Origin: an uncultured Acidobacteriota bacterium
GTDB lineage: Bacteria > Acidobacteriota > Blastocatellia > Pyrinomonadales > Pyrinomonadaceae
DNA: 64,000 nucleotides
Reading direction: 5' to 3'
Assembly (NCBI GenBank): GCA_902826795.1
Contig: CADEGD010000006.1
Coordinates: 1-64,000, forward strand
Below the pieces are notes generated by a model. That model saw nothing but the letters and a program-made list of their open reading frames with translations. It was not told where the DNA came from and ran no database searches. Every line of letters starts with the position of its first letter. Position 1 is the stretch's first letter. The position numbers and the translations under genes were made by a program. Of the stretch, positions 1-64,000 are shown one piece after another.

Positions 1-916
1 CGACCATAGAAGCGTCGATCGCCCTGCCTTCGTATAACGCCTTCGCCCAACGCGCGAGATCTTCACCGGTCGAAGCCCAGCCGCCGCCCGTCCATTCGAG
101 CTGCGGATTGATGACGAACTTGCCGCTCTCGATCATCCGATCTTTTCCGCCGAACGGATTGTTCGGCCCCGCATACCCTTGCACAACGCCTTTCATCACT
201 GGGCCTTCCTGCGGGATCGTGTTCGTTAGCTTTAGCTTTTTAACGTAACGCTTCGTCGCTTCATCGAAGAAAACTTTTCCGGTGACTTTCTCGATTATCA
301 TCCCGAGCACGATGTAGTTTGTATCGGAGTAATCCCAGCCTTCGCCAGCTTTGAACGCCGCCGTCGAATCGAACAAATACGCGAGCCGATCCTCGGGCGT
401 CCAAACCTTGTAAGGATTTGCCGTCAGAAAATCGGTGAACTCTTTTTTGAATTCGTACCGCACAAGTCCGCTCGTGTGGTTCATCAGTTGGCGAACCGTG
501 ATGTCTTTCGCATTAGGCAGACGGCCATACCACGGAGCCGTTCCGAGATACTTGTCGACCTTGTCGTCCAACCCGATCTTGCCGTCCTTGACCAACTGCA
601 ACAAGAGCGCCGCCGCGAACGTCTTTCCCGTACTGCCCGCAAGCATTCGATCCGTCGGCTTCATCGGAATTTTCGCGTCGCGATCGGAATAGCCGACCGC
701 CAACCCGAACGACTCGCCGTCCGCCAGCACGACTCCCAGCGTCGCTCCGGGAAACTTTCCGCCTTTATGCCATTCGTCGAGCTTCGACTGAATGTCTTTC
801 TTGAGCGCTCCCGTGTTGATCGCAACTGCGGCCTTTTGCCCAAATGCGACAGACCCACACACGAGAATAAGTGCGACCAAACGCAGCCAGCGGTTAGCTC
901 TATTTCTTTCGTACAT
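1..916 (-). CDS. Serine hydrolase, class C beta-lactamase-like (3' end beyond window)
   Basis: The reading frame stays open from an ATG at 916 down to the window edge, so the C-terminus is missing. The N-terminus has a basic stretch and a hydrophobic signal segment ending near VAFGQ, which predicts export. The SxxK motif is S95-T-G-K98, and a YSDTN segment lies where the YxN motif is expected. These mark the PF00144 family of penicillin-binding-protein-like esterases and beta-lactamases; the substrate cannot be told. The start overlaps the last 17 bases of the upstream TPR gene, which suggests translational coupling. It is more likely a general serine hydrolase than a true resistance enzyme. 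Confidence 0.85.
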   Translation of the reverse strand, partial: MYERNRANRWLRLVALILVCGSVAFGQKAAVAINTGALKKDIQSKLDEWHKGGKFPGATLGVVLADGESFGLAVGYSDRDAKIPMKPTDRMLAGSTGKTFAAALLLQLVKDGKIGLDDKVDKYLGTAPWYGRLPNAKDITVRQLMNHTSGLVRYEFKKEFTDFLTANPYKVWTPEDRLAYLFDSTAAFKAGEGWDYSDTNYIVLGMIIEKVTGKVFFDEATKRYVKKLKLTNTIPQEGPVMKGVVQGYAGPNNPFGGKDRMIESGKFVINPQLEWTGGGWASTGEDLARWAKALYEGRAIDASMV

Positions 917-1784
917 AAATGAAATCAAACGTCGTCGTCCACGTCTTTCCGCCGTCGGTCGAGCTCTCGCCGTGCTGGCGAACGTCGCCGTTGTCGAGTT
1001 TCGAGAAAGTCATCCGTCCGGTAGTTTTCGCACCATTCCGCACGGACTCGGAATCGAGTACCATCTTTCCATCGACCAGCCCGCCGACGTAATGCGTCAT
1101 TAATCCTTTGTTATCGACCCACGTCTGATGCCACTTGCCGTCGCGAACGTCAAACACGTTGAAACTCTTTCCAGCAGACACCGGCGTCTCCCAATTCTCG
1201 AAGATTATGCAGCTCGACAAGATCAACTGAATGCTGCTCGTGCCGACGGTTACGCCCTGTGCATTTTTCGGCAGCCATTCGCCGATCCAAAAATCGAACT
1301 GCCGAAACTCCGGCTTGTTACGACAGGGATTCGCAAGCGTATCGAGTTTCTTCACATACTCCGCAAACTTCGGCTCCGACTTCACCGATGCAAAATCTTT
1401 TTCGTCATTCAGCGACTCCGCCGCGACGCCACCAAGCGTGAGGCTGCGTTCAAACACGGCGTACATCTTTTCTTTCTCGCCCGTTCGCGCGTGGGCCCTC
1501 GCCGCCGCCACCGCAAAAACCGGATTCGGTGAGATCGTCATTGCGGCGTCTAACACGATCGCAGCTTTCGCGGGTTCGTTTAAGTTCAAATATGAAAGGC
1601 CGAGGCGATAGTTTGCTCCGGCATTCTTCGGCTCGGCTTTGACGATCGCTTCATACGCCGCGGCCGCGGCTTTCCAGTCCTGCTTCTGGTAGGCATCGCC
1701 CGCCGCCGTTCGCATCTCCGGCGTGACTGTTTGACCGATTGCGGTGCAACAAAACAGGGTCAAGGCAAATACTGCTGCCTTCAT
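900..1784 (-). CDS. Secreted TPR protein with C-terminal DUF1579-like domain
   Basis: The 294-residue product starts with a signal peptide ending near TAIGQ. Residues about 20-140 form tetratricopeptide repeats (pattern A..Y...G....A). The second half begins with FRQFDFWIGEW and looks like the beta-sheet domain seen in DUF1579-type proteins, whose role is unknown. An AGGAG ribosome site precedes the ATG. It lies 4 bp after the NTF2-like gene and overlaps the hydrolase gene that follows, so the three probably form one operon. A scaffold or binding role is inferred from the TPRs. Confidence 0.75.
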   Translation of the reverse strand: MKAAVFALTLFCCTAIGQTVTPEMRTAAGDAYQKQDWKAAAAAYEAIVKAEPKNAGANYRLGLSYLNLNEPAKAAIVLDAAMTISPNPVFAVAAARAHARTGEKEKMYAVFERSLTLGGVAAESLNDEKDFASVKSEPKFAEYVKKLDTLANPCRNKPEFRQFDFWIGEWLPKNAQGVTVGTSSIQLILSSCIIFENWETPVSAGKSFNVFDVRDGKWHQTWVDNKGLMTHYVGGLVDGKMVLDSESVRNGAKTTGRMTFSKLDNGDVRQHGESSTDGGKTWTTTFDFIYVRKK

Positions 1785-1788
1785 ATCA

Positions 1789-2307
1789 TCACTCCTTTAC
1801 CGGCCACTTTTTCGGGTCCGGCTTCATCGCTTTTTCCTTTTCCGTACAGTCATTCGGATCGATCGTCGACGCACCGTTCGCGATCTTCCACGTGCCTTCG
1901 ATGCGGACCAAGTTGAACTGATTGATGCCGCAGTGCGAAAGCTTGTCGTCGTTAAAGAAAACATATCGGCCCCACACCATCGCCCAATCGCCGTGCACCT
2001 CAACCTTCGGATCGTACATCTCCTCGCGCATCGTCTTCGTTTTATCGGTGAACATCTTCGAAAATGCTTCGCCGTTGAACGATTGATATCTCGACTTGCC
2101 GTCTCGCTTGAACACGGCGGCAAGATCCGACGTCGGCGTATGAAGCGCGACGATCCCCGCCGGATTCGCCGCCGCCATTTCGGTAAACAGTTGATTCACC
2201 ACACCGATCGCAGCCCTCGCATCGTCACTATGCTGCGCCGAAACACTCGCGACACCGATCAGCATAAATATCGCAAGTATCAAAAATGTCTTTTTCATAG
2301 TTCTCAT
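1789..2307 (-). CDS. Secreted NTF2-like (DUF4440/SnoaL-type) protein
   Basis: This 172-residue protein has a signal peptide ending at SVSAQ, followed by a small alpha+beta domain that starts with a helix (AAIGVVNQLFTEMAAANPAGI) and ends in WKIANGAS. That is the layout of DUF4440/SnoaL-like proteins, a fold used for both enzymes and ligand binding. The start at 2307 has a GAGAA stretch just upstream; the ATG at 2298 is an alternative. The longer open frame upstream is translated repeat sequence and is left out. It is the first gene of a three-gene unit with the TPR and hydrolase genes. The exact function is unknown. Confidence 0.65.
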   Translation of the reverse strand: MRTMKKTFLILAIFMLIGVASVSAQHSDDARAAIGVVNQLFTEMAAANPAGIVALHTPTSDLAAVFKRDGKSRYQSFNGEAFSKMFTDKTKTMREEMYDPKVEVHGDWAMVWGRYVFFNDDKLSHCGINQFNLVRIEGTWKIANGASTIDPNDCTEKEKAMKPDPKKWPVKE

Positions 2308-2325
2308 ATTTTCTCGTATCGGTAT

Positions 2326-2357
2326 CTTGTTCTGCTTTTTTTGTGTTTTCTGTGGTT
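2326..2357. repeat. Single CCACAGA-type dispersed repeat
   Basis: The stretch reads on the minus strand AACCACAGAAAACACA followed by an A/G-rich tail. It belongs to the family of dispersed repeats found repeatedly in this window (11.3, 17.6, 18.8, 51.8, 52.2, 58.9 and 63.5 kb). Here only one arm is visible. It lies in the leader of the NTF2-like gene. Confidence 0.6.
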
Positions 2358-2412
2358 CCGACGTATTAATGCCTATCCACAAAAATCACGGAACAAATTT
2401 CAAACACTCCAA

Positions 2413-3840
2413 TCACTGCCCCGCAGACTTATGCTCGATATACGACCCCGCGATCTTCGGCGCGATCTCATCGAGCCAGCCGTTCAGTTCGGACTGAGTA
2501 TAATATTTACCCTTGAGCATCACACCCGCCCGGTCGTAAGTCGCCGCGATGTCATCCAGCGGATTCTTATTTAATAATAATAGGTCGCCCGCCTTTCCTT
2601 TCTCGACCGTGCCCGACTTCGACAGCGATCCGAGAAACTCGTGCGGATTCCGCGTGCCCGCCGCGAGTGCGGCATAGTTACCGATGCCCGCGTCGCGAAG
2701 CGCCTTCAACTCGTGATGCATGGCAAATCCATAGAGCCACAGAAACTCGGGCGTATCCGACCCAGCCATCAACTTCCCGCCGTTGTCGTGGATCGCCTTG
2801 ATCAATTTGTTCCGCGCGTCGATCCACTTTAGCTTTCGCTCAGCCGAAACTTGATTGATCAGCGCCGCACGCTTGTACCAGTTCAACCACTGCTCTTGCA
2901 CCTTCGCCGGATAAAATTTGAAGTCCGGCTGAGCACGCATCGACTCTTCGCTTCGCGGCAACGCAAACGTGTTCTTGAAAAAATGCTGCGTCGGATCGGA
3001 GAACGGATTTGCCTCAACCGATTTCTTCGCGACTGCCGCGATCTTCGCTTCGTCGATAAAATCGATGCTCTCCCAATTCTTCGGGTTCGACATATACAGG
3101 TCCGACACCGAACCCTTCATCGGCGCGTCGTCACGCAGGATCTGCTCCATGTATCCGTCGAGATGCTCGATCTGCTGCTTCGCCTTCCACGCCCGCGGCG
3201 CCGTCACATATTCGCGATCCGCATGTCCGACAACGCGGATGCCGATCTTCGCCGCCTCGTCGATCGCCGCTTCATAGATCGCCGCCGGGATGAACGTCGT
3301 CACCTTGATAAAGTCGTAACCCGCCGCCTTCGATTTGCGCACCGCATCGCGAGCCTCCTCCTCGGTCTTCACGACGAAGTTATTTCCCTGCTCGCGGCCG
3401 GTGAGATGCGGCGACGCAACCCAGATCGTCGGCGCCGTGATCTCACCCTTCGCGGATCTCGCTCGCAGCACCAACAGCTCCGGCGTGCCGATCATGAACC
3501 GCGCCGTCGTCACGCCGTTCGCGACCATCACGCGCAGCTCATCCGGCCCTATCGAATCCGGATAATCCGCACCGTCCGACAGCAGATGCGTGTGCATATC
3601 GACAAAGCCGGGGATCAGATATTTTCCCGCACCGTCAACGCGTACTGCATCCCGCGGCACCTTCACACGCCGGGCATCTCCGATCTCCGCGATCACGCCG
3701 TTGCGCACGATCACGGTCTGATTCGCGATGATGCGTTCGCGGTCCATCGGCACCACGTTCACGCCGACGAACGCCGTCGTCTGCGCAAACGCCGTCATCG
3801 CGGTGAGTGCTATAACAAGCAAAACTCGAAATCTCTTCAT
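2413..3840 (-). CDS. Secreted metal-dependent amidohydrolase
   Basis: The 475-residue protein has a signal peptide ending at TAFAQ and the small beta domain typical of the amidohydrolase superfamily. The HxH metal site is H83-T-H85 in VDMHTHLL. A later VVGHAD histidine and a GSDTPEF aspartate fit the rest of the metal site. It resembles the imidazolonepropionase/prolidase-like branch (PF01979), whose members hydrolyse cyclic amides or dipeptides. The substrate is not predictable. It is transcribed in the same direction as the three genes after it but 105 bp away, with a dispersed repeat in the gap, so it may be a separate unit. Confidence 0.85.
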   Translation of the reverse strand: MKRFRVLLVIALTAMTAFAQTTAFVGVNVVPMDRERIIANQTVIVRNGVIAEIGDARRVKVPRDAVRVDGAGKYLIPGFVDMHTHLLSDGADYPDSIGPDELRVMVANGVTTARFMIGTPELLVLRARSAKGEITAPTIWVASPHLTGREQGNNFVVKTEEEARDAVRKSKAAGYDFIKVTTFIPAAIYEAAIDEAAKIGIRVVGHADREYVTAPRAWKAKQQIEHLDGYMEQILRDDAPMKGSVSDLYMSNPKNWESIDFIDEAKIAAVAKKSVEANPFSDPTQHFFKNTFALPRSEESMRAQPDFKFYPAKVQEQWLNWYKRAALINQVSAERKLKWIDARNKLIKAIHDNGGKLMAGSDTPEFLWLYGFAMHHELKALRDAGIGNYAALAAGTRNPHEFLGSLSKSGTVEKGKAGDLLLLNKNPLDDIAATYDRAGVMLKGKYYTQSELNGWLDEIAPKIAGSYIEHKSAGQ

Positions 3841-4093
3841 ATCAATTCACTGATCCCGCACGTGACCGACTCTTTGCGTCCTTCGCGTCTTTGCGTGAAA
3901 TCTCTTAGGCTTGCGAAGGTAATACTGACCGGACCTCAAGTTTGTTCACATTTCTCGAATCGTCGCGTGACGAACCGCACGATATCGATGGCGAATGGCA
4001 AACGACGACAAAAATAAAAGAGGCTGTCGTTTCAGAGAGCCTCTTCGGTATACAAAATGTGTTTGATTGCTTTTTCAGCGTGAAAGACGGGGT
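3841..4093. other. Intergenic region with a CTTTGCGTCCTTCGCG-type dispersed repeat
   Basis: No gene is seen here. At 3872-3900 lies a low-complexity motif made of repeated TTTGCGT / CTTCGCG units. A related motif occurs at about 34447-34475. The segment also holds the terminator of the Fis-type gene (4011-4045). The promoter of the amidohydrolase must be in this region but I cannot pick it out. Confidence 0.5.
4011..4045 (-). terminator. Rho-independent terminator of the Fis-type regulator
   Basis: On the minus strand AAGAGGCT pairs perfectly with AGCCTCTT across a 12-base loop and is followed by TTATTTT. It starts about 50 bp after the stop codon of the Fis-type gene. Confidence 0.8.
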
Positions 4094-4402
4094 TTATGTA
4101 TATGACCCGGTGCGCCTGATGTTCAATTGTTTCATCTTCGTGCAAAGGGTGCTGGTTTTCATGTTGAGCAGCTTGGCAGCTCTGTTCTGCCTGCCGCCGG
4201 ACATTTCCAATGCCGATTCGATTAGTTGGATCTCGAACCGGGCGACGTTCTCGTAGAAGTCGATACCTTTATCAGGGTCGATGTTCACTGGCATCGTTCG
4301 AAGCGATGCTTCGTGCAATAGCGAACGAACTAGCGACCTAAGGGCATCCATCCTGTCCACAAACTCCGTACTACTTCTGGGTGCGAAAATATGGGTTGCC
4401 AT
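4094..4402 (-). CDS. Small Fis-type helix-turn-helix protein
   Basis: The 102-residue product carries at its C-terminus (about 54-98) the Fis/NtrC-type DNA-binding helix-turn-helix, with FEIQLIESAL, then GGRQNRAAKLL, then a recognition helix around TSTLCTKMKQL. The N-terminal half has no recognisable receiver or AAA domain, so it is a stand-alone DNA-binding protein like Fis rather than an enhancer-binding activator. AGGTAG precedes the ATG. It has its own terminator and stands alone. Its targets are unknown. Confidence 0.75.
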   Translation of the reverse strand: MATHIFAPRSSTEFVDRMDALRSLVRSLLHEASLRTMPVNIDPDKGIDFYENVARFEIQLIESALEMSGGRQNRAAKLLNMKTSTLCTKMKQLNIRRTGSYT

Positions 4403-4457
4403 AACTTACTACCTGATTTATGGCGGAAACCCGAGCGGTAGCGAGGGTGCTTCTTTT

Positions 4458-4530
4458 CAAATCTCAAATCTCAAATTCTCAGTCCGAGTTCTCAAATCTC
4501 AAATCTCAAATTTCAAATCCTCAGTCCGAG
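4458..4530. repeat. Tandem low-complexity repeat (CAAATCT units)
   Basis: Two imperfect copies, 4458-4488 and 4493-4530, each contain several CAAATCT/CAAATTT heptamers and end in CTCAGTCCGAG. It fills most of the gap between the Fis-type gene and the YncE-like gene. Similar TTTGAGA-rich strings are dispersed in many bacterial genomes. No coding capacity is evident. Confidence 0.75.
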
Positions 4531-4574
4531 ATATCAAAATCCAACCCCCCAAATCTACCGATAGCGTTTCGGCC

Positions 4575-5579
4575 CTACGTCCCCGCCACGGCAATTCCAT
4601 CGGGCCCGTTGCCCGTCACGACCCGGCCCGTGACCTCGCCGGAGTCGAGATTTACCTTGAGTACCGCATCCGGCTGGACGACGCTTATATAAGCGGTCTT
4701 GCCGTCAGCCGAAAAGGCGATGCCCATCGGCGTACTCTCAAGCTTGAATCTTTTCGTTTCTTTACGCGTCGCCGCGTCGATAATGACGACCTCTTTCGTC
4801 GGCAGCATCGTGCAGACGACGGTCTTGCCATCGGGCGTGAACCGCACGCGATACGGACGCCCCTTCGTGTCGATCTTCGCCACCGACTTATACCCGACCG
4901 CGTCCACCACCTCGACCATTCCGTCGGCGTTCAATCCGGTCCAGACCTCTTTCCCGTCGGGTGAGATATCGACAGCTTCAGGCTGCTTGCCGACCGCAAC
5001 GTGCGTTATCTTCGACGGGCCTGGATTCCCCGCACCGTTCGCAAACTCAAATATCGTTACCGAATCAGACCCGATGTTCGCCGTCGTAAACTTCTTATGA
5101 TCGGCCGTACCCGCGACCATGTGCGTACCGTTCTGCCCGCTGCCCATCATCCAATCGACCTTGCCCGTCGCCGCGTCCAAACGTGCGATCATCCGGTTCG
5201 CCTCGGCCGTAAAGTAAAGCTTCCCGCCGATCAACTGCAGCCCGTGCGGCCTGATCATCGGCGCCAGGTCGACACGCTTCAACTCCTTCGCCGACGCGAT
5301 ATCTATAATAGAGATGGAATTCCCCGGCTGCTGGTTACCGTAATTCGCAACAAACGCCGTCTTCCCGTCCGCCGACAACACAACCTCGTGCGGCCCGTCG
5401 CCCACCGCAACCTTCCCCACCACCGTCATCGTCCCCGGATCCACGATCGCCATGTTCGCCTCGTTCTTGTTCAACGCCACCAGCACAGGTTTCACCTGCC
5501 CAATAACGATCACATAGCTCTTAAACACGAACATTATTCCAACGACCGTGAACGCCAAGATGTTTCCGATTCTCTTCAT
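4575..5579 (-). CDS. YncE-like beta-propeller protein (YVTN repeats)
   Basis: The 334-residue protein has an N-terminal hydrophobic anchor or signal (about 8-28) and then seven-bladed-propeller repeats with the recurring pattern VGDGPHEVVLSADGKTAFVAN. These repeats mark the YncE/40-residue YVTN family, which is periplasmic or surface exposed. Some members bind DNA or metals, but no enzyme activity is implied here. It is a single gene, and its promoter must lie in 5580-5916 with the direct repeats described below. Confidence 0.85.
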   Translation of the reverse strand: MKRIGNILAFTVVGIMFVFKSYVIVIGQVKPVLVALNKNEANMAIVDPGTMTVVGKVAVGDGPHEVVLSADGKTAFVANYGNQQPGNSISIIDIASAKELKRVDLAPMIRPHGLQLIGGKLYFTAEANRMIARLDAATGKVDWMMGSGQNGTHMVAGTADHKKFTTANIGSDSVTIFEFANGAGNPGPSKITHVAVGKQPEAVDISPDGKEVWTGLNADGMVEVVDAVGYKSVAKIDTKGRPYRVRFTPDGKTVVCTMLPTKEVVIIDAATRKETKRFKLESTPMGIAFSADGKTAYISVVQPDAVLKVNLDSGEVTGRVVTGNGPDGIAVAGT

Positions 5580-5653
5580 AATGGGCGGAATTGTACCACC
5601 GGTTTGACCGTATTGTGATTATGGTCACTATTTTTTGAATAAAATACGAGAAT

Positions 5654-5687
5654 GTGACGAGAGGTTGTCACACGTGACGAGCGGTTG
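5654..5687. promoter_or_regulatory. Two direct repeats with 20-bp period, possible operator
   Basis: GTGACGAG(A/C)GGTTG occurs at 5654-5667 and 5674-5687, that is two helical turns apart. The first copy also forms a GTGAC-8-GTCAC dyad. A further GTGAT...GGTCAC string lies just upstream. The position, 75-108 bp ahead of the YncE-like start codon, fits a protein-binding site. Confidence 0.35.
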
Positions 5688-5846
5688 AATTACGACGCAA
5701 TTAAAGAAGTCGGTTAGATTTTGGCGATTGTTGTCAATACTTGCTTTAGTCGGTTTCCGGAGCACATCGGTGGCCGACGAGCCGACCGTACAGCACCAAG
5801 GCAGGGGGCAACTGCGCAACGAAATTCAGTAAACGCTGGAATTTTA

Positions 5847-5876
5847 TTGATTTCTGCACTGATCAGATGTTATAAG
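5847..5876 (+). promoter_or_regulatory. Candidate sigma-70-type promoter of the defence operon
   Basis: TTGATT (5847-5852) and TATAAG (5871-5876) are 18 bp apart and lie 41 bp before the first start codon of the operon. The match is fair; no transcript data support it. Confidence 0.4.
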
Positions 5877-5916
5877 AATAGGATTTTCCCGACAGGCACT
5901 CTCAAAACCATAATCA

Positions 5917-7155
5917 ATGCCAAATCATTCTCCCGATACGGTTCTAGGTTCAGATCAGTTTGGTGATGATGCAGGGCGTCGCTTTCGATATCAGTACGGA
6001 TATGCTGCGACAGTCTGCTGCCTGCTTTTAGACGAATCCGAGGATGCTGCTGAAGTTTTCTGCGAACATCACGAGGACATCACTATAAAAACGCTCGCGG
6101 GTCGCTTTCGAGGTCTGCAGGTAAAGACTCGCGAGATCGACCAGCCGGCGTGGAAAACTAGCGACGATGCCGTCCGCGCCTCTTTTGCGCGGTTTGTCGA
6201 AATCGACACGGATTATCCCGACGCCTTTGAAGCGTTTAGGTTTCTTACCAACCATCCTTTGCACGCTGCACAGAATGGACAGAGCCTCCCCTTCGTCCTA
6301 GACTCCGTCCGCAGAGCAACGAGCAAGGAATCACTGACCAGCAATGTCCTAGATTTCCTTAAGAAGGTGGCTAAGCGTTCCAATAGGTCTGAGGAGCAAG
6401 TCTTCGATACCCTTCAGAAATCGGAGGCCGCGGACACCCTCCCAAAGTTGGCTGACATAATTTTGAGGCTTCTTACAACATTAGACCCACTCTGGGATCG
6501 CGTTGAAAATCTTAGTTATTCGCAGTTCTTAAAGGCCGCCAACAACCTCGTGCAGGAATGCGGAAAGGCCTCGACCCTCGCTCACGAGAACACCCTGCCC
6601 GGCTACCTTCCGGCAACGTCGAATCCGTCTGACGGAGAACTAACTGCCCGTATTGCTGGTAAGCGATTTACCCGAGACCGCGTAATCAAAGCGCTAGAGG
6701 ATGGACTTGTAGCCAGCGAGCTACTCGATGGGGAACTCGCACTTTGTCCAGCACCGGGCGACGGGGACGAAGATAGGTTATTGAAGAAATTAGACGTTGG
6801 CGGATTCTCATACGTCGCTCGGAACTCTGCTCAAAACCTTCGAAACAAGGCTGATTACCTTGGTCTGAAATGGAGTAACAAGCTTGGCAATGATCGGGGT
6901 CGGAAGCGTTACGACCACGTCCTATCAGTCGTTCTAGCTGAAGCGGGAAACTCCTTTGAGGCAACCAAAAGGAATGACGCGCCCTTTGGCATCGAAATGC
7001 TCAATGAGCTCAGGGACCGCCTAAATGTTCGTCGTGGGCGAGGAACTGATTTTTTTGATGCCAGCGATGATCATCTAGAGGGATTCGCCTATTCCCTGTC
7101 GTCGCAGTGCAAGGTCGTCTGGAGCAATGAGCGACCGTGGGAGGAAGAGTCATGA
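5917..7155 (+). CDS. Cap4/DUF4297-like nuclease effector (LmuA-like) of a Lamassu/ABC-3C defence operon
   Basis: The 412-residue protein begins with a segment like the dsDNA endonuclease domain DUF4297 (Cap4): YQYGYAATVCCLLL, then E50..E53-D54-I, then LQVKTR with Q68-x-K70. This is the E/D...QxK core of a PD-(D/E)xK nuclease. About 200 residues follow with no recognised domain; a C-terminal partner-binding domain is inferred. It is the first of three genes joined by ATGA overlaps, with an SMC-like ATPase last. In Lamassu (DdmABC) the same order nuclease, small protein, SMC is used: the SMC senses foreign DNA and unleashes the nuclease. No good ribosome site precedes the ATG. Confidence in the nuclease call is good, in the exact system name moderate. 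Confidence 0.75.
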   Translation: MPNHSPDTVLGSDQFGDDAGRRFRYQYGYAATVCCLLLDESEDAAEVFCEHHEDITIKTLAGRFRGLQVKTREIDQPAWKTSDDAVRASFARFVEIDTDYPDAFEAFRFLTNHPLHAAQNGQSLPFVLDSVRRATSKESLTSNVLDFLKKVAKRSNRSEEQVFDTLQKSEAADTLPKLADIILRLLTTLDPLWDRVENLSYSQFLKAANNLVQECGKASTLAHENTLPGYLPATSNPSDGELTARIAGKRFTRDRVIKALEDGLVASELLDGELALCPAPGDGDEDRLLKKLDVGGFSYVARNSAQNLRNKADYLGLKWSNKLGNDRGRKRYDHVLSVVLAEAGNSFEATKRNDAPFGIEMLNELRDRLNVRRGRGTDFFDASDDHLEGFAYSLSSQCKVVWSNERPWEEES

Positions 7156-7700
7156 TTGATTTAGTCAAGGCCATTGTCGAGCTTGATGAGTCGGTGCCCC
7201 TTCATGCAGCGAGGCTTCTAATCCTTCTCGATGTGTTTGCTTCAGATACAGACGACTCAATCGAGGGGATGACAAAGCTTGCAAAACTTGACTTCCTTCT
7301 CCGCTATCCCGTCCTGCTCGAGCGGGCTCTCGTCGCTAAGAATAAGTCCACGAGATCAGTTGAACTGGAAGAACACGAACTGTTTAGCGTCGAATCCGAA
7401 ATGGTACGTTATCGATTCGGACCTTGGGATCATCGTTATCGAAAAATTTTGAACCTTTTGATATCGAAAGGTCTGGCTAAAGCAAATATCGAGGGTCGCA
7501 AAGTTGTAATTTCGCCAACAGCAGAGGGCAGAGATAAGGCGAGAGAATTATCTGGCGATGGGGCCTTCGAGGCTTACGTCCGTCGAGCAAAGGTTCTTAA
7601 AACTCACTTCGATGTTAACGGGACGAATCTGATGAAGTTCATTTACCAAACGTTTCCAGAAGTTGTATCGTTGCGCTCAAATTCACCCATATCTACATGA
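7152..7700 (+). CDS. Middle component (LmuC / ABC-3C MC-like) of the defence operon
   Basis: The 182-residue product has no enzyme motif. The segment MTKLAKLDFLLRYP followed later by RFGPWDHRY and a basic winged-helix-like stretch resembles the middle components of ABC-three-component systems. The ATG at 7152 overlaps the stop of the nuclease gene (ATGA) and has GGAGG seven bases upstream, which favours it over the GTG at 7137. Its own stop overlaps the ATPase start. It probably bridges the ATPase and the nuclease. Function is inferred from position and size. Confidence 0.65.
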   Translation: MIDLVKAIVELDESVPLHAARLLILLDVFASDTDDSIEGMTKLAKLDFLLRYPVLLERALVAKNKSTRSVELEEHELFSVESEMVRYRFGPWDHRYRKILNLLISKGLAKANIEGRKVVISPTAEGRDKARELSGDGAFEAYVRRAKVLKTHFDVNGTNLMKFIYQTFPEVVSLRSNSPIST

Positions 7701-9637
7701 AAATTCACCTCCGACACCTCGACTTATTAACCAAACTATCGCTGGAAAGGATAGATTTTTCGAGCGGAATTACATACATCCATGGCCCGATCGGTAAGGG
7801 AAAATCAACGGTTGCGCGTCTAGTTGATTATTGTCTTGGGGGTGGTTTAGAGCGCACGCCTGCTCTTCAAAGTGAATTTATATCATGTACCTTGTCGATT
7901 GTCCTTGGAGTTCACAACTGTTTGATTGAGCGAGGGGCCGAAGACACGCAGAACGTAAGGGTAACCTGGAGCGGGCCCGACGAGCAGACAGGATCAGTCA
8001 ATGCTCCCCTCGCAGCTCAAAATTCCTCGGTCTTAGAAGATGCGGAAGTGTTTAATCTTAGCGATTTGATCTTCCATTTTTGTGGCATTGCGCCGATCAA
8101 GGTAAGAAAGCAGAACCGTGACCCTGATTCGCAATTAGTTAGACTAAGTTTCCGCGATCTGTGGTGGTACTGTTATCTCGAACAAACCCACCTAGACTCA
8201 TCATTCTTCAGGTTGGAGGACCCGTTTCGCGGAAGAAAAAGCCAGGACGCCATGCGTTTTTTTACGGGACTCCATTCCGAGCGTATGAGCGAACTTGAGG
8301 AGGATCTAATTAGAACCCGCGACGCCCAGCGCTCGAAACGCGAAACCGTCGATCAGATCCGTGCATTCATGAACCGATTTGAATTCGATTCTGAAACGGA
8401 TCTTAATATTCAGCTTGAAGAAGTTAAGTCACAGTTAGACAATGCGGATGAACATCTTTCTTCCCTCGAAGACGTACGAAGCTCTCAGATTCATCCAAGT
8501 GACACTCTAAGGGAAAAACTCCGGCATCTGAGCCAAGAAATCGAAGACATCCAACAGGCAATTGCGGATTCAGGGGAATCGATACTTGAGGACAGAGCGC
8601 TCAGAGCCGAGTTCATAACGGCAAAGACTAAGTCTGAACGTGCCGAGGCCGCCACCAATATCCTCGAAGATGTTATTTATCACCGTTGTCCGGAGTGCGG
8701 AATAGACTTGCACGATCGTGAAGCATCCTCCGAAGTCTGCAGACTCTGCACTAGTTCACTACTCCGACATGAGGAACCCGAGCCTTTGCAGCTAGAGCTT
8801 TTGCGTCGCGATCTTAACGAAAGGATTGACCAAATTACCGACTCGATAGACCGGAAGCTGCGGGCTCAGAAGAAACTACGAAAATCTCTCGAACAATCTC
8901 AGGATCAGAAACTTCAGCTCGATAGGCAGCTTGAGCTGGAATTGGCCCGGTACGATTCCGCTTTCATCGAGTCAATCAGGACGGCTGAGCGCAATGTTGC
9001 CACCTTGAGGGAAAGACTAAATTCTCTCCGCCGCCTTCGTCTTATGCCGGAGGCGATTCGCAGTCTGGAGGAGGAGGCTGGCTCGCTACAAGGGCACATT
9101 GACGTTTTGAGATCATTGCTACTTGAAGAAAGGGAACGCCTACAAACCGCTGACCAAAAGATCGCTGCCATTGCGTCGGAGTTCAAACGGATTCTGCTGG
9201 CAATTTCCTTTCCCGGATTCTGGCCGGAAGATGAAGTTTGGATCGATCCAAGGAACTGGCGCCCAACGGTATTTCATGAGAATCAGGAATGGTCATTCTG
9301 GGAAACAGGAAGCGGAGGAAAGAAAACCCTTTTCAATGTTTGCTATGCTCTCGCGGTGCACTCGGCGGCTCTAGAGTTCGACATGCCCGTGCCAACAGTT
9401 TTGATCATTGACAGTCCAACGAAGAACATAAGTGATGATGAGAACCCGGAGTTGGTACAAGCTCTGTATCGCGAAATCTTTCAGCTTTCTCAGCGTCAAA
9501 CGGATGCCCGTACACAGCTTCTGTTGATCGACTCGGACTTTGTGGCACCTAGTATTCCCTTAGAAGGATTCTCAGAAAGGAGAATGGCCGGAGAGGCCGA
9601 CGCCCCTAGCTTAATTTCTTATTACACGGGTCCGTGA
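7697..9637 (+). CDS. SMC/DUF3732-like ATPase with zinc hook (LmuB-like)
   Basis: The 646-residue protein has an N-terminal Walker A motif G30-PIGKGKS-T38, two long coiled-coil arms (about 190-325 and 355-495) and a zinc ribbon between them (C331-x2-C334 ... C348-x2-C351). It ends with a signature-like TGSGGKK (537-543) and Walker B VLIIDSP (568-574). This is the Rad50/SMC architecture with the DUF3732-type head. In Lamassu and ABC-3C systems such a protein recognises DNA ends or plasmid/phage structures and controls the nuclease. The start overlaps the upstream stop. All key ATPase motifs look intact, so the system should be active. Confidence 0.8.
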   Translation: MKIHLRHLDLLTKLSLERIDFSSGITYIHGPIGKGKSTVARLVDYCLGGGLERTPALQSEFISCTLSIVLGVHNCLIERGAEDTQNVRVTWSGPDEQTGSVNAPLAAQNSSVLEDAEVFNLSDLIFHFCGIAPIKVRKQNRDPDSQLVRLSFRDLWWYCYLEQTHLDSSFFRLEDPFRGRKSQDAMRFFTGLHSERMSELEEDLIRTRDAQRSKRETVDQIRAFMNRFEFDSETDLNIQLEEVKSQLDNADEHLSSLEDVRSSQIHPSDTLREKLRHLSQEIEDIQQAIADSGESILEDRALRAEFITAKTKSERAEAATNILEDVIYHRCPECGIDLHDREASSEVCRLCTSSLLRHEEPEPLQLELLRRDLNERIDQITDSIDRKLRAQKKLRKSLEQSQDQKLQLDRQLELELARYDSAFIESIRTAERNVATLRERLNSLRRLRLMPEAIRSLEEEAGSLQGHIDVLRSLLLEERERLQTADQKIAAIASEFKRILLAISFPGFWPEDEVWIDPRNWRPTVFHENQEWSFWETGSGGKKTLFNVCYALAVHSAALEFDMPVPTVLIIDSPTKNISDDENPELVQALYREIFQLSQRQTDARTQLLLIDSDFVAPSIPLEGFSERRMAGEADAPSLISYYTGP

Positions 9638-9782
9638 TTTTGGTTTGACTTGAGGTGCAGTATTCAGGGGCAGGGGCTGGTTGGACGAAGCCTTCGGAGA
9701 TTCAAACGAGCTTGTGCGGGAGCCCGGGAGAAAACTGCAGAAGAGAACAACGCCCTTAGGGGTTAGCGTCTAAATTCGGTTT

Positions 9783-9889
9783 GGAACCGCCCGTGGTAAC
9801 GGGTTGGCTGGCGAAGCCGACTGGCAACTCATGATCGAGAAACCAAAACCGTACTTGCCGTTAGCCCACCGCTTACCAGCGGCGGTTCC
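9783..9889. repeat. 107-bp inverted-repeat element bounded by GGAACCGCC
   Basis: GGAACCGCC (9783-9791) and its complement GGCGGTTCC (9881-9889) bound the element. Next to them lie GTGGTAACGGGTTGGCT and, inverted, AGCCCACCGCTTACCAGC, so the arms extend imperfectly inward. The layout is that of a non-autonomous palindromic repeat. Confidence 0.6.
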
Positions 9890-9981
9890 ATGTTACGTGT
9901 CAAAAGTCTAGCTAATGTATGCACACGGGCATACTAATTCGAACCTGATATTATTGCCGCCGCCACCGCTTGTCAATCACA

Positions 9982-10060
9982 CGGTCGCGGAGCGACCATC
10001 TTCGACACCCTACCGTGGGTTGAAACCCACGGCTAAACTCTGATGGTCGCTCCGCGACCG
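9982..10060. repeat. 79-bp nested palindrome (CGGTCGCGGAGCGACCATC arms)
   Basis: A perfect 19-bp inverted repeat (9982-10000 with 10042-10060) encloses a second perfect palindrome, CCGTGGGTT-GA-AACCCACGG (10013-10032). The inner core recurs twice in the next element. Two palindromes nested in this way resemble REP/BIME-type elements mobilised by RAYT transposases, but no transposase gene is in this window. Confidence 0.7.
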
Positions 10061-10181
10061 TAAATCGCCGGACAACAAACTTCCTCACGGCCTTACGGTA
10101 ATATTCTTGCCGACGATCCGTTCTTCGCCACAGAACAAATTCTCTCCCCGACGATCCTTTTCTTCGCCGCGATAGCGGCAG

Positions 10182-10325
10182 CATGAATTTAGCCGTGGGT
10201 TTCAACCCACGGAACATCGAACATAAACCCCGCGTCGGGTACCGACGCGATGATTCAACCGTCGCAACGCGACGGAATTGCCTTTCACACCTTACCGGGG
10301 GTTGAAACCCACGGCTAAATTCATC
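10182..10325. repeat. Two copies of the CCGTGGGTT palindrome in inverted orientation
   Basis: The copy at 10193-10212 reads CCGTGGGTT-TC-AACCCACGG and is preceded by ATGAATTTAG. The copy near 10295-10325 reads CCGGGGGTT-GA-AACCCACGG and is followed by CTAAATTCAT, so the two units face each other. They share the core of the element at 9982-10060. Confidence 0.65.
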
Positions 10326-10558
10326 AGGCCGCCACGCGGCAAAGGCCGCCGCACCAAATCGTGCATTGACACGATGTGTCATGTATGGCATGATGGCCGA
10401 CTCGGCGAGGTTGGCTTCGCCGTTGCTCTTTGATAATTCGAATAGAAGAGTCTCAGTGAGACTGCCTGAGGTGGGACTTTAACGCAGAACCCGTAAGTTC
10501 TAGATCTTGTTCCGAATGGAACAAAATGACCCTCGCGAAATGGAGCGGAACAAACAAC

Positions 10559-11323
10559 TTACGCCTGGTTTTCGAAGAGTTCGAGAAAGCGTTCGCGGTA
10601 GTTGCGGCTCAGGGCGAGCTCGGTTCCGTCGCGGAGGATGACGGCGTAATCGCCGGAGAACATCGGGTGGAGTTCTTTGATGCGGTCGATGTGGACGACG
10701 GTCGAGCGGTGGATCCGCAGAAACTTGTCCGGGTCGAGCTTGCCCTCGATGCCGTTCATCGTCTCGCGGATCATGTGAGTCTCGCGGCCGACGTGGAGCT
10801 TGACGTAATTGCCCGCCGCCTCGATCCAGTCGATCTCGTCGACACGCAGGAAGAACACGCGGCCCGTCGTCTTCACCACCAGCCGTTCGAGATACTTTTT
10901 CTCGTGCTTGAGATCGGCGATCAGCGTGATCAGGCGTTCGTCGATGTTGCCCATCCGGCGGCTTTCGATCGATTCGCGTGCACGCGATACGGCCCGGTGG
11001 ATCCGCTCGCGAGTGAAGGGCTTCAGCAGATAGTCGAGCGCGTGAACGTCAAACGCCTGCAACGCGTATTGGTCGTAGGCCGTGACGAAAACGATCGCCG
11101 GCATCTTGCCGTTGAGTTGTTTGACAACGTCGAACCCGGTCTGCTCCGGCATCTGGATGTCGAGGAATACGAGGTCGGGCGAATCCCGCTTGATCACCGC
11201 GATCGCGTCGGTACCGTTGCCGCACTCGCCGATGATCTCGATCTCGCCCTCGTCGCGCAGGAACCGCTTGATCCGCTCGCGGGCCAGTGGTTCGTCATCA
11301 ACGATGAGTGTTCGCAACTTCAT
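10559..11323 (-). CDS. LytTR-family response regulator
   Basis: The 254-residue protein has an N-terminal receiver domain with the acidic pair D9-D10 and the phospho-acceptor D55 in LVFLDIQMP, and a C-terminal LytTR DNA-binding domain (about 150-250, with FLRIHRSTVVH and the closing ALSRNYRERF). It is the AlgR/LytR type. It follows its cognate histidine kinase by 78 bp on the same strand, with a CCACAGAG-type hairpin in between. Such pairs often control cell-surface or exopolysaccharide genes; the target here is unknown. Confidence 0.92.
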   Translation of the reverse strand: MKLRTLIVDDEPLARERIKRFLRDEGEIEIIGECGNGTDAIAVIKRDSPDLVFLDIQMPEQTGFDVVKQLNGKMPAIVFVTAYDQYALQAFDVHALDYLLKPFTRERIHRAVSRARESIESRRMGNIDERLITLIADLKHEKKYLERLVVKTTGRVFFLRVDEIDWIEAAGNYVKLHVGRETHMIRETMNGIEGKLDPDKFLRIHRSTVVHIDRIKELHPMFSGDYAVILRDGTELALSRNYRERFLELFENQA

Positions 11324-11341
11324 CTTGTTCGTCTGCTTCCT

Positions 11342-11377
11342 CTTGTTCCGTGGTTAAAAAAAGAACCACAGAGCAAG
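11342..11377. repeat. Inverted pair of CCACAGAG-type repeats
   Basis: CTTGTTCCGTGGTT (11342-11355) and AACCACAGAGCAAG (11364-11377) form a 14-bp inverted pair with two mismatches and an 8-base loop. The right arm with its extension AAGATGAAC is nearly identical to 18843-18862. It sits between the kinase and regulator genes and would form a hairpin in their shared transcript. Confidence 0.7.
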
Positions 11378-11401
11378 ATGAACAGGAAAAAAGGACGTGA
11401 A

Positions 11402-12547
11402 CTAGTCCTCGATTACCCTCGGCTCGTTCCGATATTCGCGATATGGAATGTCGAGCCGCACGTTCAACCCGTGGGCTTCCTCGGGCTCAAGCTCGAACTT
11501 GTGGCCGTTGCCGTACAGGTGCTTCAGCCGCCGCCGAGTGTTCGAAAGGCCGACACCCTCGGTAAATGCCTTCACCCCGCCGGAGTTAACACCGACGCCG
11601 TCGTCGCTGACCGAAAGATGAAGATGACCGTTCTTCCGCCACGCTTCGATGTTGATCTTTCCGCCCTCGGCCCGCGGCGAAATGCCATGCTTGATCGCGT
11701 TTTCGACCAGCGGCTGCAAGATCATGTTAGGCACACTCGCGTCCAGCGTGTCGGGCCCGATGTCCATCTTCACCTCGAGGCGATCATGGAAGCGAGTCTG
11801 TTCGATCTCGAGATATTTACGCAGGAACTCGAGCTCTTGTTTAAGCGGAATTTCCTGCACCTCGAGATTCTCGAAAGACATCCGCAGCAGGTCGGAGAGA
11901 TCGGTAAGCATTCGGTCAGCCGTGTCGGGGTCGCGATGAACGAGTTCCGATATCGCGTTGAGCGTGTTGAAAAGAAAATGCGGATGAAGCTGCATCTTCA
12001 AAACCTGCAGCCTCGATTGGGCAAGCCTCGCCTCAAGCTGCGATGTCTGCAGTTCGCGTGCACGATATTTGCGGTAATAAAGAATGGCTTGATGGATCGC
12101 CACCACGCCCCAATATATAGCTATCGAAAAATGAAAGTTGACGAAGAAGAGTATCTTGTAAGTTTCCCAGTACGACGTCAGGTTAAACCGCGAAAGGTAG
12201 CCAAGCTTTGGCAGAACGTAAGCATCGATCGTCAAGATCGCGAGCGAAACCGCAATGCTTGCAACGATGTGGATCGGCACCGATGCCTTCCACTGGTTGT
12301 CGTCAAACGGAAATCGCTTGCTCAGCCAGAAGATAAGCGGGCTTACGATGAACCAGGCGTATCCCGAAGCAAGTTGCCACGACAGGATCCGCCAAAACGA
12401 GATCGGATTCTCGGAAAGTTGATTTTGAAGCGCGAACTGGCTCGCAAAAAAGAGCCCGAATAGGGTCCAGACGGCAAAGATTATCAGCCATCTCGCTACC
12501 GGACCTCTGCTCGCAACTGTAGATGCCATCGGTTTGTTTTCTATCAC
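11402..12547 (-). CDS. LytS/YehU-type sensor histidine kinase
   Basis: The 381-residue protein has four hydrophobic segments in its first 170 residues, a short coiled coil, then the His_kinase domain (PF06580) with PHFLFNTLNAISEL carrying the phospho-accepting histidine, and a C-terminal ATPase domain with VENAIKHGISP and SDDGVGV. No separate sensor domain is visible, so the membrane part may do the sensing. It is divergent from the HerA gene with a 34-bp gap and is followed by its response regulator. Confidence 0.92.
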   Translation of the reverse strand: MIENKPMASTVASRGPVARWLIIFAVWTLFGLFFASQFALQNQLSENPISFWRILSWQLASGYAWFIVSPLIFWLSKRFPFDDNQWKASVPIHIVASIAVSLAILTIDAYVLPKLGYLSRFNLTSYWETYKILFFVNFHFSIAIYWGVVAIHQAILYYRKYRARELQTSQLEARLAQSRLQVLKMQLHPHFLFNTLNAISELVHRDPDTADRMLTDLSDLLRMSFENLEVQEIPLKQELEFLRKYLEIEQTRFHDRLEVKMDIGPDTLDASVPNMILQPLVENAIKHGISPRAEGGKINIEAWRKNGHLHLSVSDDGVGVNSGGVKAFTEGVGLSNTRRRLKHLYGNGHKFELEPEEAHGLNVRLDIPYREYRNEPRVIED

Positions 12548-12581
12548 CCGGCGATGTTAACACCAATCTACTTGTGACGAA

Positions 12582-14327
12582 ATGAATATATCCACTGACG
12601 AAACGACTGCCGATTCACCCGATGTTATAATCCGCGAGATGTCAGATTTTCTCGCAGGAACCGTAAAAGGCCCGGGCAAAGAACCGCACGATTTTCAGTT
12701 CATTACGCGCGATAACGAGCACGTGCGGATCGGCGAGTTCGTCTATTATTCGGCGGATGTCGCCGGCGAATCTCGCAAGATCATCGGCACGGTGAAGGAA
12801 CGCCGTCTTGCCCGAAGCCTGCCCGATTCGTTCCTGGCCGATCCCCTTACGCCGCCTTCGACCGTCGCGTCGATGATCGGCATCGAAGGCGACACCGAGA
12901 TCTACGAGATCACTGTGTCGGCGATCGGATACTTCAGCCGCAAGCTCGGCAGTTTCGTAAATCCTCGCATCCCACCGCAATCCGGCGACGGTGTGTTTCT
13001 CGCCTCGAGCGAAACGCTCGGCGAAATGCTCAGCCCGCGGACAAGCGGAGCTACGGGTTCGGCACACATTGGCAGCCTGCTGACACGCGACGCTGGGGAA
13101 GTTCCGATCGTATTGTCGGTCCGCGATGTCGTCTCGACCCACCTCGCGATCCTCGCATCAACCGGTTCCGGGAAATCGTACACAGCGGGCGTCTTTATCG
13201 AAGAGTTGATGCAGCAATACAACCGAGCGGCCGTTTTGATCGTCGACCCGCACGGTGAGTATCACACGCTCTCGACCATCCAGGGCGATTCGCAGTTCGC
13301 GGGCAATGACGGATATCAGCCCGAGGTTAAGATCTTCACGCCCGACAAGATCAAGGTCCGCTTCTCAACGCTGACCGAAGCCGACATCAAATATCTACTG
13401 CCGGAAGGAACGTCGGACAAGATGCTGCATTATCTCGGCCAGGCATTTCGCAGCTTGCAAGACCGGCTCAAAGCCGAAGGCCGACGCGATTATCTCTACA
13501 ACTATTTCGACCTTCGCGAAGAAGTTCAGCGGCAGCAGTACGGTAAGGAAAACGAGGCAGGCGACGGCGGAAACGTGTCGTCGATACAAGGATTGCTGTG
13601 GCGCTTAGATTCGCGATTCGACCGAGATACCGGCATCTTCCACGCCCACGATCATCTCCAATTGCAGGAACTTTATCGCCCAGGGCGGGTCACGATCCTT
13701 CAGCTATCCGACATCGAACAGCACGAACAGCAGGTGATCGTCGGCACGCTGCTACGCCGCATCAACAAGGCCCGGATGATGACGACCCGAGAGGAAGCGA
13801 CCAGCGGCGAGAATTTTCTCGACTATCCGGTATTCACATTACTTGAAGAAGCTCACCGCTTCGCTCCGGCGGGAGCCAGCGTCGTCTCGACTCATGTGCT
13901 CCGCCAGATTCTAAGCGAAGGACGCAAGTTCGGCGTCGGCATCGGGCTGATCACGCAGCGTCCGGGCAAGCTCGATCAAGACGTGCTCTCGCAGTGCATG
14001 ACGCAGATAATTATGCGGATCGTGAACCCGATCGATCAGCAGACGGTCGCTCAATCGGTCGAAGGAGCCGGCCGCGAGATGCTACGCGAGCTTCCCGCTC
14101 TCACGAAAGGCCAGGCGATCATCTGCGGCGTCGGGGTGAACACTCCCGTGATGTGCCGCATCCGGCCACGCCTGACCGAACACGGCGGCGAAACCTTCGA
14201 CGCTCCCGCCGAGTGGATGAAATGGCACTCGTCGGGCGAGTCAGCGAAGCGAACCCAGGACGAGTCTCCTTATCTGAAGCCCGCTTCAGACAAAAAGCCT
14301 GAGAAGATCGGCAATGTCCGCATCTAA
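12582..14327 (+). CDS. herA: HerA-like ATP-dependent DNA translocase
   Basis: The 581-residue protein has an N-terminal HAS-barrel-like region, then the DUF87/HerA ATPase core with Walker A STGSGKSYT at about residue 193, DPHGEYHTL after it, Walker B near FTLLEEAHRFAP and a C-terminal arginine-rich motif. HerA forms hexamers that move along double-stranded DNA, usually with the nuclease NurA in end resection, and also serves in several defence systems. No nurA follows; the next gene, 6 bp on, encodes a KTSC protein. A Cap4-like nuclease lies 5 kb away but is not in the same operon. Confidence 0.88.
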   Translation: MNISTDETTADSPDVIIREMSDFLAGTVKGPGKEPHDFQFITRDNEHVRIGEFVYYSADVAGESRKIIGTVKERRLARSLPDSFLADPLTPPSTVASMIGIEGDTEIYEITVSAIGYFSRKLGSFVNPRIPPQSGDGVFLASSETLGEMLSPRTSGATGSAHIGSLLTRDAGEVPIVLSVRDVVSTHLAILASTGSGKSYTAGVFIEELMQQYNRAAVLIVDPHGEYHTLSTIQGDSQFAGNDGYQPEVKIFTPDKIKVRFSTLTEADIKYLLPEGTSDKMLHYLGQAFRSLQDRLKAEGRRDYLYNYFDLREEVQRQQYGKENEAGDGGNVSSIQGLLWRLDSRFDRDTGIFHAHDHLQLQELYRPGRVTILQLSDIEQHEQQVIVGTLLRRINKARMMTTREEATSGENFLDYPVFTLLEEAHRFAPAGASVVSTHVLRQILSEGRKFGVGIGLITQRPGKLDQDVLSQCMTQIIMRIVNPIDQQTVAQSVEGAGREMLRELPALTKGQAIICGVGVNTPVMCRIRPRLTEHGGETFDAPAEWMKWHSSGESAKRTQDESPYLKPASDKKPEKIGNVRI

Positions 14328-14333
14328 TTCGTC

Positions 14334-14546
14334 ATGACTAGGCAACGCGTATCATCAACAAGCGTAAAGTCGGTCGGGTATGACGCCGGCAACCGTATCC
14401 TTGAGATCGAGTTGAAGAATGGAGGGATATATCAATACTTTCAAGTTCCGGCCGAGGAGCACAAGTCGCTTATCGACGCTGAATCGGTTGGCCGGTACTA
14501 CGCGAAGGTCGTAAAGCCGTTATACAGATTTAGGCGGATCAAATAA
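14334..14546 (+). CDS. KTSC-domain protein
   Basis: The 70-residue product is almost entirely a KTSC domain: SSTSVKSVGYD at the start, the sheet LEIELKNGGIYQYFQVP, and a closing YYAKVVKPLYRFRRI. The fold is small and probably binds nucleic acid or a protein partner; the family name comes from lysyl-tRNA synthetase fusions. It follows the HerA gene by 6 bp and probably shares its transcript. Confidence 0.8.
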   Translation: MTRQRVSSTSVKSVGYDAGNRILEIELKNGGIYQYFQVPAEEHKSLIDAESVGRYYAKVVKPLYRFRRIK

Positions 14547-14570
14547 ATGTTTTGTAATGTGTTCAATTGT

Positions 14571-16538
14571 CTAGCGTTGGCCGTTCAAATCCTTCCTTAC
14601 GAGCAGGACAAGATCGACGCCGGACCGCAAGTGATAAGTGCCGTAGGTACTGTAGTTCGCCGAGTATCGACGGACCATTTCAGCGTCTTGCTCTCCTTTT
14701 TTCGCCACGATCATCTCAGGCAGCGGCTTCGAATCAGTAAGGCGACCATGAAAGACAGCTTTCGGATAATCTCTCATGTACCAGACCATCGGCCAGTAGT
14801 CCGGCGACACCACGTCTATCGAGGCATCTTTGCCCTTGCCGCTCGATTCGGCAAAACGCTCGATGTCGCGGATCATGTCGAGAAATTCACGCGACGTGTG
14901 AGCGTAGACCATCGGCGCGTCTTCGTCGTCATATCGGACGAAGTTAAGGTCGTACGTCATATAAGCAAGCACGGCGAGCGATCCGGCGCCGAGGGCGAGT
15001 CCGATACCCTTAAGCAGATTGTTCTTAGATTCGAAAATCTCGCCGACCGCATATCCCGCAGCGATACACATCGGCAAAAGAAAACTGAGAGCGAGCCATG
15101 GCGTCTTATAAGGAATGATCGTGTATGCAAGAAACAACCCGACCGCCCACAATCCGGCAAACATGGCGAAGCGGTTTCGGCCCTTCATTACAGCGATTAC
15201 CGTTCCGACGAGCGAGACGATCATTATCGGCCCGTCGGATTCCAATCCCCACTCAACGTATGCCCAAATGCCGTTCTGTGTATGATCCTTGCTGCCCGTT
15301 TTCGTCCATATCTCGTAGGCCTCGAAAAAGCCTTTAACGCCGTCTGCATAGGTAAAGAAAGACGAAAAGAAAAGGACGATAATGTAAACAACGAGGGCAA
15401 GCACCGCGGCGATCGCCAGCGTCCTGTCCGGCCCCGATCCAACAGCTGTGCGAAAGGCCTTCAGAGAAAGCGTCGAATCGGTCTCCATCGGTTCGCCTCC
15501 CTTGTCCCAAGCGTAGATGAGGTATACCAATATGGCCGGTGCGGCAGCAATCAAAAGATAGAAGAGTGTCGTGAACGTTTCAGCCGTACCGGCCTTGGTC
15601 AGATCGAACATCCGCTTGCCGAAATCCTCCGCGATCTCGGGAAGACGGCTCGAGAGAACATAGGCGAACATCACCGATCCCGCAGCTGCGGCTCCGAGAA
15701 TTCTAGTCGGAAACTCGCGGCGATGTGCTTGCTCCCCGATCTTTTCTCGGGCCCAGACGCATACGCACGCGATCGCCATTGTACCCAGCGTGATGAACGA
15801 CGTTTCCTTAGTCGCAAACATCAGGGCGAAACAGGCAGCGGCGAGTAGCAAATAGATCGGACGACCACTTCGCCATTCGAGCAAAAGCTTAATGATGAAG
15901 AACGACAAGACTCCGGCAAATAAGAAAAGCGCTATCCGGAACGCCCAGAACGAAGCCGTTCCGTCTTCCGCAAATCTTAACGGCAGGTGCAGTGCCGGCG
16001 GCGAAAAACAAACTACTAGGATCAGCGCCATCCAGGCGATCGCTCCCGGCCCCGCCTTCTCGCGATCCATGAACATCAGCACCGCAAGCACAAAACCGAG
16101 CGCCAGAAACACGAAGAAGATCTCGTGGATAAAGTACCGCGAGATATAGACCATGCCAGGTGAGATCGCGAGGAACGCGGCGGACGCCAATGTCCCGACT
16201 TTGCCGATATACCGCCGTAAATAAAAGGCCAGAACTACTATCAAGACGCCCCAGATCGCCACGCTCCAACGTATCGGGATCGTCTCAAGCCCGAAGACTT
16301 CAGCGAACGCGAGCGAGATATAGTAGAGCGTCGGGCCGTGATAATTTGCGGGATCGTACTTGTAAACGCCGTCGCGAAACAGGTTCGTCAGGAACCATCC
16401 GTTAACGCCTTCGTCGTGATGAAACGGCTTGAGGCCCAGCCAGTAAAAGCGCAGAAATGTCGCGAGGGCCGTTACAAGCCCGCAGGGCAAAAGCCACATA
16501 ATCGGCGATCGTTCTCTATTCTGCGTTTCCTCAGCCAT
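14571..16538 (-). CDS. TIGR03663/Agl23-type membrane glycosyltransferase-like protein
   Basis: The 655-residue protein has about 12 membrane segments and the early luminal motif FHHDEGVNGW, which marks the TIGR03663 family (related to archaeal Agl23, near flippase genes) within the GT-C/GT39 superfamily. The acidic pair in the first external loop is the expected catalytic or metal site for lipid-linked sugar transfer. Its start codon directly abuts the stop of the upstream gene, so the two membrane proteins are surely co-translated and probably work together. Acceptor and sugar are unknown. Confidence 0.8.
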   Translation of the reverse strand: MAEETQNRERSPIMWLLPCGLVTALATFLRFYWLGLKPFHHDEGVNGWFLTNLFRDGVYKYDPANYHGPTLYYISLAFAEVFGLETIPIRWSVAIWGVLIVVLAFYLRRYIGKVGTLASAAFLAISPGMVYISRYFIHEIFFVFLALGFVLAVLMFMDREKAGPGAIAWMALILVVCFSPPALHLPLRFAEDGTASFWAFRIALFLFAGVLSFFIIKLLLEWRSGRPIYLLLAAACFALMFATKETSFITLGTMAIACVCVWAREKIGEQAHRREFPTRILGAAAAGSVMFAYVLSSRLPEIAEDFGKRMFDLTKAGTAETFTTLFYLLIAAAPAILVYLIYAWDKGGEPMETDSTLSLKAFRTAVGSGPDRTLAIAAVLALVVYIIVLFFSSFFTYADGVKGFFEAYEIWTKTGSKDHTQNGIWAYVEWGLESDGPIMIVSLVGTVIAVMKGRNRFAMFAGLWAVGLFLAYTIIPYKTPWLALSFLLPMCIAAGYAVGEIFESKNNLLKGIGLALGAGSLAVLAYMTYDLNFVRYDDEDAPMVYAHTSREFLDMIRDIERFAESSGKGKDASIDVVSPDYWPMVWYMRDYPKAVFHGRLTDSKPLPEMIVAKKGEQDAEMVRRYSANYSTYGTYHLRSGVDLVLLVRKDLNGQR

Positions 16539-18491
16539 CTATCTGATCTTATGAACTCTGTATTCGCCCGACCTCGCGACCAGCGGAAACTGTGCGAAGA
16601 ACGCTTCATTCGGTCTCATCTCGCGTTCCTCGGGCGATATAAGCACATATTCTATATTGTACTTTTCAAACAGACCGATCGCGTCTGGCCCGCCCCGATA
16701 CATTCGCTTCACGTCTTCTTCGCGGCCGCGGTAGTCAATTCCGTGCGAGGACAAATGCCCGGAATATCGCATCAGCGACCTTCTTCCGGTAAGCACGACG
16801 GCGGTGTTGTAGGTCGGCGCGTTGAGAAATAACGACCGCGGCGGTGTGACGGCTCGGATACGGTCTGCGATCGTGACTGCATCTGATGAAAAGACCGGAT
16901 AGTTAATTTGCCTCGACGCCGTCCGCCAGACATCGAGCCCGCCCGAGGCCGTTAGGACGAAAACGGCAATGGCCGCAACTGCTTTCCAAGCCCCGTCTTT
17001 ACGACACATCCATGCAATTGCGACGACCACGAATGGCAGCGATCCGACGAACCAATAGATCAGGATCTTGATATTGTCCCATTCCCACGGGGCCAGTTTT
17101 GCGACGTTTGCCAGCGCGAAAAGAAATGCGAACGGAACGTAAAATAAAAGCAGATTCCCCGTCTGAGGCGGCTCCGGCGCAACCGCCTTCTTACTTTTCA
17201 CTTTTCCCTTATCACTTACTTCGGCATTTCGCGGACGTGACCGCAGATAGATTCCGAAAGAGATAAGCGGGATAAATATCCCAGTATTCTTGAGCCAAAA
17301 CCAAATAGTGTTCGTATCCCTTGCGTCGAAGCCGAAGTGCCAAGCAATAAATTCGCTCGCCCGCGTCGCGCTGCCCGACATCGACCACAGCAGTTCCGGA
17401 ATCGCGATTACGCTTACACCGATGCCGAAGGCGATCATCTCACGCCAACGATCGAGGCTAAATGCGAGAACGAATACACTTACGACGAACAATACGGCAA
17501 TACTGTGGAGATGAATCAGCGGTAAAAGCCCGGCCAATAATCCTAAAGCTATCGCCGGGATCAAGTGATTCAATCCGCTATCTTTCTCTGTGTCCTCTGT
17601 GGCAAATATCTTCCACAAAAATCCGAGCACGATGAGCGTGATCGGCATTCCTAACAGCAGACTTCGCTGCGTTAAGAATAACGTTATCAACGAGTTGCCC
17701 CATCGGAACTCGTCGCCGATCGTGTAGTCTTTCGTCAGGTTCCATAGCGTGTCGGTCGAACCGAGGAACCATAGAAATCCAAGGCCGCCGCTGAAGAAAA
17801 GCAGTGCTGGAGCGAGTTTGGCCGCGTGCCTTAATCCGGTCAGGCGACGGGTAAATCCCTCTAAAAGTACCAAGAGCGAAAAGGCCCACGTCACGTTCTG
17901 CACGAGCATGGCGTCGCGGGTTGAAATGCCCAGTTTTACTAGGCTTGCGGAGATCAGGTCGGCAATAAACGGATACGAAAACGTGGCTCCGGCCCAATTA
18001 GGATTCTCTGGGGGGAAATTCATTCCTTCGGAAAAGCTGAATATCGTTCCGAGGTGAAAAGGCAGATCTCCTAGATTATTTGAACCTCCGGTAAATATGC
18101 CGAGGTCCGTCTGGATCATCGCCCGGTCGAAGAAAAACACGAGCAGGACGACCCACGCGGCGTAGTAAATAAATGGCAGGATCTTGGCCGAATTGGAGCC
18201 TTGGATCTTTCCGCCAGCCTTGGCGAGGTCGTGGTCAAAGGTCTTTCGACGCTTGCCTCGTACGACGATAAAGCCAGCTGCCACAACAATTAACAGCGGT
18301 GCTACAACCGTCGCAGCGTTCAGCCCGAAGAGCATCGCCGCGACAAAAACCAGCGTCCCGAAGACGGCTGAGCCGATCACGTTTCCGGCCGCGACTCGCC
18401 ACAACAGCGGTTCTTCGCGCTCGACGAGGTACGTCAACCCGAGCCCGCCGGCGGTGATCGCCGCAACAATTAACAGTGAGACCAACATCAC
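16539..18491 (-). CDS. Polytopic membrane protein, GT-C-like, with repeat-derived loops
   Basis: The 650-residue protein has about 14 hydrophobic segments and a soluble C-terminal region with YNIEYVLISPEE, as in uncharacterised GT-C-like proteins. Two hydrophilic loops look like translated dispersed repeats: ATEDTEKDS (coding bases 17586-17602) and SDKGKVKSKK (about 17190-17220). Both repeats occur elsewhere in the window outside genes. The gene directly precedes the Agl23-like gene. I do not recognise a named family. Confidence 0.7.
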   Translation of the reverse strand: MMLVSLLIVAAITAGGLGLTYLVEREEPLLWRVAAGNVIGSAVFGTLVFVAAMLFGLNAATVVAPLLIVVAAGFIVVRGKRRKTFDHDLAKAGGKIQGSNSAKILPFIYYAAWVVLLVFFFDRAMIQTDLGIFTGGSNNLGDLPFHLGTIFSFSEGMNFPPENPNWAGATFSYPFIADLISASLVKLGISTRDAMLVQNVTWAFSLLVLLEGFTRRLTGLRHAAKLAPALLFFSGGLGFLWFLGSTDTLWNLTKDYTIGDEFRWGNSLITLFLTQRSLLLGMPITLIVLGFLWKIFATEDTEKDSGLNHLIPAIALGLLAGLLPLIHLHSIAVLFVVSVFVLAFSLDRWREMIAFGIGVSVIAIPELLWSMSGSATRASEFIAWHFGFDARDTNTIWFWLKNTGIFIPLISFGIYLRSRPRNAEVSDKGKVKSKKAVAPEPPQTGNLLLFYVPFAFLFALANVAKLAPWEWDNIKILIYWFVGSLPFVVVAIAWMCRKDGAWKAVAAIAVFVLTASGGLDVWRTASRQINYPVFSSDAVTIADRIRAVTPPRSLFLNAPTYNTAVVLTGRRSLMRYSGHLSSHGIDYRGREEDVKRMYRGGPDAIGLFEKYNIEYVLISPEEREMRPNEAFFAQFPLVARSGEYRVHKIR

Positions 18492-18951
18492 TAACTTGAT
18501 AGAAGTTTACGCAACACGCACGCCCGGCGTAAAACGCGGAGAGCGGACAAAAAAGATCCGAAGGACGAGAAAGCCCGGGCAGAGTGGAAAAATTGGAGCC
18601 AAAACAATTCGCGTTTGGCGCAGCTATTTTTTGACGTCGAAAATTGGCGGCGCCGAGTGTTGCGAGCCATGCGAGCAGAATGTTTGACACCCATCGAGAC
18701 TCGACGTCGAAACAAATCTTCGACCCCGCCGAGCAGACATTGTGAGCAGCATCTCTTCGACTTCGTCGTTTTGTTTCAGATCTCGTTTTGTGATCTCTGT
18801 GTTTTCCTTGGTTATTGATCTTTCTCTTTGAAGGAAATCGCGAACCACAGAACAAGATGAACCAGATCCGAAAAAACACGACCTTAAATCTTATACTTGC
18901 AACATCGTGCCAGATAGTGTACGCTCGTTTCGGCTGGAGGAACAATCGTTT
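18492..18951. other. 460-bp intergenic region with CCACAGA-type repeats
   Basis: The gap between two divergent genes has no convincing coding frame. CTCTGTGTTTTCCTTGGTTA (18795-18814) and AACCACAGAACAAGATGAAC (18843-18862) are inverted members of the dispersed repeat family; the latter matches 11364-11383 at all but one base. The rest (18500-18780) has irregular composition with several GACGTCGAAA strings and no recognisable element. Confidence 0.55.
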
Positions 18952-19407
18952 ATGAAGTCACTTTGGAAAATTATCGAGCGGGATAACAAGAAAGGAAAAT
19001 GGTCGCTGCCTTACGTGAGCCTGAGCCCGGACGGTGAGATTTTGATCACGCGGGTTACATGGGAAAAGAGCGGAAGCCCGGCGGCCTACCTGATAATGTT
19101 TGACGACACAAATCAGCGGATCGGGCTAAAACCCACCGCGTTAGGAATAAAGCACGCCTACAAGGCCTACACGAAAGGCACCGCCGGCAGCAGAACACTG
19201 TCGTGCAACCGAATGCTGGTCGAACACGGCATAAAACTAAAACACGGCCTCCGCTTCACCGACATCGAGATCGACCAAGACGGCTTCATCACCCTCGACC
19301 TCCGCACCGCCGTCATCAACCGCCTCTCCGTCGCCCACCAACGCCGCGAATCCGGAAAGCCGTCACCTATTGCTTACGAAGCGAACGCCCAAAGTCCGGG
19401 CACCTAA
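18952..19407 (+). CDS. Hypothetical protein next to the R-M genes
   Basis: The 151-residue product is soluble and starts MKSLWKIIERDNKKGKW. The ATG at 18952 is preferred over an upstream GTG because GGAGG lies 11 bases before it. I do not recognise the family. It has no signal peptide, membrane segment or metal-binding motif, and the middle is basic (KHAYKAYTKG). It ends head-on with the methyltransferase gene; the two stop codons share bases at 19405-19406. The unusually arginine/threonine-dense C-terminus suggests a loosely conserved tail. Confidence 0.6.
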   Translation: MKSLWKIIERDNKKGKWSLPYVSLSPDGEILITRVTWEKSGSPAAYLIMFDDTNQRIGLKPTALGIKHAYKAYTKGTAGSRTLSCNRMLVEHGIKLKHGLRFTDIEIDQDGFITLDLRTAVINRLSVAHQRRESGKPSPIAYEANAQSPGT

Positions 19408-22178
19408 ACCTTAAACACTTTCATCACTTCGTCTCCTAGATGGTTGATGACCTTCACGGCGATTCGGCCCGAGGCTGGGTGGGCAAACGGGCGGGAAATG
19501 TCGCTGTTGAGGGTGGACCACGCTTCTTCGTTGATCTCGGCTTTGAGTGAGGTTTTTAGCGACTTGTACGGGTCGTTTTGGCCGAGGAAATATGCGTGGC
19601 GGACGAAGAAGCTTTCTTCGTTGTAGTCGGTGTCGATGAACCAGCAGGCGATGCCGTCGGCACCGTCGCTGCGGACTTCGCCGGTGTTTGGGTGGAAAAC
19701 ATCTACGCCGTTGATCTTGACCTGGATCTTCTCGGCGCCTGCGTTGGGTATGTATCTCTCGCCGGTTTCTGCATCGAGGATGTCGATATCCGGCTCACCA
19801 AAGATGACAAAGAGATTGCCTTTGCCCGTGTTCTTTAGATCGTCCGACATATGCAGATCGGCGTTCATGCGCGCTTTTAGGACGGGAATGCGGCCGAGCT
19901 TGTCGAATTCGGATGACAACGCGTCATAGTTGAAGGCACACGATATCAGAACGTCAAAGCCTGCGTCGCCAGCCTCGCGAGCGGCTGAGACGAGATCGGG
20001 TCGCGAAACTGTGCCGAACTCTGGACCGACGAAGATCGCGGCGCGTTTTTCGGTACCGGCTTCGTCATAGCGAGCTTCGGCACAGACGTAGGCTCCGGGC
20101 CACGGAGTTATTCCGGTTAGGTCGATCTTGTCTTCTTTGTGAGCCTGCTGGACTCCGGCAGCGGCGAGGTTTGTTAGGACCATGCTTGCGAAGTCTTGTA
20201 TGCCGGATGTTGAATCGCCAGACGTTGAGCCCTTACTTACGTGCGGGCTACTGACACTCGGATCGATCAACTCATCATCGGCTCCGACGCTTAGGGTGCG
20301 GTGCGGCGAGAGGCTTTCTACGGTAAAGGGGCCGGCGACGCGGACCTTTCGCTTGTCGTCGTAAGGCTTGTCGTACAGGTATTCGAACTCGGCCTTGGCG
20401 GCGATCGATGCGTCGATCTCCTTTTGACGTTCGATTCGCCATCTCCAAAAAAGCTCGTGTTCGGCTTTCGCTCCTTCATCCCAACCCTCATCCGCATTTC
20501 GAGGTATTTCCCACTCCTCGGCGATTCGGCCGTTTTCGACGCCCATCCCGTCTAATCCCACCGCGATCGACCACTTCTCCCGCACCAACGCCAACTGCTC
20601 CTCCCATTTTTCCCAGATGACGTCGATCTCGGCGTTGTTGGCGATGGATTTGAGGGTGATGTGCGGGACGCGTTCGTAAACGAAGCCTTGGCGGAGATTG
20701 CCGAAGGTCGGTTTTTCGGACGGGACGGTTCGGGTGATCTCGCCTTCTTTTTGCTGGCCCTCAGGTGAATCGGCAATCAGATAATACGGATATCTCGCAC
20801 CCATTATCCGTGCGCGTGCGAGTGCCAAGGCCACCCGCGAAGTGTCAATTGTTATCCAACGCCTGCCCCATTGCTCGGCGACGTAGGCCGTCGTTCCAGA
20901 ACCACACGTCGGATCAAGAACAAGATCGCCGGGATCCGTAGAAAGCAGAAGAACCCTCTCGACCATCCTCGTGGATGACTGCACAACGTAGATTACATTC
21001 GTAGCACCCCCAAGATCGGTCCAGGTGTTCGAAGGCGCTTTGACTGGATAGTCTTGAAAGTACCTTTTGTAACGGATTGAAGTTTTCATCAAGGCAATTC
21101 TGTCCGCCTTGCTCAACCGCCCCATTCCCTCCAAGGTGGTTTTCCAGTGTGCCCTCGGACCCGTTGTGAATTGTCTCCCATGAAACATGAAGTCAACTGG
21201 CGTTCCTGTCGTGTTTCCATCCGAGAGGATTGGATCAGGAGAGAAATCATCTTCTTCTCGATACTCGCGCTCGAAGAAGATTGGCCGGTATTTAGCCTTC
21301 TCCTTGTCTTTCGCGTACCATAGGATGATGTCTGTAACATTCCCTAGAAAATTCCCAGTTTGACTGCCCGTCTTGGTTACGTAAATCTCAGAAATAAAAT
21401 TTGCGTCCGAAAAGATCTCGTCCAGAGCCGCTCTTACACGATGAACATTTTCATCTCCGATTTGGACAAAGATCGAGCCTGATTCGGTGAGTAGATCGCG
21501 GGCGACGGTGAGGCGGTCGCGGAGGTAGGTGAGATAGCTGTGGATGCCGTCGCGCCATGTATCGCGAAAGGCCTTGACCTGTTCGGGTTCGCGGGTGATG
21601 TGATCGACGTTGCCGTCCTTAACATCGCGGCTGGTCGTGGACCACTGGAAATTGCTGTTAAATTTGATGCCGTAGGGCGGGTCGATATAGATGCACTGCA
21701 CCTGTCCGCGAAGCCCTTCGCGCTCAGCTAGGCTCGCCATTACCTGCAAGCTGTCGCCGAGTATCATACGGTTCGACCAGTTTTGATCGTGCTGGTAAAA
21801 CTCCGTCTTCGCATTGTTGTCGATGCCGTTGAAAGCGCTGTAAAGATCGGCAAACAGCGCGTTTTGTATCTCTTCTTTTTCGTCCGCGCGCTCCGTCCTT
21901 CGCCGCAGATCGTCGATCAGCGCCTTCGGATGAACCTTTTCCTGTATGTAAAGCGGCGGCGCCTGCACCACAAGATCGGACCAGTCCTTAACATCCTTAC
22001 CCCGCCAGATAAGCTGCGGATCAAGATCAGGATCCCGCCGCTCATAAGCTGCGAAAATCGACCGTTTGTCCTCCTCGGTCATCACGGCCTCGTACTCGGC
22101 GGTCGGTATGTTCTTACGCGCTGCTTCGTCGTGGACGAAGGTTTCGATCTGCTTCCTGGTCGGTTTCTGTTTCGGCAT
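19404..22178 (-). CDS. Type III-like DNA adenine methyltransferase (Mod)
   Basis: The 924-residue protein has the amino-methyltransferase motif DPPY at residues 166-169 and the AdoMet-binding motif DPTCGSG at 422-428. That order defines the beta class used by type III Mod subunits and matches N6-adenine methylation. Beyond residue 500 lies a long extension with no clear match, probably target recognition and partner binding. The ATG at 22178 is chosen because the open frame upstream is translated repeat sequence. The res gene lies upstream on the same strand, 200 bp away. Confidence 0.88.
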   Translation of the reverse strand: MPKQKPTRKQIETFVHDEAARKNIPTAEYEAVMTEEDKRSIFAAYERRDPDLDPQLIWRGKDVKDWSDLVVQAPPLYIQEKVHPKALIDDLRRRTERADEKEEIQNALFADLYSAFNGIDNNAKTEFYQHDQNWSNRMILGDSLQVMASLAEREGLRGQVQCIYIDPPYGIKFNSNFQWSTTSRDVKDGNVDHITREPEQVKAFRDTWRDGIHSYLTYLRDRLTVARDLLTESGSIFVQIGDENVHRVRAALDEIFSDANFISEIYVTKTGSQTGNFLGNVTDIILWYAKDKEKAKYRPIFFEREYREEDDFSPDPILSDGNTTGTPVDFMFHGRQFTTGPRAHWKTTLEGMGRLSKADRIALMKTSIRYKRYFQDYPVKAPSNTWTDLGGATNVIYVVQSSTRMVERVLLLSTDPGDLVLDPTCGSGTTAYVAEQWGRRWITIDTSRVALALARARIMGARYPYYLIADSPEGQQKEGEITRTVPSEKPTFGNLRQGFVYERVPHITLKSIANNAEIDVIWEKWEEQLALVREKWSIAVGLDGMGVENGRIAEEWEIPRNADEGWDEGAKAEHELFWRWRIERQKEIDASIAAKAEFEYLYDKPYDDKRKVRVAGPFTVESLSPHRTLSVGADDELIDPSVSSPHVSKGSTSGDSTSGIQDFASMVLTNLAAAGVQQAHKEDKIDLTGITPWPGAYVCAEARYDEAGTEKRAAIFVGPEFGTVSRPDLVSAAREAGDAGFDVLISCAFNYDALSSEFDKLGRIPVLKARMNADLHMSDDLKNTGKGNLFVIFGEPDIDILDAETGERYIPNAGAEKIQVKINGVDVFHPNTGEVRSDGADGIACWFIDTDYNEESFFVRHAYFLGQNDPYKSLKTSLKAEINEEAWSTLNSDISRPFAHPASGRIAVKVINHLGDEVMKVFKV

Positions 22179-22190
22179 TTTACTCGTAAG

Positions 22191-22385
22191 TCGCTGAAGG
22201 CGACGAATATAATAGCCTGGGGTGAAACCCCAGGTTACGATCATCAAACTCGGCCGTCCCTGAAGGGGACGAACATCAGCAACGGCGCGGTGGCTCCCCT
22301 TCAGGGAGCGATCGTGATTTTGTCCGACACCTGGGGTTCCGCAAAGCCTCCACCCCAGGCTATTTTCTCGCGTCGCCTTCAGCGA
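22191..22385. repeat. 195-bp nested palindromic element between res and mod
   Basis: The outer arms TCGCTGAAGGCGACG (22191-22205) and CGTCGCCTTCAGCGA (22371-22385) are perfect complements. Inside lie AGCCTGGGGT/ACCCCAGGCT arms and an inner TCCCTGAAGGGGA/TCCCCTTCAGGGA pair. The right arm covers the res stop codon: R-R-stop of res is CGTCGCTGA of the repeat. The left arm starts 13 bp from the mod ATG. The element shares its TCGCTGAAGGCGACGAA unit with the element near sufB (61767-61970). Confidence 0.85.
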
Positions 22386-25300
22386 CGAAATCCATTCGAT
22401 TCTGTGTTGCAGGCGTTTTCGATAATTTTTTCGAATCCAGAAGCAATCTCAAAAACATCCGTCAGCTCCGCAAACGCCCAGCGTCCGAACGTGCCAAGAT
22501 TGTTCACGCCGGGAATCCAGTATGTGTCCATTGTGGACTTTTTCTCTTTGGCATCCTCGCCACGGTAGCCTTTGATCTCGACGATGAGATTTAATAGATC
22601 GTCTTCGCCTCTGCCATCGTCGATCCGCAGGATAAAGTCCGGAATATAAATGCGGCTGTCGGAACCGTAACGGTATGGAACTTCAAGGCCGAGATTGTGA
22701 TTCTTTACATACGCGCTAACGCGTTCATGCCCCTCGGCCACGCGGCAAAATTCTGCTTCCCAATCGCTGTCAAGAACGAGGTAATTGATCTGGCATTTTC
22801 TTGAATCGGTTTCCCAGAGACTTTGTTTGGAAGTATGAAAACTAACATGTGCCGTCGAGCCTTCGGGATTATAGGAATCAGGAACTGCCTTGATCGTATT
22901 GCCGCCAATATGAGCCGACACGATGCCCGCAGTAATACGCTCGCACGCCATGTCGGCAAGCATCTTATATTTAAGCTGAGCCGGGTAAGCTCCACCCTTG
23001 CAGTCAAGATAGTTCTCAACCCAATCTTTCGTGATCCGTTTTAGCTGGCCAAATAGAGGCAATTGCGGATCGCCATTAGCATCGCGCCATTTGGTCAGCA
23101 CGAGGTGCGAAGTCAGTTCATAAACGACCTGCGCGGTGCGAACATCACGCGTATGAACAAGGTTGAGATCGACAGGTTCGCCGATGATGCCGGAGTTGCG
23201 TGTCTCCGTAGCGCCGACAAGATCAGGCGTAAGCTGCATCTTCGAATCAGCATTGAAATTTGCCGTTAGCTTCTCGTTCGGCAATTCGACACGATAGCCC
23301 TGGATTCTCGGAAAGTGAATCTCTAATGCGTCGCGTTCGGGGCGGACGGCTTTAATGTGAGTGGTAACGCGCGGCGGCTGGGGCGGAGCGACGACAGGTT
23401 TCGCAGTGAAGTCGAACGGAATGCCGAGAACATCTGCATATTCGACGTTGAACAAGCCTTCTTCATTCAGATCATAAGACTGCCTTCGAAGCGCTCGGCC
23501 AATGACCTGTTCGCAAAGAAGTTGCGTTCCAAAAGCACGCACGCCGAGAACGTGCGTCACCGTATTGGCGTCCCAACCCTCAGTAAGCATCGAAACGGAA
23601 ACGACACAGCGGATCTCGCCACCGAGCCGACCGTGTTTGCCGACGGTGTTCATCACCTCGCGAAGCAGATCCTGATCGGTCAGCTTTTCCGCCTTTTCGC
23701 GGTCACCCGTTCGTTCGATGATCTCGCGCCGGAACCGGTCGATCTCGTCGGCTGCCATTTTCCGAAAATTGTCGTCAAGCGCGTCGCCCGACTCTAACTG
23801 TTCGCTGTCGATAAGGAGCGTTTTCGGTTTCGCCAGTGGCCTTCCGTGTTCATCAAAGTTTCGGAAAAGCGGAAGACGGCCTTCGACCAGCTTCCCGTCC
23901 GGTCTTTGAAAGCCGGAGATGTAATCATAAACAAGCTTCGATGTCGACGTGTTGTTACACACAACGATGAAGCACGGAGGAACCTTCACCTTAGCTTCCT
24001 GCCACAGATCGAACGTTTTCGCGTAGTGTCCGTAAAGCGCGTCAAGGGCCGTTTGAAGTTGAGGCGGCAGATCGAGCGGATCGAGAACGTCGGCTTTGCC
24101 TCGACCCTTTTTCGGCATCTTCTTGCGGATGTGCTCCCACAGTTCGCGGTACATGGGTAGGTCGCGGTCACCTTTGGGATTATTGTCGGCGATAGGAACA
24201 CGTGGGAGTTTTACGATGCCGCACTCGATAGCGTCCATCAGCGAGAAGTCGCTCATCGTCCAGGGAAACAATGTCCCCTCGGCATAGCCGGAGCCGCGAA
24301 GGAAAAACGGCGTTGCGGACAGGTCAATGACTTGCAATAAGCCAAGTTTTCGTTTGACCGCTTCCAGACCAGATATCCACAGACGAGCGGCTTCGTTGTC
24401 TTTTTTTGCTTGAGCCTTTGCATCCTTAAGATCTTGGCCGCTCAGCGGGTTTCCTTCACTGTCGACAAAATCGCCGTCATCAGCGGGCTTCTCACGGTAG
24501 CAGTGATGCGCTTCGTCGTTGATCGCGAGGATGTTCTTTAAACCCATTAACTCCGGCATCACCCGCTGTATCATCTGGCCTTCGGTTTCTTTAGTTGATA
24601 GGTCCTCTCCAGTTCGGCCTTTGAGTAAGGCCTTTCCACCTTTCGACAGGTCGAGCCGTTCGCGTAGCTTGAACGCGTGATAGTTGGTTATGACGATCTT
24701 GGCGCGGTCGAGTTCGTGAAGCATGTCCTGCGGGACAAGCTCCATTTTTCGGTAATAGCTGTCTGGATCGTTCGGCTGCAGGACGCGCAGCCTGTCCTTG
24801 ATCGTCAGGCCGGGTGCCACGATAAGAAAACCGCGCGTGAACTTTTTTGAGTTCGGCTGTCGAACTGCGTTGAGCGTTTGCCACGCGATCAGCATTGCCA
24901 TTACGGTCGTCTTGCCGGCGCCGGTGGCGAGTTTTAGCGCAATACGAAACAACTCGGGATTAGCGTCGTTATTAGCATTCTTCAAATGCTCCAGCACGGC
25001 TTTCCCAACGGGTATTTTCGGCGCAACTTCATTGAGCCATATCGCAACCTCCGCCGCTTCTATCTGACAAAAAAAGGGACGCAGATAAGTGAACTCGTGA
25101 GATCGCCAATGCTTTAAGAGCCTTGCGGTTTCCGGCGTCACTAGCCAGTCGCTTGCGGACGGAAGTTTTCTCCAATTAGCAACGTGGCCGCGAACGTCGT
25201 TAATGATCGAGGTCGGGTCGTAGGCCTGTCTCACCGTCGAAAGTCCGGCACCTTCGTCAAAAATAAGACCTTGCTGTTTCTCTTTTCGCTTCTGCTTTCT

Positions 25301-25450
25301 GGCGCGGGGGATCGGCGTTATGAAATCGGCCCGCCGCCGCTCATCGACAATTCGTTGCGTCGGCTGCCCGTCTTTATCGAGTTCCCAATGTTGCGTGGGA
25401 ATTTCGTACGGAGAATTGAGAATGGGGCGCTCGAAGAAAAGGTCAGACAT
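22379..25450 (-). CDS. Type III-like restriction endonuclease/helicase subunit (Res)
   Basis: The 1023-residue protein has superfamily 2 helicase motifs: Walker A ATGAGKT (about 175-181), DEAHH (312-316), SAT (about 378-380) and, in the second helicase domain, SMLTEGWDANTVTHVLG. The C-terminal nuclease has P937-D938 followed by E958-I-K960, a PD-(D/E)xK site. It cuts DNA after ATP-driven movement when sites are unmethylated. It lies upstream of mod, the reverse of classical type III loci such as EcoP15I, and its last two codons and stop fall in a palindromic repeat. All motifs look intact. Confidence 0.88.
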   Translation of the reverse strand: MSDLFFERPILNSPYEIPTQHWELDKDGQPTQRIVDERRRADFITPIPRARKQKRKEKQQGLIFDEGAGLSTVRQAYDPTSIINDVRGHVANWRKLPSASDWLVTPETARLLKHWRSHEFTYLRPFFCQIEAAEVAIWLNEVAPKIPVGKAVLEHLKNANNDANPELFRIALKLATGAGKTTVMAMLIAWQTLNAVRQPNSKKFTRGFLIVAPGLTIKDRLRVLQPNDPDSYYRKMELVPQDMLHELDRAKIVITNYHAFKLRERLDLSKGGKALLKGRTGEDLSTKETEGQMIQRVMPELMGLKNILAINDEAHHCYREKPADDGDFVDSEGNPLSGQDLKDAKAQAKKDNEAARLWISGLEAVKRKLGLLQVIDLSATPFFLRGSGYAEGTLFPWTMSDFSLMDAIECGIVKLPRVPIADNNPKGDRDLPMYRELWEHIRKKMPKKGRGKADVLDPLDLPPQLQTALDALYGHYAKTFDLWQEAKVKVPPCFIVVCNNTSTSKLVYDYISGFQRPDGKLVEGRLPLFRNFDEHGRPLAKPKTLLIDSEQLESGDALDDNFRKMAADEIDRFRREIIERTGDREKAEKLTDQDLLREVMNTVGKHGRLGGEIRCVVSVSMLTEGWDANTVTHVLGVRAFGTQLLCEQVIGRALRRQSYDLNEEGLFNVEYADVLGIPFDFTAKPVVAPPQPPRVTTHIKAVRPERDALEIHFPRIQGYRVELPNEKLTANFNADSKMQLTPDLVGATETRNSGIIGEPVDLNLVHTRDVRTAQVVYELTSHLVLTKWRDANGDPQLPLFGQLKRITKDWVENYLDCKGGAYPAQLKYKMLADMACERITAGIVSAHIGGNTIKAVPDSYNPEGSTAHVSFHTSKQSLWETDSRKCQINYLVLDSDWEAEFCRVAEGHERVSAYVKNHNLGLEVPYRYGSDSRIYIPDFILRIDDGRGEDDLLNLIVEIKGYRGEDAKEKKSTMDTYWIPGVNNLGTFGRWAFAELTDVFEIASGFEKIIENACNTESNGFRR

Positions 25451-25644
25451 AGGGAAACTGCATGATCCAGGTCCAGCTTGAATCGAAATTCAATCCACTT
25501 AAAGGCAGATCATAGTAGCAGTTTTTTACTCAGTGACAAATCCAGTCTTATGCCGACAATCATGTTCACGAAACCGGGGACGCTTACGATCCTAAGGCCG
25601 TCCTGTTACACTTATCGGTTTGGGCGAGGGCCCGGACGGGATCT

Positions 25645-26745
25645 ATGTTACAGGCTGGGATTGTGGGGTTGCCGAATGTTGGCAAATCGACTTTGTTTAA
25701 TGCTTTGACGGCGCAGGAGGCGGCGTTGGCGGCGAATTATCCGTTTGCGACGATCGAGCCGAACGTGGGCGTGGTGGCGGTGCCGGATGAACGGTTGGCG
25801 GTGCTTGAAACGATTCACAAGGCGCAGAAGGTTGTGCCGGCGACGGTGGAATTTGTGGATATTGCGGGGCTGGTTCGCGGGGCTTCGAAGGGCGAGGGCT
25901 TAGGCAATCAGTTTCTGGCGAACATTCGCGAGACGCATGCGGTGATCCAGGTGGTGAGGTGTTTTGAAGACGAGAATATTATTCACGTGGAAGGTTCGGT
26001 CGACCCGATCCGCGATATCGAGACCATCCAGATCGAGCTTGCGTTGGCCGACTTAGCGTCGATAGAAAAGCGAAAGGACAAGGCCGGCCGCTCGGCGAAG
26101 TCGGGCGATAAGGATGCGAAACGGGAAATGGAGATCATCGAAAAGATCTTGCCCGTGCTGGAAGAAGGCAAGCCGATCCGCGCGGCTGCGTTGACCGATG
26201 ACGAACGTGAGATCGTTAAGAAATGGTTTCTGCTGACCTCGAAGCCGACGATCTATGCGGCGAATGTGGACGAAGGTTCGCTGGCCTCACCTGACGATAA
26301 TCCGCATGTTGCGGCAGTTCGCGCTCATGCGGCGGCGGAGAATTCGGATGTTGTAGTTATATGCGCGAAGCTTGAAGCGGAGTTGGTGGCGTTGGAAGAC
26401 GCGGAACGCGCGGAGTATCTGAAAGACCTCGGCCTGGAATCGAGCGGCGTCGATAAGATGATCAAGGCGGCGTATCACATGCTCGGGCTGATGTCGTTCC
26501 TGACCGCCGGCGAGAAAGAGGTCCGCGCGTGGACAATCCCCATCGGCACCAAGGCCCCGCAGGCCGCCGGCGAGATCCACACCGACATCGAACGCGGCTT
26601 CATCCGCGCGGAGATCATCGGGTTCGACGACCTCGTCGCTTGCGGTTCGCGCAAGGCAGCGAGCGAGAAGGGGTTAGCTCGGCTCGAGGGTAAGGAGTAC
26701 GTGATGCAGGACGGCGACGTGGTGGATTTTAGATTCAATGTTTGA
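25645..26745 (+). CDS. ychF: Redox-regulated ATPase YchF (OLA1 family)
   Basis: The 366-residue protein has the G1 motif GLPNVGKST (8-16), the G3 region FVDIAGLVRGASKGEGLGNQFL, and a C-terminal TGS-like domain (FIRAEIIGFDDL, EGKEYVMQDGDVVDF). Length and motifs match YchF/Ola1 exactly. It is an ATPase bound to ribosomes that affects stress responses and translation start. It is a single gene here; a 194-bp gap upstream separates it from the divergent res gene. Confidence 0.96.
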   Translation: MLQAGIVGLPNVGKSTLFNALTAQEAALAANYPFATIEPNVGVVAVPDERLAVLETIHKAQKVVPATVEFVDIAGLVRGASKGEGLGNQFLANIRETHAVIQVVRCFEDENIIHVEGSVDPIRDIETIQIELALADLASIEKRKDKAGRSAKSGDKDAKREMEIIEKILPVLEEGKPIRAAALTDDEREIVKKWFLLTSKPTIYAANVDEGSLASPDDNPHVAAVRAHAAAENSDVVVICAKLEAELVALEDAERAEYLKDLGLESSGVDKMIKAAYHMLGLMSFLTAGEKEVRAWTIPIGTKAPQAAGEIHTDIERGFIRAEIIGFDDLVACGSRKAASEKGLARLEGKEYVMQDGDVVDFRFNV

Positions 26746-26768
26746 GCTTCGGCAGGTGCCTTCGGAAT

Positions 26769-26796
26769 AAGTGATAAGTTGTAAGTGAAAAGTTTT
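26769..26796. repeat. AAGTGATAAG / GTGAAAAG dispersed repeat
   Basis: This low-complexity string matches, with a few differences, a segment inside the membrane protein gene at 17190-17220. It covers the leader of the thioredoxin gene and creates an upstream in-frame GTG that is not the likely start. Confidence 0.55.
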
Positions 26797-26802
26797 ATCG
26801 AG

Positions 26803-27693
26803 ATGGAAAGATTTTTTATCCTACTAGTGCTGGTCGCGGCGTTCTCGTTTTCCGCGACTGCTCAATCGAAGGTGACGCTGCGCGGGCAGGTCGTTTGTTC
26901 GGTGTGCTGGTTCGAGGCTACGGATCGGAAGGCGACGAAGTATGGCAACGAGGCGGACGTAAAGTGTGCTCTCGATTGCTCAGAGCTCAACATTCCGCAG
27001 GCGTTGGCGGTCGAGGATGAAAAAGGTTTCACGCTCTACACAATGGAGGCGGGAGCGTTCAAACCGACGGGCAAGGATTATCTCGACCTCGTGCCGAAGT
27101 TTGTCGAGGTCGAAGGCACGCTGCGGACCGAGAAGGATAAGAAGTTTATCAAGGTGAACGCGCTGCGCGTTTTGTCGGACGGAATACCGAAGCCGACGCC
27201 GGTTTCAGACACCGCGGAACTCGCGTTGAAAGACCTGACCGGCGCGGCGCAGTCGCTGGCGGCACTCAAAGGACGCGTCGTCGTGCTCAACTTTTGGGCG
27301 ACGTGGTGCGTGCCTTGTCGGAAAGAAATGCCGGACCTTTCGGCGATCCAAAACGACTATGCCGCGCTCGGCGTACAGGTGGTCGGGGCGGCGGGCGACG
27401 ATGCGGCGGACTCGGCAAAGGTGCTGAGCTTCATCCGCGAATACAAGGTGAACTTTCCGGTCTGGATCGGCGCGACAACGGACGACATGAATCGGTTCGG
27501 CCTCGGCGAAGTGCTGCCGGCGACGGCGATAATCGATAAAGAAGGCAAGATCGTTTGGCGCGAGATCGGGATCATCAAGCCCGATGTGCTGCGAAAGGAA
27601 CTCGACAAATTGCTGCTTCCGAAAGTGACGGAAGCGACGAAGATCGCGAAGGCCGAGCGTCGGAAGACGAACGCGTCGCTCGTGCCCGCATGA
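26803..27693 (+). CDS. Secreted thioredoxin-like (TlpA-type) protein with extra N-terminal domain
   Basis: The 296-residue protein begins with a signal peptide (MERFFILLVLVAAFSFSATAQ region). Residues about 25-125 form a small beta domain with cysteines in VVCSVCWFEA and VKCALDCSE, perhaps a metal or redox site. Residues about 140-280 are a thioredoxin fold with W-C169-V-P-C172. TlpA-like proteins reduce disulfides in the periplasm, for example during cytochrome maturation. The ATG at 26803 is favoured over the repeat-derived GTG at 26785. The C-terminal tail is lysine-rich. Confidence 0.82.
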   Translation: MERFFILLVLVAAFSFSATAQSKVTLRGQVVCSVCWFEATDRKATKYGNEADVKCALDCSELNIPQALAVEDEKGFTLYTMEAGAFKPTGKDYLDLVPKFVEVEGTLRTEKDKKFIKVNALRVLSDGIPKPTPVSDTAELALKDLTGAAQSLAALKGRVVVLNFWATWCVPCRKEMPDLSAIQNDYAALGVQVVGAAGDDAADSAKVLSFIREYKVNFPVWIGATTDDMNRFGLGEVLPATAIIDKEGKIVWREIGIIKPDVLRKELDKLLLPKVTEATKIAKAERRKTNASLVPA

Positions 27694-27798
27694 CCTGTCT
27701 GACCGGGCGAAGGCCAGGCTGTCCGGGGGACGGCCGATAACCCAAAAAAGTTTACAGCTGGTATCAGGCTGCTCGCGGGCCAGATCGATAGAGCTGCG

Positions 27799-28248
27799 GT
27801 GCGCGCGACGCTGATCTACCGCTGGCATCCGCGATTTCACGTCGGGCTCGAATACAATCCGAAGGTCGGCGAGGTGCATCCGCTGATCACGTTCATTCCG
27901 GTGACCGAGACGAAGAATCGGCCGGCCGTGATCGTCGGGCTTAGCTCGGACCGCATCGGCACGCCTGAGGGTACGTCAGTTTACGTTACCGCGAGCAAAG
28001 ACCTGCAACACTGGACCGGGCTGCCGATCGCACCGTACGGCGGTGTGGTGTGGGGTTCGTATGAGAAGAAGTTTCGAGCGATCGGCGGACTGAATATCCG
28101 GCTGCCATATCGGATGACGTCGCTGATCCAGTTCGACGGCGTAAAGGTCCACCCGAGCCTGACTTATACGTTTAACGATACGCACGCGTTGACGTTTTTG
28201 ATGATCCGCGGCAACCGGCCGGGCGTGACGTATACATTTTCTTTCTGA
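27799..28248 (+). CDS. Outer-membrane-like protein, start uncertain
   Basis: The frame encodes alternating hydrophobic/polar strands ending YTFSF, with a terminal aromatic residue, as in beta-barrel proteins. Protein-like sequence (about GIRLLAGQIDR) continues upstream without a stop to 27703, but there is no ATG, GTG or TTG there, only the GTG at 27799. Either the 5' end was lost or a frameshift separates it from the ATG at 27690, which overlaps the thioredoxin stop codon. No family was recognised. A truncated gene is quite possible. Confidence 0.45.
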   Translation: MRATLIYRWHPRFHVGLEYNPKVGEVHPLITFIPVTETKNRPAVIVGLSSDRIGTPEGTSVYVTASKDLQHWTGLPIAPYGGVVWGSYEKKFRAIGGLNIRLPYRMTSLIQFDGVKVHPSLTYTFNDTHALTFLMIRGNRPGVTYTFSF

Positions 28249-28253
28249 CTCTT

Positions 28254-28330
28254 GCCCGCTAAATACGCGAAAAAACGCTAAATGAAGAAGGCGGTAGAAC
28301 TTTTAGCATAGTTTAGCGTTTTTCGCGGGC
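28254..28330 (+). terminator. Inverted repeat, possible terminator
   Basis: GCGAAAAAACGCTAAA (28267-28282) pairs with TTTAGCGTTTTTCGC (28312-28326), and GCCCGC (28254-28259) pairs with GCGGGC (28325-28330). It starts a few bases after the stop of the beta-barrel-like gene and ends 54 bp before tRNA-Glu. Such CGCTAAA strings also look like dispersed repeats, so the terminator role is uncertain. Confidence 0.5.
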
Positions 28331-28384
28331 GAAGTGAGTCTTGCAAATGAAGGCTGACTTTGTGAGAATACTGCTTCTAACCTT

Positions 28385-28459
28385 GCCGGGTTCGTCTATC
28401 GGTTAGGACGCGAGATTCTCATTCTCGAAAGACGGGTTCGATTCCCGTACCTGGTACCA
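28385..28459 (+). tRNA. tRNA-Glu (anticodon CTC)
   Basis: The 75-nt gene folds as a cloverleaf: acceptor GCCGGGT with ACCTGGT (two G-U pairs), D arm TCGTCTATCGGTTAGGAC, anticodon stem CGAGA/TCTCG around TTCTCAT, T arm ACGGG-TTCGATT-CCCGT, and encoded CCA. The anticodon CTC reads GAG. D-arm and T-arm features match bacterial tRNA-Glu. Confidence 0.93.
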
Positions 28460-28499
28460 AAATCCCTTTCAATATTTAGTTGCAACTTTTGGCTTGAGC

Positions 28500-29744
28500 T
28501 TAAGCCCTTACTAACGTGCGGGCTTCTGCAAGTCGCAGGCGTTCGAGGAATGCGGCTATTCGTGTGAGCGCGGTTTCGAGGTCGCCGGTTTGCGGGAGGA
28601 AGACCATGCGGAAGTGGTCCGGAGCGGGCCAGTTGAAGCCGGTGCCTTGGACGATGAGGACGCTTTCTTGTTCGAGAAGGTCGCAGGCGAACTGCTGGTC
28701 GTCGGTGACCGGGTAAACTTCCGGATCGAGCCGCGGGAACATATACAACGCGGCCTTTGGTTTGACGACGCTGACGCCGGTGATGTTTTTTAACGATTCA
28801 TAGGCTAGGTTTCGCTGTTCGCACAGACGACCGCCGGGTGCTACGAGTCTTTCGATGCCGTGAAGGCTCCCGTCGAGAGCGGTGGCGATCGCGAGTTGGC
28901 CGGGCGTGTTCGAACACAGCCGCATCGACGCGAGCATGTTCAGCCCGGTGATGTAATCGCCTGCTTGCGAACGGTCGCCGGACACGACCATCCATCCCGC
29001 ACGATATCCGCACGAACGATAATTTTTACTCAGCCCGTTAAAGGTGATGAACAGCACGTCGTCGGCAAGCGATGCGATGCTCGTGTGCTCTTGAGCGTCA
29101 AACAAGGTCTTGTCGTAGATCTCGTCGGCGAAGACGATGAGGCCGTGTTCGCGTGCGATGTCGACGATTTGTTCGAGGTGCTCTTTCGGATAAAGAGCAC
29201 CGGTCGGATTATTCGGATTGATGATGACGATGCCGCGGGTTCTCGGTGTGATCTTGCAGCGAATGTCATCGAGATCGGGCAGCCATTCGTTTGATTCGTC
29301 GCAGATGTAATGAACGGGGCGGCCGCCTGAGAGTGAAACCGCTCCTGTCCACAGCGGATAGTCCGGCGCGGGAACTAGTATCTCGTCGCCCGCATCGAGA
29401 AGTGCGTTGAGCGACATCACGATCAACTCGGACGCGCCGTTGCCGAGATAGATGTCGTCGATATCGACGCCTTTAATTCCTTTCTCGGCGCCGTACCTCG
29501 CGACCGCTTCCCGCGGCCCGACAAGGCCTTTGCTGTCCGTGTATCCGGCGGCGGCGGGAAGGCTACGGATCATCTCCGCGACGATCTCGTCGGGCGGTTC
29601 GAGCCCGAACGCGGCGAGGTTGCCGATGTTGAGTTTGATGATCTCGCGGCCCTCGACCTCAAGCCGCTGGGCCATCTCAAGCACCGGCCCGCGAATGTCA
29701 TACATCACGCCGCGTAGCTTTGACGATTTATTGATGGGGTTCAA
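28500..29744 (-). CDS. alaA: AlaA-like pyridoxal-phosphate aminotransferase
   Basis: The 414-residue protein is a class I aminotransferase: NIGNLAAFGLEPP at the start, LGNGASELI for cofactor contact, NPNNPTGALY, and FADEIYDKTLF before the lysine site FNGLSKNYRSCGYRAGW, where the lysine holds the cofactor. This pattern matches AlaA (glutamate-pyruvate aminotransferase). It makes alanine from pyruvate and glutamate in the cytoplasm. It runs from a tRNA gene toward tRNA-Glu. Confidence 0.9.
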   Translation of the reverse strand: MNPINKSSKLRGVMYDIRGPVLEMAQRLEVEGREIIKLNIGNLAAFGLEPPDEIVAEMIRSLPAAAGYTDSKGLVGPREAVARYGAEKGIKGVDIDDIYLGNGASELIVMSLNALLDAGDEILVPAPDYPLWTGAVSLSGGRPVHYICDESNEWLPDLDDIRCKITPRTRGIVIINPNNPTGALYPKEHLEQIVDIAREHGLIVFADEIYDKTLFDAQEHTSIASLADDVLFITFNGLSKNYRSCGYRAGWMVVSGDRSQAGDYITGLNMLASMRLCSNTPGQLAIATALDGSLHGIERLVAPGGRLCEQRNLAYESLKNITGVSVVKPKAALYMFPRLDPEVYPVTDDQQFACDLLEQESVLIVQGTGFNWPAPDHFRMVFLPQTGDLETALTRIAAFLERLRLAEARTLVRA

Positions 29745-29774
29745 GAACGCTCCAGATCAAGGCAGGAATTAAAG

Positions 29775-29851
29775 TGGTGCCCCCGGCAGGATTCGAACCT
29801 GCAGCCAACAGATTATGAGTCTGCTGCTCTAACCGTTGAGCTACAGGGGCA
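29775..29851 (-). tRNA. tRNA with CAT anticodon (elongator Met or Ile2)
   Basis: On the minus strand the cloverleaf has acceptor TGCCCCT with GGGGGCA, D arm GTAGCTCAACGGTTAGAGC, anticodon stem GCAGA/TCTGT around CTCATAA, T arm GCAGG-TTCGAAT-CCTGC, and CCA. CAT in this loop is used both by elongator tRNA-Met and by tRNA-Ile2, which is changed by TilS to read AUA. The absence of initiator-type GGG/CCC pairs in the anticodon stem rules out initiator Met. Confidence 0.9.
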
Positions 29852-29869
29852 TGAATTTCAGAGTTTAAA

Positions 29870-30256
29870 TTATCGATTATCGCCGTGCAAATCCTCGGTG
29901 CGTTCTACGGATGGAGTTGCCGGCGGCTCGTGGGAGAAAGTCGGTGGCGGCGGAGGCGGCGCGGCGTATGCTTCTTCCTGCGGAATACGATCTAGGAATT
30001 TCAGCATTCCCCACGTGGCGGCAAGAGCGAAGATGATCGCGACGATGTTTATCAGCAGTTCGTAATCTGTGAAAGCGGATTCGGGCCAGCCCATGCCCGC
30101 AACTCCGACTGCGATAAGTACACCGGCCGCGATGCCGACGAGCAACTGCACGCCGATATAGACACCGATTCCGACGAACGCCCAGAGCCATGCGTTGCGG
30201 CCGGTAGCCTTGGCCTTTTGATATGCGAGTACGGCGGCGATGATAGCGAGCAGCAT
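29870..30256 (-). CDS. Small membrane protein with proline-rich cytoplasmic tail
   Basis: The 128-residue product has three hydrophobic segments (about 1-12, 24-52 and 66-84) and a tail with seven prolines in a row, followed by an acidic end. An AGGAGA site lies just before the ATG. No family was recognised. It follows the cupin-like gene by 14 bp and probably shares its transcript. Confidence 0.65.
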   Translation of the reverse strand: MLLAIIAAVLAYQKAKATGRNAWLWAFVGIGVYIGVQLLVGIAAGVLIAVGVAGMGWPESAFTDYELLINIVAIIFALAATWGMLKFLDRIPQEEAYAAPPPPPPTFSHEPPATPSVERTEDLHGDNR

Positions 30257-30270
30257 CCGATTTTCTCCTC

Positions 30271-31563
30271 TTATAGTAGTGCTGAAAGCAGCGGCGAATC
30301 TTTTATTCTATCGATCCGTTCGTTGAGGTCAGCGGCGTTCCCACCCTGGGAACTGATCGTCTCCCCAATCGCCGCCGCGTCTTTTCCATTAAGCATTTCT
30401 TCCAGGATCAGCACGTCGATATCGCCGAAGCCTTCGATGCCGAGGGCGTTGGGCGGTTCGACGCCCACGACGCGGGTGTTGGCTAGGTCGAATACCCAAT
30501 CGAGCGCTTTTTCTTGCGGGTCGGCCTCGGGATAACGCTGCCCGATCAGCTTGTAGATATTTTCGCGGCTGTCGGCGTTTAGGATAACGGCGAGGAAAAA
30601 TCGCAGTGCCGGATCGGTAACGTAATCGCGCCGCTGAACGATCGACATCATCCGCTCTTGCCGCTCCAAAACTTCAAGCAGTTTGTCCGCACGCTCACCG
30701 TGACGCTTCCTGGCGATGGCGAAGAGCGATGCAAACCGGCCGTCGAAATTCTCGACGTTGAACATCTGCTTGACCTTGTCGGTCCTTAGCATCGTCCGCA
30801 GATTTTGGAGGAGCTGAAACGTCTGCTGAATGTCGCTAGCCGCGATCATCTCGCCGATCCGCTCGTCGGCGTCTGGCCGCTTTGCTTTGAGCAACGCGCC
30901 CATCGACTGCACCTTTTTCGTCATCGAGTCTTGCGTGTAGAACGGATCGAGCGCAAGGTGCGGCTTGTAATAGCTATACTGCGGCAGGAACATCGGGCTC
31001 TTGCGAGTTCGCACGACGATCGTTACGGACGGATCGTCGAGATGAAACAGCGAGTGGATGTATTGCCGGCCGGGATTGATCTCTTGCACGTCGCCGACCG
31101 AAAGCAGCTCGCAAACCTTTAGCTCCATTCGGCCAAACTCCATGAAAACGTTCACATAGTCTTCCGAAGTGAAGTTGTACCAGCTGTGGATGCTCGAACC
31201 GGCGAGCACCTGAAAAGCTCCGCTAAAGCCGTGCTGATGCGTCGCCGTCGTACCGGTATACCAAAAATATACATCGACGTAGAACCGCGCTCCCGAATAG
31301 ATGGTGATCGCCGGCTCGCCGAAGTTTGAGTTCGGGTCTTCTTGCCGCGGCAGTTCGGGCTGCGACATCGTCCATGCGAGAACGTCCCACGGCGTTACTT
31401 TCGAAGGCAGATCGTGTTCGATCAGCTTGGCTTTCGCGATCGCGGGAAGCTTGATCTCGTCATAGTCCGCAAGGCTCCAAGCCCTTTCGATGTCGTCGCC
31501 GAGGCGGTTGAAGAGTTCTATATTGGCCAACGGTGCTGCTGTTGTTTGGGCTAATGAACTCAT
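30271..31563 (-). CDS. Conserved protein with cupin-like N-terminal half
   Basis: The 430-residue soluble protein has a segment around 105-200 that reads like a cupin barrel: YFWYTGTTATHQHGFSGAFQ, then SIHSWYNF, a later GDVQEINPGRQYIHSLFHL and VTIVVRT. The histidines and glutamates could hold a metal. Residues 210-430 are helical with no known match. I do not recognise a named family; a metal-dependent dioxygenase or sensor are options, but nothing shows which. It is divergent from the peptide transporter. Confidence 0.6.
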   Translation of the reverse strand: MSSLAQTTAAPLANIELFNRLGDDIERAWSLADYDEIKLPAIAKAKLIEHDLPSKVTPWDVLAWTMSQPELPRQEDPNSNFGEPAITIYSGARFYVDVYFWYTGTTATHQHGFSGAFQVLAGSSIHSWYNFTSEDYVNVFMEFGRMELKVCELLSVGDVQEINPGRQYIHSLFHLDDPSVTIVVRTRKSPMFLPQYSYYKPHLALDPFYTQDSMTKKVQSMGALLKAKRPDADERIGEMIAASDIQQTFQLLQNLRTMLRTDKVKQMFNVENFDGRFASLFAIARKRHGERADKLLEVLERQERMMSIVQRRDYVTDPALRFFLAVILNADSRENIYKLIGQRYPEADPQEKALDWVFDLANTRVVGVEPPNALGIEGFGDIDVLILEEMLNGKDAAAIGETISSQGGNAADLNERIDRIKDSPLLSALL

Positions 31564-31648
31564 AAGTTTGCTTTTCGTGCCTTGCGGAATCTGCTATATT
31601 CTCGTCTAACTCTTCTCGTAAATCCAACTTAGCAAAGGTGAAAACTAA

Positions 31649-33232
31649 ATGAGCGCAACCGTAAACGCACCGCAAGGCGGCTTCTTCGGCCATCCCAAAG
31701 GACTATCGACACTCTTCTTTACAGAGATGTGGGAAAGGTTCTCATTCTACGGCCTGCGGCCGCTGCTGGTGCTGTTCATGGCGGCGGCCGTGATGAACGG
31801 CGGCTGGGGCTGGGACCGCGGCGAAGCGTCAGCGATCGTCGGCATCTATGCCGCGATGGTCTATCTAGCGTCACTGCCCGGCGGATGGATCGCCGACAAA
31901 TGGCTGGGTTTAAGAAAAGCTACGCTTTACGGCGGCTCGTTGATCTCACTCGGGCATATTACGATCGGTGCTTCGTCTTTTACGAGTTCCAAAGTCCCTT
32001 TCTTTCTCGGACTCGTCTTTATCGTTCTCGGCACCGGTTTGCTCAAGCCGAACATTTCCGCAATGGTCGGCGACCTCTATCCAGAGGGCGGATCACGCAA
32101 GGACGCGGGATTTTCCGTCTTTTACATGGGTATCAATCTGGGCGCTTTTATCGGCCAGTTAATCACGGGTTACCTCGGCGAGACGATCGGCTGGCATTGG
32201 GGATTTACCGCAGCCGGAATCGCGATGATCCTCGGCCTCATACAGTTCTATGTGATGGCTCCGAAGACTCTTGGCGATATCGGTCTGGAGCCGACCAAGC
32301 ATCCTGATCCAGCGGTTCAGGCGAGGCAAGTTTCAAACGTCAAGATCGGGACGGCGGTCGGGCTCGTGATTCTGGCTATCGTTTTCGCCCTCGTCGCGAG
32401 CGGAACGATCCCATTCAGCGCCGAGGTCTTCGGTACTTACCTCGCCTATTTCCTCGTCGGAATCGGCTTCGTTTATTTCGCTTACCTTTTGATCTTCGGC
32501 GGGCTTAATTCGGACGAAAAGAAACGCGTTTTAGTGATCGCTGTTCTGTTCGTTTTTGCGGCTATTTTCTGGTCCGCCTTTGAGCAGACACCGACAGCTT
32601 TGAACCTTTTCGCGCAAGATTTTACCGAACGGCAGATGGGCACCTTTCTCATTCCGGCGACGTGGTTTCAATCGGTAAACTCATTCTGGATCATTCTCAT
32701 CGCTCCCGTTATTGCGGCGTTTTGGACGATGCTTGGCAGCAGGAATATCAACCTCTCCAGCCCGGTGAAATTTGCGATCGGACTCGGCTTTGCGGCACTC
32801 GCCTTTGTGGTGATGATCTTCGCCTCGTATATCGTTGTGGGTGAAGGCACGGTCGCAACCAAGGTCTCGCCGCTTTGGTTGGTTACGTTTTACTTGTTCC
32901 TCACGCTTGGCGAACTATTCGTAAGTCCGGTCGGCCTTTCGTCGATGACCACGCTTTCACCCAAGCGCTACGTCGGTCAGATGATGGGAATCTGGTTCCT
33001 CGCATCCTCAGTTGGAAATCTGATCGGCGGACTCGTCGGCGGCGAGGTTGATCCGAATAACTTGTCGGCGATGCCGCGGCTGTTTACGACGACGACGATG
33101 TTCCTCGGCGGTGCGGCACTCGTACTCATTATTCTCTCGGTCCCCATCGCAAAGATGATGGCCGGAAGAAATGCAGCACCCGAATCGGGCGAGACTGACG
33201 CGGAAGTTGCCGTGAAAAGCGAAGTCGAGTAG
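31649..33232 (+). CDS. POT-family proton-coupled oligopeptide transporter
   Basis: The 527-residue protein has about 14 membrane segments and the family signature FTEMWERFSFYGLRPLLVLF at residues about 26-45, in which the ExxERF(S/Y)(F/Y)YG motif handles protons. A second POT motif region, FSVFYMGINLGAFIG, follows. It imports di- and tripeptides with protons, like DtpT. AAAGGTG precedes the ATG. It is a single gene. Confidence 0.93.
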   Translation: MSATVNAPQGGFFGHPKGLSTLFFTEMWERFSFYGLRPLLVLFMAAAVMNGGWGWDRGEASAIVGIYAAMVYLASLPGGWIADKWLGLRKATLYGGSLISLGHITIGASSFTSSKVPFFLGLVFIVLGTGLLKPNISAMVGDLYPEGGSRKDAGFSVFYMGINLGAFIGQLITGYLGETIGWHWGFTAAGIAMILGLIQFYVMAPKTLGDIGLEPTKHPDPAVQARQVSNVKIGTAVGLVILAIVFALVASGTIPFSAEVFGTYLAYFLVGIGFVYFAYLLIFGGLNSDEKKRVLVIAVLFVFAAIFWSAFEQTPTALNLFAQDFTERQMGTFLIPATWFQSVNSFWIILIAPVIAAFWTMLGSRNINLSSPVKFAIGLGFAALAFVVMIFASYIVVGEGTVATKVSPLWLVTFYLFLTLGELFVSPVGLSSMTTLSPKRYVGQMMGIWFLASSVGNLIGGLVGGEVDPNNLSAMPRLFTTTTMFLGGAALVLIILSVPIAKMMAGRNAAPESGETDAEVAVKSEVE

Positions 33233-33536
33233 CTAACGCGATTCGAGTGGAACGAGGACAAAAATGGCGAGAATATCCGTACGCACGATCTTGAGGCACT
33301 AAGCGAAGACACAAACTCACAATGAGAGATACGCGACTCTCGCTCACGCAAGTTATTAGAATGCTTGCCTTTAATAGTGAATGGGTTTACTATAAGCGCG
33401 TTCCGGGTTTTACACTTCGTGCCGTTTAGTTCCGACGCGGGTCGTACTGCGACGCATGTGGGGGCGTCGTCGCCGTAGTCATAGTTCGAATTTGTCCCTT
33501 CGCAATTATTTTCAGAATCGATCGGAGGTGATCTAA
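33233..33536. other. 304-bp intergenic region with a weak promoter candidate
   Basis: No gene is seen. TTGCCT (33365-33370) and TACTAT (33388-33393), 17 bp apart, could be the promoter of the next small gene. A CGACGC/GCGTCG hairpin (33450-33469) lies in the presumed leader. The leader ends in an exceptionally strong ribosome site at 33524-33533. Confidence 0.4.
33524..33533 (+). promoter_or_regulatory. Extended Shine-Dalgarno site
   Basis: GGAGGTGATC is a 10-base perfect complement to the usual 3' end of bacterial 16S rRNA. It is followed by TAA and then the ATG at 33537. Very high translation of the small membrane protein is expected. Confidence 0.8.
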
Positions 33537-33722
33537 ATGTTTGGACTTCTAGCTTTCGTCTCTCTTCTGTTGACCGTCTTTTGCATCTATACCTATATCA
33601 GCAGTGCGAACGTGCTCGCACTCGTCGGTGCTATCGTCTTCCTCATCGCCACCGTCGGCCTCGGCGGCGTGTTCCTTTCAGGCCGGGTGAATAAGAAAGA
33701 AGACATCCACATCACCGAATAA
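33537..33722 (+). CDS. Small two-segment membrane protein, probably highly expressed
   Basis: The 61-residue product has two hydrophobic segments (about 1-20 and 24-46), a glycine-rich second one, and a charged tail (GRVNKKEDIHITE). No family was recognised. The strong ribosome site, the long leader and the isolated position support it being real and abundant. Confidence 0.65.
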   Translation: MFGLLAFVSLLLTVFCIYTYISSANVLALVGAIVFLIATVGLGGVFLSGRVNKKEDIHITE

Positions 33723-33851
33723 GGAACGGTAACATCCAATGCGGGTGCCGTGGCTATTGACAGCTTCGGGCGCCCGTTTTTGCGCGTGCGAGATAGGCTT
33801 CGAATGTTGACAAAAATGTAAGGATTGCTAAAATTAAGGTTTGGTTTAGCT

Positions 33852-34421
33852 ATGCCGAAGATCGCTGACATACAGGAAACTCCGAACCCGAACGCGGTGA
33901 AGTTCATTTTGAAGGAACCCGTGTCGGCGGGCACGTCGCATCAGTTTCCGGATGCGGAAGCGGCGAAGGACGATCCGATGGTGAAGGCTTTGTTCGATCT
34001 GGGCGAGGTCGTCTCCGTGTTCTACATGGACAAGATGATAACGGTTGAGAAGACGGACGACGCCGAATGGGACGAGATCTTGCCGCTTATGGCTGTCCCG
34101 ATCCGTGAGGCTGAGGCCGTTAAGTCTCTTAATGGCAACGGTTCGGCGGCATCTGCGGTCGGCGGCGCCATCTCGGCCGCGGCCAATAGCGACGATCCGG
34201 TAATTCGCGAGATCGACGCGCTTCTCGACGAGCGCATTCGCCCTTATCTCGCCTCGGACGGCGGTTGGCTTGAGATCATGGGATTGAACGAAAAGACCCT
34301 CCAGATCCGCTATCAGGGAGCCTGCGGCAGTTGCCCAAGCTCGCTTACCGGCACGCTGATGGCAATCGAGAACATGATCAAAGAAGAGATCGACCCCGAT
34401 ATCGAAGTCGTCGCGATCTAG
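33852..34421 (+). CDS. Nfu-type iron-sulfur cluster carrier protein
   Basis: The 189-residue protein has the N-terminal Nfu_N domain ([33 protein letters not shown]) and a C-terminal NifU-like domain with the cluster ligands C158-G-S-C161 in [11 protein letters not shown]. The linker is rich in G/S/A. It receives 4Fe-4S clusters and passes them to apo-proteins, so it serves the same process as the suf genes at 49-64 kb. The ATG at 33852 is used rather than the upstream TTG. Confidence 0.9.
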
Positions 34422-34509
34422 TCTTCTCGCCTCCAAGCATCCTTTTGTGTTTTCCTTCGCGTTCTTCGTGTTAACCCTAATTCAAACACAAATTCGGTAA
34501 GACCCTTTG

Positions 34510-34812
34510 CTATTTAGCAATCAACGCTGCCGGATTATGGTCCGCAATGTCGAGCAGCTTCGCACTTGGGCCACTCGGAGTGCCTGTACCCTGCTCCCAC
34601 GACTGAACGGTTTTGGTAGAGACATTCAGAATGGTCGCGAACACTCCTTGCGAGACATTCATTCTTTTTCGGATCTTAGTAACGTCTGCCTTCTTAAAGA
34701 CCCGATTGAACTTAGTGAACTTCGTTGTGCGAAGCTCCATTTTTTTCCCGGCCGAATGATCCACCATTTCACGCAGGGACTGCTCCAATTCCTTAAATAG
34801 TTTGTCGTCCAT
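34510..34812 (-). CDS. HTH antitoxin, HigA/NadS-like
   Basis: The 100-residue protein has an XRE-type helix-turn-helix at about 45-80 (KIRKRMNVSQGVFATILNVSTKTVQSWEQG) with the family's WEQG end. It follows a RelE-like toxin gene by 6 bp, the HigBA arrangement with the toxin first. It should neutralise the toxin and repress the operon through the palindrome at 35187-35211. Confidence 0.82.
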   Translation of the reverse strand: MDDKLFKELEQSLREMVDHSAGKKMELRTTKFTKFNRVFKKADVTKIRKRMNVSQGVFATILNVSTKTVQSWEQGTGTPSGPSAKLLDIADHNPAALIAK

Positions 34813-34818
34813 GTTCGT

Positions 34819-35181
34819 TTATCCCCTATTCTTTTCTAAGTTCCTTCTCGCTTCTCCAATCATTTGCGCGATGACCTTCTTTTGGTCTTTAGTTAAGTCC
34901 GCTTGCTCACTCTTCGGAAATAGAAATAGCAAATAAATGATGCCGTCCTTCGTAAAGTAGACGTATAGATAGCGATAAGCGCCGCTTTTACCTTTTCCAG
35001 TCGCGGGGTTTCCTACCCGAGCCTTTCTCGCACCGCCTGTACCCTGAACCACGTCGCCTTTTTCAGGGTTATTTAGCAAATCATTCTGGATTGCAAATAG
35101 TATATCCGTCGAGTTTGACTGAGAATCTATTTGCTTCGTGAATACTGTCGTTTCTACGAATTGGAAAAGTTCGCCGTTCAC
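34819..35181 (-). CDS. RelE/HigB-like toxin
   Basis: The 120-residue protein has the RelE-fold sequence of HigB/NadT-type toxins: LNNPEKGDVVQGTGGARKARVG, then KGKSGAYRYLYVYF, then IIYLLFLFPKSEQADLT, and a KKVIAQM helix. Such toxins cut mRNA on the ribosome. The GTG start at 35181 falls exactly on the predicted transcription start (see promoter), and no other start codon is plausible. Confidence 0.82.
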   Translation of the reverse strand: MNGELFQFVETTVFTKQIDSQSNSTDILFAIQNDLLNNPEKGDVVQGTGGARKARVGNPATGKGKSGAYRYLYVYFTKDGIIYLLFLFPKSEQADLTKDQKKVIAQMIGEARRNLEKNRG

Positions 35182-35186
35182 TCTCT

Positions 35187-35216
35187 AAATATCCTACCGA
35201 ATAGGATATTTGTCAA
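35187..35216 (-). promoter_or_regulatory. Promoter with embedded operator of the toxin-antitoxin operon
   Basis: On the minus strand TTGACA (35216-35211), a 17-bp spacer and GATATT (35193-35188) form a promoter. A perfect 10-bp dyad, AAATATCCTA-CCGAA-TAGGATATTT (35187-35211), fills the spacer and the -10 box, so a bound antitoxin would block polymerase. The predicted start of the transcript is 35181, the first base of the toxin GTG. Confidence 0.75.
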
Positions 35217-35435
35217 CCGGTCTTTTTAGGTCGCGGTTCAGACCTGTCCCCTATTCAAACTAATTTCTTGACATTAAACACTGTTTGTCGCAATATTCTT
35301 ATTGGAGGCGTTCCTCCTCGCGTGTCATCACCCACGCAAGAACGTTTCTAAAGCGCTCACCTTCCTAACACTTACAGTCACCGAATCAAGGCGCACTATC
35401 CCTTACCCTTTCAGTTTTCCAAGGAGAAAATCGTT

Positions 35436-37148
35436 GTGAATATCGAAGAACTCGAGCTCAGCTTGCAGACGGAATTCGAAAGCCAGGTCAGAAACGTTCT
35501 GGCCGGCATCAAGCAGGACGTAGCCGACTTTCAGCAGAAGTTTCAGTCTGAGCTTGAAGAACACCGTGCAAAGCTTGACAGCACGATCGACGATCTTTCG
35601 TCGCGCATGCCCGCGACGCTTAAGTTTGACGCCGCCTTTACCGAGTCGGTTAGTGAGCATCTTCGCCTTGCCCGCGATGACGGTGCTCAGGTCGCCGCGA
35701 CCGCATTTGGCGAGGCTGAAAAGCTTCGTGCCGATTCGGTTCCCGCCAGCGGATTCGACTTGATGCGCGAGGCAATCGCCGAGATCTCTTCAAAGACCAG
35801 CCAGGCGACGATACTTCAGTCGCTGGTTTCAGCGGCGTCGAGATTCGCATCTCGCGGAGCTTTCTTTATCGTCAAAAACGATCATTTCGTCGGCTGGAAA
35901 ACTTTCGGCCCCGAGGCTCCGGCGGACGAGCGCGTACGCGATCTGCTTTTCCCGGTGTCTGACGACAGCGTGCTTGCATCGTCGATCAAGGCAATGGACC
36001 GCGTATCTGAAACCGACGAAAGCGGATCAGAAAACAGTTTTCTCGAATCGCTGGGCTTCGGCCGTCCGGCGGAGATGCATGCGATTCCATTGCGTGCACG
36101 CGGCCGCGGAGTCGCCGTTTTATACGCGGATGCCGGCAACGAAGGCAGCGTAAACGTCGACGCGATCGAGACGTTGGTTCGCGTGGCCGGACTAACCGTC
36201 GAATTGCTCGCGGCGTCGCAGACCGTTCCCGCGCCTGAGCCGGCTCCGGCTCCTGTTGCGGCCCCGGTCCACGAAGCAGTAGAAGAGATTCAGACGCAGG
36301 TCGAATCAGAGTATGAGGCGGCTTACGAATCTACGGAAGTCTACACCGAACCAGTTGCCTCGGAAGAAGTCGAGGCTGCTGAAGTTGCCGAGGTAGAAGA
36401 AGTGGCCGAAGCTCCGGCCGCGTACGAAGTCGAGCAGACGACCTCGTGGGCAGAGAGTCAGGCAGAAGAAATTGTCGCCGAAAGCGAAGTAGAGTACGCA
36501 TCGAGCGAATACGTCGGCGAGGTAACTTACGAACTCGAGCAGACCGCGTCGCCAGCGTCCGTCATCCCAACGGTCGAGGCTCCTGAAATGGAGAGCTTCC
36601 AGCCTATCGCCGAAACGGTGAGCGAGCCGGCAGTTGAAACGGTCAGCGGTTTCGAGATGACTTCAAGCGATCAATCCGTCGCTTACGAAGTTGAGGCTCC
36701 AGCCGAAACTTTCGAGACTCCAGCTGTTGAAGCTCCGGCGGTCGCAACATTCAACGGTGCAGTCGAGGTGGCAACTGTCGCCGAGCCGGTCGTAGAAGTC
36801 GCCGCCTCTCAGCCGAAGAAAAGCCGATTCAGCGACCGAAACGTCGACCTGCCGATCGAGGTTGCCGACGACGAGCGAAAGCTGCACAACGATGCACGCC
36901 GATTCGCACGCCTGCTGGTTTCCGAGATCAAGCTTTACAACGAGCAGAAGGTGACCGACGGACGCGAAAACGGAAATCTTTACCATCAGCTCAAGGAAGC
37001 GATCGACCGTTCACGCGAGATGTACGACAAGCGCGTTCAGCCGGCCGTTGCGTCTAAGTTCGACTACTTCCATTACGAGGTGCTCAACAGCCTGGCCGAA
37101 GGTCAAACTTCAAAGCTCGGTTCCGGCTATCCCGGAGCAAGCGTTTAG
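35436..37148 (+). CDS. Acidic coiled-coil protein with GAF-like middle and low-complexity region
   Basis: The 570-residue protein has an N-terminal coiled coil (1-60), a GAF-like part at about 115-260 (ILQSLVSAASRFASRGAFFI, then AIPLRARGRGVAVLYAD), a glutamate/alanine/valine-rich low-complexity region (about 270-450) and a conserved helical C-terminus (450-550, DDERKLHNDARRFARLLVSE). The C-terminus resembles the tail found after response-regulator or PilZ-like parts in some motility-related proteins, but no named family is certain. AAGGAG precedes the GTG. A strong terminator follows. Confidence 0.65.
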   Translation: MNIEELELSLQTEFESQVRNVLAGIKQDVADFQQKFQSELEEHRAKLDSTIDDLSSRMPATLKFDAAFTESVSEHLRLARDDGAQVAATAFGEAEKLRADSVPASGFDLMREAIAEISSKTSQATILQSLVSAASRFASRGAFFIVKNDHFVGWKTFGPEAPADERVRDLLFPVSDDSVLASSIKAMDRVSETDESGSENSFLESLGFGRPAEMHAIPLRARGRGVAVLYADAGNEGSVNVDAIETLVRVAGLTVELLAASQTVPAPEPAPAPVAAPVHEAVEEIQTQVESEYEAAYESTEVYTEPVASEEVEAAEVAEVEEVAEAPAAYEVEQTTSWAESQAEEIVAESEVEYASSEYVGEVTYELEQTASPASVIPTVEAPEMESFQPIAETVSEPAVETVSGFEMTSSDQSVAYEVEAPAETFETPAVEAPAVATFNGAVEVATVAEPVVEVAASQPKKSRFSDRNVDLPIEVADDERKLHNDARRFARLLVSEIKLYNEQKVTDGRENGNLYHQLKEAIDRSREMYDKRVQPAVASKFDYFHYEVLNSLAEGQTSKLGSGYPGASV

Positions 37149-37167
37149 ATCTTTGGTCGAGCAGAAT

Positions 37168-37204
37168 ACAAAAAAGCCGGACTCAACGGGTCCGGCTTTT
37201 TTAT
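37168..37204. terminator. Bidirectional rho-independent terminator
   Basis: AAAAAGCCGGAC and GTCCGGCTTTTT form a stem with a short CTCAACGG-type loop, followed by TTATT on the plus strand and an A run on the other side. It serves both the acidic coiled-coil gene and the convergent M16 gene. Confidence 0.9.
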
Positions 37205-37219
37205 TGTATTTTTTCCAGC

Positions 37220-38554
37220 CTAATCCGAGAGCGTCACGAAGTTATCGCGTTTCACGGCAGCCGGATCGCCGATGTAAAAGTATCGGATATTCTTCATATA
37301 CTTGCTCGCAACGTTGCGAATGTCGTCCGGCTTAACGGATCTCACACCGTTCAGAAACTGGAATGAGTTTTTCCAGCCGCCGCCGATCAGTTCGTATTTT
37401 GCGAGTTCGGCAACTTGGGCCGTGCTCGTTTCCTGGCCGATGTAATGACGCGTCAAGAAGAACGACGCGATCTCGTCGATCACGGCCGGGTTCAACTGGC
37501 GGTCTTGCAGAAATTTGATCTGCTCGACCATCGCCGTCACCGCTCGATTCGGGTCGTTCGTCGAAACCGAGATATTCGCCGTGTTGGCGGCAAAAGATTC
37601 CATGTCCGCGTCCGGCGCATAGCTCAACTGCAGTTCGCCGCGAACCTTCTGATAGACCAGCGTCTGCAAGATGGACATCGCAACGCGCATAGCGTAATAG
37701 TCCGGATTGTCGATCGACGGTGCGGCGAACACGCCCTTGACGTAATTGGTCGGAAGCGCACGCTGCGTAACATCGAACGTCCCTTTCGAAAAGTCGATCG
37801 CCGGATACGCGGCGTCTTTATACGTACCCTTGGGCATCTTGCCGAACGTCGCCGTAAGCTGCTTCGTCAACTCCGCCGTATCAAGGTCGCCGACGATAAC
37901 GAACAGCAGCCGCGAAGTTTCCATCAACCGCTTGTGATAAGCGCGAAGGTCGGCGGACGTAATAGCACTGATCGTTGCGGGCGTTCCCGCGATGTCATTC
38001 GCATACGGATGGCCGGCGTAGATGATCCGGTCTTGCATCGCATCGAGTGCCGATTCGGGCACCGATCCGATCTCGCGAAGCTTCGCAAGCTGCAGGTCTT
38101 TGTTTCGTTTCACATCGTCTTCGGCGAACGCGGGATTCAGAGCGACGTCGGAAAAGATCTCGAAAACGCGAGGGAAGTCCGGCTTGGTCGTGGCGATGCC
38201 GATCACGCTGTAATCGTTCGAAACACCCGATGTGATCGAGCTTCCGCGACCCGAAAGTTCGCGTCGAACGGTCTGCCGCGGAATGTTCTTTCCGGCCTCG
38301 ATCGCGGTCGCCAACATCACCGACTCGATACCCGCGTTCTTGTCACTTAGGTTCCTGGCACCGCCGCGAATGAATAATCCGCCCGAAACGGTCGCCGATC
38401 CCGGCCGACGTTTGTAGATAACCTTCAACCCGTTCACGTCAAACTCGGTGACGAGATTGGCCCCGGCCGCAACGGTATCGAATCCGTTCGCCTGCGAAAA
38501 CACCGACACCGAAAAGATCGCGAAAACGAGAAAGATCTTCGTTAGTTTGTTCAC
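37220..38554 (-). CDS. M16-family peptidase, non-catalytic subunit
   Basis: The 444-residue protein has a signal peptide and the M16 fold (FIRGGARNLSDKNAGIESVML), but where the zinc motif HxxEH should be it has NAGIES, so it cannot bind the metal. The conserved C-terminal half with SYAPDADMESFAANTANISV is present. Its GTG start shares one base with the stop of the catalytic partner. As in other bacterial M16 pairs and mitochondrial processing peptidase, the inactive subunit likely helps substrate binding in the periplasm. Confidence 0.85.
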   Translation of the reverse strand: MNKLTKIFLVFAIFSVSVFSQANGFDTVAAGANLVTEFDVNGLKVIYKRRPGSATVSGGLFIRGGARNLSDKNAGIESVMLATAIEAGKNIPRQTVRRELSGRGSSITSGVSNDYSVIGIATTKPDFPRVFEIFSDVALNPAFAEDDVKRNKDLQLAKLREIGSVPESALDAMQDRIIYAGHPYANDIAGTPATISAITSADLRAYHKRLMETSRLLFVIVGDLDTAELTKQLTATFGKMPKGTYKDAAYPAIDFSKGTFDVTQRALPTNYVKGVFAAPSIDNPDYYAMRVAMSILQTLVYQKVRGELQLSYAPDADMESFAANTANISVSTNDPNRAVTAMVEQIKFLQDRQLNPAVIDEIASFFLTRHYIGQETSTAQVAELAKYELIGGGWKNSFQFLNGVRSVKPDDIRNVASKYMKNIRYFYIGDPAAVKRDNFVTLSD

Positions 38555-40056
38555 TACTTCGCACCTCCGATCAGGTCTTGTTCGGTCAGGTTAGCTGCTT
38601 TTTTACCTTCCGGAGTCGCAAGCGCCACGGCGACGCGGTTTTTTCCGATCACGTAAGTTGTCAGATATTTGTTGATGTCCGCACGGGTTACCGCACGGAG
38701 TTTCGAATGGTAAGTTCGGAAGTATTCGATGCCGGTTGACGACCACCAGAACCCGAGCGTATGCGCGTATTCGCTGGCTTGCTCGCGGTCGAAAAGGTCC
38801 CTGTTTTCAAGAATTGTCTTCGCCGATTCGAGTTCTTCGTCGGTGAAATAATCGGGCCGGGTGAAAGCGTTTATCTCGGCATATGCGGCCTTCATCGCGT
38901 CTTTTGCCTTTGCCGGATCGGTCGACAATACAAGATTGATCGGCCCGACGTTTCGCTGAGTGTAATAGCCGAACCCGACCGAATTTACCAATCCGGTATC
39001 GACAAGGTTTCGCTGAAATCTCGAATCGGGCTGCTCGATAATGTAAGAAAAAACGTCGGCCGCGTAGGTCGCCGCATCGTCTTTCCCGATCGACGGGCCG
39101 TGCCAGCCGACCTCAACGAAAACGTTCTGCCCCGCCGCCGGGTCCGAAAGCGAATCGGCAGGACGCTCGATGATCACGGCTTCACTCTTTGGCAGCGGGG
39201 GATGTTCGACGAGCGGAAATTCTTCGAACGGATCTTTCGCCCGCCGTTCCCAGCTTCCCATCACCTGTCCGGCGATCTTGAATACCTCTTCGGGCTTTGC
39301 ATCGCCGGTCACGATCAACGCCGAATTGTTCGGAACGTAGTAACGGGATTGGATCGTCCGCATCTTTTCAAGCGTCGAGGTCCCGACCGATTCGCGCGTT
39401 CCCTGCGGGTCTTTACGCGTCGGATATTTGAAGAAAAGCTTCTGCTTCATCGCCAGGTCGAGATAGCCGAATGGATTCGCCTCGTGCCGGTCGATCTCGC
39501 CGATAACCACCTTTTTTTCGGCCTCGAAATCTTCTTCGTCAAACGTCGGAAAGCGGACCGAATCGTTGATGACCCTTACGGCGGTTCCGAGGAATTCGCG
39601 CGTGGTGGTGTAGTAATAATTCACGATCTCTTCGCGCGTAGTCCCGTTGAAAATGCTCACCTTGTTCGCGTTTTGCAGGTAAGAGAGATCGCCGATCTTC
39701 GCCCGCAAGCCTTCGGCCCGGGTACATATCGGCGGAACGTTGAACCTATTCGGCAAGTTGCCGCAATCGCGTAAAACGAGGGCCATGTTCGGTTTGAAGA
39801 ACATGTGTTCGTAAAGGTGCGAGAGGCCGTGAAACTCCGGCGATTCCGTAAACGAACCGTTCCTTACGGCAAGCTCGACCGTTACGATCGGCACCGACGG
39901 GTCAGAAAGCACGATCACTTCGAGCCCGTTAGGCAGCGTCTTGCTTACGAACGGAACTGCGTAGTCCGGCCGCTTCGCCGCCGCCGGCGTCTGGGCGAGT
40001 GCTGCGTTTGTAAATGTCGAAAAAAGAAGCAGGCAGGGTAAAAAATATCGTTTCAC
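38554..40056 (-). CDS. M16-family zinc metallopeptidase, catalytic subunit
   Basis: The 500-residue protein has a signal peptide ending at ALAQ and the inverted zinc motif H80-L-Y-E83-H84 in HGLSHLYEHMFF. A further glutamate in the helix around FEAEKKVVIGEIDRHE can complete the site. It precedes the inactive partner by a one-base overlap, so a 1:1 complex is expected. Substrates are probably short peptides. Confidence 0.88.
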   Translation of the reverse strand: MKRYFLPCLLLFSTFTNAALAQTPAAAKRPDYAVPFVSKTLPNGLEVIVLSDPSVPIVTVELAVRNGSFTESPEFHGLSHLYEHMFFKPNMALVLRDCGNLPNRFNVPPICTRAEGLRAKIGDLSYLQNANKVSIFNGTTREEIVNYYYTTTREFLGTAVRVINDSVRFPTFDEEDFEAEKKVVIGEIDRHEANPFGYLDLAMKQKLFFKYPTRKDPQGTRESVGTSTLEKMRTIQSRYYVPNNSALIVTGDAKPEEVFKIAGQVMGSWERRAKDPFEEFPLVEHPPLPKSEAVIIERPADSLSDPAAGQNVFVEVGWHGPSIGKDDAATYAADVFSYIIEQPDSRFQRNLVDTGLVNSVGFGYYTQRNVGPINLVLSTDPAKAKDAMKAAYAEINAFTRPDYFTDEELESAKTILENRDLFDREQASEYAHTLGFWWSSTGIEYFRTYHSKLRAVTRADINKYLTTYVIGKNRVAVALATPEGKKAANLTEQDLIGGAK

Positions 40057-40181
40057 TAAAAGACTCCCTCGGGATTAAATGCTCGCAGTAATACGCTTAA
40101 TAACCGCCTATGTTTCTGCGAGAAATTCCAATTTGCACCTGTTCGCAAGTTCAATCTAATCTAGCATATGAGGCTAAACCT

Positions 40182-40403
40182 ATGGAACGAGATAATTTGA
40201 TGCACGGAGCCCGCACCGCGTTGAACACGATTCCCGAAATGCGCGAATGGGCCGAACAATATCTAAAAGAAAAAACCCGCTCCGAAAAGAGCGAGCTTTC
40301 GGACGAAGAGTTCGAAAAATTCTGGAAATACCACAAACCCGAGATCATCCACGCCGGCGCCGCCGAAGCCGCGTCGGCGTACAAAGATAGAGAGCGAAGC
40401 TAG
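40182..40403 (+). CDS. Small charged hypothetical protein
   Basis: The 73-residue product is highly charged (ERDNLMHGART, then YLKEKTRSEKSELSDEEFEKFW) and soluble. GAGG precedes the ATG at 40182, which is preferred over the longer frame beginning at 40110. No family was recognised. It ends head-on with prmC, the two stops overlapping. Confidence 0.55.
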   Translation: MERDNLMHGARTALNTIPEMREWAEQYLKEKTRSEKSELSDEEFEKFWKYHKPEIIHAGAAEAASAYKDRERS

Positions 40404-41260
40404 TAGAGCTTTGCATCCAGAGTGCGGGGAATCCCTTGCAGGTCGTTGATAAATTGGATGTCTAGCCAGAGATTTGAGTCGATCATGGATCTTACCTGTT
40501 CGCTTTGGCCGAAGCCGATCTCGATTAGCATATGGCCGCCGGATTGAAGATAATTGGGCGAGCCGTCGATGATGCGTTTGACTATCGTGAGGCCGGTTGA
40601 GCCGTCGGTGACGGCAGCTTTCGGATCGTGGTCGCGCACCTCGGGCTGAAGTTGGGCGTATTCGGCAAGCAGTACGTAGGGCGGGTTTGAGACGATCAGA
40701 TCAAACTTCTCATCAGGAACGTTTTCGAAGACGTCGGAATGAACTAACGTTAGCCTTCCGCCGACCTCATGCATCTCGGCGTTTCGACGAGCGATCTCGA
40801 TTGCGGGTTCGGAAATATCAACGGCGACCGCTGACGCTTTCGGCACTTGTTTGAGGATCGCCACTGAGATACAGCCTGATCCGACGCCGATCTCGAGGAT
40901 TCGTGAGGATGCGGACTGAAGTCCGCGTTCGGTGGAGAGAAGCTCGATCGCGCGTTCAACTATCAACTCAGTCTCGGGCCGCGGGATAAGCACGTCGGGC
41001 GTGACGACGAAGTCGAGGCCGTAGAATTCCTGTCGACCGACGATGTGTTGAAACGGTTCGCGCGTCGCTCGGCGGGCAATCGAGTTTCGAAATAACTCGC
41101 CTTCTTTATCGGTTAGTTCGTATTCCGGATGGGCGATGGTGAACGCGCGGCCACGAGCGATCGAAAATTGCAGCAGCGAGTTTGCCTCTCGATGAGGCTC
41201 GGCAATGCCCGCCTTTGCAAGCACGTCGGAGCCGAACGAGATCGCATCAGTGATCGTCAT
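40400..41260 (-). CDS. prmC: Peptide chain release factor glutamine methyltransferase
   Basis: The 286-residue protein has the N-terminal helical PrmC domain, the AdoMet motif LEIGVGSGCISVAI and the catalytic NPPY in LIVSNPPYVLL. It methylates the GGQ glutamine of release factors 1 and 2. The ATG at 41260 overlaps the stop of the sugar transferase gene (ATGA); the longer frame upstream is the shadow of that gene. It is the last gene of the polysaccharide operon, an unusual place since prmC normally follows prfA. Confidence 0.93.
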   Translation of the reverse strand: MTITDAISFGSDVLAKAGIAEPHREANSLLQFSIARGRAFTIAHPEYELTDKEGELFRNSIARRATREPFQHIVGRQEFYGLDFVVTPDVLIPRPETELIVERAIELLSTERGLQSASSRILEIGVGSGCISVAILKQVPKASAVAVDISEPAIEIARRNAEMHEVGGRLTLVHSDVFENVPDEKFDLIVSNPPYVLLAEYAQLQPEVRDHDPKAAVTDGSTGLTIVKRIIDGSPNYLQSGGHMLIEIGFGQSEQVRSMIDSNLWLDIQFINDLQGIPRTLDAKLY

Positions 41261-42819
41261 CGGGCGCCGTCTCCGCGAAAGACCGCCGGCAGCGTGAGCA
41301 GGATTATCTTCAGGTCGAGCCAAAGCGACCAGTTCTCGATATAGAAAAGATCGGTGCGGACCATCTCGTCGAAAGTCAGGCGGTTGCGTCCCGAAACCTG
41401 CCACAGGCCGGTGATGCCGGGCTTCATGTCGAGCCGCTTTCGATGCCACAGTTTATACGCCTCGACCTCGTAAGGAATGGGCGGACGCGGGCCGACGATG
41501 CTCATGTCGCCTTTGAGTACGTTGAAAAGCTGCGGCAGTTCGTCAAGACTGGATCGGCGCAGGAACCGGCCGGCCCGCGTGATCCGCGGATCGTCTTTCA
41601 CCTTACCGTAAACGGGAGCCGCGTCGTTGCCGACGTTTGCGGCCTGTTCGCCGTCGATATTCTTCTCGTAAGTTTCGCGATGAATGTCTTCATCGGCGTC
41701 CTGCCGCATCGATCGAAACTTGTAGCATAGGAAAACGCGACCGTCCATTCCGACACGTTCCTGCCGAAAAAAGATCTTCCCTCTCGAATCGAGCTTGATC
41801 CAGATCGCGATGATGGCGAGCAGCGGCGAAACGCCGATAAGCGCAAGCATTGCGATCGCGATATCCGAAACACGCTTGACGAACCGCTCTACGTCGGACA
41901 GCGGTTCGCGAAAGAGCCGGACCATCGGCAGTACGCCGATCTGATCGACGCTAGTTTTTTGCGGCAGCAGCTCGAACAGGCTCGGAGCAAAGCGGAACTC
42001 GACGCGCTGGCCGCGGCCGATCTTCATCATCGCCTCGAACATGCGGTCGCTGGTGATCGAGTTGTCGGTGATGATCACTTCCTGGATCGCGAGTTCGCGG
42101 ACGGCGGCGGGCAGATCGTCGATGGTGCCGACGATCGGTATACCGTTTAAACTGTCGTCGTTTGCGGACAGGAATGTTCGCGTTCCATCGCGCGTTCCGA
42201 TCACGCCTACAACACGGTAGCCGAGATCGCGGCGGTCGCGAAGCTCGTTGATGGTCTGCTCGGCTTCGGCGTTCGTTCCGGCGATGAGTGTCGGGATCAG
42301 GTTGATGTCTCGATTGCGGGCTCGCACTTGCAGGAACCGCAGTAAGGAATGGAAGGCGAGATAAGCAGCTAACGCGATCGCAAAATCGAGAACGAAGACG
42401 CTGCGGGAATATGAGAACTCGCGAAACGCAAAACCGCCGCGGAACAGGAACGCCCACGTGATGATCAGCAGCGATGAAACGCCGACCGCTTTGATGATCT
42501 TAATCGCTTCCTGTGCGTATGAGAACGAACCATAATAATTATACGCCCGCTGATAGAGCAGCATCGCAATGCGCGCGGCGACCGCGAAATAGAGAATTCC
42601 CGCATACGGCACGAAATCTTTCGACCAAGCCCACGCGGTGTTCGAGAGCACGTCGGAACCTTCGCGGATCTTGAACGCGAGCAGAAAACTTGCCACCACG
42701 ATCATCACGTCCGCCGCGATCACAACAAGCTTGATCGCCGGCATCACCCACGCCGGAACGCGGCGGGCAGCGGCGATCCGCTCAGTCGCGAGTTGGCTTA
42801 CTGCTGCTTCCGATTTCAT
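41257..42819 (-). CDS. WcaJ/WbaP-type polyprenyl glycosylphosphotransferase
   Basis: The 520-residue protein has five membrane segments in the first 200 residues, a nucleotide-binding-like middle region (about 190-290), and a C-terminal sugar transferase domain with [41 protein letters not shown] and [13 protein letters not shown]. It moves a hexose-1-phosphate from a UDP-sugar to undecaprenyl phosphate, the first step of exopolysaccharide repeat-unit assembly. Both ends overlap neighbouring genes by 4 bp. Confidence 0.93.
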
Positions 42820-44738
42820 CGCTTGTCGAGAAACTGCTGCATCCAGATCTCAAGGTTCAACAACTGGAAGACCTGAAGATTGAGGTCTTCCCGGCCCGAA
42901 AGGTTCGAATCGACGATTCGCCGAACCTCTGCCGGATCGAACAAGCCTCGCCTTCTGATCGTCTCCACGCTCAGAAGATCGTCGACCATCGGCCGCAACG
43001 CACCTCGCAGCCACGACCGGATCGGCGCGGAGAATCCTGCCTTTCGCCGCCAGATCAGGTCTTTGGGCAGAACGCTTTCCATCGCTTTTTTGAAGATGTA
43101 TTTTCGCTTCAATCCTTTGATCTTAAGATGTGCCGGGATGCGGGCGGAAAGCTCGACGAGTTCGCGATTGAGAAACGGTGCGCGAACTTCGAGATTTGCG
43201 GCCATCGATGTGCGGTCGGTCGTGTCGAGATTTAGCGCCGGCATGAAAGTTTTGAAATCGACGTAGAGGAGACGGTTCAGCGGAGATGCGTCGCGGCAAT
43301 CGTCGAAATATCGTCGATGATATTCGTACGCGTCAAATTCGCCGGTCGCGTTCCGCATCTTCGGTGATAAGAGCGCAGACTTCATTGCCGGGGTGAAATA
43401 TGTTCCGAAGCCGAGATAGCGATCTTCGAAATCCATCGCGGCACTTCGGGCAAACTTCTTCGCATTTCTAAGCGGCGCCGTCAGCTTGCCGCGGGCTCCG
43501 CCGTAGAGCGACGATTCGACGGTTCGCATCAGAGGACGGCGAACGGCGGAAGGAACGATATCCGTCACACCGGCGATCTGCATCGCCATCTGCCGTGGAT
43601 ATCCGGCAAAGATCTCGTCGCCGCCCATTCCCGAAAGCATCACTTTCTGAGTCTCACGAGATTGCTGCGAGATGAGATACGACGGTATCGCCATGTCGAT
43701 GACGGGCGCGTCGCTGTGCCACACGAGCTTCGGCAAAAGATCGGCCACGTCGGGTTTCAGCAGCGTCTCATGATAGTCGACGGGAAACAGTTTCGCCGCT
43801 TTGCGAGCCCATTCGACGTCGCTCGGAATGATGTCGAACTCGAGGTCTTCGGCGGAGATCGCGGTGGTGTAAGTCGATATTTTCGATCGCGAATGACGCG
43901 ACATGAAAGCGACGATCGAGGTCGAATCTATACCGCCGGAAAGGAACGCTCCGAGCGGAACGTCGGCGATCATTTCGAGTTTCGTTACGCGTTCGAGCGT
44001 CGACGCGACGCGGCGCGACCATTCCTTTTCCGAACCGACCTTCTCCTCGGCCGAAAAGTCCAGATCCCAATATTTCCTGATCTTGAGCGAGCCGTTCTTC
44101 CACACAAAAAAGTGGCCGGGAAGCAGTTGATAGATGCCGCGAAACATCGTGTGCGGCGGAACCGGCCAGAGGAATGAAAGGAACTGATCGAAGCCTTGCG
44201 GGTCGAGCTCGGCATCGACCATGCCCGACGCGAGTATCGCCTTTATCTCGGACGCGAATACGATCGAATCACCGGCGAAAGCGTAGTGAAACGGCTTTAG
44301 GCCGACCCGATCGCGTGCGGCGAAGAGAGTTTTCTCAACGTCATCCCAGATCGCGAACGCGAACATTCCGTTGAGCTTATCTAGACACTTTTCACCCCAT
44401 CGGCGGAAGGCTTTCAAGAGAACTTCGGTGTCGGTCGCGGTCGCAAACTTCTCGCCCTTCGCCTCAAGCTCTTCGCGAATGTCGAGGTAATTATAGATCT
44501 CGCCGTTGTAGGTGAGCGCGTAGCGTTTATCTTCGCTGATGAACGGTTGATGGCCGGCGGGTGAGGTGTCGATGATCGAAAGCCGGCGATGGCCGAGGCA
44601 GGCTTTCTGGCGATGTTCGCCGAACGCCGCCGACGTGAAAACGCCCTCGTCATCGCGTCCGCGATGTTCGATGGACCTCAGCATTTCGCTGATCCGGTTT
44701 TCAGGATCGGGCGCGATCAGCCCGGCGATTCCGCACAT
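42816..44738 (-). CDS. asnB: Glutamine-hydrolysing asparagine synthetase
   Basis: The 640-residue protein starts MCGIAG, so Cys2 becomes the N-terminal nucleophile of the glutaminase domain, which extends to about 210 (HRGRDDEG, YNGEIYNYLDIREEL). The synthetase domain has the pyrophosphate loop LSGGIDSTS and GMGGDEIFAGYPRQM. In polysaccharide operons such proteins are often amidotransferases for sugar acids rather than for aspartate. It is 36 bp after the DUF354 gene and overlaps the next. Confidence 0.92.
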   Translation of the reverse strand: MCGIAGLIAPDPENRISEMLRSIEHRGRDDEGVFTSAAFGEHRQKACLGHRRLSIIDTSPAGHQPFISEDKRYALTYNGEIYNYLDIREELEAKGEKFATATDTEVLLKAFRRWGEKCLDKLNGMFAFAIWDDVEKTLFAARDRVGLKPFHYAFAGDSIVFASEIKAILASGMVDAELDPQGFDQFLSFLWPVPPHTMFRGIYQLLPGHFFVWKNGSLKIRKYWDLDFSAEEKVGSEKEWSRRVASTLERVTKLEMIADVPLGAFLSGGIDSTSIVAFMSRHSRSKISTYTTAISAEDLEFDIIPSDVEWARKAAKLFPVDYHETLLKPDVADLLPKLVWHSDAPVIDMAIPSYLISQQSRETQKVMLSGMGGDEIFAGYPRQMAMQIAGVTDIVPSAVRRPLMRTVESSLYGGARGKLTAPLRNAKKFARSAAMDFEDRYLGFGTYFTPAMKSALLSPKMRNATGEFDAYEYHRRYFDDCRDASPLNRLLYVDFKTFMPALNLDTTDRTSMAANLEVRAPFLNRELVELSARIPAHLKIKGLKRKYIFKKAMESVLPKDLIWRRKAGFSAPIRSWLRGALRPMVDDLLSVETIRRRGLFDPAEVRRIVDSNLSGREDLNLQVFQLLNLEIWMQQFLDKR

Positions 44739-44774
44739 CTTGCCAACAAGTTTATCGCTATCGGCGCGATTGGG

Positions 44775-45818
44775 CTATCGGTGAGGAATTTCGGAGTCGG
44801 TATTGAGTATGAGGTCGGCGATTATCGTGCGGATGTCGGTTCGTTTTCGACGAGAGATCTGGTCCTTTTTCGCAGGTACAAAAGCGTCGACTTCTGCCTC
44901 GCTCTCGAAACGTTTGAGGCGGCCTTCGCTCATCAGATATTCGTCGATTGCGGCTTGTTTTCCGGCGAACACGGTGTAGGCGGGAACGCCGAGTGCGGCG
45001 GCTTCGCGGTTCATTGTTCCGCCGCCGGAGATGACAAGATCGGCGGACTCGATGAGATTACTGCCATCGAGAACACTTTCGGGAATTATGACGCTCGGCT
45101 GAGGATGATCGAGCTTCATTTGCTCGCCTTGGTAATCTTTTCGCGGCAGCAGAACGATCTTCGTTCGTTCGAACGACGCGAGGCGATCGATCAAGCGGCC
45201 GAGAAGTTCATTCTCGTATTTACGGTGATAGAGAGCTTCTGGCGCGTGAGGGCGAACGACTACCAGGATATCATCGGGCGCGATGCCGAGAGTCGCGAGT
45301 TCCGACGCGAATGACGGATCGGGTTCGAAGTCGGCGAGATACACGTCTTCCTTGATGCCGTCGAACTTGCGCGTCTTGTCGGCAGCTCCGAATTTTGCGA
45401 GAGCTTCGTCGGGGAACGACGCGGGAACGATCACGCGTTGAGCGGCTCGGAACGAAAGATGATTGCCGGGATGATGCTCGTAATCCATCAGGTTCACGCT
45501 GCGGATATCAAGCAGTCGGGCGGCGACGAGCGGTTCCTGAGAGTTGTGCGAAATGACGAGATCGATCTTTTGCCTGCGCGCCCATTTAGAAAGATCGATA
45601 ACTCGTTTAGCAAACTTTGCCGCTTTGGCGACGACGTTCTTTCCGCCGTGCGTGCCGAAAACCGTCGCGTCGATGCCGGCTTTCTCGGCCAGTTCAACCG
45701 TCTGTGCGTAGTCGCGAGCCGTCCAAACTATCTCGTGCCCGCGGGCAACAAACTCTTTCGCGAGCGCCTTAAAGAACGGCACGTGCGGCGAGTTGCCAAG
45801 GTCGATCCAGATCTTCAT
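44775..45818 (-). CDS. DUF354 family protein, glycosyltransferase-like
   Basis: The 347-residue protein starts MKIWIDLGNSPHVPFF, and has GHEIVWTARDYAQTVELAEKAG and later ADLVISGGGTMNREAAALGVPAY, the pattern of DUF354 proteins with a GT-B fold like UDP-GlcNAc 2-epimerase. No activity is established for the family; a role with nucleotide sugars is inferred. The ATG at 45818 overlaps the upstream stop (ATGA). The longer frame is a shadow of the neighbour. Confidence 0.82.
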   Translation of the reverse strand: MKIWIDLGNSPHVPFFKALAKEFVARGHEIVWTARDYAQTVELAEKAGIDATVFGTHGGKNVVAKAAKFAKRVIDLSKWARRQKIDLVISHNSQEPLVAARLLDIRSVNLMDYEHHPGNHLSFRAAQRVIVPASFPDEALAKFGAADKTRKFDGIKEDVYLADFEPDPSFASELATLGIAPDDILVVVRPHAPEALYHRKYENELLGRLIDRLASFERTKIVLLPRKDYQGEQMKLDHPQPSVIIPESVLDGSNLIESADLVISGGGTMNREAAALGVPAYTVFAGKQAAIDEYLMSEGRLKRFESEAEVDAFVPAKKDQISRRKRTDIRTIIADLILNTDSEIPHR

Positions 45819-46990
45819 CTCGCCCGGGCCTCCATCAACGATGCGAGTGCGTAAGCCATCCACGCTTGTCCCCAACGGATGAACGGCGTGCGGACTTTCA
45901 TCAACCGCCGCTTCTGATAATAGAAATATCCCTCGCCGGACCACATCTCGCGGACCGTCCAATCGGCGACTTTTGCGGCCAGCGGAAGCGCTCGTTCATC
46001 GACGGATGCGAGCCGAGATAACGCGACGATCGCCGCGGCCGCCGAGTGGATGTCGACGGGATATGTCTGACGGTCGAAATACTTCGGCGTGCCGTCTTCA
46101 AGGAAAAAGTTGTCGAGCCAATAGTCGAATCCGCGAGCGATCGCCGAATCGATCTCGTGCTTGAGGCCGACGTTGGTCGACGCGATGCGGTGGAGTGAAT
46201 CGAGAATGAAAGCCGTATGAAAATTGTCTACCCAGCCGTGCAGTTTGCCCGGTCCGTAAAGCCACGAGCCGTCGGGTCGCTGGCCGTTGAGCACGAATCG
46301 CACTGCTTTGTCGGCGAGATTGGTGTATTCAAATTGGCCGGTCATCTTACCGACATTTGCCAAGACTTCGGCAGAAAGAAGGCTCGCGTTGTAGATCTTG
46401 GAATTGTCAATCGGCGTGTAGCTGAAACAAACTTCGTCCTCGGTTTCGTGCGGGCGGTTAAGCTCCGTCATGATAAAACGAGCGATGCTCACGAGCGATT
46501 TTTCATTTACCCCACCGCCTTTGAGTTCCCACGTCTCATAGATCGCCCGTGCGGCGAAGGCGGTCGGCACGATCGTCGGCGTGGCCTTTGGCGCGAAGAA
46601 GGCCCGCGACTGCCAATCGAAGTTATAACCGTAGGCAAGCGTTCCCTTTGATGCATTCTCGATCGCGTTGACCGAGACCGAATCCAGCATCGCATCGAGA
46701 CTGAGTTCATTTGCGGGCGACGGATCGGTGCGATAATGGGCGAGTTCGGCTAGGCGGAACAAGGCAATGCCTTTGGGATTGACGCCCTTAGGAATCAAAA
46801 GCATCGGGCGGAGATTCCAAGGCGTGCGCTTTATCATCTGGAGCCACGCGACGCGGGCGGGAGCGAGATGTCGCAGAGGCGTCGCCTGAAAAATGCGGCT
46901 TTCGAGACCGTCGAACGGATCCCACCCGGCGAAGTTACTCGCCCGAGCGTTCGCCATCAAGGCGGTATAGATGTCGTTTAGATCGCTCAC
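45815..46990 (-). CDS. Alpha/alpha-toroid protein of unknown activity
   Basis: The 391-residue soluble protein is built from helical repeats with motifs such as RFVLNGQRPDGSWLYG, HGWVDNFHTAFILDSLHRI and YPVDIHSAAAAIVALSR. The repeat QRPDGSW is typical of alpha/alpha-toroid folds (terpene cyclases, glycoside hydrolases, prenyltransferases). No DxDD-type cyclase motif is seen. Its place in the polysaccharide operon suggests work on sugars or polymers, for instance a lyase or hydrolase. Both ends overlap neighbouring genes by 4 bp. Confidence 0.72.
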   Translation of the reverse strand: MSDLNDIYTALMANARASNFAGWDPFDGLESRIFQATPLRHLAPARVAWLQMIKRTPWNLRPMLLIPKGVNPKGIALFRLAELAHYRTDPSPANELSLDAMLDSVSVNAIENASKGTLAYGYNFDWQSRAFFAPKATPTIVPTAFAARAIYETWELKGGGVNEKSLVSIARFIMTELNRPHETEDEVCFSYTPIDNSKIYNASLLSAEVLANVGKMTGQFEYTNLADKAVRFVLNGQRPDGSWLYGPGKLHGWVDNFHTAFILDSLHRIASTNVGLKHEIDSAIARGFDYWLDNFFLEDGTPKYFDRQTYPVDIHSAAAAIVALSRLASVDERALPLAAKVADWTVREMWSGEGYFYYQKRRLMKVRTPFIRWGQAWMAYALASLMEARAR

Positions 46991-47208
46991 TCGGCGTTGG
47001 GGTCTTTCGTGATCTCGTCGAAAAACGATTCGAGTGTTTGTGCAAGCCGACGCGTTTCCGCAACGATCGTAGCGGCCATTTCCCGCCCTCCTTCCGAGAG
47101 CGAAGCGTCATCGGCGAGCAGATCGGCGAAACCCGCGATCGCCGTGATGGGCGTCCTCAGGTCATGAGCCCGCTTTCGCACGAGTTTGTGAAGTTCTTGC
47201 TGGTCCAT
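46987..47208 (-). CDS. Stand-alone HisKA dimerisation/phosphoacceptor domain
   Basis: The 73-residue product is a complete HisKA four-helix-bundle half: RKRAHDLRTPITAIAGFADLL contains the H-box histidine, and a second helix with MAATIVAETRRLAQTLESF follows. No ATPase domain is present or follows. The stop overlaps the next start (ATGA), so it is the first gene of the polysaccharide operon. It might accept phosphate from another kinase, or act as a dimerisation protein. It is a short but well-formed gene. Confidence 0.75.
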   Translation of the reverse strand: MDQQELHKLVRKRAHDLRTPITAIAGFADLLADDASLSEGGREMAATIVAETRRLAQTLESFFDEITKDPNAE

Positions 47209-47331
47209 AAGATCGCATCCCCGTCGCCAAAGTATCGCCCGTTCAACGCATCAGCCGCAAGAGAAGGCTGAATTTTGCCCTTTTGCCGCAAATTCTACAT
47301 AATATTGTTTCGCTGTTAGAATCTAGTTTGC

Positions 47332-47865
47332 GTGAAATTCCTTAACGACATAAGGCTATTGTTGCTGGGGCTTTGGCTCGGCGGAAGCGTGTTTTTCATG
47401 GCGGTAGCACAGGTTGCTTTCGCGATCTTGCCCGAACGCGAACTGGCCGGGGCGATCGTCGGAAGATCGCTGACCGTTCTGAACTTCGCCGGAATGGCGA
47501 TCGCGGTTTTGATCTTGCTGATGTCTTTCGTCACCGCCCGCGGAACGAGCGTCGCCTTGGCGTGGATAGACCGGCTGCTGATCTTGATCGTCGCGATCGC
47601 GTGTGCGGTCGGGCAGTTCGTGATCGGCTTTATGATCGCGTCGGTAAGATTGCAGATGGGCGGCAGGAAGATCGATGAATTTTCCGCTGATGACCCGCTG
47701 CGTATACAGTTCAACCAAGCGCATGAGTATTCGGTTTGGGTTCTTGCGGCGGCGATGATTGCCGGTTTGATCGCTTTTTTCGTGATTGCGAACCGCCGAA
47801 CTGTAGCCGCAAAATCGGCGACAACGAACGATCCCTATAATTTCGAAAAAGAGTTTAAGATATAG
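47332..47865 (+). CDS. DUF4149 membrane protein
   Basis: The 177-residue protein has four membrane segments and the pattern LLGLWLGGSVFFMAVAQVAFAILP with a later MGGRKIDE and NQAHEYSV, typical of the DUF4149 (TMEM205-like) family. Function is unknown. It is followed 7 bp later by the GrdB-like gene. Confidence 0.8.
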   Translation: MKFLNDIRLLLLGLWLGGSVFFMAVAQVAFAILPERELAGAIVGRSLTVLNFAGMAIAVLILLMSFVTARGTSVALAWIDRLLILIVAIACAVGQFVIGFMIASVRLQMGGRKIDEFSADDPLRIQFNQAHEYSVWVLAAAMIAGLIAFFVIANRRTVAAKSATTNDPYNFEKEFKI

Positions 47866-47872
47866 CACCGCT

Positions 47873-48664
47873 ATGGAACTGATCGAAAAACAGTCCGAAT
47901 TTGCCGGAAGATTTGCCCGTTGGAACGGCGACGAGAAGCTCGCCGGATATCCTTTTGTCGAGAACATTCACGCTCCGTTCACGCCGGTAAGACGTGCGTT
48001 GCCGATGATGAATCTCGCTCTCATTTCATCGGCTGGGGCATACATCGACGGCACCGAGCCGTTCGATCTCGATGCGAGAAATGGCGACTCCGAGTTTCGC
48101 GAGATCCCAGTAGAAGTTGAGGCGGGCGATCTGCGTTACGCCGCAAAGGGATACGATCCAACGGCGGTTCGGCAGGATCGGAACTCGCAGATCCCAATCG
48201 AGCGGCTGCTTGAATATCAGGCGAATGCGGTGCTCGGGCGGCTTAACGAATGCTGGTGGAGCCTGAGCCCGTACATTCCGAACGCGGCGATGGTCGCGGG
48301 CGAGATCGCTCCGAAACTCGCTGACCGCTTGAAGCGATATGAGGTTCAGGCGGCGTTGCTGATCCCGGCTTCGCGACTTTGCCATCAAACACTCGGCATC
48401 GTTGCCCGCGGGCTCGAATCATACGGCATTCCGTCGATCGTTATTTCGGTCGACCGTGCCGTTACCGACCGCGTACGCCCGCCGCGAACGGCATATTACG
48501 ATGGCGAATTCGGCTCCGTCGCTGGTCAGCCCAACTGGCACCAACATCAGCTCCGCATTCTTGACGAAACCCTTCGCTGGATCGAGACCTTCGATCAGCC
48601 GGGTTCTCGGCGGCTTGTTGTCGAGTTGGAGACGCAGGTCGAAGCCGCTAGGGGAGAACGCTAG
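47873..48664 (+). CDS. GrdB/PrdB-like reductase-family protein without selenocysteine
   Basis: The 263-residue protein has the signature of the glycine/betaine/proline reductase B family: LISSAGAYIDGTEPFD, EFREIPVEV, and a YDPTAVRQDRNSQIPIERL stretch. The only cysteines near the expected active site are at about 127 and C170 (RLCHQT). There is no in-frame TGA. In the clostridial enzymes selenocysteine attacks the substrate, so this member has either a cysteine version or another reaction. The rest of the reductase (GrdA/GrdC-like genes) is absent here. Confidence 0.65.
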   Translation: MELIEKQSEFAGRFARWNGDEKLAGYPFVENIHAPFTPVRRALPMMNLALISSAGAYIDGTEPFDLDARNGDSEFREIPVEVEAGDLRYAAKGYDPTAVRQDRNSQIPIERLLEYQANAVLGRLNECWWSLSPYIPNAAMVAGEIAPKLADRLKRYEVQAALLIPASRLCHQTLGIVARGLESYGIPSIVISVDRAVTDRVRPPRTAYYDGEFGSVAGQPNWHQHQLRILDETLRWIETFDQPGSRRLVVELETQVEAARGER

Positions 48665-48670
48665 GAGTTC

Positions 48671-48740
48671 AGAGTGCGCGATTTTATCGCGTACTTGCTC
48701 CCTTTTCGGCAAGCAGAATACGAGCTAAAGCTCGCACTCT
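48671..48740. terminator. Nested inverted repeat between convergent genes
   Basis: AGAGTGCG (48671-48678) pairs with CGCACTCT (48733-48740). Inside, GCGCGA...TCGCGT and CGAGCTAAAGCTCG form two smaller hairpins. It may end both convergent transcripts, though U runs are missing. GAGTGCGAGCTTTAGCTCG-like strings are also plausible dispersed repeats. Confidence 0.45.
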
Positions 48741-49320
48741 AAACGCCCATCTGCCAGGTCTTGATCGCCTCGATCGGATACAGAAGCATCAGAATATTGA
48801 TCAGCAGGCTGTCGCGTATCCATAAGATAAGAACGAGTTCGGTAAGGACAAAGAACGCGAGCGACTTCCACCAGCCTAACTTTACGGCGACCCAGAAGCC
48901 CACAGTACACGCAATCACATCGCCGATCGAATTCGCTATCGAATCGCCAAAGTAATCGAGCGAAGCCGTATTCTCGCGATATTTTTCGATGATGAAATTG
49001 CTGTTTTCGAGGATCTCCCACGCGGCTTCAAGAACCGTTGCGATGAGGAACCGCCATTCGTTGGCGAGCTTTGGCAACACGAGCGACGTGAGCCAGAAGA
49101 ATGCGACTCCGTGAAGAACGTGCGTAAAAGTGTACGGATCGAAAATGTGCTGAGACGTGTGGCTGCTGTTCCAGGCTTGGTTGATGTAGATCGCCCAATC
49201 GCCCAGCTTGCACCACCAAACGCGCCCCTGCCACCACAGCACCGCTGACATCAGCACGGTTACGAAAACGCTTAACCCGAGAGGCAGCGGGTGAAGATTT
49301 TTACTTTCGATGGGTGCCAT
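48739..49320 (-). CDS. DUF2585 family membrane protein
   Basis: The 193-residue protein has six hydrophobic segments and the motif set of DUF2585 (UPF0314): WNSSHTSQHIFDPYTFTHVLHG, EAAWEILENSNFIIEKYRENTASLDYFGDSIANSIGD. The conserved H, E and D residues inside membrane-near segments suggest an enzyme active on lipids, but none is proven. It is the gene downstream of sufU and starts 49 bp after it, so it may read through from the suf region. Confidence 0.85.
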   Translation of the reverse strand: MAPIESKNLHPLPLGLSVFVTVLMSAVLWWQGRVWWCKLGDWAIYINQAWNSSHTSQHIFDPYTFTHVLHGVAFFWLTSLVLPKLANEWRFLIATVLEAAWEILENSNFIIEKYRENTASLDYFGDSIANSIGDVIACTVGFWVAVKLGWWKSLAFFVLTELVLILWIRDSLLINILMLLYPIEAIKTWQMGV

Positions 49321-49368
49321 ATCACGTCGGCAAAGTTTCGCGCTCTTTCGCGCATTTCGCGGGCAAAC

Positions 49369-49818
49369 TTACTCGGTCGAGATCTCGCCCGCATCATGGA
49401 GAGCGGCGTTCAGCGTGTGCCAGCTAAGCGATGCGCACTTTACGCGGGCGGGAAATTCGAGTACGCCGGCGAATATCTTGAGACGACCGAGATGGTTGTC
49501 ATCCGTTTCAACGTCGAGCCCGCCGGTGACCATCTTGTGAAACTCGTCGAACAGCACGTCCGCTTCTTCACGCGATTTACCGCGAACGGCCTGCGTCATC
49601 ATCGACGCCGACGCCTTCGAGATCGCACAGCCCGAGCCCTTGAACGCGACATCCGCCACCGTATCGCCGTCCATCTTTACATAGACCCGCAGCGCGTCGC
49701 CACACAGCGGATTGTTTCCATCCGCCTCTTTGTCCGCACCCTCGATCTCGCGAAAATTCCGCGGATTCTTGTTGTGCTCGAGAATCGTTTCCTGATAAAG
49801 CTCGTTAAGTTCTGACAT
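49369..49818 (-). CDS. sufU: Iron-sulfur cluster assembly protein SufU
   Basis: The 149-residue protein has the IscU/SufU layout with C39 (NPLCGD, D41), C64 (GSGCAIS) and C128 (VKCASLSW). The insert between the second and third cysteines (about 85-105) marks the SufU subtype, which takes sulfur from SufS. Its start directly follows the stop of hicA with no gap. Confidence 0.93.
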   Translation of the reverse strand: MSELNELYQETILEHNKNPRNFREIEGADKEADGNNPLCGDALRVYVKMDGDTVADVAFKGSGCAISKASASMMTQAVRGKSREEADVLFDEFHKMVTGGLDVETDDNHLGRLKIFAGVLEFPARVKCASLSWHTLNAALHDAGEISTE

Positions 49819-50037
49819 CTACAACAGTTCAATAAATTCATCTACGTCGATCGCGACCTGATTCAGGATCGATCTCAGCGTTCCTAGCTTCACTGCTTTG
49901 TGGTAGGGAACTACAGTACGCAGCTCGTCTTTCACCATCACATAGTGGCTACCAGAAACACGACTCACGCGGAAACCAAGTCGTTCGAGTGCCGCGATCA
50001 CCTTCTTGGCCGGAACGTCACGCGGCAATCTTGTCAT
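49819..50037 (-). CDS. hicA: HicA-type mRNA interferase toxin
   Basis: The 72-residue protein has the double-stranded-RNA-binding-like HicA fold: AKKVIAALERLGF, then SGSHYVMV with the catalytic histidine H31, and a closing GTLRSILNQV helix. It overlaps the antitoxin gene by 20 bp. It would cleave mRNA when HicB is lost. It sits inside the suf gene row, directly ahead of sufU. Confidence 0.9.
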   Translation of the reverse strand: MTRLPRDVPAKKVIAALERLGFRVSRVSGSHYVMVKDELRTVVPYHKAVKLGTLRSILNQVAIDVDEFIELL

Positions 50038-50284
50038 TGTCGATCGTGACCCTAACGGGCATGGTTATTTTGTCATGCGGGATTGGCTGGCCATCGGCAA
50101 TAAGGCTTTCAATGTAGGCTTGAATCGCATCGTGCGCCATTTCATACGCCTCGTCCAAAGTATCTCCCTGAGTTACAACGCCGGGCAGTGCCGGACACGT
50201 AACGAGATAGCCGTCCGGATCGTTCGGCTCAACTAAGATCGTGAAACTATAGTCGCCGATGCTTATAGGGTTTGTACTAGCCAT
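50018..50284 (-). CDS. hicB: HicB-type antitoxin
   Basis: The 88-residue protein has the partial RNase H-like HicB fold: YSFTILVEPNDPDGYLVTCPALPGVVTQGDTLDEA. A C-terminal DNA-binding domain is missing, so it may not regulate itself. It lies upstream of hicA with a 20-bp overlap, the less common hicBA order. Confidence 0.9.
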   Translation of the reverse strand: MASTNPISIGDYSFTILVEPNDPDGYLVTCPALPGVVTQGDTLDEAYEMAHDAIQAYIESLIADGQPIPHDKITMPVRVTIDNDKIAA

Positions 50285-50312
50285 AATCAGTATTCTAACC
50301 TAACTCGCCGAT

Positions 50313-50498
50313 TTATCGCGGCGCCCAATATTTCACTATTACCCATAAGAATACTCCACCGACAACCGAGATAACGGCAATCGCCTTAATCCAAAAACGT
50401 CGATTCTCTTTTTCAACGTCAGCAGCGAAGATTGCCTCATAGATCCACAAGAATGACGCTACGATCAGAAAAAGAAGAAGTGCGACGTTCTCGATCAT
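50313..50498 (-). CDS. Small two-segment membrane protein
   Basis: The 61-residue product has two hydrophobic segments (about 4-22 and 38-56) joined by a charged loop (ADVEKENRRFW). The ATG at 50498 is 10 bp after the sufS stop; a TTG at 50516 would overlap it. No family was recognised. It is probably co-transcribed with sufS. Confidence 0.55.
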   Translation of the reverse strand: MIENVALLLFLIVASFLWIYEAIFAADVEKENRRFWIKAIAVISVVGGVFLWVIVKYWAPR

Positions 50499-50508
50499 GC
50501 TTACGATC

Positions 50509-51750
50509 TCAAGCAAAAACCTCGATCACCTTCTGCACAGCATCAGCGAGTTTATCGACTTCCTCGCGCGTGTTATAGAACGCGAAGGATGCGCGGGCTG
50601 TTGCGGGGACGTCGAAGAACTGCATCACCGGCTGCGCACAATGATGTCCGGCACGGACGGCGATCCCCTGTTGATCGAGAATGGTGCCGATGTCGTGCGG
50701 GTGAACGCCGTCGATCTCGAACGAAAGCACGCTTGCTTTCTCCGCGGCCGTGCCGATGATCCGCACGCCGGGAATATCCGCGAGGCGGGCGGTCGCGTAT
50801 TCGAGCAGATCGTGTTCATACTTTGCCGCCGCTTCGAAATCGATCGAGTTGAGATAATCGATCGCCGCTCCGAGCCCGATGCCGGCGGCGATCGCCGGCG
50901 TTCCGGCTTCGAACTTCGCCGGAAGCGGAGCATAGGTCGTTTTCTCAAAACTCACCGTTCGGATCTGGCTACCGCCCGTTTGGTACGGCGGCATTTTGTC
51001 GAGCCATTCGCGCTTGCCGTAAACGACCCCGCTGCCTGTCGGAGCGAACATCTTGTGGCCGGAGAAGACGAAGAAATCTGCGTCGAGATCCTGCACATCG
51101 ACCGGAAAATGCGGAACACTTTGCGCCGCGTCGACACAAACCGGCACGCCAAACTTGTGCGCCGTCGCGATCATTTCCTTGACCGGATTCACCGTTCCGA
51201 GCGCGTTCGAAACGTGTCCGACGGCGACGATCTTCGTCCGCTCGTTCAGCAGTTTGTCGTATTCCTCGATGATCAGCTCGCCTCGTTCGTTCATCGGGAT
51301 CACGACAAGTTTCGCCTTCCGCTCTTCGGCGACGACCTGCCACGGAATGATGTTCGAGTGGTGCTCCATCTGTGATACGAGTATCTCGTCGCCCTCGTTG
51401 ATGAAGCCGTGGCCGTAAGAATGCGCGACGAGGTTGATCCCCTCCGTACATCCGCGAACGAAGATGCAGCAGTCCACATCCGGCGCGTTGATGAAGCGTT
51501 TCACCTTTTCGCGCGCTGCTTCGTAAGCCGTCGTCGCGTGTTGCGACAAATAATGCACGCCGCGGTGAATGTTCGAATGCTCCTCGGCCAGATACTTCGA
51601 CGTCCGGTCGATCACCGCCTGCGGAACCTGCGACGATGCCGCGTTATCCAAATAAACCAACGGCTTCCCGTTCACCTCGGTGTGGAGGATCGGAAAATCC
51701 GCTCTGATCTTTTCTACGTCCCAACTCGTCATTTCTTTAGTTGCAGTCAT
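50509..51750 (-). CDS. sufS: Cysteine desulfurase SufS
   Basis: The 413-residue protein (from the ATG at 51750) is a group II cysteine desulfurase: YLDNAASSQVPQAV, the cofactor lysine K233 in FVFSGHKMF, and the active cysteine C371 in RAGHHCAQPVM. It takes sulfur from cysteine and passes it to SufU. An ATG at 51732 (MTSWDVEKI) is a possible start too. The region just upstream is the left arm of the GxxExxY cassette. Confidence 0.94.
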   Translation of the reverse strand: MTATKEMTSWDVEKIRADFPILHTEVNGKPLVYLDNAASSQVPQAVIDRTSKYLAEEHSNIHRGVHYLSQHATTAYEAAREKVKRFINAPDVDCCIFVRGCTEGINLVAHSYGHGFINEGDEILVSQMEHHSNIIPWQVVAEERKAKLVVIPMNERGELIIEEYDKLLNERTKIVAVGHVSNALGTVNPVKEMIATAHKFGVPVCVDAAQSVPHFPVDVQDLDADFFVFSGHKMFAPTGSGVVYGKREWLDKMPPYQTGGSQIRTVSFEKTTYAPLPAKFEAGTPAIAAGIGLGAAIDYLNSIDFEAAAKYEHDLLEYATARLADIPGVRIIGTAAEKASVLSFEIDGVHPHDIGTILDQQGIAVRAGHHCAQPVMQFFDVPATARASFAFYNTREEVDKLADAVQKVIEVFA

Positions 51751-51754
51751 TTTG

Positions 51755-52194
51755 TTCACCACAGAGAACACCGAGAGCACTGAGATTAATTGGCAATTCT
51801 CTTAATTCCATTCTTCAACATTCGCACATTGAAATTGATCAGCAATCCCAGCTTCTTGCCGCTCAACCTTAAGTACGAAAGCAACTGCGCTTCACGCAGT
51901 GGATGCAAAGCATCAACAGCTTTTAGCTCGACGATCACCTTTTCCTCGACCAACAGATCGATCTTGTAGCCCGCGTCGAGCCGGGTGCCGTCATAATGAA
52001 CTGGGAGCGGAACTTGCGCCTGAACTTTTAGTCCCATCTTAACCAGTTCGTGAACGAGACAAACCTCATAAGTGCTCTCAAGAAGGCCCGGGCCCAACGC
52101 CCGATGAACTTTTATCGCACAGCCGATGATCGCCTCCGTTATCTCATTCAATTCCATCAGTAATCTCAGTGCCCTCTGTGTTCTCCGTGGTTAA
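51755..52194. mobile_element. 440-bp cassette: GxxExxY gene between 34-bp inverted repeats
   Basis: The arms 51755-51788 and 52161-52194 are inverted copies matching at 30 of 34 bases (core ACCACRGAGAACACMGAG and GCACTGAGATTA). They hug the GxxExxY gene: one arm holds its stop codon and the other begins 4 bp before its ATG. The outer ends reach the sufD stop codon (TAA at 52193-52191) and come within 4 bp of the sufS ATG. No transposase is inside. The layout is that of a minimal mobile cassette; movement is inferred, not shown. Confidence 0.7.
51786..52157 (-). CDS. GxxExxY protein (PD-(D/E)xK-like, PF13366 type)
   Basis: The 123-residue protein carries the naming motif G24-LL-E27-ST-Y30, and [24 protein letters not shown], where D...E-L-K forms a PD-(D/E)xK-like site. 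Function of the family is unknown; a nuclease role is suggested by the fold. It ends [19 protein letters not shown], the typical tail. It stands between sufD and sufS inside inverted repeats (see cassette), and takes no obvious part in cluster assembly. Confidence 0.88.
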
Positions 52195-53339
52195 ATAACC
52201 GCCTCAAGCCGATTCAGCACCATCGAATCCAGCTCGCTTTTGATCGCTTCAATCGCGATCTTGTTGATGATCTCTTCCGCGAATCCGTAGGTGAGAAGAT
52301 TTCTTGCGAGCGTCTCCGGCAGGCCGCGGGTAAGGAGGTAGAAAAGCTCTTCCTCCTCGAGTTGGCCGACCGTTGCTCCGTGTGAGCACTTCACGTCGTC
52401 GTTAAATATCTCGAGCTGCGGTTTCGTGTCGACCCGGGCGTCGTTCGAGAGCAGAAGATTCTTGTTCTGCTGCTGTGCGTCGGTGCCGCTCGCGTTCTCG
52501 CGAACGAAAACTTTGCCATTGAAAACCGCACGAGACTTGTCGTTCAACACGCCGCGATAATTCTGATGTGACAGGCAATTCGGCACGGTGTGGTCGATGA
52601 TCGAATGCGTGTCGTGATGCTGAGAACCGTTGAGCATATACAGCCCGTCGACCCAAGCCTCGCCGCCTTCCGCCGTGAACTTTACTTCGATGTCGTGCCG
52701 AGACAATCCGCCGCCCAAGTTTATGTTCGTCGAATCGTAGGAACTTCCGCTGCGGAGCGTGACCTCGGTTACGCCGTAGTTGAACGCCTCGGGCGAATCT
52801 TTCTGTACGCGATAGTGCGTGATGCTCGCGTCGTCTTCGACGATCACCTGCACCGCTGCATTCGTAAAGCTCTTTGCATTCGACGAATATGTCTCAACAA
52901 TCGTCGCCTTACTTCCGGCTTCAGCGATCACGATAATGTGCGGAAATGTCGCCTTCCCATTTTCGCCTTCGAACGTGAATTCGATCGGCTCGTCGAGCGA
53001 GGTTTCCTTCGCTATCCGCACAATCCTTACGTCGGCGAACGCAAGATTCAAGGCCGTGAATCCATTGCGGTCGAACTCAAACCGCGACAATATCTCGATG
53101 TCGATTTCCGAAAGCTGTTGTTCGTTGACCCCCTCGGAAACCGACCACTCACCGTTGGCCGCCGACGCAACATTGGTGTATTTCCAATCCTCATCTTTCA
53201 GCGTCGGAAAACCTTCTGCCGCAAAATGTTTGAATGCCCTTTCGCGCAAATCACCGAGTCGCGGATCGTTCTGCCGTTCCACAAGGGCTCTCAGTTCTTC
53301 TCTAAACTTCGTCTCTTTCACTGCTATCGATGAAACCAT
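52191..53339 (-). CDS. sufD: Fe-S cluster assembly protein SufD
   Basis: The 382-residue protein has the SufB/SufD beta-helix core with a polar, repetitive middle, and the C-terminal set GATVGQLEEEELFYLLTRGL and FAEEIINKIAIE. It forms the scaffold SufBC2D. The ATG at 53339 is preferred because it has homologous sequence from MVSSIAVKETKF on; ATGs at 53396/53393 would overlap the upstream stop. Its own stop codon lies in the right arm of the GxxExxY cassette. Confidence 0.9.
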   Translation of the reverse strand: MVSSIAVKETKFREELRALVERQNDPRLGDLRERAFKHFAAEGFPTLKDEDWKYTNVASAANGEWSVSEGVNEQQLSEIDIEILSRFEFDRNGFTALNLAFADVRIVRIAKETSLDEPIEFTFEGENGKATFPHIIVIAEAGSKATIVETYSSNAKSFTNAAVQVIVEDDASITHYRVQKDSPEAFNYGVTEVTLRSGSSYDSTNINLGGGLSRHDIEVKFTAEGGEAWVDGLYMLNGSQHHDTHSIIDHTVPNCLSHQNYRGVLNDKSRAVFNGKVFVRENASGTDAQQQNKNLLLSNDARVDTKPQLEIFNDDVKCSHGATVGQLEEEELFYLLTRGLPETLARNLLTYGFAEEIINKIAIEAIKSELDSMVLNRLEAVI

Positions 53340-53356
53340 TACAAAAATCTCACTTC

Positions 53357-53384
53357 GTTCTTGCGGTATATAGTTCGCAAGAAC
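53357..53384 (-). promoter_or_regulatory. Hairpin ahead of sufD
   Basis: GTTCTTGCG (53357-53365) pairs perfectly with CGCAAGAAC (53376-53384) around a 10-base loop. On the minus strand it lies just after the stop of the upstream gene and 18 bp before the sufD ATG. It may limit read-through, protect the RNA, or be an operator. No U run follows directly. Confidence 0.4.
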
Positions 53385-53392
53385 ATCTCTCA

Positions 53393-55516
53393 TCAAAACA
53401 ACTTCACAAGGCTGAACTTCTTATCCGCATCAAGCGTGTTCGCCTGATCTAAAATAAACTCTCTTGCGATCCTAAGTTTTGCTTCACTCTCTGCCCTAGG
53501 TTTGGAATCGTCGACCAAAGTTGACCGGTCGTAATCGAACAAAAAGTCATGCCGTGTTAGCACGTATTGAACGTTCATCGCCGCGGCTTTGGCTTTCAGT
53601 TCTTGAACGCTTCGTGACTCCCAAAGCATTCTGCGGAAGGTCCAGTCCTCGAAGAGATAGTCCGAAAAAACCGGCCGGTTGAGGTGATACGTATCTCGCC
53701 TCATATTGATCAGCCACGTTCTGGCATCGGGCGCGGTGGTTTTATTCAGCGCTTCGTAATATCGGTAGTAATCCAAATTACGGGTCAGATATTGATCTCG
53801 CGTTTCTCCGCCAAGCACAACCCGCAGCGGAGCCTTCTGTAAAAACCATGCGAAACTCGTCAAGACGCCGCAAAACGCAGCGAGCGAAATGCCGTACTTC
53901 GCCGCCGCGCGCAGGGACGTTCCCTTTGAGGAAATCGACCCTACCGACGCGGCTATTCCGACTGCGAGCAGCGGAAGTATCGGCAGGAGATACCTCAACT
54001 GCATGCTTGAAAGGAGCCAGAACAAAAACACTGTCGCCGCGACCCCGGATGCGATCTTTACTTCAACCGGCAGCTCGAACTTCCACAGCCCGCTGATCAA
54101 GAGCGGCAAGCCGATCAAAAACGCCACGCCAAGCACGCCGTCAAAAAGCCTTGCATCTTCAGGCTGCGAAGCAACTGAAACATTCCACGGAGCCAGCACG
54201 AAGTCTGCGGCAGAACCGGTGACTCGTCCGTATTGCGAATTCATCGCCTGGAAAAGGTTCGATCGCTCGACATCCCATCCCGCAGCTTCCGCCGGCAGAA
54301 CGCTGAGATAAAACGGAAACACCGGACTTCCCGTTTCCTGCCACGTCCGCAGATACCACGGCGACGCGATCAACACGGCAAGAGCCAATGCACCCACGCC
54401 GCGCGCAAGTATCTTCGTGATCTCGTCTGGTTCGCTCGCTTGAGCTTTTCGCACTCTTATCAGCACGACCAATCCGAACGCGGCGATCACGACGACCGCC
54501 GTAAGCTTCATCGAGAGGGCCGCACCGAGCAGAATTCCGATCACTATCAGCCAACCACTCTCAAGCGTCTGCCACCAACGCGATAACGCAAACACCGCAA
54601 GCGTGACGTACAGAGCAAGCGCGACATCTATATACGCACTTGCGGCTACGTGATAAACGCTTGGAACCGTCGCGACCATAAGAGTCGCCACCAAGGACCA
54701 AGTTTTTGAGAGGCCGATCTCTCTTGCCCAGCCGAATGTGGCCGCGATCAATATCGGAAGAAACATCCAGACCGTCGCACCGGCCGCCGCCTCTGCCGCC
54801 CGCGGGCTTACGATCCCGCCAAGAAGCATTGCCCAAACTGAATGCATCTCCACACCGAGAGAAAGATAGCTGGCAATGTTGCCCTCAATAAAGGCGTTGC
54901 TTCCCTGGGCTATAAACGCTTTCGGAACCGCGAAATGATAGAGCAAGGTATCTTTTGCCGTCGGCGGGGCAAGAGCCGCGATAAAAGAAAGTACAAGTGG
55001 AACGGCGATCAATACGATCGACAGTCTATCGAATCCTGAAGTTTCCTCTTCTGCGCGATCCTCGTTTTTGTGTTCGCGAGCACGACGTAAACCAATGAAT
55101 GCAAGAACGGCCCCGATGACAATAGCGACCGCGGCGGCAGGCTTAGAATAAGCACCGACGATTCCGAGAAAAAACCATATCAACGACCATGCCGCGGCGC
55201 CGATCGCCGTCTTCATCGCAAGCTCCAAAACCTGCGAGTAACGGCCGATTTTCGATACGCCGATAAACCCGTAGATAAAGCTCCCGAGGCCGAACCAGGA
55301 AATGATGAGAAGGATCGCAACGAACGCACCGGCAACACTGTCGCCGATACCGGCACCAAACAGCTGACCGCCGCCGAGATTGCCAAGAAGAATTCCGATC
55401 TGCCCCACGTCGGAACCGCGATTCGCCAAAAACGCAGCAACGAAAACGACCGCCAAGACGCCGAGAGCGATCGCGGCCATATAGCTAGTAAGTTTGATCT
55501 CAGCCTCGTTACTCAT
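53393..55516 (-). CDS. Polytopic GT-C-like membrane glycosyltransferase
   Basis: The 707-residue protein has about 14 hydrophobic segments in the first 550 residues and a soluble C-terminal part (DYYRYYEALNKTTAPDARTW...). The middle KDTLLYHFAVPKAFIAQG resembles uncharacterised GT39/GT-C proteins with DxxxYH in the first large loop. An ATG at 55516 is used; a GTG at 55525 overlaps the upstream stop (GTGA). Its place inside the suf region is unexplained. Confidence 0.68.
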   Translation of the reverse strand: MSNEAEIKLTSYMAAIALGVLAVVFVAAFLANRGSDVGQIGILLGNLGGGQLFGAGIGDSVAGAFVAILLIISWFGLGSFIYGFIGVSKIGRYSQVLELAMKTAIGAAAWSLIWFFLGIVGAYSKPAAAVAIVIGAVLAFIGLRRAREHKNEDRAEEETSGFDRLSIVLIAVPLVLSFIAALAPPTAKDTLLYHFAVPKAFIAQGSNAFIEGNIASYLSLGVEMHSVWAMLLGGIVSPRAAEAAAGATVWMFLPILIAATFGWAREIGLSKTWSLVATLMVATVPSVYHVAASAYIDVALALYVTLAVFALSRWWQTLESGWLIVIGILLGAALSMKLTAVVVIAAFGLVVLIRVRKAQASEPDEITKILARGVGALALAVLIASPWYLRTWQETGSPVFPFYLSVLPAEAAGWDVERSNLFQAMNSQYGRVTGSAADFVLAPWNVSVASQPEDARLFDGVLGVAFLIGLPLLISGLWKFELPVEVKIASGVAATVFLFWLLSSMQLRYLLPILPLLAVGIAASVGSISSKGTSLRAAAKYGISLAAFCGVLTSFAWFLQKAPLRVVLGGETRDQYLTRNLDYYRYYEALNKTTAPDARTWLINMRRDTYHLNRPVFSDYLFEDWTFRRMLWESRSVQELKAKAAAMNVQYVLTRHDFLFDYDRSTLVDDSKPRAESEAKLRIAREFILDQANTLDADKKFSLVKLF

Positions 55517-55521
55517 CAAAG

Positions 55522-56673
55522 TCACTGTCCGGCCGTGCCGGGTGTTCCGGGTCGAAAACGGTAAATAAAATAAGGAGCCTTGGCGCGAATGTTCGCCTTT
55601 GACTGCAGCATCTGTTCCGGTATCGCACTATCGGCAAGATAAATATAGCCGTCGCCGCCGAAAACCAAACTGTCAGCCCAACGGATCTTCTCCGACCGGA
55701 TCGTCGTTCTTAACTGTCTGTCAGGCCCGACCTGCATCACACCCTGATTCTCGACATCGGTGATAAAAACGTTTCCGACGTTGTCGATCGTCATTCCGTC
55801 GTTCAGCGGCTTTTTGCTAAACGCCTCAACTCGTTGCGACAGTTCCTGCGGACTCAACTGCACGTTCTTCAAGTCGGCCGTCCGCGCGCGAAATAGCGTG
55901 TCGTGCGCCATCGCAGCGTAATAAAGCCACTCGTCGTTTTTGTCTACAGCGACGCCGTCCACTCCCGCTTTTAGCGCGATCAGCCCGCCCAAGAAAGTCA
56001 TCTCGCGGATCTGGTTGCGAATGATCCAATCTTGCGGATAAACCGAAGGATCGGATTCCAAAACGCGGCGTGCGGTCTTGCTGTTCACGTCATAAACGAC
56101 TATCGCCGGATTCTTGCGAAAGAAACTCACGTCAGCGATGTAAACTGTCTCGCCCTTCGAATCGATATTGAACGCCTGCAAAAACGATTCCTTCTGCGCG
56201 ATCTCCGAAGGGAACTGATACTCGTGGACCAGCTTGTTCGTGGCAAGATCAAACGCCAGGATCTGCGTCTTCCCGAAACCGTGCGTGCCGTGATCGATAA
56301 CCCACAAACGGTTCTGCCGATCGATGCACACGCCAAGCGGGGTTTCGAAAAGCGTACCTTGCGAACCCGCGTCCGGGTACGGAACGGCTTTCCCATCCTT
56401 CCATTCGAGCAATTTGTTCGTCTCCGGCCGCGATTCGGGATGAACCGTGAAGAAGATCCGCCCGTCTTCGCTAACCGTCGCGTTACCTATCGGTTCTTCG
56501 TAGCTCAAGACGGTTTCGAGTTTGTCAGCGGGAATTAAGGCCTCGGTCGCCACGTTCGGGTAATAATTCCCGCCGCCGTAACGAACGCGAATGAGCACAG
56601 CCAGCCCCACCACCACCACAATGATCAGCAGAACCAAGAGCCAACACGCGACTTTTGCAACTCTCTTCATCAA
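55522..56673 (-). CDS. Royal-jelly/yellow-type propeller protein
   Basis: The 383-residue protein has an N-terminal membrane anchor (about 8-28), then a six-bladed propeller like the major royal jelly/yellow family: LGVCIDRQNRLWVIDHGTHG, VYIADVSFF, PLNDGMTIDNVGNVFITDVENQGV, RWADSLVFGGDGYIYLADS. Bacterial members are sometimes called L-dopachrome tautomerase-related; the activity is unproven. It follows sufC by 6 bp and precedes the GT-C gene. Confidence 0.82.
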   Translation of the reverse strand: MMKRVAKVACWLLVLLIIVVVVGLAVLIRVRYGGGNYYPNVATEALIPADKLETVLSYEEPIGNATVSEDGRIFFTVHPESRPETNKLLEWKDGKAVPYPDAGSQGTLFETPLGVCIDRQNRLWVIDHGTHGFGKTQILAFDLATNKLVHEYQFPSEIAQKESFLQAFNIDSKGETVYIADVSFFRKNPAIVVYDVNSKTARRVLESDPSVYPQDWIIRNQIREMTFLGGLIALKAGVDGVAVDKNDEWLYYAAMAHDTLFRARTADLKNVQLSPQELSQRVEAFSKKPLNDGMTIDNVGNVFITDVENQGVMQVGPDRQLRTTIRSEKIRWADSLVFGGDGYIYLADSAIPEQMLQSKANIRAKAPYFIYRFRPGTPGTAGQ

Positions 56674-56679
56674 GACGAA

Positions 56680-57432
56680 CTACTTACTCGCCGCCTTCAC
56701 CCAGTCGTAACCCTTCTCTTCAAGCTCGACGGCCAGCTCTTTGCCGCCTTCTTTCACGATCTTTCCGTTCGCGAGCACGTGAACGAAATCCGGCTGGATG
56801 TAATTGAGCAGCCGCTGATAGTGAGTGACAAGGATGACCGCGTTATCGCTCGAACGTAGCTTGTTCACGCCTTCGGCAACGATGCGAAGTGCGTCGATGT
56901 CGAGGCCGGAGTCGGTCTCGTCGAGGATCGCCAGCTTCGGGTTGAGCACCGCCATCTGCAATATCTCGTTTCGCTTTTTCTCACCGCCCGAGAAGCCTTC
57001 GTTCACTGAACGCTTGAAAAACTGCGGATCCATCTCAACGATCTTCGCCTTCTCTTTCAGATAATCGTTGAATTCAAGCGGGTCGAGTTCTTCCTGCCCG
57101 TGGTGCTTCATCTTCTCGTTGTAGGCGAGCCGCAGGAACTGCGAATTCGAAACGCCGGGCACCTCGACAGGATATTGAAACGCCATGAAGACGCCTTCGC
57201 GGGCGCGTTCGTCGGGTTCGAGCTCGAGCAGATTCTTGCCTTCAAACAACACTTCACCCGAGATCACCTCGTAGGCCGGATGTCCGGCAAGCACCTTCGA
57301 CAACGTCGATTTGCCCGAGCCATTCGGTCCCATGATCGCGTGAACCTCGCCCTTATTGACCTGCAAATTCAGGCCGGTCAATATCTCTTTCCCTTCGATA
57401 CCTGCATGCAGGTCTTTAACTTCTAGCAACAT
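56680..57432 (-). CDS. sufC: Fe-S assembly ATPase SufC
   Basis: The 250-residue ABC ATPase has Walker [10 protein letters not shown], the SufC-specific signature [12 protein letters not shown] and Walker [17 protein letters not shown]. It drives the SufBC2D scaffold. It follows the MntA-HepT pair by 3 bp and is probably on the same transcript. Confidence 0.95.
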
Positions 57433-57435
57433 AAG

Positions 57436-57780
57436 CTATTTAATTTCTTCAATTATCCGCTCGATCGCTTTCTTAAACCGGGGCAGATCATCTTTAGCGG
57501 TCCCCCAAATTATGTCGGCGTCGACATCAAAATATCCGTGTACGAGTCGATTGCGGGTCGCGGTGGCTATACGCCATTCAACGTCAGGATAATTGGCTTT
57601 CAGGTCGCGCGTGAGAAAATTCGATGCCTCACCAATGATCTCTATGTTCCTTACCACCGCATCGATCTTTTCTTCATCCGTTGCAAAACGCTCTTGATCG
57701 AAGCCCACAAGATATCGCTCTATCTTCGAAATGGCATCTACGATGTGACGAAGACGATCCTTATTGTTCGGTTTCTTCAT
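57436..57780 (-). CDS. hepT: HepT-like RNase toxin (HEPN, DUF86)
   Basis: The 114-residue protein has the HEPN fold with the Rx4-6H motif in RNRLVHGYF near residue 90, and a leading KDRLRHIVDAISKIERYL. The toxin is silenced when its partner MntA adds AMP groups to the YF tyrosine region. The ATG at 57780 overlaps mntA by 20 bp. It stands directly ahead of sufC. Confidence 0.9.
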   Translation of the reverse strand: MKKPNNKDRLRHIVDAISKIERYLVGFDQERFATDEEKIDAVVRNIEIIGEASNFLTRDLKANYPDVEWRIATATRNRLVHGYFDVDADIIWGTAKDDLPRFKKAIERIIEEIK

Positions 57781-58057
57781 AGATAACCTGAAGGTCACTA
57801 AGTACGCTGCTACGAATATACTTGTTGAGCATTTTTTCCGTAGCCAGATCGACCTTTCGCCCTAAGGACGCTTCTAATTCGTCCGCAATACCGTAAAATT
57901 TCCAACCTATCGGCTTCGAGAATCGAACCAACAGGTCGAGGTCGCTTTCCGGCTTCGCGTCGCCGCGGGCAAACGAACCGAACATCGCACAATAGGAAAT
58001 ATCGTTCTGTTTACAAATCTCGACAATCTTTGCCTGATCAGTTTCTGCGAGTCTCAT
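57761..58057 (-). CDS. mntA: MntA-type nucleotidyltransferase antitoxin
   Basis: The 98-residue protein has the minimal nucleotidyltransferase motif G27-S-FARGDAKPESD39-L-D41-L. It blocks HepT by AMPylation. It overlaps hepT by 20 bp and its start overlaps the phzF stop (ATGA), so the pair is tied to phzF translation. Confidence 0.9.
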   Translation of the reverse strand: MRLAETDQAKIVEICKQNDISYCAMFGSFARGDAKPESDLDLLVRFSKPIGWKFYGIADELEASLGRKVDLATEKMLNKYIRSSVLSDLQVIYEETEQ

Positions 58058-58842
58058 ATGTTGATCTCACCTTTAAAATAGGTCACCGCGTTTCCGCCAA
58101 TGCTTACGCGGTTGCCGTTCAATTCACAAAAGAGTTCACCGCCGCGTTTTGAGACTTGGCGGGCGAAGAGTTTGTCCTTGCCGAGCTGCTCAGCCCAATA
58201 GGGGATCAGCGTGCAGTGGATCGCGCCAGTCACAGGATCTTCCGGAATGCCGATGCGCGGTGCGAACATGCGCGAAGCGAAATCGCAATCGTCGCCCTCG
58301 GCGGTAACGATAACTTCGTCGTATTTGAGTTGCGACAGCGCGTGCATATCCGGTTCGAGCCCGCGAACCTCCTCTTCATTTTCGGCACGCAAAAAAACCA
58401 TGTTCCCTTGCGATTCCCAAACCTCGGCAGGTGTAACGCCAACTGCCTTCGCAAGTTCGTTCGAGTGGGCGATCATCTCGAAAGGATATGCCGGAAAGTC
58501 GAGCACCAATCGATCGCCGTGCTTTTCGACGCCGAGTTCGCCGCTGCGATTCGAATGAAACGGGATGAATGCGTCTTCCAGTTTCAGCTCGTTGAAGATC
58601 ACGTGCGAAGTTGCGAGAGTTGCGTGGCCGCACAAGTTCACTTCGATCGTCGGCGTGAACCAGCGGATGTGATATCGATCGCCTTCTTTCACGAAAAACG
58701 CTGTTTCCGAGAGGTTATTCTCAGCCGCGATCGCCTTCATCGTATGATCTGGCAGCCACTCATCAAGCGGAACCACCGCCGCCGGATTTCCGCCGAACGG
58801 CTTTGCCGTGAACGCATCAACCTGGAAAATTTTTAGTGTCAT
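58054..58842 (-). CDS. PhzF-family isomerase/epimerase
   Basis: The 262-residue protein has the PhzF pattern: FQVDAFTAKPFGGNPAAVV, AENNLSETAFFV with the catalytic glutamate, RWFTPTIEVNLCGHATLA, and SRMFAPRIGIPEDPVTGAIH. It lies in the diaminopimelate-epimerase-like fold. Members isomerise small amino-acid-like compounds; the substrate is unknown. It has nothing obvious to do with phenazine, since no phz genes are near. Confidence 0.92.
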   Translation of the reverse strand: MTLKIFQVDAFTAKPFGGNPAAVVPLDEWLPDHTMKAIAAENNLSETAFFVKEGDRYHIRWFTPTIEVNLCGHATLATSHVIFNELKLEDAFIPFHSNRSGELGVEKHGDRLVLDFPAYPFEMIAHSNELAKAVGVTPAEVWESQGNMVFLRAENEEEVRGLEPDMHALSQLKYDEVIVTAEGDDCDFASRMFAPRIGIPEDPVTGAIHCTLIPYWAEQLGKDKLFARQVSKRGGELFCELNGNRVSIGGNAVTYFKGEINI

Positions 58843-58860
58843 ACTATCTTGGAATTTTTG

Positions 58861-58921
58861 CCACAGAGACCACCGAGTTACGTGAAGCGCAAATTGTACG
58901 CAGTCTCTGTGTTCTCTGTGG
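58861..58921. repeat. Inverted pair of CCACAGAG-type repeats
   Basis: CCACAGAGACCACCGAG (58861-58877) and CTCTGTGTTCTCTGTGG (58905-58921) are inverted copies with two mismatches, around a 27-base centre. The right arm ends directly at the stop codon of the RidA gene (58922-58924). This looks like the GxxExxY cassette without the gene. Confidence 0.75.
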
Positions 58922-59386
58922 CTAATTCTTCCTGCTAACTATCGCCACTACCTCTATCTCAACCTTCGCGTCACGAGGCAGCCGTGCGACCTGCACCGTC
59001 GAGCGGGCCGGGAACGGCGCCTTGAAGTGCTTCCCATAGATCTCGTTCATCTTCGCAAAGTCGTTGATGTCCGCCAGAAACACGGTTGCCTTCACTACGT
59101 TCTCCATCGAACTCCCCGACGCCTTCAACACCGCCGCGATGTTCTTTAGCGTTTGCTCGAGCTGCGCCTCGATCCCGAAGGCTAGCACGCCGGTCTTCGG
59201 ATCTGTCCCGACCTGCCCGGCCGCGAAGACAAATCCGTTCGCGACGATGGCCTGCGAATAAGGCCCGATCGCTTTCGGTGCGTCCGCCGTCTCGACAGCC
59301 TTCTTTACCGAGTTCTGGCCGTGCACGACAGACAGCCCAGCCAGAATGATCAGAAAAGAAACTGCGATCGATATGTTCGTCTTCAT
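58922..59386 (-). CDS. RidA-family protein with signal peptide
   Basis: The 154-residue protein has a signal peptide (ending near SVVHGQ) and a RidA domain: KAIGPYSQAIVANGFVFAAGQVG, FLADINDFAKMNEIYGKHF, PARSTVQVARLPRDAKVEIEVVA with the conserved arginine. Cytoplasmic RidA destroys reactive enamines; an exported one is a variant of unknown use. It is the second gene after sbtA. Confidence 0.88.
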   Translation of the reverse strand: MKTNISIAVSFLIILAGLSVVHGQNSVKKAVETADAPKAIGPYSQAIVANGFVFAAGQVGTDPKTGVLAFGIEAQLEQTLKNIAAVLKASGSSMENVVKATVFLADINDFAKMNEIYGKHFKAPFPARSTVQVARLPRDAKVEIEVVAIVSRKN

Positions 59387-59402
59387 ACTAATTTCGATCC
59401 GC

Positions 59403-60371
59403 TCACGCCTTTGTTGCGACCACGACTGCGTAATAGATCGGCATTCCGATCGTGATGTTCAGCGGGAACGTAATTCCCAACGCCATCGGGATATACAACC
59501 CCGGGTCGGCTTTCGGTGCCGCCAGCCGCATCGCCGCCGGAACCGCGATGTAAGACGCACTCGCCGCCAGGATCGCGAACATAAACCGGTTGCCGACATC
59601 TTGCGTTACCAATCCGCTCGCCAGTGCGATCACGACGCCGTTCAAGATCGGTGCGACGACGGCAAACGCCGCTACAAACCATCCATATTTCGTGAACGCC
59701 CCGAACCGCTTGGCGGTCACCATTCCCATTTCAAGCAAAAAGATCGCCAAAAATCCCTTGAAGATATCGGTCGTAAACGGCTTGATTCCTTCCGCCTGTT
59801 TCGAATCGGCAAAGAAGCCGATCAAAAGGCTGCCGAGTATCATCAGTACGCTTCCGTTCGTGAACGAATGCTGGATGATGTCTTTCAGTTTCCCCTTGCC
59901 TTCGGCTTCGGAATCGTATTTCATCATCAGGATCACGCCGACGATGATCGCCGGCGATTCCATCAGCGCCATTACGGCGACCATGTGTCCGCCGAACGGG
60001 ATCGACTGCGTTTCCAAAAACGATGTTGCGGCGACGAAAGTAACCGCGCTCACCGAGCCATACGTTGCAGCGACTGCTCCGGCATCGCTGACGCTCATTT
60101 TTCGCTTCAGCACGAAGAAGGTGTAAAGCGGAATCAGCGATGCGGCGACGATCCCGAACAGCAGGGAATACAAGATCTCAGCCGAGAATGTGCTGTGAGC
60201 AAGCTCTTGCCCGCCCTTGAATCCGATCGCGAAAAGAAGATAAAGCGAGATGAACTTAACTGTCGTCGACGGTATCTCAAGATCGCTCTTTACCAACGTC
60301 GCGATGATGCCGAGCCCAAAGAACAGCAAGGTCGGATTGGTCAGGTTCGAAACTATAAGGTCGATATTCAT
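59403..60371 (-). CDS. sbtA: SbtA-like sodium-dependent bicarbonate transporter
   Basis: The 322-residue protein has ten membrane segments and the SbtA pattern: GLGIIATLVKSDLEIP, YLLFAIGFKGG, ATYGSVSAVTFVAA, FLLEMGMVTAKRF and a closing ITIGMPIYY. It takes up bicarbonate with sodium. The usual SbtB regulator gene is not adjacent. It lies between two RidA genes, 10-16 bp from each. Confidence 0.88.
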   Translation of the reverse strand: MNIDLIVSNLTNPTLLFFGLGIIATLVKSDLEIPSTTVKFISLYLLFAIGFKGGQELAHSTFSAEILYSLLFGIVAASLIPLYTFFVLKRKMSVSDAGAVAATYGSVSAVTFVAATSFLETQSIPFGGHMVAVMALMESPAIIVGVILMMKYDSEAEGKGKLKDIIQHSFTNGSVLMILGSLLIGFFADSKQAEGIKPFTTDIFKGFLAIFLLEMGMVTAKRFGAFTKYGWFVAAFAVVAPILNGVVIALASGLVTQDVGNRFMFAILAASASYIAVPAAMRLAAPKADPGLYIPMALGITFPLNITIGMPIYYAVVVATKA

Positions 60372-60381
60372 TTTTCAAAGA

Positions 60382-60768
60382 TCACACCGCTCTTGCAGCG
60401 GCGATGGCCTGAATCTCTATCTGCGTGCCGAAGTGCAGATCTTTCACGGGGACGATCGCCCGAGCCGGACGATGTTCGCCCATCACCTCGGCGTATCTTT
60501 TATTCACGGCGGTCCACAATTCCATGTTCGAGACGTAGATCGTGAACTGCAACACGTTGTTCAGATCGCTTCCCGCCTCTCTCAACACGGCCTCGACGTT
60601 TCTTAGCGCAAGCTCCGTCTGCTCTTCGATGTCTCCCGTAAAGGGCTGGCGCGTATCGAGCGTGATCGGCAGTTGGCCGGAGACGAATATCAATCCGTCG
60701 TGTTCGATGCCGGGTGAATAATGTCCTTTCGGCGGCGGCTGATCCGCGGGTTGAATTGTTCGTGACAT
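60382..60768 (-). CDS. Cytoplasmic RidA-family protein
   Basis: The 128-residue protein starts MSRTIQPADQPPPKGHYSPG, has VSGQLPI and the RidA core TELALRNVEAVLREAGSDLNNVLQFTIY, and ends RPARAIVPVKDLHFGTQIEIQAI with the substrate-binding arginine. AGGAG precedes the ATG at 60768. It probably deaminates reactive imines. No signal peptide is present, unlike the RidA at 58.9 kb. Confidence 0.9.
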   Translation of the reverse strand: MSRTIQPADQPPPKGHYSPGIEHDGLIFVSGQLPITLDTRQPFTGDIEEQTELALRNVEAVLREAGSDLNNVLQFTIYVSNMELWTAVNKRYAEVMGEHRPARAIVPVKDLHFGTQIEIQAIAAARAV

Positions 60769-60849
60769 ATATCTCCTAAACAAAGTTCACAGGCTTTTGC
60801 CGAGCATCACAGCCAGCAAAAGCCTGTGAATCACTGTCTCAACTTTCAG

Positions 60850-61401
60850 CTACTTTGCCGCCGGTTTATACGGCAGCGATGAATGGTGCAGGACGATCCG
60901 AAGATTCCCCTTGTCGTCACGCTTGTAAGCCCACGTCTTGTCAACCACGGTTTCCTCTCCTTTGGCGTTCCAAATATAGACATTGCCCATCGAGATCGCC
61001 GTATCGCCGCTAAGGATGATTCCGCGAGGTTTGCTTTCGCATTTCTTCCAGCCTTTCAATGCGAAGCCGCTGTCATCCTTGTACTTCGCGTTTCCGCCGA
61101 CGAAGTAGGCAAGTGCACCTTCTTTATCCATCCGAAAAGTTTGCTCGCCCGTCGTCAACGTCGGTTTGAAAAGCACCACGCCGTTTTGATAACCATAGGC
61201 CGCGTCGATGATGTCGGAAGCGACCTGCGTGTAGTTCCCGCCGGACTCCTTCGTCTCGTTGATCTTTACCAATGCACCGCACCAAGCTTTTTGGGCATCT
61301 TTTACCTGTTGTTCTGTAATATCGTAGCTCGTCACGGTTTGCGCATAGTTAATTGCCGATAACGCGAATGTTAAAACAAATCCCAAAGCCAACTTTTTCA
61401 T
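60850..61401 (-). CDS. Secreted protein of unknown function, downstream of a Mn riboswitch
   Basis: The 183-residue protein has a signal peptide ending at INYAQ and a small NTF2-like-looking domain: DAQKAWCGALVKINE, AYGYQNGVVLFKPTLTTGEQTFR, GALAYFVGGNAKYKDDSGFALKGWKKCESK and GNLRIVLHHSSLPY. Similar proteins have been labelled phosphoribosyl-AMP cyclohydrolase, but no such site is visible. The closing HHSS might bind metal. A manganese riboswitch lies upstream (61576-61674). Confidence 0.72.
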   Translation of the reverse strand: MKKLALGFVLTFALSAINYAQTVTSYDITEQQVKDAQKAWCGALVKINETKESGGNYTQVASDIIDAAYGYQNGVVLFKPTLTTGEQTFRMDKEGALAYFVGGNAKYKDDSGFALKGWKKCESKPRGIILSGDTAISMGNVYIWNAKGEETVVDKTWAYKRDDKGNLRIVLHHSSLPYKPAAK

Positions 61402-61453
61402 TTCTACCCTTTTCTCCTTGAAATTTATTGTCTGCCTAATGTGATCCGCAGGC

Positions 61454-61507
61454 TTACCGATCCCACTCAAACGTTCCGAGTCTGGTCCCGCCTCCGGTTG
61501 GTTTCAT
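61454..61507 (-). CDS. Possible 17-residue leader peptide
   Basis: ATG at 61507 opens a frame of MKPTGGGTRLGTFEWDR ending in TAA. AGGGAAG lies just upstream. It is between the riboswitch terminator and the secreted-protein gene. It might be a real small protein or chance; its short length allows no further call. Confidence 0.35.
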   Translation of the reverse strand: MKPTGGGTRLGTFEWDR

Positions 61508-61538
61508 ATCTTCCCTTGCTCGTTTCGGCCAAAGAGAA

Positions 61539-61585
61539 AAGACCTTTCGCAGAACTGTCGGTTAACAGATCCTGCGAAAGGTCTT
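61539..61585 (-). terminator. Terminator of the manganese riboswitch
   Basis: On the minus strand AAGACCTTTCGCAG pairs perfectly over 14 bp with CTGCGAAAGGTCTT around a 19-base loop, followed by TTCTCTTT. The left side uses the 3' strand of the riboswitch P1 helix (AAGACCTTTC), so P1 and the terminator exclude each other. Confidence 0.85.
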
Positions 61586-61674
61586 GATACTTATCGAACA
61601 AGGCCGGAATGCTTTTTCGCATTCGTAATGACGACCTTGCCACCCTCGTAAGGGCTATCTACTCCCCTCTCACC
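61576..61674 (-). promoter_or_regulatory. yybP-ykoY (Mn2+) riboswitch
   Basis: Read on the minus strand: GAGAGG then GGGGAGTAG (61667-61659), a hairpin GCCCTTACGAGGGT, GGCAAGG with the loop GTCGTCATTACG (61635-61624), hairpin AATGCGAAAAAGCATT (61623-61608), CCGGCCTTGT (61607-61598), and closing CAAGACCTTTC (61586-61576). These are the ordered conserved blocks of the yybP-ykoY manganese riboswitch. The last block also belongs to the terminator stem, so bound Mn2+ should favour P1 and let transcription go on. The usual targets are Mn exporters (MntP, TerC, P-type ATPases); here the next genes are a tiny ORF and a secreted protein. Confidence 0.9.
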
Positions 61675-61681
61675 ACTAAGC

Positions 61682-61711
61682 AAGATAAAGAACCTTCCGC
61701 TTTTTTGTCAA
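61682..61711 (-). promoter_or_regulatory. Promoter of the Mn riboswitch transcript
   Basis: TTGACA (61711-61706) and TATCTT (61687-61682) are 18 bp apart. A start near 61675-61673 would begin the RNA at the GGTGAGAGG of the riboswitch P1, which is the expected place. Confidence 0.65.
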
Positions 61712-61766
61712 GCAGGATCTGTTAAATCGATGTTAAATTTTCAAAGAGCAAGTCTCGTGATCTCAA

Positions 61767-61970
61767 GTCGCCAACGGCGACTGACATTTAAAGCCTAGAG
61801 TGAAGCGAGGTTTCGCGAGCGTAACCCTAGGTTGCTACGCAAAATGTATCTGTCGCTGAAGGCGACGAACGCTCATTGCTCTCTTTCAGAGAGCAGGGAT
61901 CATGTGCCGCATAACCTAGGGTTTCGCAAAGCTTCACCCCAGGCTTTATAAGTTCGTCGCCGTTGGCGAT
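61767..61970. repeat. 204-bp nested palindromic element after sufB
   Basis: Outer arms TCGCCAACGGCGA (61768-61780) and TCGCCGTTGGCGA (61957-61969) are complements. Inside are AAAGCCTAG/AGGCTTT-type arms, ACCCTAGGTT/AACCTAGGGT arms, TCGCTGAAGGCGACGAA and GCTCTC/GAGAGC hairpins. It is the same family as 22191-22385. The right end is 5 bp from the sufB stop codon. Confidence 0.8.
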
Positions 61971-61974
61971 CAAA

Positions 61975-63414
61975 TCACCCAACGCTTCCCTCGAGCTTCA
62001 ATCCCAACAGCTTCTGAGCTTCGACAGCGTATTCCATCGGCAGTTCGCGGAACACTTCCTTGCAGAAGCCGTTGATGATAAGACTCACCGCGTCTTCCTG
62101 CGAGATGCCGCGTTGCTGAAGGTAGAACAACTGCTCTTCGCTGATCTTCGACGTGGTCGCTTCGTGTTCGACGCGTGCCGAGTTGTTCATCACCTCGATG
62201 TACGGGAACGTGTTCGCCTCAGACGAACCGCCGATGAGCATCGAATCGCACTGAGTATAGTTTCGAGCGCCAGCCGCTTTTGGCATCACCTTCACAAGGC
62301 CGCGGTACGAGTTGTTGGACTTGCCCGCCGAGATTCCCTTCGAGACGATCGTCGATTTTGTATTCTTGCCGAGGTGGATCATCTTCGTGCCGGTGTCGGC
62401 GATCTGAGCGTTGTTGGTTAGCGCGACCGAATAGAACTCGCCGATCGAATTGTCACCCTGCAAGATCACACTCGGATACTTCCACGTGATCGCCGAACCC
62501 GTTTCGACCTGCGTCCACGAGATCTTCGAATTCACGCCGCGGCACGCTCCGCGTTTCGTGACGAAATTGTAAATGCCGCCTTTGCCCGTTTCATCGCCCG
62601 CGTACCAATTCTGCACCGTCGAATATTTGATCTCCGCGTCATCGAGAGCGACGAGTTCGACGACCGCCGCGTGAAGCTGATTCGTATCGAACTGCGGCGC
62701 CGTGCAGCCTTCGTTATAGGCGACGTAGCCGCCTTCTTCTGCCACGATCAGCGTCCGCTCGAACTGTCCTGATTCCTGCGTGTTGATGCGGAAATAGGTC
62801 GAAAGCTCCATCGGGCACCGCACGCCTTTTGGAATGAAAACGAACGAACCGTCAGAGAATACGGCAGAGTTCAACGCCGCGTAATAGTTGTCACCGACCG
62901 GCACGACCGAGCCGAGATATTTCTGGATCAGCTCGGGATAATCGGCAACCGCCTCGGTAAACGAACAGAAGATAACGCCTGCTTTCTTGAGCTTTTCCTT
63001 GTACGTCGTCGCGACCGAAACCGAATCGAACACAGCATCGACCGCCACGTTCGCAAGCATCTTCTGCTCGCTCAGCGGAATCCCAAGTTTCTCGAACGTC
63101 TTTATCAGTTCCGGATCGACCTCGTCCATCGAAGCTTTCTTCGGCTTTTGCTTAGGGGCCGAATAGTAAGAAATGTTCTGGAAATCGATGTTCGGATAAT
63201 CGAAGTTCGCCCAGTTGTCCGGCGCGGTCATCTTCAGCCACTGCCTGTAAGCCTTCAGTCTAAACTCAAGCAGCCACTCCGGCTCGTTCTTCTTCGAAGA
63301 GATCAGCCGCACCGTATCCTCGGACAAGCCTTTGGCTATCGTCTCGGTCTCGATATCGGTGACGAATCCGTATTTATATTCCCGGTTTGTAAGTAACTCT
63401 GCTGCTGTACTCAT
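61975..63414 (-). CDS. sufB: Fe-S cluster assembly protein SufB
   Basis: The 479-residue protein has the SufB pattern: [42 protein letters not shown] with a key cysteine, [23 protein letters not shown], and [26 protein letters not shown]. It is the main cluster-building scaffold with SufC and SufD. Unlike in most operons, sufC and sufD are not next to it but 4.5 and 8.6 kb downstream. Confidence 0.95.
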
Positions 63415-63420
63415 TTACTT

Positions 63421-63547
63421 TTCACCACAGAGAGCACAGAGAACACGAAGATTTTCAGGGCATAGTCGCACAACCGAAATCATCCTGTTAATCCTGTACA
63501 TCCTGTTATTTACTGCCTCTGTGCTCTCCGTGTCCTCTGTGGTTGAA
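63421..63547. repeat. Inverted pair of CCACAGAG-type repeats between the Rrf2 gene and sufB
   Basis: The left arm begins TTCACCACAGAGAGCACAG (63421) and the right arm, read inverted, TTCAACCACAGAGGACACGG (63547-63528). The 65-base centre contains three AATCCTGT/CATCCTGT units. There is no gene inside. It occupies the gap from 6 bp ahead of the sufB ATG to 9 bp after the Rrf2 stop. Confidence 0.75.
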
Positions 63548-63556
63548 TTCCCTTTT

Positions 63557-64000
63557 TTAAACCCGCGAAGGCTCGATAGTCCTATGAATTCCTTGTATCT
63601 GATGGAACATCGCATCGACCGACTGTTCATCGCCCACCAAACCCGCAAGCGTGATCCGCGACAACGCGTTTTCGACTATCTCATGCAACCCTACGATCAC
63701 CGGGCGAATGCCGCAATCGCCGGTGTGAATACATTTATCGAGCACTCCCGTATAACTCTCGCAGTGCGAACTCAACACGTCTTCATCGAGCACCTTGATG
63801 ATCTCGTTCAAGAAAATATCGCCAGCCGGCCGTGCGAGAAAATATCCCCCCTTCGTGCCGCGCGTCGAATTCACAAACCCGGCCTTGTTCAGCAGCCACA
63901 TCAGCTTGCCGGCGTTAGCGGTCGATATACCCTCGCGCTCGGCGATCTGCGGCAGCGTGAGAGTTTCGCCATCCTTCAAATTCGCAAGCTGCACAAGGCA
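63557..64000 (-). CDS. Rrf2-family Fe-S-sensing regulator (5' end beyond window)
   Basis: The open frame runs to the window edge, so the first helix of the winged helix-turn-helix is not seen. Visible are EREGISTANAGKLMWLLNKAGFVNSTRGTKGGYFLARP, typical Rrf2, and three cysteines SSHC-x9-C-x5-C (HCESYTGVLDKC, GDCGIRP) that can hold a 2Fe-2S cluster as in IscR/SufR/NsrR. Its position just ahead of sufB suggests it controls the suf genes. Confidence 0.88.
   Translation of the reverse strand, partial: CLVQLANLKDGETLTLPQIAEREGISTANAGKLMWLLNKAGFVNSTRGTKGGYFLARPAGDIFLNEIIKVLDEDVLSSHCESYTGVLDKCIHTGDCGIRPVIVGLHEIVENALSRITLAGLVGDEQSVDAMFHQIQGIHRTIEPSRV

Follow-up and report, generated by a model that had tools for sequence, protein, structure and literature searches.

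Riboswitches of the yybP-ykoY class usually serve Mn exporters or chaperones, among them mntP, alx/terC and P-type ATPases. A survey from 2013 described the regulons of the class as largely transporters (PMC3766115). In the window analysed here (the whole 64,000-nucleotide stretch from an uncultured acidobacterium of the family Pyrinomonadaceae), an RNA element with the architecture of this class is followed by a gene that encodes a secreted protein other than a transporter. This raises the questions of whether the element belongs to the Mn2+ class at all, and of what it would control at this place.

Architecture of the RNA element

The promoter, the aptamer, the terminator and the downstream genes are all located on the minus strand, which the first-pass annotation had left unstated. 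The RNA is preceded by a sigma-70-like promoter (TTGACA-18-TATCTT, 61682-61711, 10 of 12 consensus matches), and TTGA is found within 50 nt upstream of the RNA in 54 of 56 homologous loci. The aptamer (61576-61672, 97 nt) exhibits yybP-ykoY (Mn2+) architecture, scores 101.5 bits with covariance model R1 and 87.8 bits with R2, and is supported by covariation over 33 sequences. Its parts follow in the order P1, L1 GGGGAGUAG, the P2 hairpin, P3, L3 (CGUCAUUAC), P3b, CCGG and the 3' CAAGACC. The 5' strand of the P1 switch helix, GAGAGG (61666-61671), pairs with the 3' strand, CCUUUC (61581-61576), a pairing that is backed by covariation. Loop L1 (61659-61667) forms the invariant core, and in solved riboswitches it holds the A of the A-minor contact (PMC6754395). 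Loop L3 reads UCAUUAC (61625-61631), and its A at 61629 occupies the position of the Mn-sensing adenosine, numbered A41 in the L. lactis riboswitch and A48 in that of X. oryzae (PMC6754395).

The element ends in an intrinsic terminator, AAGACCUUUCGCAG...CUGCGAAAGGUCUU followed by UUUUCUCUUU (61539-61585; fold -30.9 kcal/mol, U in 8 of 10 tail positions). The 5' arm of the terminator includes the 3' strand of P1, so that, judged by sequence and fold, P1 and the terminator are mutually exclusive; in its strict form this sharing is found in 41 of the 56 homologous loci. A promoter and a P1-sharing terminator had already been pointed out in the first-pass annotation, and both were recovered (61711-61682 and 61585-61539, respectively). 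For the 165-nt region, a folding energy of -70.7 kcal/mol was obtained (z = -6.85), which none of 200 shuffled sequences equalled.

P4 is reduced in the window copy to a 3-bp stem at most, one that the sister copies do not keep, and the four-way junction of this copy is thus probably not intact. A full P4 hairpin is present in four relatives covered by the same model (L024, L027, L028 and L029). Between sufB and the riboswitch promoter lie nested, REP-like inverted repeats (61740-61975; AGTCGCCAACGGCGACT ... CCTAGG...).

Assignment to the Mn2+ riboswitch class

The first-pass annotation had named the element a yybP-ykoY (Mn2+) riboswitch with an antitermination platform, and had proposed a search with the Rfam model RF00080 as a check, in which a poor score was to count against the assignment. 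This covariance model (Rfam 15, 177 positions, cut-off 45 bits) gave no match to the element at any E ≤ 10, and no matches in 199 genomes of the phylum at E ≤ 0.001. However, the leaders of E. coli alx and mntP (L012 and L013), classic members of the class that served as a positive control, were also missed by RF00080 at its cut-off, and among 14 control genomes only two had a match above it. Since alx and mntP were missed as well, the search is invalid as a refutation, and the RF00080 model seems far too narrow.

A first covariance model, based on nine relatives picked by DNA similarity, recognised the alx leader of E. coli in its core part (E 7e-5). A second model, based on 33 acidobacterial sequences only, matched the alx leader over its full length (32.4 bits, E 3.6e-6); at the mntP locus it ranked the mntP leader first, at an E-value of 0.097 only. 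The proposed check thus yielded no RF00080 score, while the custom acidobacterial model did connect the element with a known member, and the class named by the annotation, including its antitermination platform, is borne out by the architecture, the covariation, the alx match and the linkage to terC described below.

In the alignment of the 33 relatives we counted 147 double-sided changes, compared to 45.7 ± 6.1 in shuffled alignments (a value reached in none of 500) and to at most 39 in a control with slid pairing partners, and a second, overlapping alignment was in agreement. The covariation supports the P1 and P3 legs, joined at the junction, and P2 in part (62% of cells paired). Covariation of this strength in 33 aligned relatives rules out chance. 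L1 and the CGUCA of L3, which contains the Mn-sensing A, are kept in all nine copies linked to a carbonic anhydrase (CA) and in all 43 copies linked to TerC, and the window copy is identical to its relatives in both core loops and in the Mn-sensing adenosine. The equivalents of L3 are UCAAUUC in L. lactis and ACAUACU in X. oryzae, and in both of these Mn2+ is coordinated by the A that follows the C (PMC6754395).

Homologous RNAs were found with custom models in 16 of 297 genomes of the phylum, 21 of 41 of the genus and 49 of 119 of the family Pyrinomonadaceae; with no matches in the 199 phylum genomes, RF00080 as released overlooks this whole branch. In the 56 distinct loci, the downstream unit contains terC in 43 cases and a CA gene in nine, and is of another kind or cut off in four (two with htpX, one with a universal stress protein (USP) gene and a P-type ATPase, one with a CNNM-like gene). 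The terC gene stands immediately behind the RNA or is separated from it by htpX, a TerB-like gene or a USP gene. Among the known targets of the class is TerC, which in E. coli and B. subtilis serves in the export or loading of Mn (record annotation; PMC10550928). Both sequence and gene linkage assign the RNA family to the Mn2+ class.

A separate terC-linked riboswitch copy is also present in eight of the nine genomes with a CA-linked copy. None was found in the genome of the window, where the matching terC gene (L052) is cut by the contig end, so that a copy may have been missed. In a tree of the RNAs, eight of the nine CA-linked copies grouped together, albeit weakly (73/71), a grouping compatible with a single origin as well as with several. 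Further targets, observed in L087, L088 and L089, are a USP gene with terC, a USP gene with a P-type cation ATPase, and a CNNM/DUF21-like membrane protein, respectively. In genome G031, a weak match to the model (16 bits; L114, 3331-3439, plus strand), just upstream of terC and near a beta-CA gene, is perhaps a third, decayed riboswitch copy.

In comparison with the known yybP-ykoY members (RF00080; E. coli alx/mntP, L. lactis yoaB, X. oryzae yebN), the window copy has the same L1, the same Mn-sensing adenosine in L3 and the same exchange between P1 and terminator, and the linkage to terC is likewise shared, as a feature of the RNA family and not of the window copy. It differs in that P4 is nearly absent, in that RF00080 does not match, and in that a CA gene, with or without SbtA, is found downstream, whereas known members precede an exporter. 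In one relative (L006), SSRC10 (RF02617, 'Streptococcus sRNA 10') scored highest among the weak Rfam matches to the element (27.4 bits). Its consensus has the same blocks, with a short linker replacing P4, but the Rfam entry is an sRNA; SSRC10 is probably itself a streptococcal Mn riboswitch. Weak Rfam matches to MIR7510, mir-4041, mir-3688 and AaHKsRNA82 were rejected as hairpin look-alikes.

The carbonic anhydrase and its gene neighbourhood

The two reading frames that had been described behind the riboswitch, a 17-residue ORF and a secreted protein (61401-60850), are both present. The former (61507-61454, minus strand; MKPTGGGTRLGTFEWDR) is situated between the terminator and the gene of the latter. 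A Pfam search alone gave no match for the secreted protein, which had been annotated as a non-transporter. Comparison with proteins of known structure identifies it as an iota-carbonic anhydrase (iota-CA) of 183 residues with a signal peptide (60850-61401; PDB 7c5x, E 1e-90; 7c5v, E 1e-46), the matching region comprising residues 27-180. T106, Y124, H197 and S199 are important in all2909, and enzymes of its COG4337 subtype are reported to be active without metal (PMC8132391). All four catalytic residues have equivalents in the secreted protein, within its LFKPT, AYFVGG and HHSS motifs.

The protein thus shares the whole domain and the four residues with the COG4337 / NF047901 enzymes (Anabaena all2909 and B. 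natans Bn86287; 7c5v and 7c5x), and consists of a single domain, like other bacterial iota-CAs. It differs from them in being encoded under a Mn riboswitch and in its score with the NF047901 profile (E 2e-59, 200 bits), which does not reach the curated equivalog cut-off of 350 bits; since 200 bits falls below this cut-off, we claim membership of the superfamily and not of the NF047901 equivalog. On the basis of its sequence, the protein is an iota-CA of the COG4337 type and predicted to be metal-independent. A Mn-binding protein, as previously read from the HHSS motif, is superseded by this match.

The iota-CA gene is followed by a hairpin without a clear U tract (60769-60850, -36.6 kcal/mol; perfect stem 60788-60828, CACAGGCTTTTGC...GCAAAAGCCTGTG), possibly a terminator or an mRNA stabiliser. 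Next come the genes of a RidA-family protein (60382-60783, start codon uncertain; PF01042, E 1e-32) and of an SbtA-type Na+-dependent bicarbonate transporter (59403-60371; PF05982, E 5.5e-115, 384 bits versus a cut-off of 27). The match to SbtA is full-length, and the difference from known SbtA lies in the setting, behind a Mn riboswitch and a periplasmic CA and together with RidA genes. In the genome of the window, co-regulation of SbtA is uncertain, the gene being two genes downstream with a strong hairpin between. The riboswitch-CA unit is flanked by an Rrf2 regulator and sufB on one side and by sufC on the other (56680-63994, minus strand), and Mn-dependent read-through could reach sufC also.

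In the 119 genomes of the family, all seven iota-CA genes found have the riboswitch directly upstream on the same strand, and none of ten iota-CA loci outside the family, elsewhere in the phylum, has it. Among related beta-CA genes, 2 of 19 are found downstream of the riboswitch. The CA-linked copies make up nine loci in five genera, with a DUF2490 outer-membrane protein and/or SbtA often following the riboswitch. The order is RNA-iotaCA-RidA-SbtA in the window and G010, RNA-iotaCA in G031 and G032, RNA-DUF2490-iotaCA in G374 and G362, RNA-DUF2490-iotaCA-SbtA in G366, RNA-DUF2490-betaCA in G019 and RNA-betaCA-SbtA in G341. The two kinds of CA are thus swapped next to DUF2490 (beta in G019; iota in G374, G362 and G366) as well as next to SbtA (beta in G341; iota in G366, G010 and the window). 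The beta-CA of G019 and G341 is unrelated to the iota-CA, is periplasmic, and stands under the same riboswitch.

An insertion site between sufB and sufC is common to the window, G010, G031, G032 and G019 (L055-L058), and the iota-CA locus of G374 is without suf genes. Because five of the nine CA-linked copies share one genus and one locus (sufB-sufC), the copies are not all independent events. In G366 (L072/L128), a beta-CA gene, the riboswitch, DUF2490, an iota-CA gene and SbtA stand in one row, and this genome has three riboswitch copies.

Proposed control of a CO2/bicarbonate module

As a member of the yybP-ykoY Mn2+ class, the element (61672-61539, minus strand) would switch transcription ON. 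By analogy with the solved members, high cytoplasmic Mn2+ would clamp L1 to L3 and hold P1 paired; the terminator would then be deprived of the P1 3' strand, and transcription would enter the periplasmic iota-CA gene and, in the genome of the window, continue into the RidA and SbtA genes. In the L. lactis model for ON switching, Mn2+ docking likewise stabilises P1 and the terminator is prevented (PMC11087558). The terC riboswitch was probably copied in Pyrinomonadaceae and then recruited to a CO2/bicarbonate module, in which a periplasmic CA, of the iota type or, in two genomes, of the beta type, may be accompanied by a DUF2490 outer-membrane protein and by SbtA. From the sequences we consider it highly probable that a Mn2+ riboswitch has been recruited to such a periplasmic module as a transcriptional ON switch, the response to Mn being predicted from characterised members of the class.

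The exchange of two unrelated CA classes under one and the same RNA, together with the recurrence of SbtA, points to the interconversion of CO2 and bicarbonate in the periplasm as the most likely function under control. The riboswitch thus seems to govern CA activity or the bicarbonate module, and not to answer a need for a Mn cofactor. The opposite would apply if the iota-CA were itself a Mn2+ enzyme whose synthesis is confined to times of ample Mn and which receives the metal from TerC during secretion. Mn2+ restores the activity of LCIP63, an iota-CA from a diatom (PMC6776030), TerC proteins of B. subtilis metalate secreted Mn enzymes (PMC10550928), and terC and iota-CA genes are found here under the same riboswitch. 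However, LCIP63 is of another subtype, COG4875, while the nearest solved relatives belong to COG4337 and combine metal-free activity with the same four catalytic residues (PMC8132391). Furthermore, a beta-CA takes the place of the iota-CA in G019 and G341. Beta-CAs are Zn enzymes. A Mn2+-dependent iota-CA is therefore unlikely, and the periplasmic Mn-binding or Mn-dependent enzyme suggested by the first-pass annotation is probably wrong, the nearest solved enzymes being metal-independent and an unrelated beta-CA substituting in two genomes.

The module could also serve Mn detoxification, either by precipitating or complexing exported Mn2+ outside the cell as MnCO3 by means of bicarbonate/carbonate made by the CA, or through Mn-bicarbonate complexes acting as antioxidants. 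This would fit a Mn sensor driving a periplasmic CA beside terC, and bicarbonate is handled by both the CA and SbtA. On the other hand, SbtA brings bicarbonate in and does not leave it outside, and nothing on point was met in the literature search, which leaves detoxification with a low probability. The unusual target, and the partial activation of E. coli members by pH alone (PMC9603457), might suggest that the CA-linked aptamers have changed their ligand, to another metal or to pH alone, but this is very improbable with core loops identical in the nine CA-linked and the 43 TerC-linked copies. The sufB-sufC position in five genomes and the strong terminal terminator might indicate that the element is no riboswitch and only terminates or attenuates transcription within the suf gene cluster, but this is hardly credible for a conserved, covarying aptamer with its own promoter that recurs at unrelated loci, before terC and before CA genes in four other genera.

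As to the purpose of a Mn2+ riboswitch in front of a bicarbonate module, the E. coli mntP riboswitch binds Mn with a Kd of 2.4 μM at pH 8.5 versus 41-53 μM at pH 6-6.8, and excess Mn turns the E. coli cytoplasm alkaline (PMC9603457). By the same token, alkaline pH may tighten the Mn binding of the window riboswitch. A periplasmic CA that makes H+ and HCO3-, with SbtA recovering the bicarbonate, would fit a response to alkaline and Mn stress. A Mn2+/alkaline-pH riboswitch may thus run a dedicated inorganic-carbon stress module (a periplasmic metal-free or beta CA, the DUF2490 outer-membrane protein and SbtA) within the Mn response, a reading to which we give somewhat less than an even chance. 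The likeliest purpose, put forward a little more tentatively still, would be for the CA to hydrate outgoing CO2 in the periplasm to HCO3- and H+, with inorganic carbon being retained or re-imported under combined Mn and alkaline stress.

The element represents a known riboswitch class, in a branch missed by Rfam, combined with a target of a new type. No paper in the literature searched, outside which many subscription papers fall, deals with yybP-ykoY or a 'manganese riboswitch' jointly with carbonic anhydrase, nor did the search return one on DUF2490 jointly with carbonic anhydrase. With the riboswitch before two unrelated CA classes and together with a bicarbonate transporter, Mn sensing would be tied to the control of CO2/bicarbonate and pH. 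The linkage provides a handle on two questions, namely the role of bacterial iota-CAs, and why this riboswitch class answers to alkaline pH besides Mn. If the proposal is true, bacteria would use bicarbonate chemistry as a branch of Mn or alkaline homeostasis that has so far gone unnoticed.
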